Shown: positions 1 through 32,863 of the stretch, piece by piece
Layout: every line of letters begins with the position of its first letter
Numbering within the stretch: the stretch's first letter is position 1
Assembly (NCBI GenBank): GCA_025965875.1
Contig: JAOPWD010000438.1
Location: forward strand, 1 to 32,863
DNA: 32,863 bases
Origin: Pseudonocardiales bacterium
Lineage (GTDB): Bacteria; Actinomycetota; Actinomycetes; Mycobacteriales; Jatrophihabitantaceae
Direction of reading: 5' to 3'
Notes under the pieces: generated by a model
What the model was told of the DNA's origin: nothing
Database searches by the model: none
Seen by the model: the letters and a program-made list of their open reading frames with translations, nothing else
Position numbers and translations under genes: made by a program

Positions 1-105
1 CCCGACGACCTCGCTGCCGTCGCCGCTGAGCTCAACGGTCGCCCACGCAAAACACTCGGCTGGGCAACCCCAGCCGACCGTCTCGCTGCTTTCCTTCATT
101 TCTAA
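1..105 (+). CDS. IS30-family transposase, C-terminal fragment (cut by window edge)
   Basis: The first 34 codons, ending at TAA 103-105, read as the end of an IS30-family transposase. The stretch ELNGRPRKTLGWATPADRL matches the conserved tail of that family (LN-RPRK-LG-W-TP), which closes the DDE integrase domain. The start and catalytic residues lie before the window. IS30 transposases cut and join the ends of their own element. The element's right end should fall just after the stop, probably near 110-125 (GTGTTGCGACGACC), but I cannot define its inverted repeat without the left end. A phage lysis cassette follows directly, so this is an accessory stretch. Confidence 0.85.
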   Translation, partial: PDDLAAVAAELNGRPRKTLGWATPADRLAAFLHF

Positions 106-123
106 CAACGAGTGTTGCGACGA

Positions 124-148
124 CCCCTAGAAATCGCCATTTCCGGGG
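124..148 (+). terminator. Imperfect hairpin after the transposase
   Basis: CCCC 124-127 pairs with GGGG 145-148, and GAAAT 130-134 pairs with ATTTC 139-143, around a CGCC loop with a small TA/C internal bulge. There is no clear T-run, which is usual in this GC class. The left flank and arm (118-132) are identical over 15 bases to the hairpin after tRNA-Ala at 24038-24052. Confidence 0.45.
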
Positions 149-293
149 CCCTCGTCGTTTCCCGGGAGTGCGCCGACCGGCTGAGCATCCGCCGCGCCGT
201 GCCCGCCCGGAGGAAAAAGCCGCCGAGATGCATCAGGCGCCCATGGATCTGCATCTGACCCACAAGAGGCAGCACATCCACCGGGAGTCGATC

Positions 294-1019
294 ATGGTCA
301 CAGCAGAAGACTTGGGTCTGACGAGCAGTCAGCTCACCAACGCACTAGGCATCATCGCGGCGGTCCAGGCCCGCGGTTGGCCGGCGAAGGCCGCCTACAT
401 CGCGGTCCAGACGGCGCTGACCGAATCCGGGATGCGGGTGCTCGCGTCGGGAAACGTCCCGTCGTCGGTGCACTTCCCCCACGACCTACTGGACTGGACG
501 ACCGACGGACTCGGTCACGACCACGCCTCGGTGGGCATGTACCAACAGCAGGTCGGACCCAGCTACGCATCGAAGGGCACGTCGACGGTCAGCGACACGA
601 CGTGGGGGACGCCCGCGGAGTTGATGGACCCGCAGACCTCGACGGCGATCTTCCTCGACCGGCTCGCCCAGCACGACTGGCAACACATGGACAACTGGGT
701 CGCCGCGCAGTCTGTGCAGGGCTCCCGATTCTCCGACGGTTCCAACTACCGCGAGCAAGACGCCCGGGCCCAACACGTCGTCGACGCCCTGTGGTCATTC
801 GGCCACGCGCTCAACACCACCAAACCAGAGTCCGAGGAGGACGAAATGATCCTGATCCTGAACGGCGGAAACGGCGGCAAGTCCGCCTTCTTCCTCTCCG
901 GCGGCAAGGCGCTGCTCTCGACGACCAACGCCGCCCGCCAAGCACACATCAAGGCCGGTGGCCGCGTCCAGACGTGGCCCGCCGCCGAGTTCACCCGAGC
1001 CCTTCAAGTGTGGAGCTGA
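294..1019 (+). CDS. Phage endolysin-like lysozyme-fold peptidoglycan hydrolase
   Basis: This 241-aa protein probably cleaves cell-wall peptidoglycan during phage lysis. Residues about 15-180 match the lysozyme/transglycosylase-like pattern seen in actinobacteria and their phages. A helix carries TALTESG, whose Glu44 is the expected catalytic acid. It is followed by GMYQQQ (compare GLFQQRP), WGTPAELMDP, TAIFLDRL and VQGSRF. A Glu-rich linker leads to a short Gly-rich C-terminal module of about 57 residues, possibly for wall binding. The ATG at 294 was chosen because GGGAG lies about 7 nt upstream; the open frame extends back to 168 without family similarity. The holin follows after 2 nt. An in-frame ATG at 846 has its own strong ribosome binding site. 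There is no signal peptide, as expected for holin-dependent release. The enzyme class is inferred from motifs only. Confidence 0.7.
   Translation: MVTAEDLGLTSSQLTNALGIIAAVQARGWPAKAAYIAVQTALTESGMRVLASGNVPSSVHFPHDLLDWTTDGLGHDHASVGMYQQQVGPSYASKGTSTVSDTTWGTPAELMDPQTSTAIFLDRLAQHDWQHMDNWVAAQSVQGSRFSDGSNYREQDARAQHVVDALWSFGHALNTTKPESEEDEMILILNGGNGGKSAFFLSGGKALLSTTNAARQAHIKAGGRVQTWPAAEFTRALQVWS
834..848 (+). promoter_or_regulatory. Internal ribosome binding site and in-frame ATG inside the endolysin gene
   Basis: GAGGAGG (834-840) stands 5 nt before an ATG (846-848) in the frame of the endolysin. Initiation here would give a separate 57-aa C-terminal polypeptide starting MILILNGGNGGK. The same bases encode a Glu-rich linker, which could create the site by chance. 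Confidence 0.4.
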
Positions 1020-1021
1020 CC

Positions 1022-1426
1022 ATGACACTCAACCTGAACGTGGAAGGCCTCGCCCGCGAGGTGCTGGCCAAGCGGGTCGCGGTCGTCGGGGTGGTCACTG
1101 CCGTCCTGCACCTCGCGATCGCGATGCACTGGCTGACGGTGGCGCAGTCCGACGCCGATATCGCGAAGGTCACCGGCGCTCTGGACGCGCTGGGCACGAT
1201 CGTCGGCGTGCTGTACGCCCGCCGGGCGGTGACGCCGGTAGCCGATCCTCGAGACGCGCACGGCAATCCGGCGACGATCGTCCCGGTTGCGGCTACCTCG
1301 ACGACATCGGTGCCGCAGTGGTCCGACGACGAGATCGCCGCCGCCGCTGACGAATGGGTTCCTGAGCACGCGGTAGCCGCTCAGGAATGGGTACCCGAGC
1401 ACGCAGCACAGCCCGCATCGGTCTGA
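1022..1426 (+). CDS. Phage holin-like small membrane protein
   Basis: This 134-aa protein starts 2 nt after the endolysin stop, and GGAGCTGACC supplies the ribosome binding site. Residues about 18-37 form a strong hydrophobic segment, and a shorter one follows at about 55-67 (LGTIVGVLYARRAV). The conserved-looking exit LYARRAVTPVADPRDAHG resembles actinophage holins of the one- or two-segment type. Holins form the membrane lesion that lets the endolysin reach the wall. The C-terminal third is acidic and hydrophilic and carries a tandem repeat of EWVPEHA at its end. The assignment rests on topology and position beside the lysin, not on a diagnostic motif. Confidence 0.65.
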   Translation: MTLNLNVEGLAREVLAKRVAVVGVVTAVLHLAIAMHWLTVAQSDADIAKVTGALDALGTIVGVLYARRAVTPVADPRDAHGNPATIVPVAATSTTSVPQWSDDEIAAAADEWVPEHAVAAQEWVPEHAAQPASV

Positions 1427-1445
1427 GCAAGCACAACATCCCCGG

Positions 1446-1481
1446 CGAAGACCCCGTATCAACCCGGATGCGGGGCCTTCG
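1446..1481 (+). terminator. Strong terminator after the lysis cassette
   Basis: CGAAG 1446-1450 and CCCCGTAT 1452-1459 pair with ATGCGGGG 1468-1475 and CTTCG 1477-1481, with one A/C mismatch, one G-T wobble and an 8-nt loop. It separates the phage genes from the convergent ROK gene, and may serve both. Confidence 0.75.
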
Positions 1482-1501
1482 TCACGGGTCGGTCAGGCCG
1501 G

Positions 1502-2776
1502 TCAGCCCCGGAGGACGCCGCGCGGATCAGCGGGCATCCGGTCAGCCGTCGACACCGCCGACCTCGTCGGACCACCCAGCGACAGGAACTGCGCCACCGG
1601 AAGCGTCGCCGCCCCGAGGGCGACCGCGTCCGGGCCGAGTTCCGCACGGACGATCTCCAGGTGACTGAACGGCAGCCGCAGCGCGTTGCGCCCAGCGGCG
1701 TCGCGGATCTCCGGCAATAGGACGTTGCCGAGGCTCTGGCCGAGCCACCCGCCGACGACGACGCGTTCGGGATTGAAGAGGTTCGCCAGGTTGGCGATCC
1801 CGACGCCGAGGTACGTCGCGGTCTCATCGAGCACCTGCGCAGCGACCTCGTCGCTCTCGCGCGTCGCGAGCATGCGGTCGATGCGCTTTTCCAGATCGGC
1901 CTGGCTGGTCCGGCGCCGACGACCGGCCAGCTCGTCGTAACGGCTGACGATGGCCGCAGCGCCGATGTAGGCCTCCAGGCAGCCGAGAGCACCGCAGCGA
2001 CACCTGCGGCCGTCGACGACGATCGTGGTGTGTCCCCACTCACCGGCGCTGCTGGTCGCGCCGCGGTAGAGCTGGCGGTTGCTCACGATGCTGGTGCCGA
2101 CCCCCACGCCGAGCAGGGCGATGACGGCGTTGTCCACGCCGCGGGCCGCACCGAACCAGGTCTCCGCCAGGCCCAGCGTCTTCGCGCCGTTGTCGATGAT
2201 CATCGGCAACGAGATGTGCTGCCGCATCAGCTGCTCGAACGGCACCGCGTCCCAGCCGATGCTCTGGCCGTGGACCACGGCGCCGTCGGCGTGCTCCACG
2301 AGGCCGGGGACTCCGATGCCCACGCCCAGGATGTCCGACGCGGCCAGCTGTGCTTCGGCGACGACGTGATCGATGCCCAGCGTCACCTGCGCCACCGCAT
2401 CCGCCGGGTCGAGCCGGGTCAGGACGGCCGTCGACCGGTGCGACGCCCGCACTCGCATGCCCAGGTCGAACAGCTCGACCAGGACCGCGGTCTCCCCGAT
2501 GTCCACGCCGATGACGAAGCCGAACTCCGGATTGACCTGCACCAGACCACGCGGGCGGCCACCGTTGGAATCCTCCGACCCGACCTCGATGAGGACACCC
2601 TGGTCGAGCAGTTCGCCGATCACGTTGCTGACCGTGGCGAGCGAGACACCGGTGGCAGCGCCGATCTGCTGCCGGCTCAGCGCGCCGCGCAGGTAGAGCT
2701 CCCACAAGGCCGTCGCGCGGTTCGTCTTGCGCAGATCGCGAACGGTCTGGGGCTCCCTCGACATCCGACGCTGCAC
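1502..2776 (-). CDS. ROK-family transcriptional repressor (sugar-responsive)
   Basis: A 424-aa ROK regulator, expected to bind DNA as a repressor and to release it on binding a sugar. Residues about 33-55 form a winged HTH (LSRQQIGAATGVSLATVSNV). The ROK domain follows with GVDIGETAVL, the IDNGAK segment holding the Asp equivalent to the catalytic base of ROK kinases, and the zinc motif CRCGALGCLE (first Cys near residue 259). I chose the GTG at 2776 because GGGAGGT ends 4 nt upstream. The ATGs at 2794 and 2764 have poor or badly spaced sites. The gene diverges from a sugar ABC importer and beta-glucosidase, so that operon is the likely target, and the inducer is probably a beta-glucoside or glucose derivative. 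The target and inducer are inference; the family is clear. Confidence 0.92.
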   Translation of the reverse strand: MQRRMSREPQTVRDLRKTNRATALWELYLRGALSRQQIGAATGVSLATVSNVIGELLDQGVLIEVGSEDSNGGRPRGLVQVNPEFGFVIGVDIGETAVLVELFDLGMRVRASHRSTAVLTRLDPADAVAQVTLGIDHVVAEAQLAASDILGVGIGVPGLVEHADGAVVHGQSIGWDAVPFEQLMRQHISLPMIIDNGAKTLGLAETWFGAARGVDNAVIALLGVGVGTSIVSNRQLYRGATSSAGEWGHTTIVVDGRRCRCGALGCLEAYIGAAAIVSRYDELAGRRRRTSQADLEKRIDRMLATRESDEVAAQVLDETATYLGVGIANLANLFNPERVVVGGWLGQSLGNVLLPEIRDAAGRNALRLPFSHLEIVRAELGPDAVALGAATLPVAQFLSLGGPTRSAVSTADRMPADPRGVLRG

Positions 2777-2853
2777 GCGTACCTCCCTCGCCATGCTGGT
2801 GTTCTCGCCGCCATCCGTTGGTAACGAATTGGACACAAAGCACCCGATTACCA

Positions 2854-2904
2854 TTGACGCGGTTTTGTTCTCGCGCACAACATACACGACTTAGAGGAAG
2901 TCGT
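2854..2904 (+). promoter_or_regulatory. Promoter and palindromic operator of the beta-glucoside operon
   Basis: TTGACG (2854-2859) and CAACAT (2878-2883), 18 bp apart, form a plausible -35/-10 pair reading toward the binding-protein gene. The predicted start near 2890 falls inside a perfect 7-bp inverted repeat, ACGACTT-N5-AAGTCGT (2886-2904). A repressor bound there would block initiation, so this is a good candidate site for the adjacent ROK regulator. The remaining leader to 2981 contains no gene. Confidence 0.6.
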
Positions 2905-2981
2905 AAAAGATCGATGCGGCTCGCTCGGACCCCGCTGGCATCCGCTGCTCGGTCCAAGGTTTCCGACAGAAAGGACTCGGC

Positions 2982-4289
2982 ATGCGAGTGACTCGGTTGG
3001 CTGCGCTCGCGTTGGCCTCGTTGGTCGGCGTGAGCGCCCTCTCGGCGTGTAGCAGTAGCAACAGCGGGAGTGGATCGGACAAGAACGTGACGCTCACCTA
3101 TTGGGCGAGCAACCAGGGAACGAGCCTGGACAACGACAAGCAGGTGCTCGGTCCGGAACTGGCGAAGTTCACCCAGCAGACCGGCATCAAGGTCAAGCTG
3201 CAGGTCGTGCCGTGGGCCGACCTACTCAACAACATCCTGACGGCGACGACGTCGGGCAAGGGTCCCGATGTGCTCAACATCGGCAACACCTGGTCGGCGT
3301 CGCTGCAGGCCACGGGCGCGTTCGTACCGTTTGACGACAGCGTGATGGCCAAGATCGGCGGCAAGAGCCGGTTCCTCGGCGGCAGCTTGTCGGCGACCGG
3401 TGCCGCGGACAAGCCGCCGACGGCCGTGCCGATCTACAGCCTCGCCTACGGCCTGTACTACAACAAGAAGTACTTCGCCGAGGCGGGCATCAGTCAGCCG
3501 CCGACCACCTGGGCGGAGTTCGAGACCGACGCGAAGAAGGTCACCAACGCGCAGCACTGGGGCCTGTCCATCGAGGGCGGCAGCGTCAGCGAGAACGTCC
3601 ACAACGTGTTCACGCTCAGCCAGCAGCAGGGCGGCGCCTTCTTCGACGCGGCGGGCAAGCCGACGTTCGACACGCCGCAGAACGTCGCCGCGGTCCGTCA
3701 GTACCTCGACTTCATCCAGCAGGACAAGATCACCAACCCGAGCAACGCGGAATACGCACAGGGCACCGAGGCACTGGCCGACTTCGCGAAGGGCAAGTCG
3801 GCGATGGTCCTCTGGCAGGCCGCATCCGGCTCGCTCAAGCAGCTCGGCATGAACGCCGCTGACATCGGTGTAGCCCCGATGCCGCTTCCCGACCCGATGC
3901 CTGCAGGCGGCAAGAAGGTCACGAGCATGGTCGCCGGCATCAACCTGGCTGTTTTCAAGAACACCAAGCACATGGACGCCGCACTGCAGTTCGTGAAGTT
4001 CATGACAAGCACGCCTGAGCAAAAGGTGTTGAACAAGACCTACGGCTCGATGCCGTCAGTCACCGACGCCTACGCCGACCCAGCCTTCAACACCCCGGCG
4101 GTGCAGACGTTCAAGAAGATCCTGAGCGCCTCGGCAGCACCGCTGCCCGCGGTGGCCGCCGAAAGCCAGTTCGAGACGCTGATCGGGACGGCGGTCAAGA
4201 ACATGCTCGCCGACGCGGCCAGCGGCAAGAACGTCTCGGAGTCCGACATCAGCGCCCAGCTCAAGGCAGCTCAACAGCAGCTGTCCTGA
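2982..4289 (+). CDS. Carbohydrate ABC transporter substrate-binding lipoprotein (CUT1)
   Basis: This 435-aa extracellular solute-binding protein (SBP_bac_1 type) delivers a sugar to the two permeases that follow. The N terminus is a lipoprotein signal with lipobox LSAC and lipidated Cys23, then a Ser/Gly-rich tether. The mature part shows the CUT1 pattern: LTYWAS near the start, GKGPDVLNIGNTW, the hinge segment YGLYYNKKYFAEAGI-PPTTWAEF, FAKGKSAMVLWQ, and late NLAVFKNTKHMDAALQFVKFM. AAAGGA lies 7 nt before the ATG. It leads an operon with a MalF-like and a MalG-like permease and a GH1 beta-glucosidase, so the substrate is probably a beta-linked disaccharide or short oligosaccharide. The exact sugar cannot be read from the sequence. 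Confidence 0.93.
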   Translation: MRVTRLAALALASLVGVSALSACSSSNSGSGSDKNVTLTYWASNQGTSLDNDKQVLGPELAKFTQQTGIKVKLQVVPWADLLNNILTATTSGKGPDVLNIGNTWSASLQATGAFVPFDDSVMAKIGGKSRFLGGSLSATGAADKPPTAVPIYSLAYGLYYNKKYFAEAGISQPPTTWAEFETDAKKVTNAQHWGLSIEGGSVSENVHNVFTLSQQQGGAFFDAAGKPTFDTPQNVAAVRQYLDFIQQDKITNPSNAEYAQGTEALADFAKGKSAMVLWQAASGSLKQLGMNAADIGVAPMPLPDPMPAGGKKVTSMVAGINLAVFKNTKHMDAALQFVKFMTSTPEQKVLNKTYGSMPSVTDAYADPAFNTPAVQTFKKILSASAAPLPAVAAESQFETLIGTAVKNMLADAASGKNVSESDISAQLKAAQQQLS

Positions 4290-4299
4290 CCCGACGATC

Positions 4300-4328
4300 G
4301 GGGGCGGGCGCGCGCGGCGCCCGTCCCC
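4300..4328 (+). promoter_or_regulatory. Intercistronic 12-bp hairpin after the binding-protein gene
   Basis: GGGGGCGGGCGC (4300-4311) pairs with GCGCCCGTCCCC (4317-4328) through 12 bp with one G-T wobble and a 5-nt loop. It has no T-run and the operon continues. Such hairpins often protect the upstream mRNA or attenuate transcription, giving more binding protein than permease. That role is inference. Confidence 0.6.
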
Positions 4329-4346
4329 GAGGCAAGGAACAGCCCA

Positions 4347-5318
4347 GTGGTGCTTGACACGAGGGTGGCGGCCGACTCGCCCCCATCGACCCCGGTTCCG
4401 GCGGCCGGTCGCCGGCGGCGTCGGCAGGTGCTGCCCTACCTGCTGCTCGTCCCAGCCGTGATTCTGGAACTGCTGATCCACATCGTCCCGATGCTCGTCG
4501 GCATCGGCATCAGCTTCCTTAAGTTGACCCAGTTCTACATCGCCAACTGGCGCCAGGCACCGAACGCGGGCCTGGCCAACTACCGGTACGCCCTCGACTT
4601 CAACAGCGCCGCCGGAAAGCAACTGCTGCACTCGTTCTTCGTCACGATCATCTTCACCGTCATCGTCCTGGTCGTGTCCTGGACGTTCGGGATGGCGGCT
4701 GCGGTGTTCACCCAACGTCCGTTCCCGGGGCGGGGCATCGTCCGCACGATCTTCCTCATCCCCTACGCCCTGCCGGTGTTCGCGTCGGTGATCACCTGGA
4801 ACTTCATGCTGCAGCGCGACAACGGCGCGGTGAACCACGTGCTCGTCGACCAGCTGCACCTCGCCGGTGGCGATCGCCCGTTCTGGCTGATCGGGCAGAA
4901 CAGCTTCTACAGCCTGGTGATCGTCGAGGTCTGGCGCACGTGGCCGTTCGCGTTCCTCATGCTCACCGCCGGGATGCAGAGCATCTCCCAGGATCTGTAC
5001 GAAGCCGCGGGGCTGGACGGGGCGGGCGTGTGGGCACAGTTCCGCGGCGTGACCTTGCCGATGCTGCGCCCCGTTAACCGCGTGTTGCTGCTCGTCCTGT
5101 TCCTGTGGACGTTCAACGACTTCACCACGCCGTTCACCCTGTTCGGAAAGGGCGCCCCCCACCAGGCCGACATCATCTCGATGCACATCTATCAGAACTC
5201 GTTTGTCACCTGGAACTTCGGAACCGGGTCGGCGATGTCGGTGCTGCTGCTGATCTTCCTGCTCGTGGTTACCGGCGGATATCTGCGGCTGGCGAAGTCG
5301 GGGAGCAACGATGCGTGA
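4347..5318 (+). CDS. Carbohydrate ABC transporter permease, MalF type
   Basis: A 323-aa inner-membrane permease of the CUT1 class, first of the pair forming the channel. Residues about 30-57 form the first membrane segment (LLLVPAVILELLIHIVPMLVGIGISFL). At least five more follow, near 93-120, 130-155, 185-210, 245-265 and 295-315. The cytoplasmic EAA loop that docks the ATPase reads YEAAGLDGAGVWAQFRGVTLP. The GTG start at 4347 has AAGGA 8 nt upstream. Its last 8 bases overlap the next permease gene, so translation is probably coupled. No ATPase gene is present in the operon. Confidence 0.93.
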   Translation: MVLDTRVAADSPPSTPVPAAGRRRRRQVLPYLLLVPAVILELLIHIVPMLVGIGISFLKLTQFYIANWRQAPNAGLANYRYALDFNSAAGKQLLHSFFVTIIFTVIVLVVSWTFGMAAAVFTQRPFPGRGIVRTIFLIPYALPVFASVITWNFMLQRDNGAVNHVLVDQLHLAGGDRPFWLIGQNSFYSLVIVEVWRTWPFAFLMLTAGMQSISQDLYEAAGLDGAGVWAQFRGVTLPMLRPVNRVLLLVLFLWTFNDFTTPFTLFGKGAPHQADIISMHIYQNSFVTWNFGTGSAMSVLLLIFLLVVTGGYLRLAKSGSNDA

Positions 5319-6150
5319 GCCAATGTGGTTCAAATGGACCCGCGCCATCGGGCTGGCCGTGCTGGCATTGTTCGCGCTCATTCCGGTGTGGGTGATGGTG
5401 ACGTCGGCGCTGAAGCCGCTGGCCGACGTGCAGGAGCGGTTCACCTGGTGGCCGAGCCACCTGTCGGCCAAGCCGTTCGTCGAAATGTGGAAGACGATTC
5501 CGCTGGCCGACTACTTCGTGAACAGCCTGGTCGTCTCCACCGTCGCTTCGATCGCGTCAGTGGTCGTCGCGCTGCTCGCGGCCTATTCGCTGAGCCGGTA
5601 CCGCTTCCGCGGCCGGCAGGCGTTCTCGGTGGTCGTGCTTTCGACGCAGATGTTTCCCGGCATCCTGTTCCTGCTGCCCCTCTACGTCATCTTCGTCAAC
5701 CTCGGCAACACGACCGGCCTTCAGCTCTACGGCAGCCGGACGGGTCTCATCGTCACGTACATGACGTTCACGCTGCCGTTCGCGATCTGGATGCTGGCCG
5801 GCTACCTGGACTCGGTGCCGCGCGAACTGGACGAGGCCGCGAAGGTCGACGGGTGCGGGCCGCTGGGCGCCTTCATGCGCGTCGTCATCCCGGCCGCGAT
5901 GCCCGGCATCGTCGCCGTCCTGATCTACGCGTTCATGACCGCGTGGGGTGAGGTGCTGTTCGCCTCGGTGCTGACCGACGATTCGACCCGCACCCTGGCC
6001 GTCGGGCTGCAGGGATACGCGACCCAGAACAACGTCTACTGGAACCAGATCATGGCGGCGGCGCTCACCGTGAGCGTGCCGATCGTCGTCGGCTTCCTCG
6101 TGCTCCAGCGCTACCTCGTCGCCGGCATGACCGCCGGCTCGGTGAAGTGA
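5311..6150 (+). CDS. Carbohydrate ABC transporter permease, MalG type
   Basis: This 279-aa protein is the second permease of the importer. It has the usual six membrane segments, starting at residues about 12-33 (IGLAVLALFALIPVWVMVTSAL). The MalG signature segment ending the protein resembles QRYLVAGMTAGSVK. The EAA loop reads ELDEAAKVDGCGPLGAFMRVVIP. The ATG at 5311 lies inside the end of the upstream gene behind GGGGAG. With the MalF-like partner it needs two copies of an ATPase; in Streptomyces a shared MsiK ATPase energises several such importers, and the same is likely here. Substrate specificity is set by the upstream lipoprotein. Confidence 0.93.
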   Translation: MREPMWFKWTRAIGLAVLALFALIPVWVMVTSALKPLADVQERFTWWPSHLSAKPFVEMWKTIPLADYFVNSLVVSTVASIASVVVALLAAYSLSRYRFRGRQAFSVVVLSTQMFPGILFLLPLYVIFVNLGNTTGLQLYGSRTGLIVTYMTFTLPFAIWMLAGYLDSVPRELDEAAKVDGCGPLGAFMRVVIPAAMPGIVAVLIYAFMTAWGEVLFASVLTDDSTRTLAVGLQGYATQNNVYWNQIMAAALTVSVPIVVGFLVLQRYLVAGMTAGSVK

Positions 6151-6164
6151 AAGGACCCTGCTCG

Positions 6165-7499
6165 ATGAACCTCTCGTCCCTTCCCGCGGACTTCCGCTGG
6201 GGCGTCTCGACGTCGGCGTACCAGACGGAAGGGGCGGTGGCCGCGGACGGGCGGATGCCGTCGATCTGGGACGACTTCTGCCGTACCCCCAACGCGATCG
6301 AGGGCGGCGACACCGGCGAGCAGGCGTGCGACTCCTACCATCGCTGGCCGGAGGACCTCGCGCTGCTGCGCCGGCTCGGGGTGACCAGTTATCGCTTCTC
6401 GGTCGCGTGGCCGCGCATCCAGCCACTCGGCAGCGGCGCGCTCAACCCTGCCGGTCTGGACCACTACGACCGCATCGTCGACGACCTGCTCGACGCCGAG
6501 ATCACGCCGTTCGTGACGCTGTACCACTGGGATCTGCCCTCGGCGCTGCAGCGTTCGGGCGGGTGGGTCGCGCGTGACACCGCGCTGCGCTTCGCGGAGT
6601 ACGCCGGTGTTGTCGCTGCGCGACTGGGTGACCGGGTCCGTGACTGGACGACGATCAACGAGCCCCTGTGCTGCGCCTGGATAGCGCATCTCGAGGGGAG
6701 GATGGCGCCCGGCCACCGCGACCTGCACGACGCCGTGCATGCATCACATCACCTGTTGCTCGGGCACGGGCTGGCGAGCGACGCCGTGCGCGCGAACGCC
6801 GAGAGCACGCCGCAGGTGGGGATCGTCCTGAACCTGAGCCCGTGCGAGCCGGCGACCGACGACCCGGCCGACGCCCGGGCCGCCGAGCGGGCCGACGGGC
6901 ACACCAACCGGTGGTGGCTCGATCCGCTGCACGGACGTGGGTACCCGGCAGACATGGTCGATGTGTACGGGATCGAACCGCCCGTGCAACCGCGTGACCT
7001 GGAGGTGATCGCCGCACCGCTGGATTTCCTCGGCGTCAACTACTACTTCCGGATGCGCGTCGCGGCTGACGACACCGTGGCCACCCTCGGCTACCGGCCG
7101 GTGCCGGTCGTCGGTGCCGCGACGACGGCAATGGGCTGGGAGGTACATCCGCAGGGACTGCACGACGTGCTGGTCCGGGTGGCGAAGGAGTACGACAGCC
7201 CGGTCCTATATGTCACCGAGAGCGGAGCGGCCTTCGACGATGTGCCCGATGCCGACGGGCACGTCCACGATGCCGAGCGCGCCGAGTACCTGCGAGACCA
7301 CATCGGCGCGACGGCGTCGGCGGTCGCCGAGGGTGCTCGCGTGCAGGGCTTCTACGCCTGGTCGCTCACCGACAACTTCGAATGGTCGTACGGGTACTGG
7401 CCGCGGTTCGGGCTGGCCTACGTCGACTACCCGAGCCAGCGACGGACGATCAAGCACAGCGGTGAGGTCTACGCGGCAATCATCCGCGGCGAGCATTGA
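6165..7499 (+). CDS. GH1 beta-glucosidase
   Basis: This 444-aa family GH1 enzyme hydrolyses the terminal beta-linked glucose of imported oligosaccharides in the cytoplasm; it has no signal peptide. The fold starts with FRWGVSTSAYQTEGA. The acid/base glutamate is Glu166 in TINEP and the nucleophile is Glu352 in VTESG, where most relatives have TENG. HWDLPSALQ, the late GFYAWSLTDNFEWSYGY and RTIKHSGEVYA are also typical. The ATG at 6165 was chosen over an overlapping GTG at 6147 because GAAAGGA lies about 9 nt upstream and the family start follows at once. It is the last gene of the importer operon, which resembles the Streptomyces cebEFG-bglC layout but with a ROK regulator instead of the LacI-type CebR. 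Confidence 0.95.
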   Translation: MNLSSLPADFRWGVSTSAYQTEGAVAADGRMPSIWDDFCRTPNAIEGGDTGEQACDSYHRWPEDLALLRRLGVTSYRFSVAWPRIQPLGSGALNPAGLDHYDRIVDDLLDAEITPFVTLYHWDLPSALQRSGGWVARDTALRFAEYAGVVAARLGDRVRDWTTINEPLCCAWIAHLEGRMAPGHRDLHDAVHASHHLLLGHGLASDAVRANAESTPQVGIVLNLSPCEPATDDPADARAAERADGHTNRWWLDPLHGRGYPADMVDVYGIEPPVQPRDLEVIAAPLDFLGVNYYFRMRVAADDTVATLGYRPVPVVGAATTAMGWEVHPQGLHDVLVRVAKEYDSPVLYVTESGAAFDDVPDADGHVHDAERAEYLRDHIGATASAVAEGARVQGFYAWSLTDNFEWSYGYWPRFGLAYVDYPSQRRTIKHSGEVYAAIIRGEH

Positions 7500-7511
7500 G
7501 CGCCGAATGGT

Positions 7512-10364
7512 GTGCACAATCTGAACGTGGCTGGTCAACGGGCACTACCCGAGGTGGGTATCTCGGCGCGCGAGGCCGAGGTCTTGGCCGCGCTCGGCGA
7601 GCACCTGACCAATGCCGAGATCGGCGCCCGGCTGTTCATCTCCATCCGCACCGTCGAGAGCCACGTCTCGTCACTGCTGCGAAAGCTTCAGGTGGACGAT
7701 CGCCGCGCGCTGGCAGCGGTCGCAGCGAGCCTGGACTCCGTTGCGCCGAGCGCGCCCGGTGCCACTACCGCGGTCGCGCTGCCGTCGCAATTGACGCCGT
7801 TCGTGGGGCGGGTGGCTGAACGGGCGGCGCTGAGTGCTGCGCTGCGCGAGCACCGTCTGGTCACGGCGGTCGGACCGGGCGGGGTCGGCAAGACTCGGCT
7901 GGCCCTGAGCGTCGCTGGTGACGCCGCTGGCCGATTCGCCGACGGGGTCTGGTACGTCGACCTGGTACCGGTTACCGATCCGTTGATGATCGCGCCGGCG
8001 ATCGCGGACGCGCTGGGCCTCGGCGAGCGTCAGGGCCGTTCGGCGACCGACAACGTCCTCGGCTGGGTGGCCGATCGGGAAACGCTGCTTGTGCTGGATA
8101 ACTGCGAGCACCTGCTGGACGGCGTGGTGGTCCTGCTGGAACGGCTGCTCGCCGGCTGTCCCAGGCTGACGGTGCTCGCCACCAGCCGGGCGAGGCTGCT
8201 GGTGCCCTTCGAATGGGTGTTTGCGGTGCCCGGTATGTCGGTCGAAGCCGACGACGGCGGCCCTGGTGATGCCGTCGAGCTGTTCCTCGGGCGGGCCGCA
8301 GCCGGTGGGAGTCCGCTGACATCCGACGACAAGAGACGCATCGCCGCCGTCTGCAGGGGCCTCGACGGCATGGCGCTGGCGATCGAACTGGCGGCCGCCC
8401 GCTTCGCCTCGCTCGGGCTCGATGGGCTCGAAGCGGGGCTGGCCGACCGGCTGCGGCTGCTGACCGGCGGCCCGCGGATCGACGACCGGCACCGTTCCTT
8501 GCGCTCGGCCCTCGACTGGAGCTACGCGCTGCTGGCCGAACCCGATCAGGCGGTGCTGCGCCGGGTCTCGGTCTTCGCCGGGCCGTTCACCGCCGGCGCC
8601 GCCACCGAGGTGCTGGCCGATTGGCAGCCAGTGCCCGCCGGAGCCATTCCGACCATCCTGGCCGGACTCGCCGACCAGAGCCTGCTGACCGCGATCGCCC
8701 AGCCGACGGGGACTCGCTACCGGGCCTTGGAGACCATCCGTCAGTACGGCGTCGATCGGCTCGATGACGCAGGCGAGGGAGTCGAGGCCCACTCGCGCCA
8801 CCTCAACTGGTGCCTGGGCGAGGCCGCCGTACTCGAGGTCGCGTCCCGCGAACTCCTCGGTTCCTGGCGCGGCGCATTCGATCAGGTCGCCGACGAGCTG
8901 CGCTGTGCCCTGACCTGGGCGGCCGCCGGGACGGCTGACTTCCGGCCGTCCGCGTACCGGTTGGCGATCGGGCTGGCCGAACTGAACTTCACCCGGGGCT
9001 TGCCCGGTGAGTCGCAGCGGCGCTACGAACAGGCGGCCGAGCTGGCCGCGGACGACCGCGCCACCGCCGACGCCTTGCGCAGTGCCGCAGGTGCCGCGGA
9101 GTCGCGCCATTTCGGCAACGAGGCGCTGCAGCTGCGCCGGGCCGCGGCCGATGCAGCCCTACGCGCCGGGGACCGGGCTCGCGCGGCTGCTGACCTCGCC
9201 CAGAATGCCGAGTTGATCAATCGCGGCCCTGGGCTCATGGCTACCGGTCCCGCGGTCGGTGAGGTCGAGGCGCTGATCGCCGAGGGGTGGACGCTGGCTG
9301 ACGGCGACCTGACGGCGCAGGCTCGGCTGCTGACCGCCGAGGCGTTCAACGGCGCGGTAGCCGATCCCGCCACCGTCGAACTGATCGAGCGCGCCCTCAC
9401 GCTGGCCCGCCACATCGACGACCCGATGATCGAGAGCGCCGCGCTCGACCAACTCACCGCGGTACAGCTGGCTCGAGGCGAAGTCCGCGCCGCGGCGCAG
9501 AGCGCACTGCGGCGCATCGAACTCCTGCCGATGCAGGTGACCGCCGCGGCCGCCCTGGAGTTCTTCGACGGGTTCGGCATGGCCGCCGATTGCTCCGTCG
9601 CCGCAGGCGACCTGCAGGCGGCCCGGAAACTGGCCGAACGCCTCCGCGACCTGCCGTTCCACCACGAGGAGGGCCACCTGGCGACCGCGCGGCTGCTCGT
9701 CGTCACCGTGTTGGCGGGCGACTGGCCCGAGGCGGTCGGCCTGGCCGAGCGGTTCCGCGAGGGCTGGGAGCGGGCCGGGCGGCCCCGGGCCGGCAACCTC
9801 AGCCGCGGCGCATACGCGGCGGCGACGGTGCACGGGCTGCGTGGCGACGATGACGCCCGGGCCGCGTGGCTGGAGATCGTGGCCGCCCTCGGGACGCCGG
9901 GACGCTCGCTGGCCGAACTGCACTTCGGCGACGTGTTCGACGCCTTGCTGCTGCTGCACCGCGGGCAGCCCGAGCAGGCGGAACAGGTGCTGCACACGGC
10001 GCCGGAGCAGTTGACGGAGTGGTACAACGGCATGTGGCGGCCCTGGTACGCCGCGCTCTGGGCCGAGGCGGCCGTCCTATCCGGGCACGAGGATGCTGCC
10101 GCCCGCTTGGTTCGGGCCCGATTGATGGCTTCCGGCAATCCGATCGCCACCGCCATCGTGGAGCGCGCGGCGGCGCTGGCCGAGCGGGCCGGACAGGACG
10201 GCGACCGCGACGGGTTGACCGCCGCGGCCGCCGCCCTGGAGGCCACCGGGTGTCGCTACCAGTGGGCTCGAACGCTCGTCCTCATCGGCGGGGAGCAACG
10301 AGCGCGTGGCGAGGCCATGCTGGCGACGATGGGTGCGACCCCTATGGCCGGGCTTCCAGAATGA
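7512..10364 (+). CDS. Large ATPase transcriptional regulator with N-terminal LuxR-type HTH
   Basis: A 950-aa cytoplasmic regulator. Residues about 17-62 form a LuxR-type HTH (SAREAEVLAALGEHLTNAEIG, then TVESHVSSLLRKLQV). A STAND/AAA-type ATPase follows, with Walker A GPGGVGKT at 121-128, Walker B LLVLDN near 192-197 and an ATSRARL sensor-like segment. The rest, to the C terminus, is Ala/Leu-rich and helical, most likely TPR-like repeats that sense a signal. Most large LuxR ATPases carry the HTH at the C terminus, so the order here is reversed. The GTG at 7512 follows the beta-glucosidase by 12 nt without a clear ribosome binding site; a GTG at 7527 is an alternative. The gene ends 23 bp inside the convergent methyltransferase pseudogene. 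The target genes are unknown. Confidence 0.85.
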   Translation: MHNLNVAGQRALPEVGISAREAEVLAALGEHLTNAEIGARLFISIRTVESHVSSLLRKLQVDDRRALAAVAASLDSVAPSAPGATTAVALPSQLTPFVGRVAERAALSAALREHRLVTAVGPGGVGKTRLALSVAGDAAGRFADGVWYVDLVPVTDPLMIAPAIADALGLGERQGRSATDNVLGWVADRETLLVLDNCEHLLDGVVVLLERLLAGCPRLTVLATSRARLLVPFEWVFAVPGMSVEADDGGPGDAVELFLGRAAAGGSPLTSDDKRRIAAVCRGLDGMALAIELAAARFASLGLDGLEAGLADRLRLLTGGPRIDDRHRSLRSALDWSYALLAEPDQAVLRRVSVFAGPFTAGAATEVLADWQPVPAGAIPTILAGLADQSLLTAIAQPTGTRYRALETIRQYGVDRLDDAGEGVEAHSRHLNWCLGEAAVLEVASRELLGSWRGAFDQVADELRCALTWAAAGTADFRPSAYRLAIGLAELNFTRGLPGESQRRYEQAAELAADDRATADALRSAAGAAESRHFGNEALQLRRAAADAALRAGDRARAAADLAQNAELINRGPGLMATGPAVGEVEALIAEGWTLADGDLTAQARLLTAEAFNGAVADPATVELIERALTLARHIDDPMIESAALDQLTAVQLARGEVRAAAQSALRRIELLPMQVTAAAALEFFDGFGMAADCSVAAGDLQAARKLAERLRDLPFHHEEGHLATARLLVVTVLAGDWPEAVGLAERFREGWERAGRPRAGNLSRGAYAAATVHGLRGDDDARAAWLEIVAALGTPGRSLAELHFGDVFDALLLLHRGQPEQAEQVLHTAPEQLTEWYNGMWRPWYAALWAEAAVLSGHEDAAARLVRARLMASGNPIATAIVERAAALAERAGQDGDRDGLTAAAAALEATGCRYQWARTLVLIGGEQRARGEAMLATMGATPMAGLPE

Positions 10365-11417
10365 TGTTGAACGGGGTCTCAGCCGCCCGGCGCACGTGGG
10401 TGAACCCGGCCTCGCGTAGCACGACGGCCAGTTGGCGTTCCCCGGCCTGCGCACCGAGCCCAAGCGCGACCTCCTGGGCCAGCGAACCCGGCGTGCAGAT
10501 CACCGTCGAAAGGCCGTAATAGGTACGCCCCACCGGGTTCAGGTTCTGCTCCAGCGCGTCGCCGGCGTTGGGCTCGACCAGCAGCAGCGTGCCGTCCGGC
10601 GCGAGCGCCTGCCGGATGCGGCGAGCCGCCCCGACCGGATCGCCCATGTCGTGCAGGGCGTCGAAGAGGCACACGAGGTCGTAGCCGTTGCCGGGGAAGT
10701 CCTTCGCGGACGCGACCTCGAACTTCGCCCGCTGGTTCACGCCGGCCTCGGCTGCCGCCTTGCGGGCGGCCTCGATGGAGACGTCGTGGAAGTCGAAACC
10801 CACGAACGACGAGCGCTCGAACGCCTCGGCCATGATGATCGTGGAGGCTCCGAGCCCGCACCCCACGTCGGCCACGCTCGCCCCTGACTGCAGCTTCTCG
10901 ACGACTCCATCAAGGGCGGGCAGCCACTCGTTGACCAGGTGGGCGGCGTAGCCGGGCCGGAAGAGCCGCAGGGCGCCGGAGAAGAGCCGGTGGTCGTGCT
11001 CATGCCAGTCGACGCCCGCGCCGGTGCGGAACCGTCGACGAACACATCGTGATCGGCGTAACAGGACGCGATGGTCTCGAAGGCGCCGCCGAGGAAGACC
11101 GGGCTGTCCTCGTTTGCGACCACCATGGCCTGCTCGGCAGGCAACTCGTAGGTGCCCTCCGCCGGGTCGTAGACGACGTAGCCGCCGGCGGCCTGATTGC
11201 CGAGCCACTCACGCACATAGCGTTCGGTCGTGCCGGTGCGGTGCGCCAGCGTGGCCGAGGTGATCGGTCCGGCGCCGGCCATCGCCTTGTACAGGCCCAG
11301 CCGGTCGCCGATGTGCAGCAGCAGCCCGGAGATGGCTGCCCCCATGTCGACGACGGCCTGGCCGACGAACGCCTCGAGTTTCGCTCCGTCGACGGTCGGG
11401 GTTTCCGTTGTGGTCAT
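10342..11417 (-). pseudogene. SAM-dependent methyltransferase (Rv2258c-like), broken by a frameshift
   Basis: The reading runs from ATG 11417 (GGAGAC about 6 nt upstream) through a winged-helix N-terminal domain (GLYKAMAG, TLAHRTGTTERYVREWL, YELPAEQAMVVA) to YADHDVFVDG. It must then shift at 11031/11032 to continue as FRTGAGVDWHEHDHRLF. The methyltransferase half holds SAM motif I, VADVGCGLGAS, then LVCLFDALHDMGDP and a C terminus ending EARP. One missing base after GACGG explains the break. The unshifted frame stays open to 10737, giving a nonsense tail rather than an early stop. Both halves look well conserved, so the defect is recent or a sequencing error. No slippery heptamer is visible. 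The substrate of this family is unknown. The 3' end overlaps the convergent regulator gene by 23 bp. Confidence 0.85.
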
Positions 11418-11494
11418 TCGTGTCTCCGCTCTTCGGTGCAGGTCCCCGATGGAACTGCGTGGACGAGCTTGTGCGTAGACGTGGGCGGCGGGCA

Positions 11495-11537
11495 TCCGTG
11501 CTCACCACGGACCTGCGGATTCCGTGACGGCCACGGA
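11495..11537. promoter_or_regulatory. Tandem 17-bp palindromes between divergent genes
   Basis: TCCGTG-CTCAC-CACGGA (11495-11511) and TCCGTG-ACGGC-CACGGA (11521-11537) are two copies of one palindrome with identical 6-bp arms and a 5-nt spacer, 26 bp apart. The outer flanks also extend the symmetry (CA before, TG after). They lie in the 199-bp gap between the methyltransferase start (11417, minus) and the small-protein/GNAT/exporter operon (11617, plus). This is the layout of a dimeric repressor binding cooperatively. No regulator gene adjoins it. Confidence 0.6.
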
Positions 11538-11616
11538 TGTCCTCCGGTCGGCCCTGGCTCAGGGTTGGCACCAGCGACGAACGCTCGCTGACTGACCACT
11601 TCGAAGGAGCATTTCG

Positions 11617-11799
11617 ATGATCCCGTACCACGCCGGCCCCGCCCTGGCGGACGCACGGCGCAGCACCCTGCTGGCCGAGGCGCAGGCCTCGCGGCTGGCT
11701 TCGCAAGCCCGCTTCCGCCGGCAGCAGACCGGCACTGCGGCCAACCGCCGCTCGCCCCTGCGTCGGGCCCGGGGGCCACTGAGCAGGACGTTCCGATGA
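11617..11799 (+). CDS. Small basic protein of unknown function (60 aa)
   Basis: A 60-aa protein with AAGGAG 8 nt before its ATG, and its stop overlaps the next start in an ATGA junction, so it is very probably translated. Residues about 9-36 (ALADARRSTLLAEAQASRLASQARF) should form a charged amphipathic helix. The C-terminal third is Arg-rich (RRQQTGTAANRRSPLRRARG). There is no membrane segment or signal peptide. It leads an operon with a GNAT acetyltransferase and an exporter. I do not recognise a named family; a role as a nucleic-acid or partner-protein binder would be a guess. Confidence 0.65.
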   Translation: MIPYHAGPALADARRSTLLAEAQASRLASQARFRRQQTGTAANRRSPLRRARGPLSRTFR

Positions 11800-12353
11800 C
11801 CGCGCAGCTGGCGACGCGTCCCACGGTCGGCGTAGCCGTCGCGCTGCGCGACGGGTCAGCGGTCCGGATCAGGCAACTCACCGGCGATGACGCTGAACTG
11901 CTGGCCGACGGCTTCGCCCGACTGAGCCTCGAGTCCCGGCAGTTTCGGTTCCTGACCGGAAAGCCACGGTTGTCCGCGGCCGAGTTGCGCTACTTCACCG
12001 CGATCGACCACCACGACCACGAGGCGCTCGTAGCACTCAGCCTCGTCGACGGACGCGGTGTGGGCGTCGCTCGCTACGTCCGATATGCCAAGGACCCGCA
12101 GACTGCTGACGTTGCCGTGACCGTCATCGACGAGTGGCACGGCCGAGGGCTGGGCACCGAATTGATGACCCGGCTGATCGACCGCGCCGTCGCCGAAGGC
12201 ATCCGCCGCTTCACGGCGTCGATCGCGGCCGGCAACCTGGCCGTGCTCAGGCTGCTACGAACCATCAGCGTGGATTACGTGCTCGTGGGTTTCGAGGACG
12301 GCATCGTGGAGTACGAGATCTCGCTTCCGTCGCCACGGGATGACGCGGCGTGA
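11796..12353 (+). CDS. GNAT-family N-acetyltransferase
   Basis: A 185-aa cytoplasmic acetyltransferase that should move an acetyl group from acetyl-CoA to an amine. The N-terminal part VRIRQLTGDDAELLADGFARLSLESRQFRFL resembles the GNAT domain of actinobacterial protein-lysine acetyltransferases. Motif A is present as VIDEWHGRGLGTELMTRLIDRA, with the R-G-L-G-T acetyl-CoA pyrophosphate loop, and IAAGNLAVLRLLR follows as motif B. There is no regulatory cyclic-nucleotide domain, so any protein-acetylase role is only a suggestion. It overlaps both neighbours by four bases (ATGA upstream, GTGA downstream), which makes a tightly coupled three-gene unit with the exporter. Confidence 0.85.
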   Translation: MTAQLATRPTVGVAVALRDGSAVRIRQLTGDDAELLADGFARLSLESRQFRFLTGKPRLSAAELRYFTAIDHHDHEALVALSLVDGRGVGVARYVRYAKDPQTADVAVTVIDEWHGRGLGTELMTRLIDRAVAEGIRRFTASIAAGNLAVLRLLRTISVDYVLVGFEDGIVEYEISLPSPRDDAA

Positions 12354-13795
12354 GCTCGGTCATCGAGCGGCGAGCTTCTGGGTCGGCGGCTGAAACACTG
12401 GCACGGGTGGAATCCGCGCGCGCCGTTCGGCCCGGGGCCGCCGTGTTCCTGCTGACGAGCCTGGGCGGCTTCCTGGTCTCCCTGGACGTCTCGATCGCGA
12501 ACTCCTTGCTGCCGGCGATCGGGGCCGACTTCCACACCGCCGACCGGGCCGCGTTGTCGTGGATCATCACCGGTTACGCGATCGTCTTCGCCGCGGTGCT
12601 CGTACCTGCCGGCCGCCTGGCCGACCGCGCGGGCCGCAGGCGGGTCTACCTCGGCGGCCTGATCACCTTCGGCGTCGGCTCCGCGTTGTGCGGCGGCGCG
12701 CCGAACCTGCCCTTACTGCTGTCTGGTCGAATCCTGCAGGGCGTTGGTGCGGCGGCCGCATCGCCGGCGTCGCTCGGCCTCCTGCTCGCGGCCTCGGATG
12801 CCCGGCACCGGTCCCGCTACACCGCACGATGGACCGGCGCGGCCGCCCTGGGTATCTGCCTGGGGCCGCTCGTGGGCGGACTTCTCACGACGGCCGCAAG
12901 CTGGCGTTGGGCGTTCCTGGTCAACGTGCCGATCGTCCTCATCGCAGTCACCGCAGCGCCGCGGGTCTTGCCGGAGACACCACGCCACCCCGGCCGGCAC
13001 CTCCCCGACCCGATCGGCGCGGTGCTGCTGGCCCTCGGGGCGGCCGCGCTCACGCTGGGGATCTCCGAGGCGACGACCTGGGGTCTGGCTGACGCCAGAA
13101 CGCTCGGCTGCCTCGTCGCCGGTGCCGTACTGGCCACGGTGTTCACTCGGCGCTGTTCTCGGGTCGATGACCCGTTGCTCGACCTGCGCTTGCTCAAACA
13201 GCGCAGCTTTGCCCTGACCACGATCACGACTTTTCTCTACGCCTGCGGCTTCTTCGGGATGTTGTTGACGTTCGTCCTGTTCCTGGTCGGGCCCTGGCAC
13301 CTCAGCCTCGTGCAGACCGGACTGGCCCTGCTGCCAATGGGTGGTGTCGTCGTCACCATGACCACTCGGGTCGGCGATCTGGCCGGGGCGATCGGCTTCC
13401 GGACGCCACTCGCCGTCGGATCGGGCTGCATGGCCGCCGGTCTGCTCCTCAGTGCCTGGGTCGACGACGGCAGTCAATTCTCCTGGACCTGGCTCGTCCT
13501 GGTCGCGCTGATCGGCGTCGGCATCGGGCTGTGCTACCCGCTGCTCGGCGCGGCTGCGGTGGCCGGACTGCACCACGCCGACCTGGCTGCCGCAACCGCG
13601 GTGAACCAATGCGCGCGCCAGATAGGAGCCGCGCTGGGCGTCGCGGTGGCCGTCGCCGTGCTCGGACCGGTCAACCCGGCGTCGATCGGCCGATTCCACG
13701 TCACCTGGATTGTCTGTGCCGGGTTCTGCGCGCTGGCTGCCGTGGCCGCCAGCCTCATGCCGCGGACCTCGACAGCGCGGCGATCAGCCCAGTAG
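12350..13795 (+). CDS. MFS drug exporter, DHA2 (14-helix) family
   Basis: A 481-aa membrane protein of the EmrB/QacA type, expected to expel hydrophobic compounds using the proton gradient. The first segment is FLLTSLGGFLVSLDVSIANSLLPAI, with the Asp typical of the family. WIITGYAIVFAAVLVPAGRLADRAGRRRVYLGGL forms motif A, and GRILQGVGAAAASPASLGLLLA and LGICLGPLVGGLLTTAASWRWAFLVNVP cover motifs B and C. About 14 hydrophobic segments are visible. The GTG start overlaps the GNAT stop (GTGA). The tandem palindromes upstream of the operon suggest a ligand-responsive repressor. The substrate is unknown. The 3' end overlaps a convergent small gene by 12 bp. Confidence 0.93.
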   Translation: MSSVIERRASGSAAETLARVESARAVRPGAAVFLLTSLGGFLVSLDVSIANSLLPAIGADFHTADRAALSWIITGYAIVFAAVLVPAGRLADRAGRRRVYLGGLITFGVGSALCGGAPNLPLLLSGRILQGVGAAAASPASLGLLLAASDARHRSRYTARWTGAAALGICLGPLVGGLLTTAASWRWAFLVNVPIVLIAVTAAPRVLPETPRHPGRHLPDPIGAVLLALGAAALTLGISEATTWGLADARTLGCLVAGAVLATVFTRRCSRVDDPLLDLRLLKQRSFALTTITTFLYACGFFGMLLTFVLFLVGPWHLSLVQTGLALLPMGGVVVTMTTRVGDLAGAIGFRTPLAVGSGCMAAGLLLSAWVDDGSQFSWTWLVLVALIGVGIGLCYPLLGAAAVAGLHHADLAAATAVNQCARQIGAALGVAVAVAVLGPVNPASIGRFHVTWIVCAGFCALAAVAASLMPRTSTARRSAQ

Positions 13796-13963
13796 CGGAC
13801 CGGCCCAGCGCCAGTCACCCTCCGGGCCGAGGAATTCGACTCGCTCGATGTCGTCCTCGTGCTCCTCGGTGTCCACGGCCGAGGCCAGAGCCGCGGCGTG
13901 GTCCTCGAACTCATGCTCGTCGACGACGTCGCCCATAGCGTCGAGAAATCGGTAGCGGGTCAC
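13784..13963 (-). CDS. Small acidic hypothetical protein (59 aa)
   Basis: A short acidic protein containing FLDAMGDVVDEHEFEDHAAALASAVD, then IERVEFLGPEGDWRWAGPLLG. The ordered pattern of a beta strand, an acidic helix and a Trp-rich end suggests a small compact fold rather than noise. I prefer the GTG at 13963, which has TAGGT about 9 nt upstream; a TTG at 13972 would add three residues. It converges on the exporter gene with a 12-bp overlap. No function is recognised. Confidence 0.55.
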   Translation of the reverse strand: MTRYRFLDAMGDVVDEHEFEDHAAALASAVDTEEHEDDIERVEFLGPEGDWRWAGPLLG

Positions 13964-14074
13964 GCCGATCAACCTAGCCCGACGAGGTGCGACACAATGA
14001 CGACAGCAGGACCTCGTCGAACCATGGCAAGAGCGGTCTCTGCGCGATGACGCCCACCCGATGGAGATGGCGAC

Positions 14075-14929
14075 ATGGCAATAGCAGTGCTCGGCCTCGG
14101 CAACATGGGAAGCGCGCTAGCCCGTCGGCTACTAGCGGCGGGCCGCGAGGTCATCGTCTGGAATCGCTCGCCCGGCCGTGCCGACGCGCTCGTCCAAGAG
14201 GGTGCTCGTAAAGCCGCTTCGGTCGAGGAGGCGGGTGCTGCCGCGGAGGTGGTGCTTGTTTCGCTCACCGACGATGCCGCCGTCCGGGCGGTCGTGCTGC
14301 CTGACGGTCAGCCGATACGGGGACTCGGCGGCGTGCTGGTCGACTGCAGCACCGTCTCGCCGGCGACCACCCGCGATGAGGCAGCGAAGTACGGCGAGCA
14401 TTTCGTCGCCGCCCCGATCCTCGGCGCGCCACAAGCCGTGCTCTCCGGTAAGGCGACGTTCGTCGTCGGCGGAGCGCCGAGTGCGGTGAGTAATGCCGAC
14501 CGCGTGCTGTCGGACATATCGCAGACGTTGCTGCATGTCGGCGATGAGGCCGAGAAGGCGTCCGTCCTGAAGTTGCTCAACAACGCGCTGCTGATGATCG
14601 GGGTCGCCGCCCTGGCCGACATTGTGGCAGCCGGGCAGGCCAGCGGCTTCGACGACGCCGCGCTCAAGGACCTGCTCACCAAGCTCCCGGTGGTCGCACC
14701 CGGCCTGCACAACCGCATCGATCTGCTCATGGACGACGAGCACGCCGGCTGGTTCCCGGTGCGGTTGGGCGCGAAGGATCTGCGGCTGGCCAGCGAGGCC
14801 GCCGAAACGGTCGGTGTCGAGATGCCCGTGACCGACTTCGTGCGTCAGCGCTATGAGCTGGCGGCCGCGTCCGGGCTGGCCGACAAGGACATCGCGGGGG
14901 TGATCGAACTGCTGCGCCGCAAGGCGTGA
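14075..14929 (+). CDS. NAD(P)-dependent oxidoreductase, 3-hydroxyisobutyrate dehydrogenase/imine reductase superfamily
   Basis: A 284-aa cytoplasmic oxidoreductase. The Rossmann domain opens with AVLGLGNMGSALARRLLAAG, then VIVWNRSPGRA, where Asn-Arg-Ser favours NADPH. The substrate segment DCSTVSP, GAPQAVLSGKATFVVGG and the conserved Lys166 in VLKLLNNALL match the beta-hydroxyacid dehydrogenase family. The C-terminal helical domain forms the dimer. The active-site Lys separates it from imine reductases, which replace it, so a beta-hydroxyacid or semialdehyde substrate is more likely. GGAG lies about 8 nt before the ATG. It converges on gabD1 with only 3 bp between stops; whether the two share a pathway is unknown. 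Confidence 0.88.
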   Translation: MAIAVLGLGNMGSALARRLLAAGREVIVWNRSPGRADALVQEGARKAASVEEAGAAAEVVLVSLTDDAAVRAVVLPDGQPIRGLGGVLVDCSTVSPATTRDEAAKYGEHFVAAPILGAPQAVLSGKATFVVGGAPSAVSNADRVLSDISQTLLHVGDEAEKASVLKLLNNALLMIGVAALADIVAAGQASGFDDAALKDLLTKLPVVAPGLHNRIDLLMDDEHAGWFPVRLGAKDLRLASEAAETVGVEMPVTDFVRQRYELAAASGLADKDIAGVIELLRRKA

Positions 14930-14932
14930 GCG

Positions 14933-16321
14933 TCAGGAGTGGCTGTCCGCGCCCACCCACACCGACTTGATGTTGAGGAACTCACGCATGCCGTGCACAG
15001 CGAGTTCCCGGCCATAGCCACTCGTCTTGACGCCGCCGAAGGGCAGCTGCGGATAGCTGGTGGTCATCCCGTTGACGAACGCCATGCCGGCCTGGATGTC
15101 GCGCACGAAGCGTTCCCGTTCGGCCTCGTCGTCGGTCCAGATGTTGGAGCCGAGTCCGAAGTCGGTGTCGTTGGCCAACTCCATGGCGGCGTCGAGGTCA
15201 GGGACGCGGTACAGCGAGGCGACCGGTCCGAAGACCTCCTCGCCGTACATGCGCATGTCCTTGGTGATGCCGGTGATCAGCGTGGGCGGGTAGTACCAGC
15301 CCGGCCCGTCGGGGCGTTGTCCGCCGACGACTACGCGAGCACCCTTGGCGACCGCGTCGCTGACGAGTTCTTCGACGTCCTTGCGTCCCTGTTCGGTCGC
15401 CAGCGGGCCGACCTTCGTCTTGTCGTCCATCGGGTCCCCGACCGGAAGGGCACTGAGCTTATCAGCGAACAAGCGCTCGAATTCGTCAGCCACTGACTCG
15501 TGGACGATGAAGCGCTTGGCCGCGATACAGCTCTGGCCGTTGTTCTGGCACCGCGCCGTCGTCGCGACCTCGGCTGCCTTGTCCAGGTCGGCCGAGGGCA
15601 TGACGATGAACGGGTCGCTGCCGCCTAGTTCCAGGACGGTCTTCTTGATCTCGCCACCGGCGATGGCGGCCACCGACTGGCCGGCGGGGCCGCTGCCGGT
15701 GAGCGTGGCCGCGGCGACGCGCTTGTCGCGCAGGATCTTCTCGACCTTGTCCGAGCCGATGAGCAGCGTCTGGAAGACGTCCGCGGGGAAGCCGGCCTTG
15801 CGGAAGAGCTCCTCCATGTACAGGGCGGTCTGCGGGACGTTACTGGCGTGCTTCAGCACGCCCACATTGCCCGCCATCAGCGCCGGAGCGGCAAACCGCA
15901 TGGCCTGCCACAGCGGGAAATTCCACGGCATGATCGCCAGCACCACACCGATCGGTTGGTACACGACGTACGCCTGCTTCGCGCCGACCGTCTCGGCCTC
16001 GGCTGGCTCGTTGGCGAGGAAACCCGGACCGTGGTCGGCGAAGAACCGCAGCGCGGCGGCGCACTTGGCTGCCTCGGCCTTGGCTGCGGCAAGCGTCTTG
16101 CCCATCTCGGTCGTCATGAGAGCTGCGACCTGATCGGTATCGGCGTCGAGCACGTCGGCGGCCGCGCGCAGCCAGCCGACCCGGTCGGACAGACTCGTGC
16201 GGCGGTAGGACGCGAACGCCTGGGACGCTCGGTCCAATCGATCGTCGATCTCGGCTTCGCTGAGTGGATCGAACGTCTTCAGTGTCTCGCCGGTGGCTGG
16301 GTTGATGGTCGCGATGGCCAT
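14933..16321 (-). CDS. gabD1: NADP-dependent succinate-semialdehyde dehydrogenase
   Basis: This 462-aa aldehyde dehydrogenase oxidises succinate semialdehyde to succinate in the cytoplasm, feeding the TCA cycle. The start IATINPATGETLKTF, PWNFPLWQAMRFAAPALMAGN and GGSDPFIVMPSADLD follow mycobacterial GabD1 closely. The catalytic residues are Glu231 in LELGG and Cys265 in GQSC. The late segments EEVFGPVAS and PFGGVKTSGYGRELAVHGMREF are typical. GGAG lies 7 nt before the ATG. It is downstream of the zinc alcohol dehydrogenase on the same strand with an 84-bp gap, so an alcohol-to-aldehyde-to-acid route is possible but not shown. A broader semialdehyde range cannot be excluded. Confidence 0.92.
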   Translation of the reverse strand: MAIATINPATGETLKTFDPLSEAEIDDRLDRASQAFASYRRTSLSDRVGWLRAAADVLDADTDQVAALMTTEMGKTLAAAKAEAAKCAAALRFFADHGPGFLANEPAEAETVGAKQAYVVYQPIGVVLAIMPWNFPLWQAMRFAAPALMAGNVGVLKHASNVPQTALYMEELFRKAGFPADVFQTLLIGSDKVEKILRDKRVAAATLTGSGPAGQSVAAIAGGEIKKTVLELGGSDPFIVMPSADLDKAAEVATTARCQNNGQSCIAAKRFIVHESVADEFERLFADKLSALPVGDPMDDKTKVGPLATEQGRKDVEELVSDAVAKGARVVVGGQRPDGPGWYYPPTLITGITKDMRMYGEEVFGPVASLYRVPDLDAAMELANDTDFGLGSNIWTDDEAERERFVRDIQAGMAFVNGMTTSYPQLPFGGVKTSGYGRELAVHGMREFLNIKSVWVGADSHS

Positions 16322-16405
16322 GACGCGCTCCGGTAAACGAGGGGGCCTGTCTTTTCAGTACCGGTGATTCACGCTACCGCCGGTCGGCGCGGCGCGGCAT
16401 GGTCG

Positions 16406-17404
16406 TCAGTTGTGCAGGACGGCCGCGCCGCTGTACCGGCCGTGCTTGAGGTCGGCCAGCGCGTTCGGGGCTTCGGCCATCGGGTAGCCAACCGTTCTGG
16501 CCCGGATGCCGAACCGGGTAGCCAGGCCCAGGAACTCCTCGCCGTCCTGACGGGTATTGGCGGTGACGCTGCGCAGCCGGCGCTCGAGAAACAACTCGTC
16601 GCTGTAGTTCAAGCCAGGGATGTCCGTCAGCCAGATCCCGGCGACGGCGAGCGTCCCGCCACGCTCGAGCGCCCGCAGCCCCACCGGCACGAGCTCACCG
16701 GCAGGCGCGAACAGGATCGCGCCGTCGAGCGGCTCGGGCGGTGTGCCGGTGGCATCTGCGACCGAGTCGACGCCGAGTTCGGTCGCCAGTTTGCGGTTGT
16801 TCTCGCCGCGGGTCAGCACGTGCACGCGAAGCCCGAGGTGCAGAGCCACTTGAGCGGTGAGGTGGGCGCTGCCGCCGAAGCCGTAGATGCCCAGTCGGCC
16901 ACCGGGTGGCACCGCGGCGCAGAGCAGGGCGCGGTAGCCGATGATGCCTGCGCACAGCAGCGGTGCGGCCTGCTCGTCGGTGAATGCGTCCGGTAGCCGG
17001 TAGGCGTATGCCTCGTCGACCAGGCAGGCGTCGGCGTACCCGCCGTCGGAGTCCCAGCCGGTGAAGCTCGGCGCCAGGCAGAGATTCTCTTGACCGCGCC
17101 GGCAGAAACGGCAGCTGCCATCCGTACCGCCGAGCCACGGCACGCCGATCCGATCTCCGATTGCGAATCGCTGGGCGCCGGGGCCTTGCGCCTCGACCCG
17201 GCCGACCACTTCGTGGCCGGGCACCACGCCCGGCCGCTTCGGCGGAAGGTCGCATTCGGCCAGATGTAGGTCGGTACGGCACACGCCGCAGCAGATGATC
17301 CGGACGCGGACCTGCCCTACGCCGGGCTCTGGCACGTCTCGTTCGACCCGGCGCAGCGGACCGTCGTCGATAGGGGCGCAGTGGTCGACCGTCCAGGCAA
17401 GCAT
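16406..17404 (-). CDS. Zinc-dependent alcohol dehydrogenase, AdhA-like
   Basis: A 332-aa medium-chain alcohol dehydrogenase using NAD(P). The catalytic zinc region is intact: CGVCRTDLHLAECDLPPKRPGVVPGHEVVGRV holds the Cys and the His-Glu pair. The structural-zinc loop reads GGTDGSCRFCRRGQENLC; relatives have Cys where the Asp stands, so only three of four ligands remain. The nucleotide fold follows with LGIYGFGGSAHLTAQVA. The ATG at 17404 opens the family sequence (LAWTVDHCAPIDDGPLR) with AGGG close upstream; the frame is open back to 17548 but shows only Ala/Arg-rich noise. Substrates are probably short primary alcohols. The gap to 17568 holds only the divergent start region. Confidence 0.88.
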   Translation of the reverse strand: MLAWTVDHCAPIDDGPLRRVERDVPEPGVGQVRVRIICCGVCRTDLHLAECDLPPKRPGVVPGHEVVGRVEAQGPGAQRFAIGDRIGVPWLGGTDGSCRFCRRGQENLCLAPSFTGWDSDGGYADACLVDEAYAYRLPDAFTDEQAAPLLCAGIIGYRALLCAAVPPGGRLGIYGFGGSAHLTAQVALHLGLRVHVLTRGENNRKLATELGVDSVADATGTPPEPLDGAILFAPAGELVPVGLRALERGGTLAVAGIWLTDIPGLNYSDELFLERRLRSVTANTRQDGEEFLGLATRFGIRARTVGYPMAEAPNALADLKHGRYSGAAVLHN

Positions 17405-17568
17405 CACCCTATTGTTCGCCGCTCGGGCCGCCCGTACAGCGGCGGCAGCACGAGCCTCGGCCCATTTCAACCCATCGCGGCGCATGAGGCCGGCTGCGAG
17501 GTGATCATCTGGGCCCCTCGGGCCGCCGCAACCGGCGTCCCAACGCACCGCTCCCGTACCTTGGAGTA

Positions 17569-18021
17569 GTGCTACGCAGGCTTAGATTCGCCCTATCACC
17601 GGGCTGGCTTGTGCTGCACCTGATCGCGCTCGCGCTGATCGTCTCGATGGTCTTGCTCGGCCGCTGGCAACTGAACGTCTCCAACGCCAAGCACTTCAGC
17701 CTGCAGAACTTCGGCTACGCCCTGCAGTGGTGGGCATTCAGCATCTTCGTGCTCGCCATGTGGGCCCGGATCCTGCGCGACACCGGGCGGCGCGCCCACG
17801 ACACTCCGGCGGGCGAGGCCTACCGCGCGGGTCGCTTGCCGGACCCTGAGGCCACCCCGAACCCCGACCAGCCGGTCGCCTACCGTCGGTATGTGATGCC
17901 CCAGAGCAGCGCCGCGCAAGCGCCGTCCACCGACCCGGAGCACGCGGCCTACAACGACTACCTGGCCCGCCTCGACGCCGACTTGCCGGCGACCAGCCGC
18001 GCCGAAGGGACCAACCAGTGA
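17569..18021 (+). CDS. Small membrane protein of unknown function
   Basis: A 150-aa protein with two hydrophobic segments, residues about 11-30 (WLVLHLIALALIVSMVLLG) and 45-65 (YALQWWAFSIFVLAMWARIL), joined by RWQLNVSNAKHFSLQNFG. The start LSPGWLVLHL and the RWQ motif are typical of a widespread actinobacterial family found beside DUF3817 genes, sometimes wrongly labelled a transcriptional regulator. The C-terminal half is hydrophilic and cytoplasmic, with AYRRYVMP and AYNDYLARLDA. The GTG start lies 164 bp from the divergent dehydrogenase. It overlaps the next gene by four bases (GTGA). The function is unknown; the neighbouring copper and cytochrome genes hint at respiratory-complex biogenesis. 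Confidence 0.75.
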   Translation: MLRRLRFALSPGWLVLHLIALALIVSMVLLGRWQLNVSNAKHFSLQNFGYALQWWAFSIFVLAMWARILRDTGRRAHDTPAGEAYRAGRLPDPEATPNPDQPVAYRRYVMPQSSAAQAPSTDPEHAAYNDYLARLDADLPATSRAEGTNQ

Positions 18022-18371
18022 GCCAGCAGGCCACCGCCGCCAGTCCGGCCCGGTCCAAGTACGCCGGCGCACTGCTGCGCTACCGAATCATGGCCTTCAC
18101 CACCGGCGTCGTGCTCGTCGCAGGCACGATCGCCCTGGTGCTCAAGGACCTTCTCCACCTCCACCACATGGAGCCCGGCACCGGCATCCTGTGGGTCGCG
18201 CACGGCTACCTGTACCTGCTCTACGTCATCGCGACCGTCAACCTCGGACTCAAGCTGCGCTGGCCGTGGCTGCGGATGGTCGCAGTGATGCTCGCCGGCA
18301 CCATCCCCACCATGTCGTTCGTCGCCGAGCATTACGTCACGCGCGATACCCGCGCGCGCATGGCCGCCTGA
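18018..18371 (+). CDS. DUF3817 family membrane protein
   Basis: A 117-aa membrane protein with three predicted helices: about residues 24-44 (IMAFTTGVVLVAGTIALVLK), 57-77 (ILWVAHGYLYLLYVIATVNL) and 86-106. The helix YRIMAFTTGVVL, VAHGYLYLLYVIAT and LAGTIPTMSFVAEHYV are the DUF3817 hallmarks. The GTG start overlaps the upstream stop, and GAAGGGA lies about 10 nt before it. The copper cluster begins 46 bp downstream. The role of DUF3817 is not known; conserved pairing with the upstream protein suggests that they work together. Confidence 0.85.
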   Translation: MSQQATAASPARSKYAGALLRYRIMAFTTGVVLVAGTIALVLKDLLHLHHMEPGTGILWVAHGYLYLLYVIATVNLGLKLRWPWLRMVAVMLAGTIPTMSFVAEHYVTRDTRARMAA

Positions 18372-18417
18372 GCGCGGTTCTCAGCAGGTGAGCACCCGCA
18401 GATGCGCAGGGCGTCGA

Positions 18418-20145
18418 GTGAAGCGGCGGCTCGCGATCCTGCTCGCGCTGGTCGGCACCCTCCTCGGCCTCGGCTTCGCGCTGGCCGGCGGCGCCTCCGC
18501 GCACGCGACCGTCGTCACCAGCGATCCGGTCGACGGCTCCCGCCTCGCCCACCCACCCAGCGTCGTCACGATCACGTTCGACGAATCAGTCGGCCTGGGC
18601 GGCGCCAGCTACCTGCACGTCACCGACCAGAGCGGCAACCGCGTCGACAACGGCCCCGCCTTCCATCCCAACGGCGACGCCACCAAGGTCGCCGACCGGG
18701 TCCAGCCAGGCCTCGGCGACGGCACCTACACCGCCAGCTTCCGTGTCGTATCGGCCGACTCCCATCCCGTCGCCGGCACGATCCGCTTCGTCGTCGGCAA
18801 CGGAGTGCTGGCGGCGCCGGGAGCCACGCACACGTCCACCGTGAACCCGACGACGAGCGTGGCCTTCGACATCGCCAGGTGGACCTCGTTCACCGGCGTC
18901 GCGTTGCTCGGCGGCGCGTGGCTGCTGCTGACCGTCTGGCCGCAAGGCCGTGACGACCGCCGCGGCCGAGCGATCGTGTGGACGGGCTGGGGGCTGACCG
19001 GACTCGGCGCGCTGTCCGAACTGCTGCTCCAGGGCCCGTACACGGCTGGCACAGGCTTGTCCGACGTCGCCAACTGGACGCTCCTGGACGCGACGCTACA
19101 CACGTCTTTCGGGCACTACCTCTCCGCGCGCCTGGTGCTGCTCGGTGCCGTCGCGTTGGTGCTGGGCCGGGCCTTGCAGCGCGAGCGCTGGCGCTCTCGA
19201 GTCGAGGACGCCGCCTGGCCGCTGGCCGTCGCCGTAGCCCTGACGTTCTCCTCGGTGGGCCATCCGGACACCACCAACCCCCGCTGGCTGTCGGTCACCG
19301 CCGACACGCTGCACGTGCTGGCCATGGCGGCCTGGGTGGGCGGGATGGTCGTGCTGGCGGCCGCCGTGCTGCCGCGCCGCGAACCGGCTGAGGTGCGGGC
19401 CGTGTTGCCGGTGTTCTCGCGAGTGGCGTTCGCCTCTGTGGCGGTGCTGGCGGTGACGGGCAGCTATGCCGCGTGGCACGGCATCGGAACCGTGCAGGCG
19501 ATCTTCACCACGACGTACGGGTTGCTCGTCGTGGGGAAGGTCGCCCTGTTCCTGGGCCTGCTCGCGCTCGGCAACGTCTCGCGGCTGGCGATCCAGCGGC
19601 AACTGGCGACCGTGCCCGTCGCGTATGCCATGAGCGACGACACCGTCCTGGACGAACAGGCGGCCGGCCAGGCGGACGACCTCGGCGAGGACGCGCTGAG
19701 TGCCACCGACGCCGAGCGCCTGCGCCGGTCGGTGCTCGTCGAGATCGTCCTGGCCGCCTGCGTCCTGGTCCTGACGGCCGTGCTGGTCGCCCAGCCGCGG
19801 GGCAAGGAGGCGATCGCGACCCGGGAGTTGCGTCCGGCCGCGGCGTCGACCGATCTCGGCGACGGGAGCAGCGCCAGGGTCACCATCACGCCCGGACGGC
19901 ACGGCACTGTGGTCGTCGACATATCGCTCAGTTCGGTCGCCAAGGGGACGAAGATCCGTGCCACCGCGGCGCTACCCGGCCAGCAGCTCGGCCCGATCCC
20001 GATCCCCCTCGCCGCGAACGGCGCGAACCAATTCACGGCCAGCAACGTCAATCTGCCCGCAGCAGGTGACTGGGTGATCTCGCTCGTGGTCACGACCTCC
20101 CAATTCGACGCGGTCACCGCGCAGGTCAAGATCCACCTATACTGA
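18418..20145 (+). CDS. CopC-CopD fusion, copper-binding and copper-transport membrane protein
   Basis: A 575-aa fusion that binds copper outside the membrane and probably passes it inward. A signal peptide ends at SASA/His29, so the mature protein starts with His, as in CopC copper sites. The CopC domain (about 29-130) also has ADSHPVAGTIRF, which holds the second His and Asp of the site. A CopD domain of about eight membrane helices follows (about 155-460), with GHYLSARLVLLG, HVLAMAAWVGGMVVLA and a cytoplasmic loop near 405-435. The last 110 residues after a final helix form an outside beta domain, VTITPGRHGTVVVDISL. The GTG at 18418 was chosen for AGGG 7 nt upstream; a GTG at 18388 lacks a site. 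It opens a five-gene copper and redox cluster. Confidence 0.92.
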   Translation: MKRRLAILLALVGTLLGLGFALAGGASAHATVVTSDPVDGSRLAHPPSVVTITFDESVGLGGASYLHVTDQSGNRVDNGPAFHPNGDATKVADRVQPGLGDGTYTASFRVVSADSHPVAGTIRFVVGNGVLAAPGATHTSTVNPTTSVAFDIARWTSFTGVALLGGAWLLLTVWPQGRDDRRGRAIVWTGWGLTGLGALSELLLQGPYTAGTGLSDVANWTLLDATLHTSFGHYLSARLVLLGAVALVLGRALQRERWRSRVEDAAWPLAVAVALTFSSVGHPDTTNPRWLSVTADTLHVLAMAAWVGGMVVLAAAVLPRREPAEVRAVLPVFSRVAFASVAVLAVTGSYAAWHGIGTVQAIFTTTYGLLVVGKVALFLGLLALGNVSRLAIQRQLATVPVAYAMSDDTVLDEQAAGQADDLGEDALSATDAERLRRSVLVEIVLAACVLVLTAVLVAQPRGKEAIATRELRPAAASTDLGDGSSARVTITPGRHGTVVVDISLSSVAKGTKIRATAALPGQQLGPIPIPLAANGANQFTASNVNLPAAGDWVISLVVTTSQFDAVTAQVKIHLY

Positions 20146-20176
20146 CGATTCCGCTATAGCGAAAGGCAAATCCCTG

Positions 20177-20890
20177 ATGACGAGGCTCCGTACCATCGCC
20201 CTGGCTGGTTCCGCCGCGGCGGTGGCGCTGCTCGTGCTGGCGGCGCCCGCATTCGCGCACGTCACCGTCAGCGCACCCGGAGCCACGCGCGGCGGCAGCG
20301 ATCAGGAGATCACCTTCCGGGTGCCGGTCGAGAAGAACGTCAACACGGTGGGCGTCAAAGTCGCGCTGCCGACCAACACCCCGATCGCCTCGGTGGAGGT
20401 CCAGGCCATGCCCGGCTGGACACACACCGAGAAGACCACGAAGCTGGCCACCCCCATCAAGACCGACGACGGTGAGATCACCGAGGCGGTCACGGAGATC
20501 GACTGGACGGCACAGCCGGGGCAGGGTCTCAAGCCGGGTGAGTTCGGTGCGTTCACGATCATCGCCGGGCTGCTGCCCGATGCGCCGACGGTCACGTTCA
20601 AGGCGATCCAAACCTATGCAGACGGCACTTCGACGGCCTGGATCGAGACCGCCGCGCCCGGCAGCGCCGAGCCGGAACACCCGGCCCCGGTGTTGACGTT
20701 GGCTGCAGCGGACTCGACCGGCGCACCCGCCAACACAGCCACGGCGACGGCGATCGCGCAGCCGGCGGCGAGCAAGGCGAGCAAGGCCAGCAACACCGGC
20801 CCCGTGGTGCTGTCGATCGTCGCGCTCGTGCTGGCGGCTGCGGCGCTGGGGCTCGCAGTCGTCTCGCGGGCCCGTGGGAGGCAGTCCTGA
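20177..20890 (+). CDS. YcnI-family copper-binding protein
   Basis: This 237-aa protein has a signal peptide that ends AFA before His28, giving a mature N-terminal His. In Bacillus YcnI that His, a Glu and a nearby Trp bind one copper ion. Here the Glu of FRVPVEKN and the Trp of DGTSTAWIE stand at matching places. The DUF1775 domain covers about 28-160 (HVTVSAPGATRGG, VEVQAMPGWT, EIDWTAQPGQGLKPGEFGAF). An Ala/Thr-rich linker leads to one C-terminal anchor helix near residues 211-230, so the copper domain faces outward. AAAGG lies 9 nt before the ATG, in a 31-bp gap that contains the palindrome CGCTATAGCG (20152-20161). The next gene begins within its stop codon. Confidence 0.92.
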   Translation: MTRLRTIALAGSAAAVALLVLAAPAFAHVTVSAPGATRGGSDQEITFRVPVEKNVNTVGVKVALPTNTPIASVEVQAMPGWTHTEKTTKLATPIKTDDGEITEAVTEIDWTAQPGQGLKPGEFGAFTIIAGLLPDAPTVTFKAIQTYADGTSTAWIETAAPGSAEPEHPAPVLTLAAADSTGAPANTATATAIAQPAASKASKASNTGPVVLSIVALVLAAAALGLAVVSRARGRQS

Positions 20891-21414
20891 TGCGGATCCC
20901 GTGGCCGGCGGTCCTGGGCGGCACGCTGGTTGCTGCCGTGGGCGCGGTCGGTCTCATTCGCGGCGCGGTACCGGTAGCCACGGCGGGCAGCAACTTGGGC
21001 TCGCCGCCGATCGTCGTGACCAATGCCTACGTCCGCGAGCCGGCCCCGCCCACTGACGCGGCGGCGGCGTACTTCACCGTCTACAACACGACCGCTCAGG
21101 ACGACACGCTTCGGTCGGTGACGTCCGGGGCGGGCGCCACCTCGGTGTTGCACACGATCGTCGACGGCACGATGACGGCCGCGGCGTCGGGCGCGGTGAT
21201 TCCCGCGCACGGCAGTCTCGTACTGTCGACAGGCAAGGGACACGTGATGATCGAGCAGCTGTTCGGCAAGCTGCTGCCCGGCCAGAGCGTCAACCTGGAA
21301 CTGGTCTTCGTGCAGGCCGGCCCGATCGACATCACTGCGCCGGTGATCGCGCTCGGGGCGCCGGCGCCGGGCAGCTCGTCCACCGCATCGCCGTCAACGG
21401 GAGCAACGAAGTGA
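20890..21414 (+). CDS. PCuAC-family periplasmic copper chaperone
   Basis: A 174-aa exported copper chaperone of the PCuAC (DUF461) family, which delivers Cu(I) to the CuA site of cytochrome c oxidase, often with SCO1. An N-terminal signal or anchor helix covers about 6-28. The domain starts IVVTNAYVREPAPPTDAAAAYFTVYN. The copper residues run as HTIVDGTM, then IPAHGSLVL and GHVM, matching the family's H...M...HxM scheme; the second Met of the usual M-x-M is Ala here. The C-terminal Ser/Thr-rich tail is disordered. The start overlaps the previous stop by one base (TGATG), and the SCO1-like gene follows with a GTGA overlap, which supports joint function. Confidence 0.9.
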   Translation: MRIPWPAVLGGTLVAAVGAVGLIRGAVPVATAGSNLGSPPIVVTNAYVREPAPPTDAAAAYFTVYNTTAQDDTLRSVTSGAGATSVLHTIVDGTMTAAASGAVIPAHGSLVLSTGKGHVMIEQLFGKLLPGQSVNLELVFVQAGPIDITAPVIALGAPAPGSSSTASPSTGATK

Positions 21415-22073
21415 GCGGCATGGTTCGACCTGTTCGACTAGCCGTGCTGAGTGCGTTCGTCGCCTGCGCGGCGGTGCTGAGCGGCTGCTCGAGCTCGCAA
21501 ACGAACTCGTCGAACAGCGCCGCGCCCTCGCAGCTCAACGGCCAGCCGCAGGGCGGATCCGGTTTCCACGGCGTCGGGCTCGTCCCGCCGCAGCCCCGGC
21601 CGTCGTTCACGCTCAGCGACACCACCGGCAAGACGTTCGCGTTCGGCACGCGCACAGCCGGCCACCCGACGCTGGTGTTCTTCGGTTACACGAACTGCCC
21701 GGACGTCTGCCCGACGACGATGGCCGACATCCACACCGCGCTCAAGGCCGTGCCCGCAGCCCTGCAGCGCCGGACCTACGTCGTGTTCGTCTCGACCGAT
21801 GTCAAGCACGACACCGCCGCGGTGATCAACAAGTGGCTGTCGAACTTCACCGACGGCGTCGGCGCGACGTTCGTGGGGCTGCGCGGCACGCAGGCCCAGA
21901 TCGACGCAGCTCAGGCCGCGGCGCACATTGCGCTGGCCGAGGACGACGGCCAGACCCACTCAGCGCAGGTGCTGCTCTTCGGCGCGGACGACTACGCGCG
22001 GGTGACGTTCCTGCAGAGCACCAACGAGGCTGAACTGATGGCGCATGACCTCCCGCTGGCAGCCAAGGCCTGA
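21411..22073 (+). CDS. SCO1/SenC-family copper chaperone lipoprotein
   Basis: This 220-aa protein is a lipoprotein (lipobox LSGC, Cys26) with a thioredoxin-like SCO1 domain that carries copper and thiol chemistry for cytochrome oxidase assembly. After a Ser/Gly-rich tether, SFTLSDTTGKTFAF opens the fold. The copper motif CPDVC supplies Cys96 and Cys100 in FFGYTNCPDVCPTTM. The third ligand, His, is in QTHSAQVLLFG. VFVSTDVKHDTAAVINKWL is the usual mid-domain segment. The GTG start overlaps the PCuAC stop. An ATG three codons on is an alternative. The gene pair PCuAC-SCO1 is the classic CuA loading set, although no oxidase subunit gene lies in this window. Confidence 0.92.
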   Translation: MSGMVRPVRLAVLSAFVACAAVLSGCSSSQTNSSNSAAPSQLNGQPQGGSGFHGVGLVPPQPRPSFTLSDTTGKTFAFGTRTAGHPTLVFFGYTNCPDVCPTTMADIHTALKAVPAALQRRTYVVFVSTDVKHDTAAVINKWLSNFTDGVGATFVGLRGTQAQIDAAQAAAHIALAEDDGQTHSAQVLLFGADDYARVTFLQSTNEAELMAHDLPLAAKA

Positions 22074-22104
22074 CCCAAATGGGCTTAAGGCAGAATCACC
22101 GCTC

Positions 22105-23442
22105 GTGACCTGGAACTCAGTACGGCCTTGGCTCGGCACCGTCATCCGTCTCGTCCTGGGCGTCGTCTGGTTGTGGTCGGGCTTTTCCAAGCTGCACGAC
22201 CCGCGCGCCTTCGTCCAGACGGTCCGGGCCTACGACGCGACGCCGGAGTGGATGTCCAAGGCGATCGGGTACGGAATGCCGGTGCTCGAGGTGTGTGTGG
22301 GCCTGCTGCTGGTCGTCGGCGTGGCGGTGCGGATCGCCGCCATCGTGTCCGCGGCTCTGTTGTTCGTCTTTCTCATCGGGCTCGTCCAGGCCGCGGCGCG
22401 TGACATCCAGCTGGACTGTGGCTGCTTCAGCGGCGGCGGGGTGACCGCGGGCTCGACGCATTACATCCTCGACATCCTGCGCGACCTCGTGCTGCTGATC
22501 CTGGCGGGATATCTCGTCGTGTGGAGCATGACCCGGCTCTCGATCGAGGAGTTCCTCGGCCGCAACGACTACGTCGAACCGCCCTCGGCCAAGCGGATGC
22601 GCAGCGAGGGTGGGCAGCGCAAGTACAACGCGATGCTCGCGTCCCGGCAAAAAGAGGCGCGCGACCGCTCGCTCTACGTCAACGGCTCGCTCGCGATCGT
22701 CGTCGTTCTCGTGTCGATCATCGGCATCGGCGTGCAGGGCGGCCGGGCCAAGATCAAGGGCGCCCTGACCGCGACGAACGCCACCGCGACGAATGGCGTC
22801 ATCTACGGGAAGAAGGCGGCCGCGACGGTCGACGTGTTCGAGGACTTCATGTGCCCGGCCTGCGGGGCCTTCGAGCGGTCGGCCGGCAAGACCCTCGAGG
22901 CCGACGTCAAGGCCAACAAGGCTCAGGTCCGGTACCACACGATCGCGATCCTCGACGCAGCCTCCAACGGCACGAATTACTCGACGCGGGCGGCTAATGC
23001 GTCGCTGTGTGCCTCGGATGTCAGCGTCGACGCGTTCGTGAAGTTCCACGACATCCTCTTCCAGTCGGACGTCCAGCCCAAAGAGAACACCAACGGCCTC
23101 ACCGATGGGAAGTTCCTGCAGATCGCGCAGCAGGCCGGCTTGGCGACCGGTGCGCAGGCCACGTTCACGACCTGCGTGCAGACCGAGCAGCACAAGGCGC
23201 TCGTGGAGGCGCTCACCGAGAACGCGAGCAAGCGTGGCGTGACCGGGACGCCGACGGTGCTGGTCAACGGCAAGACGGTGAAGACGGACCTGGCCTCGGT
23301 GACCGCGGCGATTGCGGCGGCCGACGCCAAGGGACCGGCCCCGGCGCCCTCGCCCACCCCTACGCCGACCCCGTCGAAGGCCGGTACCGGCACCGCCACC
23401 AAGAGCGCGTCACCGAGCGCGACAACCAGCACGAAGGGCTGA
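22105..23442 (+). CDS. Fused MauE/DoxX-like membrane protein and DsbA-like thioredoxin
   Basis: A 445-aa fusion. Residues about 8-160 form a four-helix MauE/DoxX domain (RLVLGVVWLWSGFSKLHDP) with an extracytoplasmic DCGCF pair, Cys105 and Cys107. A charged loop and one helix (about 190-212) lead to an exported DsbA-type thioredoxin domain. It has FEDFMCPACGAFE (Cys250, Cys253), NYSTRAANASLCA and the cis-Pro loop GVTGTPTVLVNG. The tail is a Pro/Ser/Thr-rich, low-complexity stretch. In many actinomycetes the two halves are separate neighbouring genes. Electrons could pass between the DCGC and CPAC pairs, keeping SCO1 or other exported thiols in the right state. The GTG at 22105 fits the family start; it has only a distant AAGG, so it may be weakly initiated or leaderless. 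Confidence 0.88.
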   Translation: MTWNSVRPWLGTVIRLVLGVVWLWSGFSKLHDPRAFVQTVRAYDATPEWMSKAIGYGMPVLEVCVGLLLVVGVAVRIAAIVSAALLFVFLIGLVQAAARDIQLDCGCFSGGGVTAGSTHYILDILRDLVLLILAGYLVVWSMTRLSIEEFLGRNDYVEPPSAKRMRSEGGQRKYNAMLASRQKEARDRSLYVNGSLAIVVVLVSIIGIGVQGGRAKIKGALTATNATATNGVIYGKKAAATVDVFEDFMCPACGAFERSAGKTLEADVKANKAQVRYHTIAILDAASNGTNYSTRAANASLCASDVSVDAFVKFHDILFQSDVQPKENTNGLTDGKFLQIAQQAGLATGAQATFTTCVQTEQHKALVEALTENASKRGVTGTPTVLVNGKTVKTDLASVTAAIAAADAKGPAPAPSPTPTPTPSKAGTGTATKSASPSATTSTKG

Positions 23443-23454
23443 GGCTGTACGACG

Positions 23455-23488
23455 AAGGGCCGGACTCCCACCTGGGAGTCCGGCCCTT
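23455..23488. terminator. Perfect bidirectional terminator between the copper cluster and HU
   Basis: AAGGGCCGGACTCCC (23455-23469) pairs perfectly over 15 bp with 23474-23488 across a 4-nt loop. It stands between two convergent genes and has an AA/TT edge on each side, so it can end transcription from both directions. Confidence 0.9.
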
Positions 23489-23502
23489 TGACGTTGGCGG
23501 AC

Positions 23503-23778
23503 TTACTTGTTGGCAGCTTCCTTCAGGGCGCTGCCGGGGCTGAACTTCACCGTCTTGGCGGCCGGGATCTGGATGGTTGCGCCGGTGGCGGGATTACGTC
23601 CCTCACGGGCGGCGCGTTGGCCTACCGACAGTGCGAAGAAGCCAGGCACGCTGACCTTCTCGCCCTTGCTGGCGGCGTCCTCCAGAGTCGACTGCAGTCC
23701 ACGCAGGACCGCGTCCACCGTCTTCTGCTCGAGCGACGTTGCGTCGGCGACGGCGGCAACCAGTTCCTTGCGGTTCAC
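23503..23778 (-). CDS. hup: HU-family DNA-binding protein
   Basis: A 91-aa histone-like protein that bends and compacts DNA as a dimer. NRKELVAAVADA opens the family; the helices are followed by GEKVSVPGFFALSVGQRAAREGRNPATGATIQIPAAKTVKFSPGSALKEA, which includes the beta-arm with the conserved RNPATG-IPA tip. The GTG at 23778 has GGGAG 7 nt upstream; the frame is open to 23919 but nothing upstream resembles HU. The protein lacks the long Lys/Ala-rich tail of mycobacterial HupB, so it is either the short HU form or one of two paralogues. It is likely a monocistronic housekeeping gene. Confidence 0.95.
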   Translation of the reverse strand: MNRKELVAAVADATSLEQKTVDAVLRGLQSTLEDAASKGEKVSVPGFFALSVGQRAAREGRNPATGATIQIPAAKTVKFSPGSALKEAANK

Positions 23779-23960
23779 GAGGATCTCCCTTGATCGTTGG
23801 GGTGTTGCTGCCTCCAGTATGGGTGACAGGCCTATGTAGCCCGTGTTCCGGGGGGTCTCGGCGTGGCGTGTCGGCACGTTTTGGCAGTGTCGGAGGCCGC
23901 CCGGGGCGCCGTGTAGCATTGCGATTCGGTCGCGACGAGGGTGGAAGTCGTGGCAAGCAT

Positions 23961-24033
23961 GGGGCTGTGGCGCAGCTGGTCGCGCACCACACTGGCAGTG
24001 TGGGGGTCAGGGGTTCGAGTCCCCTCAGCTCCA
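23961..24033 (+). tRNA. tRNA-Ala(GGC): tRNA-Ala (anticodon GGC)
   Basis: A 73-nt cloverleaf. The acceptor stem GGGGCTG (23961-23967) pairs with CAGCTCC (24026-24032), including the G3-U70 wobble that marks alanine tRNAs. The D stem is GCGC/GCGC, the anticodon stem CCACA/TGTGG holds the loop CTGGCAG with GGC at 23994-23996, and the T arm is AGGGG-TTCGAGT-CCCCT. The discriminator is A24033, and the 3' CCA is not encoded. It reads GCC codons. TAGCAT at 23914-23919 is a plausible -10 about 40 nt upstream. Confidence 0.96.
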
Positions 24034-24043
24034 CCCACGACGA

Positions 24044-24067
24044 CCCCTAGAACTCAAGATTTCGGGG
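24044..24067 (+). terminator. Terminator of tRNA-Ala
   Basis: CCCC (24044-24047) and GAA (24050-24052) pair with TTC (24061-24063) and GGGG (24064-24067), with a TA bulge and an 8-nt loop, followed by CCTTC. It begins about 10 nt after the tRNA. Confidence 0.6.
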
Positions 24068-24672
24068 CCTTCAGCATGCCGGTGGTCGGTAGGAGCAAGA
24101 TCATGACGGTGATCATGACCGCGAGTGGTCGAACGCGGAGAGGCACGAGGGCAGCTGCGGCGACACGGGACGATCCGGCCAGGCCCGCGCGACACGTGGC
24201 GACACAGCACCACAGTCAGGCAGTGGGGCAGCAGGTTCAAGTCGGCACCATTGAAGGCCGCAACGATGAGGCATCGCGAGCCGATGCGCGTCGGTCGCCG
24301 TGAGCGGCGACGCGGCTATCGCCTCCCGGCACGCCGTGCGGCAGGAGGGCGCGGGCGGGTGGTCCCACCAGTGTCTTCAGGCGCGCGGTGACAGCTAACG
24401 CAACACTGCCGGCCCGAGGGATGGGGCGCCGCCGTCCGAAATTCTATCGCCGTGAACGGCTGCGTCGCGCAGGTCGAATACCTAAGCGAACTCGGCCTTC
24501 CGTGTCGACTTAATCCAGTTCGTCAACCTGAACCACCGGTTGAGGAATCTCGGATGTGCCGTGCGCGACCGGCCTTGTCGCCCGCTCCGGCCGTTTGAAG
24601 CTGCGGCGTGATCATCTGGCCGCAGAGCACGTCGAGGGCGTGCGCACCGGTCCGTCCTCGGGCGTTGAACCG
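24068..24672. other. Gene-free stretch with a degenerate tRNA-like relic
   Basis: No convincing gene is seen in these 605 bp; short open frames here lack ribosome binding sites and family motifs. Within it, 24197-24243 repeats blocks of the tRNA-Ala in the same order: TGGCG, GCACCACA, GGCAGTG and GGTTCAAGTC (the tRNA has GGTTCGAGTC). Small insertions and deletions break every stem, so it cannot fold as a tRNA. It lies 165 bp after the intact gene and just before the catabolic cluster, and may be an old duplication or an integration scar. The blocks are seen directly; the origin is inference. Confidence 0.4.
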
Positions 24673-25737
24673 CTAACCGGGTTGGGCCTGATGTGTGGAT
24701 GCGCCACTTGCCGCCAGGCGGTCCCGCTCGACGGCGTCATCCGTCGGTTGGTGCTCTATGTCGGTGCTGCGTTCACGATGGGCCTTGGCCGGGCGACCTT
24801 GACGCCACACGGCAAAGGACACGGCGGCGATGAGGGCAACACCGTTGAACATCGAGTTGAGCCACAGCACGCCGGTGACGAACTGGAGGCCCTGCACGCC
24901 CGTAGCTAGCACGAAGACGGCGAGCAGCGTGCCCCACGTGTTTGCCCGCCCAGGCTTGAGCTGAGTCGAGCCGAGGAAGACCGCCGCGAACGCAGGTAGC
25001 AGCAACGCCTGCCCATATGTGAGTGAAGGTCCGGACAGCGATGCGTAGAACACGCCGGCAGTGCCTGCGATCGTCGAGGAGGCGATGAGCGACAGCCACG
25101 ACCAACGGCCTACCGCAACCCCGGAGAGCCGCGCCGCTTCAGGACTGCCACCGATCGCGTACAGGTAGCGGCCGACCGGAGTGCGGTCGAGGACCCACCA
25201 GACGATTATTGCCAGCACGAGGAGGTAGACGACGACGATCTGGAAACCGAAGACCGTCTTCTGGGTCAGTGAGGTCCAGGCGGGCGAGTTCGGCGGAAGG
25301 GGTTGGCTCTGGTCCGAGATGATCAGTTGGATGGCCGACACGATGGTCGCCATGCCAAGCGTCGCGACGAACGAGTTCACCTTCAACTTGACCACGATGA
25401 AGCCGCTGAATGCACCGATTGCGGAGCAGACGAGAATTGACACGACGATCGCGGTCCACATGCCGTGGTGGTATTTCGTCTGCATCTCGACGACCAGAAT
25501 CGTGGAGACGTTGATGACCGCGCCGACTGACAGGTCATAGACGCCGGCCGTGAGCGGGATCAGCAGCGCGAGAGCGAGCATCGCTGCAATGGCCTGCGAT
25601 GACGCGATCGAGTGAACGGTCGCTGACGTGAGGAACAGGTCGGGCTTCCAGATGCCGAACGTGATGATGAAGGCAGCCCAGAGGTAAAGCCCACTGCAGG
25701 TCTGCAAGCCAAAGCTGAAGCGTCGCGGTGTTCTCAT
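24673..25737 (-). CDS. CUT2-family (RbsC-like) ABC transporter permease
   Basis: A 354-aa inner-membrane permease of the ribose/branched-sugar class. Eight to ten hydrophobic segments are visible, with the family signatures LALLIPLTAGVYDLSVGAVINVS, VVKLKVNSFVATLGMATI, GRYLYAIGGSPEAARLSGVAV and PAFAAVFLGSTQLKPGRANTWGTLLAVFVL. The ATG at 25737 overlaps the ATPase stop in an ATGA junction, so translation is coupled; upstream frame extensions lie inside the ATPase gene. The hydrophilic C-terminal tail of about 45 residues is longer than usual. CUT2 systems take up pentoses, polyols, autoinducers and some non-sugar solutes. The linked lipases and crotonase argue that the solute here may not be a simple sugar. 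Confidence 0.92.
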   Translation of the reverse strand: MRTPRRFSFGLQTCSGLYLWAAFIITFGIWKPDLFLTSATVHSIASSQAIAAMLALALLIPLTAGVYDLSVGAVINVSTILVVEMQTKYHHGMWTAIVVSILVCSAIGAFSGFIVVKLKVNSFVATLGMATIVSAIQLIISDQSQPLPPNSPAWTSLTQKTVFGFQIVVVYLLVLAIIVWWVLDRTPVGRYLYAIGGSPEAARLSGVAVGRWSWLSLIASSTIAGTAGVFYASLSGPSLTYGQALLLPAFAAVFLGSTQLKPGRANTWGTLLAVFVLATGVQGLQFVTGVLWLNSMFNGVALIAAVSFAVWRQGRPAKAHRERSTDIEHQPTDDAVERDRLAASGASTHQAQPG

Positions 25738-27305
25738 GTCCCACTCCGTTCGTCGGTGGCCAGGCAAGCCCGGGAAATCTCTGCCGCGGTGACTCGACTG
25801 CCGGTCAAGTGCGCGACGACGCGGCCGTCCCGAAGGACCAGAATGCGGTGGCACAGGGCCGCCAGTTCATCGGTGTCCGAGGAACTGATCGCGACACCCG
25901 CGCCGTCTCGCGCCGCACGCAGGATCTCGAGGTGAAGATCAGCCTTGGCGCCGACATCGACGCCCTGCGTCGGTTCGTCCATGAGCAACAACTTCGGCGT
26001 GCGCCGCAGCCACTTAGCGAAGAGCACCTTCTGCTGGTTGCCGCCGCTCAGGGCCGAGAGCGGCATCGCCGCCGCCGCGCCCGGACGGATGTCCAGACGT
26101 TCGATCCACTTACTGACCTCGGCGCGCTCCCGCTTGTGCGACAGCCGCGGCCAGCGCCACAGGCGCCGGAGGTCGCTGATGCTTACGTTCTCCTCGGTCG
26201 TCAGATCGACGAAGCAGCCCAGCGTCTTTCGGTCGGCCGGGATATACGCCACGCCCGCTTTCATGGCACGCGCTGGATGGCCGGACGGAAGCAATGCACC
26301 TTGCACGATGACGCGTCCGGCTGTCCTACGCTGCGCTCCGAAAAACACCGAGAGCAGGCTTTCCCGCCCGGAGCCGGTAATACCCGCGATTCCTACGACG
26401 TCGCCGGGACGAATCTCCAAAGACACCCCGTTGATGTGGAGTGCCTCGATGCCTTCGGCCACCAGGAGTGGCGCGTCATGTTCGGGTGGCAGCTCTGCCG
26501 ACACGGCGTGCACGTCGTCGAGTTCTGAGCCGATCAGCAGCGTGATCAGTCCGGCACGGTCGACGTCGCAAGCGGGCAGGTTTGCCACCCGGTGCCCATC
26601 GCGCAGGACGGTGATCGTATCTGCGATCTGGAACACCTCGTCCAGGCGATGGGTCACATACAGAACGCCGACACCTCGTGCTGCGACTGCGCGGACGATG
26701 CCCAGCAGTCGCTCGACTTCGCGATCCGGCAATGTCGCGGTCGGTTCGTCGAGCACGAGCAGAGCGACGGGATGGGAGGGGTCCTCGTGCAGGGCCCGAG
26801 CCACCGCAACACCGGTGCGTTCGGCAGGGGAGAGGGTTGCCACCAGGCGATCCGGATCGATGTCGAGACCCACCCGTGCGAGGTCGCGGCGTGCGCCGCT
26901 GCGCAGCTCCTTTCGACGCACAGTGCCCAATCGGCACGGGAAGCCGGCGACGATCGCGAGGTTGTCGGCCACGCTGCTGGCGTCGATCAAACCGAGATCT
27001 TGATGTACGAAACGGCAGCCGTGACTGTAGGACGCGTCCGGCGAGCCGAAGTCCAGAGGGCGCTCGCGTACTAGGACCTCGCCCCCTGGATCTGGCTGGT
27101 GATAGCCGGACAGAATCTTGATGACGGTGGACTTGCCCGAGCCGTTTTCGCCTACCAGCGCGTGCACCTCGCCGGCCGCGATCGTGAGGTCGAACGACGT
27201 CAGCGCCGCCGTACCTGTGAACGTCTTCGAGACACCCCGTACCGCGAGCGCTGTCGGCTCGCGATACGGGATCGGCTCGGTGGACGTCCTCAGCTGAGTT
27301 TCCAC
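25734..27305 (-). CDS. CUT2-family (RbsA-like) ABC transporter ATPase, two nucleotide-binding domains
   Basis: This 523-aa protein energises the importer. The first domain has Walker A GENGSGKST (52-60), a weak signature LSPAERTGVAVARAL and Walker B LLVLDEPTATL. The second has a degenerate Walker A (GITGSGRES, with Arg for Lys, normal in RbsA-type proteins), a strong signature LSGGNQQKVLFAKWL and Walker B LLLMDEPTQGVDVGAK. VTHRLDEVFQIAD supplies the H-loop of the first domain. The weak first signature, without the usual LSxxEQQ core, is the only notable departure. The GTG at 27305 lies 16 bp inside the binding-protein gene, and its stop overlaps the permease start. Confidence 0.93.
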   Translation of the reverse strand: METQLRTSTEPIPYREPTALAVRGVSKTFTGTAALTSFDLTIAAGEVHALVGENGSGKSTVIKILSGYHQPDPGGEVLVRERPLDFGSPDASYSHGCRFVHQDLGLIDASSVADNLAIVAGFPCRLGTVRRKELRSGARRDLARVGLDIDPDRLVATLSPAERTGVAVARALHEDPSHPVALLVLDEPTATLPDREVERLLGIVRAVAARGVGVLYVTHRLDEVFQIADTITVLRDGHRVANLPACDVDRAGLITLLIGSELDDVHAVSAELPPEHDAPLLVAEGIEALHINGVSLEIRPGDVVGIAGITGSGRESLLSVFFGAQRRTAGRVIVQGALLPSGHPARAMKAGVAYIPADRKTLGCFVDLTTEENVSISDLRRLWRWPRLSHKRERAEVSKWIERLDIRPGAAAAMPLSALSGGNQQKVLFAKWLRRTPKLLLMDEPTQGVDVGAKADLHLEILRAARDGAGVAISSSDTDELAALCHRILVLRDGRVVAHLTGSRVTAAEISRACLATDERSGT

Positions 27306-28465
27306 AGCTTCTTGAACTGGTCGACGAAGTCGGTCGGGTAGTTGAACGAATCGGCTGGCTTGACCGAGGTTCCCTTGACGAGGAGTCCGACGGGCAGGAT
27401 TCCTTCGTTCTTCGGGATTGGCGAGCCCTCCACCGAACGCAGCGCAGCGTCGACCGTGATGTAGCCGGCGTAGAAACCGTTCACGCCGGTGATCGCCGAG
27501 AACTGACCAGTGGTCAGGCCCGCTTCGGTGGTCGTGTCACCACAGCAGCCGGCGATCTTGACCTTGCCGGCCAGGCCGGCTGCCGCCAACGCCGACGGGA
27601 GGGCCCCGGCGAAGACCGCGTCGACCGGCACCACGTAGTTGATCGACGGGTTCTTGCGCAGGGCGGACACGATGATGCTGTTGATCGTGCCGTTGCCGAC
27701 GTCCGGGATGCCGACATTGAGCTTGGTGAGCTTGCAGCCAGGGCACTGACTCTTGACAGTCGAGTTGAACCCGTCAGACGTGCCGGCGAGGTACGGGAAG
27801 TCGTTGACGCTGACCGACAGCGCATTCCCCTTCGCGCCGGAATCGGCGATGAACCAGTTGCCGAGGATCTCGCCGTTCAGTTCGGCGTACTCCTTGCTCG
27901 CCGGGTTGGCGATGATCGTGGAGTCGATCGGGACCTCGCCAGTAAAGGATGGGATCAGCGGAATGCCGGCCTTCTTGTACACGGCGACCTTCTGCGACCA
28001 GATCGCGTACGGCGGGCTGGTGAACGAGACGGCGGCAGGCTTGTACTGCAACGCCTGGTCGAGTGCGGATGCGAGAGTCGAGGGGTTCGTTGACTGGTAG
28101 GGGATGGTCTTGAAGGTCCAGCCGATTAGTTGTGCCGCCTGCTGAACCCCGAGACCGATGCCCTTGCACTGCGACAATTCGCACTGGAGGAACACGATCG
28201 TCTTGCCCGGCACCGGTGCCGACTTCAGCGCAACGGTCAGCGGGATCACCGTCGGTGCGGTGAGGTATGGCTTGATGAAGGCCGCTGCCTTTGACACTGT
28301 CGCCGAAGCGTCGGCGCCGGCGGAGCTATCGCCGGATCCGCCAGTCGACCCACCGCTCGATGTCGACGAACTGCACGCCGCGGTCAGCACGGCGGTCGCC
28401 GCAATGGCACACGCCAGCGCGTGCCTCGCGCCGATTGGGGTTCTGAAGTGGAGTCGCTCACGCAT
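27290..28465 (-). CDS. CUT2-type substrate-binding lipoprotein, Cys-rich
   Basis: A 391-aa periplasmic-binding-protein type 1 lipoprotein. The ATG at 28465 has GGGAG about 5 nt upstream and opens a signal peptide ending in TAAC (Cys31), then a Ser/Gly tether. The mature fold starts KTIVFLQCELSQCKGIGLGVQQAAQLIGW, with the sugar-binding type pattern of strand, loop and long helix. It continues with NGEILGNWFIADSG and YVVPVDAVFAGALPSALAAAG. Unusually, six further Cys are present in close sets (QC..QC, QC..C, GCC), likely disulfides because the domain is exported. The ligand is unknown. It leads the importer operon and is preceded by a promoter carrying the shared operator motif. Confidence 0.88.
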   Translation of the reverse strand: MRERLHFRTPIGARHALACAIAATAVLTAACSSSTSSGGSTGGSGDSSAGADASATVSKAAAFIKPYLTAPTVIPLTVALKSAPVPGKTIVFLQCELSQCKGIGLGVQQAAQLIGWTFKTIPYQSTNPSTLASALDQALQYKPAAVSFTSPPYAIWSQKVAVYKKAGIPLIPSFTGEVPIDSTIIANPASKEYAELNGEILGNWFIADSGAKGNALSVSVNDFPYLAGTSDGFNSTVKSQCPGCKLTKLNVGIPDVGNGTINSIIVSALRKNPSINYVVPVDAVFAGALPSALAAAGLAGKVKIAGCCGDTTTEAGLTTGQFSAITGVNGFYAGYITVDAALRSVEGSPIPKNEGILPVGLLVKGTSVKPADSFNYPTDFVDQFKKLWKLS

Positions 28466-28592
28466 GGGGTCTCCCTCAAGGGATCGGTCGATGGCGTAGG
28501 CCAAAGGCCTTGCTGCACGACGTGAAGTGGGGGATCCGCGATGCGTCGACGTGGGCGACTCAGCCAAGAGGCGTCGAATTCTTACACGAATC

Positions 28593-28638
28593 TTTGGTTG
28601 AATGAGCCGAGACTAGAATAGTTAGACCAAAGTTGCAA
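28593..28638 (-). promoter_or_regulatory. Promoter and operator (site A) of the CUT2 importer operon
   Basis: On the minus strand, TTGCAA (28638-28633) and TAGTCT (28615-28610) are 17 bp apart and form a good promoter. The spacer holds the shared motif TTGGTCTAACTATT (28630-28617). A second TTTGGT half-site, inverted, lies at 28593-28598, giving 6-bp arms 27 nt apart. A protein bound in the spacer would repress. The nearby bases 28639-28728 hold no gene. Confidence 0.6.
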
Positions 28639-28728
28639 TAGAGTTCGGTAGATCCGGCGGCACGAGATGCCGGGTCGTCACGGAACGTGCAGGTCGCGTT
28701 GCGGCGGGATAGACAGCCGGGCACCCGC

Positions 28729-29607
28729 TCAGATCGCGAGAGTCTTGTCCAACCAGGTCGCCACATCGCGGAAAACCTCATCGCGGTTGGTCTCGTTGAA
28801 GACCTCGTGACGAGCGTCGGGATAGACGTGCAGCGTGACGTCGCGCAGGCCGGCCGTCCGATAGCGGTCGACCAGCACGTTGACCAGGGCTAGCTGTCCG
28901 TTCACTGGGTCCATATCCCCGACCACGATGTAGACCGGCAGGTCCCCTCGCATCTTCGCCATCCGGGCCGGGTCGGCCAGGGCGCGCGCACCGACGAACA
29001 TCGCTTTCCCGCCGGGGATGTCGAGGCCGAAGCCGCAGTACGGGTCGGCGATGTATCGGTCCACCTGGTCGTCGTCACGGCTGAGCCAGTCGAATTCGGT
29101 TCGAGCCGGTTGGAACGCGGCGTTGAACATCGAGAGGTCCATCGCCGCGTCGAGGTCCATCGCTGGCTCCAGCAGGTCGATCGACGCGGTGCCCGACAGC
29201 ACTACGGCGTCCACGTCCGCGCTGTGCTCGAGCAGATATTGCTGAGTGGCGAACGAGCCGAGGCTGTGCGCGATGAGTGTCAGCGGCAGGGTCGGGTGGG
29301 CCTCGCGCGCACGCTGCCCCATTCGACCGATATCGGCGAGGAGTTCGCCCCACCCGGTCTCGCCGAGAACGCCCAGCTCGTCCTCGGACTTCGCCGTAGC
29401 TCCGTGGCCACGGTGGTCGTGCGCGTAGACCACGAAGCCGTGCTGGTTCAGGAGTTCTGCGAGTGGGCTGTAGCGCCGCGCGTGTTCACCAACGCCGTGC
29501 GTGATCTGCGCGATCGCGCGCGGCTCACCCGGCGGGTCCCACCGGTAAGCGGCGACCACTTCTCCACCGGCGCTCGCGAAATCGACACGGATCGGCTCAT
29601 CGCTCAT
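28729..29607 (-). CDS. Alpha/beta hydrolase, monoacylglycerol-lipase type
   Basis: This 292-aa serine hydrolase probably cleaves monoacylglycerols or similar esters in the cytoplasm; it has no signal peptide. The oxyanion segment is ITHGVGEHARRY, followed by VVYAHDHRGHG. The nucleophile elbow is IAHSLGSF with Ser115, and the acid and base are in VVGDMDPV and YPDARHEVFNE. These match the Hydrolase_4 (monoglyceride lipase) family. AAGGAGG lies 7 nt before the ATG at 29607. The secreted lipase ends 16 nt upstream on the same strand, so the two form an operon: the lipase would release partial esters outside, and this enzyme would finish the cut inside. The real substrate is unknown. Confidence 0.92.
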   Translation of the reverse strand: MSDEPIRVDFASAGGEVVAAYRWDPPGEPRAIAQITHGVGEHARRYSPLAELLNQHGFVVYAHDHRGHGATAKSEDELGVLGETGWGELLADIGRMGQRAREAHPTLPLTLIAHSLGSFATQQYLLEHSADVDAVVLSGTASIDLLEPAMDLDAAMDLSMFNAAFQPARTEFDWLSRDDDQVDRYIADPYCGFGLDIPGGKAMFVGARALADPARMAKMRGDLPVYIVVGDMDPVNGQLALVNVLVDRYRTAGLRDVTLHVYPDARHEVFNETNRDEVFRDVATWLDKTLAI

Positions 29608-29623
29608 TCCATTGCCTCCTTGA

Positions 29624-30841
29624 CTAGGGACAGTTGTCGACCGGCTCGTTGCCGGCGAACCGGTTCGCGAGAAACGCGATCGCTCCTGGCGCGCCCGAGA
29701 GCAACTCCGTGTTGTGGCTGCCGCCCTGCGTGCGCACGATCTGCACGCGATCACCCGCAGCGCAGTACTTCGCGACGAAGGCATCCTCGACCGCCATTGG
29801 CACGAGTTCGTCTGCGGTGGCGTGATAGCTGTAGACCGGTGTGCCGGTCTGCGCCGGTCTGGGGCTGTTCGCGGCCAGGACGTCGTGGAGCACCTTAGTG
29901 TCATACGGATGTGCGCTGTACGTGTACGTGGCAAGTGAGCCAAACAGATAGGTGGCGAGCAGCGCTACGGTGCACGCCGAGCCGCTGCGTTGTACCTCGG
30001 TAAGTCCTCTCGCGTTCAACAGCGAGCGCAAGCCCGCTTCGGGGTAGGCGCGGTCGAGGCCGATGAGCCCGCCAAAGACAAGACCGAACCCGTAGCCGCC
30101 ATCGATCGTGCGCATGCTTGTTTCGAGATCGGCCGGAAGGCCGCCGAAGGCGATGCCGGCAAGTGCCAACTCCGGGGCGTGCGACGTGCGCAGCGCAGCG
30201 GCCCACGCCGTCGCGAAGGCGCCGCCGGAGTAGCCCCACAGTGCCACCGGTGCGTCCTGAGACAGACCACTCGGGTGTAGTGCCAGCGCAGCGCGGATCC
30301 CGTCCAGCACCGCGTAGCCCTCCTGCGGACCGGCGAGGAACTGCGATTCCGGCCCTTCGTAGTCGGTTGTGACTACGGCCCAGCCACGCGCCAACAGCAG
30401 TGCGATCACCGGCGTCTCCAGCGCCGCATTCGACGTAGCCGCGAGCAGCCCCGCACGCAGCGCGTAGGACGGTGCGCACTGAGAGCCCACCCCGTCCTCC
30501 GCGGTCTGATAGGAGACCAGCGGCCTCGCGCCCGGCCCCGGCCAAGGCGCAATCGGCACCAGCACCGTGGCGACTTCGGCCGTCGGCTGTCGATGCGCGT
30601 CGATGGATTTGAAGAGCACCTGCGTGGCATGGGCGGGTAAGGGAACGCTCAACGCCGTCGCGGTGATCACCCGGGTCCGCAGCACTGCACCGTCGGTCTG
30701 CACCGCGTAATTGGCCGGCGGGCGGTAGAACGGGTCGTCGTCCGGCGCCGCGACGGCACCCGCCACACCCGGGCCGACGGCGGCCACCAGAAGGGTTGAG
30801 ATAGCGCCGGCTATTGCGCCGGAGCGTCCTAGCGTCCGCAC
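29624..30841 (-). CDS. Secreted lipase, LIP family
   Basis: A 405-aa exported lipase of the LIP type (PF03583), related to fungal and actinobacterial secretory lipases. The signal peptide (about 1-31) has Arg-rich VRTLGRSG, a hydrophobic core and an AxA-like end near VAGAVAA. The mature start DPFYRPPANYAVQTDGAVLRTR is characteristic. The nucleophile is Ser205 in GYSGG; ATADELVP holds the Asp and GSHNTELL the His. Four Cys could form two disulfides. GTG 30841 was chosen because AGAGGA lies 6 nt upstream. It shares its operon with the intracellular hydrolase. Its promoter region carries site B of the shared operator. Confidence 0.92.
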   Translation of the reverse strand: MRTLGRSGAIAGAISTLLVAAVGPGVAGAVAAPDDDPFYRPPANYAVQTDGAVLRTRVITATALSVPLPAHATQVLFKSIDAHRQPTAEVATVLVPIAPWPGPGARPLVSYQTAEDGVGSQCAPSYALRAGLLAATSNAALETPVIALLLARGWAVVTTDYEGPESQFLAGPQEGYAVLDGIRAALALHPSGLSQDAPVALWGYSGGAFATAWAAALRTSHAPELALAGIAFGGLPADLETSMRTIDGGYGFGLVFGGLIGLDRAYPEAGLRSLLNARGLTEVQRSGSACTVALLATYLFGSLATYTYSAHPYDTKVLHDVLAANSPRPAQTGTPVYSYHATADELVPMAVEDAFVAKYCAAGDRVQIVRTQGGSHNTELLSGAPGAIAFLANRFAGNEPVDNCP

Positions 30842-30902
30842 GATGGATCCTCTCGGCCGGGGAAAGGGGCACGCGCCTCTCGTCGTTGGGCATCGTTGCA
30901 CG

Positions 30903-30920
30903 TTTGGTCCGATAATTCTA
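30903..30920 (-). promoter_or_regulatory. Operator site B and -10 of the lipase operon
   Basis: The plus strand reads TTTGGTCCGATAATTCTA, the shared motif TTGGTCYRAYWATT at 30904-30917. On the minus strand TAGAAT (30920-30915) is a good -10 for the lipase gene, so the motif covers the -10 and the start point. A -35 is not clear. Confidence 0.55.
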
Positions 30921-31020
30921 TCTAGGCTATCTGTGGGCCAACTACCGCCGACGAGTTCACGTCACGACTGACCGACCACACATCCTTGTCCGGGCTGGCT
31001 GCGCGACGTATCGTGACAGC

Positions 31021-31041
31021 TGGTCTAATAGTCAGACCAAT
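31021..31041 (+). promoter_or_regulatory. Operator site C before the MDR/crotonase operon
   Basis: TGGTCT-N7-AGACCA (31021-31039) is a perfect palindrome. Its minus strand reads TTGGTCTGACTATT (31040-31027), the shared motif. TCTAAT at 31024-31029 could be the -10, so binding would block the promoter. It ends only 16 bp before the predicted AUC start. Confidence 0.6.
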
Positions 31042-31045
31042 GTCG

Positions 31046-31059
31046 AAGGAGGAGTCATC
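31046..31059 (+). promoter_or_regulatory. Ribosome binding site followed by an ATC start codon
   Basis: AAGGAGG (31046-31052) is 4 nt before ATC (31057-31059), exactly where the family has its initial Met. There is no ATG, GTG or TTG in frame until 31144, which would remove the first beta strand of the fold. An ATG at 31040 is out of frame. Confidence 0.5.
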
Positions 31060-32046
31060 CACGCCGTCGTCCTTGACGAGTTCGGCCCGGCGGGCAATCT
31101 CCGACCGGCCGACATCGCCGACCCGGTCGAGTCGGACGGGTGGGTGACCGTGCGCCTGCGCGCCAGCGCGCTGAACTGGCACGACGTGCTTGTCCGCGAG
31201 GGGCGATACGGGTCGCCGCTTCCGCATGTAATAGGCGCGGATGGTGCGGGCATCGTGCACGGCACCGGCGACGAAGTCATGATCGTCCCGTCCCTGAGGT
31301 GGGGCGAGCGGTCGGCCGCGCCAGGGGACGGGTGGCAGATACTGGGCGACCACATTCCGGGGACCTACGCCGAGTTGGTCCAGGTGCCGGCCGAATGCGT
31401 GGCTCCCAAACCGGCGGGGTGGAGCTGGGCCGAAGCGGCAGCCTTCCCTCTGGTGGGTCTGACGACCTATCGGGCGCTGTTCACGCGCGCCAGGCTGTCA
31501 GCTGGGGAGTCGTTGCTCGTGCTTGGCGCGGGCGGTGGCGTGTCGACCTGCGCGGTCACCCTCGGTGCGGCCGCCTCGGCTGACGTCGTAGTGACCTCGT
31601 CATCGGATCAGAAGATCGCAGCTGCCCGCGGGCTAGGGGCACGCGACGGCGTGCTCTACAGCGACCCCGATTGGGTGTCCGCCGCTCGATCGCTGTCGCC
31701 GGGTGGGCGTGGTTTCGACGTGGTGCTCGATTCGGTCGGCACCTGGCCTGACTCGATCCGAGCATTGCGCCCAGGTGGACGCGTCGTCGTCCTCGGCGCA
31801 TCGCGCGCGACGCAGGCGCAGCTGGACGTTCGCTCCTTCTACTTCGGGCAGTACGACCTGCTCGGCACCACAATGGGCAGCAACCAAGATTTCGTCGACC
31901 TGCTGGCGTTCATGGGCTCGCACGACGTGGCTGCGCCGGCGATCGATCGCGTCTTCCCGCTCGATCAGGCAGCCGCCGCGCACGAGTACTTGGAGGGCGG
32001 CCGCGGATTCGGCAAGGTCGTGCTGGATGTCGGCGGAACACTCTGA
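31057..32046 (+). CDS. Quinone-oxidoreductase-like MDR enzyme (zinc-free type)
   Basis: A 329-aa medium-chain reductase. The GroES-like domain opens HAVVLDEFGPAGNLRPADI and includes SALNWHDVLVREGRYGSPLPHVIGADGAG; the Cys and His ligands of zinc enzymes are missing, as is the four-Cys loop, so it belongs with quinone oxidoreductases or enoyl reductases. The Rossmann part has LLVLGAGGGVSTCAVTLGAA (about 155-175), FDVVLDSVGTWPDSIRALRPGGRVVVLG and the end GFGKVVLDVGG. NADPH is the likely cofactor. The start appears to be ATC at 31057 behind AAGGAGG; a GTG at 31144 would cut 29 residues of core fold. It precedes the crotonase by 16 nt. Confidence 0.85.
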   Translation: MHAVVLDEFGPAGNLRPADIADPVESDGWVTVRLRASALNWHDVLVREGRYGSPLPHVIGADGAGIVHGTGDEVMIVPSLRWGERSAAPGDGWQILGDHIPGTYAELVQVPAECVAPKPAGWSWAEAAAFPLVGLTTYRALFTRARLSAGESLLVLGAGGGVSTCAVTLGAAASADVVVTSSSDQKIAAARGLGARDGVLYSDPDWVSAARSLSPGGRGFDVVLDSVGTWPDSIRALRPGGRVVVLGASRATQAQLDVRSFYFGQYDLLGTTMGSNQDFVDLLAFMGSHDVAAPAIDRVFPLDQAAAAHEYLEGGRGFGKVVLDVGGTL

Positions 32047-32062
32047 TCGAGAGGAGCGTCCG

Positions 32063-32848
32063 ATGTATGGACATCTAGTTCGCTACGAGCTCGACGAGCA
32101 AGGGGTCGCGTTCGTCACGCTAGACGACCCCGACACGCGCAATGCGCTCGGCGATGAGTTGCTCGACGAGCTGCTCGCTGCGCTCACGCAAGCAAAGAGT
32201 GACGACGGCGTGCGCGTCGTCGTGCTGCGCTCATCGCACGAGCGGGTGTTCTCGAGCGGCGGCAACCTGAAAGCCTTCGCGGACGGGCAGCCGACGATTG
32301 CCAAGTACGCCGGCCTCGAGCGCTTCCCTCGCCTGTACGCGTTGCTCGCTGCACTAGGCAAGCCAGTGATCTGTGCCGCGAACGGCGACGTGCTTGCAGG
32401 TGCGTTCGGCATCGCGCTGGCTTGTGACCTGATCATCGCCAAGGAGTCGACTCGGTTCGGCTGCCCCGAGATCAACGTAGGTGCGTTCCCATTCATGATC
32501 TCCGCGCTGATTTACCGAAGCATCGGGCGGATGAAGGCGAACGAGCTGATGTTCCTCGGCGACCTGATCTCGGCCGACGCCGGGCGAGAACTGGGTTTCG
32601 TCAACACGGTCGTCCCGGACGAACAGTTCGACGCGACGGTACGCGATTGGGCACACCGCGTCGCAACGAAGTCTCCGTTACTTCTTCGGCTCGGCAAGAA
32701 CGCAATCGACATAACACGCGACCTGCCGCTGGAGCGGGCTCTGGCCGTCATGCAGGCCCAGCTCGCGCTGGCGTTCACGACTGACGACCTCGTCGAGGGT
32801 GTGACGGCATTCCGGGAGAAACGTCCGCCACACTGGACGATGCGTTGA
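32063..32848 (+). CDS. Enoyl-CoA hydratase/isomerase (crotonase) family protein, first catalytic Glu missing
   Basis: A 261-aa crotonase-fold enzyme acting on a CoA ester. The CoA/oxyanion region is VFSSGGNLKAFADG. The second family glutamate is present as Glu136 in CPEINVG. Exactly 20 residues before it, where enoyl-CoA hydratases have their first catalytic Glu, the sequence NGDVLAGAFGIALACDL has Gly116. Hydration by the two-Glu mechanism is therefore unlikely; isomerase or another crotonase chemistry fits better. GAGGAG lies about 7 nt before the ATG. It is coupled to the MDR gene, so the two probably act on one CoA thioester, perhaps from the acyl part released by the lipases. The window ends 15 bp after the stop. 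Confidence 0.9.
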   Translation: MYGHLVRYELDEQGVAFVTLDDPDTRNALGDELLDELLAALTQAKSDDGVRVVVLRSSHERVFSSGGNLKAFADGQPTIAKYAGLERFPRLYALLAALGKPVICAANGDVLAGAFGIALACDLIIAKESTRFGCPEINVGAFPFMISALIYRSIGRMKANELMFLGDLISADAGRELGFVNTVVPDEQFDATVRDWAHRVATKSPLLLRLGKNAIDITRDLPLERALAVMQAQLALAFTTDDLVEGVTAFREKRPPHWTMR

Positions 32849-32863
32849 GACTGTGACTCACGG

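Follow-up and report, generated by a model that had tools for sequence, protein, structure and literature searches.

The window analyzed here is a stretch of 32,863 nucleotides from a Pseudonocardiales bacterium. It contains a methyltransferase gene and, divergent from it, an operon encoding a small protein, a GNAT acetyltransferase and an MFS exporter, which is the gene layout given in the first-pass annotation. The two 17-bp palindromes with identical arms, TCCGTG-N5-CACGGA, that had been described between these genes are both exact; TCCGTGCTCACCACGGA (site 1) and TCCGTGACGGCCACGGA (site 2) are separated by a 9-bp gap, with 26 bp from start to start. The gene of the proposed box-binding protein, designated REG, lies one gene further, beyond the methyltransferase gene and convergent with it, and has no box of its own in the window. 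The coordinates are listed in Table 1.

Table 1. Genes, palindromic sites and predicted promoter elements of the locus.
Feature	Position	Strand	Remarks
REG, 950 aa, proposed box-binding protein	7512-10364	+	Predicted N-terminal GerE HTH, STAND NTPase, winged helix and TPR-like superhelix; co-occurs with the palindrome
Methyltransferase gene, Rv2258c-like (HTH_65)	10342-11417	-	Pfam HTH_65 and Methyltransf_31; starts at 11417; divergent from the GNAT operon
Predicted -10 hexamer CAAGCT	11466-11471	-	A at base 25 from site 1; predicted start near 11459
Site 1, proposed box for the leftward (methyltransferase) promoter	11495-11511		Exact; fixed-distance -10 element on the left side only
Site 2, proposed box for the rightward (small protein-GNAT-MFS) promoter	11521-11537		Exact; fixed-distance -10 element on the right side only
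Predicted -10 hexamer CAGGGT	11560-11565	+	A at base 24 after site 2; predicted start near 11572
Small protein, 60 aa, first gene of the rightward operon	11617-11799	+	ORF with RBS behind the predicted promoter; no Pfam family
GNAT acetyltransferase	11796-12353	+	Pfam Acetyltransf_1; nearest NCBIfam model Pat, below its cut-off; 4-base overlap with the small protein
MFS exporter, DHA2/EmrB kind	12350-13795	+	Pfam MFS_1; NCBIfam EmrB model just below cut-off; 4-base overlap with GNAT

Compared with a homologue, the methyltransferase gene shows a one-base frame break located approximately between positions 11034 and 11025, possibly as a result of an assembly error. In the region 2982-10364, REG begins 12 bp downstream of a GH1 gene, the last one of a solute-binding protein/ABC permease operon, and this sugar operon is adjoined by a ROK-family gene (1502-2887, minus strand); REG may be co-transcribed with the sugar genes in the window. 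In addition, the segment 18388-20890 encodes a CopC-CopD fusion protein and, after it, a DUF1775 protein, likely a copper-handling cluster.

The genome scan that had been proposed as a check located just two exact copies of the pattern in 5.0 Mb, both being the window pair (assembly of 5,007,538 bases in 549 contigs, 89.67% complete), and the reversed control gave 0. With one mismatch allowed, 18 further places were found in the same genome versus 5 for the reversed control; 13 of the 18 had loci, a -10 match was noted in L061 only, and L050 was out of register. In the window alone, allowing two mismatches gave 4 places versus 3.37 expected. The repeat search of the window, at the settings used, reported nothing.

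According to the Pfam analysis, the GerE domain of REG occupies residues 18-71 (2.5e-13, 49.8 bits, cut-off 23.5), and VraR, DevR and GerE are among the structural-sequence matches of the protein. The profile search gave no match to a second HTH at the C-terminus. A SARP domain (OmpR-type HTH plus BTAD) was not found in REG, the matches being GerE and sub-threshold AAA-type and HTH/sigma-r4 models only; NB-ARC sequence models match below their cut-off. In the Walker A motif GPGGVGKT, residues G121, G123, G124, G126, K127 and T128 are invariant in 22 sequences. The predicted structure (mean pLDDT 84.5, pTM 0.66) has the layout HTH-NTPase-winged helix-superhelix, and a fold search with this model returned 6mfv (a STAND protein) and Apaf-1 as the best PDB matches, with MalT domain III at rank 44. 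The model points to a STAND-type layout comprising an NTPase, a winged helix and a superhelical sensor. The statement of the first-pass annotation that no regulator gene is adjacent did not hold, since it overlooked this LuxR/GerE-AAA gene next to the methyltransferase gene, the homologues of which predict the palindrome.

Two sets of loci were compared for the presence of the palindrome. The order set consisted of 37 loci picked by REG homology alone, the window and the short contig fragments L125, L127 and L128 being counted among the 37. The exact palindrome occurs 23 times, in 20 of these loci, and each of 89 other arrangements of the arm letters occurs at most once; gaps of 0-14 other than 5 gave nothing except two cases at gap 4. 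At up to one mismatch, 14 of the 37 loci lack a site with a -10 element, three of them being the short contig fragments. In the held-out set, comprising 43 REG-homology loci in genomes that belong to the class and not to the order, the exact palindrome was found 30 times, in 28 loci, which are not 28 independent events because they were drawn from three families; with one mismatch allowed, 39 of the 43 loci have it. Other arrangements showed a mean of 0.056 and a maximum of 3, and every other gap from 0 to 14 tested gave 0.

In a blind scan of 397 genomes of the order with the pattern ATCCGTG-N5-CACGGAT, 14 genomes were found to contain a total of 16 sites, and the reversed control matched in 1 genome. 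A -10 element is present at 10 of the 16 sites, of which nine are accompanied by REG in the fetched flanks and one is the GNAT box of genome G046. The remaining six have neither a -10 element nor REG. One blind site (L037) has a -10 element on both sides, the sole such case among the exact sites examined. When about 85,000 genomes were scanned for tandem pairs, 20 stretches were obtained. Seventeen of them resemble repeat elements, with near-identical units in repetition and, in one case, a mirrored pair; the other three, from a Pseudonocardiales MAG, Rhodococcus oryzae and Actinocrispum wychmicini, all adjoin REG. The TCCGTG-N5-CACGGA pairs at L133-L135, L137-L142, L144-L147 and L149-L152 lie by chance within unrelated dispersed or tandem repeats of several phyla, e.g., in Saprospira grandis. 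REG homology also led to a Nocardia plasmid record, in which an exact site is located between REG and a divergent VOC gene, with a CAAGCT -10 element at the right distance facing the VOC gene. As judged by sequence comparison, these data demonstrate a tie between the sites and the regulator family.

Promoter geometry was analyzed in flanks anchored on the palindrome. The set included 34 flanks beginning with TG from 27 loci, with L129 and L132 added via GNAT homology and L148 via its tandem sites. In the TG flanks, the A of an A-NNN-T motif falls at base 24 (16 flanks) or 25 (15 flanks), and at none of bases 20-23 or 26-31. The combined statistic, in which one flank can count at both positions, is 30 of 34 versus a mean of 2.4 and a maximum of 13 in 2000 shuffles, and flanks without TG have the element in 2 of 20 cases. 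A-NNN-T is the predicted remainder of a TAnnnT hexamer that keeps A-11 and T-7. A -10 element is located on exactly one side of all 53 exact sites, i.e., 23 of 23 in the order set, which overlap the discovery set of the element, and 30 of 30 in the held-out set; random positions have it in 5.7% of cases. The comparison thus establishes a fixed promoter geometry, and because the -10 distance is fixed, the palindrome centre would lie near -43/-44 of the predicted start, as expected for a class II activator. Since each exact site of the window has its own one-sided -10 element, the pair is best regarded as two boxes for two divergent promoters. The -10 hexamers are weak and poor on their own; an alternative sigma factor at these promoters is possible.

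An extra half-site 5-6 bp behind the box at one mismatch or less was counted 13 + 25 times in 53 flanks. Pairs of sites with spacings of 25-27, 37-38, 46 and 56 bp occur in fifteen loci, including L098 and L119, where the partner site has two mismatches. Both features would suit an oligomerising STAND protein, the spacing clusters being too few to prove phasing. A strict need for the 26-bp pair was dropped, as many sites are single and yet each has a -10 element. Autoregulation as a general function was dropped as well, since none of the -10 flanks in the first set is directed toward REG.

The HTH sequences of REG homologues were compared in 81 loci (37 + 43 + L148). A site with one mismatch or less is present in 61 of them, and the HTH helix reads N(A/V)EI in all 60 where it is readable. 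Eleven of the 17 loci without such a site read NAQ, NAD or NTQ there; the other six comprise L116 and L118, in which NAEI is present without a site, L122, which has a different HTH, and three short contigs. The HTH is missing in three further loci of the 81. Shared ancestry is a confounder for this tie between helix and site. With respect to distance from the window REG, the NAEI-type L120 and L121 are at 38-39% and the NAQI-type L111 at 38%; some NAEI regulators are as distant as the NAQI one, and therefore overall distance alone does not explain the tie. L111, located in the genome of the window (contig 433, 5078-7867), encodes a REG paralogue with approximately 40% identity and NAQI in the HTH. 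Only a two-mismatch site with a -10 match was found in front of it, and the paralogue may read a variant box. Simple palindrome counts gave no variant motif for the NAQI-type regulators.

For the target census, the genes faced by -10 elements at sites with up to one mismatch were clustered, and representatives were analyzed with Pfam. VOC/glyoxalase genes account for 33 flanks (one gene counted twice, at L103), and 12 flanks belong to one cluster, the examined member of which is a FAD_binding_4 oxidoreductase. Methyltransferase genes are faced by 7 flanks and REG itself by 5, the latter in a one-mismatch subgroup (L178, L182-L185) whose -10 elements also face REG. Smaller groups comprise small proteins (3 flanks plus 2 single ones), OsmC-like (3), DUF1801-like (3, below cut-off) and AHSA1 (2) genes, and the single-case targets include an ECF sigma factor, MFS, a second glyoxalase-type protein, RibD_C, L-PSP (RidA-type), DUF998 and GNAT. 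The target ORF at L195 is implausible, and the leftward ORF at L129 is a decayed methyltransferase. Unclassified small proteins of 57-62 aa are encoded directly behind such promoters in the window (11617-11799) and at L129, L093 (where the ORF is longer), L095 and L100, and they share an LAEA..RL core. The OsmC-like genes of L107 and L119, left of the site, would start 0-1 base from the predicted transcription start and would therefore be leaderless.

Footprinting in relatives that keep the genes showed that the palindromes are kept there as well. In G001, a member of the same genus with a GNAT 75% identical to that of the window, both sites are present, one with a single arm mismatch, at a spacing of 25. 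The small protein and GNAT remain in this genome, and the ORF after GNAT has just 58 aa, so the MFS gene looks lost or truncated. Its methyltransferase is a remnant (a 92-residue match at 57% identity). Given the frame break of the window methyltransferase gene and the decay of its G001 counterpart, this genus may not use the left promoter. In G046, which belongs to another family, a separate contig carries GNAT (55%) preceded by one exact site, and the REG locus contains the small protein and the methyltransferase. The box travels with the genes rather than with the neighbourhood.

Taken together, the palindromes are with good confidence interpreted as activator boxes of REG, an N-terminal LuxR/GerE STAND factor of a kind common in actinomycetes, for which we infer DNA binding, activation, oligomerisation and a ligand. 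A GerE dimer of REG would bind each TCCGTG-N5-CACGGA palindrome, with the centre near -43 or -44, and the bound protein would help RNA polymerase start, in a class II manner, at the adjoining weak -10 element, which keeps little beyond A-11 and T-7. Site 2 with CAGGGT would drive the small protein-GNAT-MFS operon from about 11572, and site 1 with CAAGCT the divergent methyltransferase gene from about 11459. If REG behaves like other STAND proteins, ATP and a small-molecule signal would switch it to an oligomeric active state. Cooperativity between sites 1 and 2 is possible.

The first-pass annotation had suggested cooperative binding of a dimeric regulator to the pair. Its view that a regulator binds the palindrome and serves the GNAT/exporter side is very probably right from the sequence evidence, whereas the single cooperative operator does not agree with each exact site having its own one-sided -10 element. 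A dimeric regulator acting on both palindromes together, with the 26-bp spacing being decisive, is unlikely: the pair spacings in the fifteen loci are roughly one-turn steps, but they differ among relatives, single sites still have a -10 element, and the -10 elements of the window pair face outward. Slightly less likely again is that the sites are TetR/MarR-like repressor operators, of REG or of another protein, for the flanking promoters. A position near -43 alone would fit repression too, as would the one-mismatch subgroup with a -10 element facing REG; however, the site lies beside the -10 element and not over it, the distance is fixed, the weak hexamers look activator-dependent, and neither a TetR nor a MarR gene is a consistent neighbour of the site. 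The 6-bp stem and 5-nt loop would be able to fold, and 17 of the 20 tandem stretches across all genomes resemble repeat elements, but an origin as RNA hairpins or mobile repeat copies is scarcely credible, given that the arm letters are kept and not pairing alone, that letter-permuted palindromes are nearly absent, that the sites are upstream of the predicted start and that the source genome has exactly two copies.

As for known systems, LuxR/FixJ (GerE) activators such as LuxR at the lux box, which is centred at -42.5, resemble REG in the GerE domain, the palindromic box and the predicted centre near -43/-44; REG differs in lacking an autoinducer or receiver domain, with a STAND-TPR sensor in its place. 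STAND NTPases (Apaf-1, CED-4, plant resistosomes and 6mfv) have the same NTPase-winged helix-superhelix layout, whereas the effector of REG is a transcriptional HTH, and identity is 12-17% in the structural matches listed. LAL proteins (MalT, RevU, SCO0877) share with REG the large size, the LuxR-type HTH, the Walker A NTPase and the superhelix. According to two papers (PMC3282765, PMC9659744), the HTH of LAL proteins is C-terminal, in contrast to residues 18-71 of 950 in REG. SARP and SARP-LAL regulators, represented by PimR, are similar to REG in having the DNA-binding domain N-terminal to the NTPase and in being activators with several half-sites. PimR contains a SARP domain and is described in PMC5930380 with heptamer direct repeats upstream of -35; the domain of REG is GerE, and its proposed site is an inverted repeat in a fixed class II position. 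REG does not show the defining features of either LAL or SARP-LAL, and it is predicted to work as a LuxR-type class II activator combined with a STAND switch. A search of mostly non-subscription literature found no description of this operator or of an N-terminal GerE-STAND regulator.

From an anonymous repeat pair, the analysis derives a promoter rule that can be tested, and it links a large regulator family, members of which are annotated merely as LuxR-related, to a DNA site. With this rule, targets were located in the absence of synteny, as for GNAT in G046, and also in an independent record, namely the VOC gene of the Nocardia plasmid. As a tentative suggestion, held with rather more doubt than belief, these proteins may form a class, so far undescribed and spread across the actinomycetes, of Apaf-1/MalT-like STAND sensors that carry the LuxR HTH at the front. 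All of them would read one conserved promoter code (upstream half-site TCCGTG, TCCGTG-N5-CACGGA, and a degenerate -10 element at a fixed distance of 22-23 bp), with varied genes for modifying or exporting small molecules plugged into it, and the class would represent a bacterial NLR-like xenobiotic alarm. The fold of STAND switches is also that of the apoptosome and plant immune receptors, and a ligand search would become practical with a simple DNA reporter for a bacterial STAND protein.
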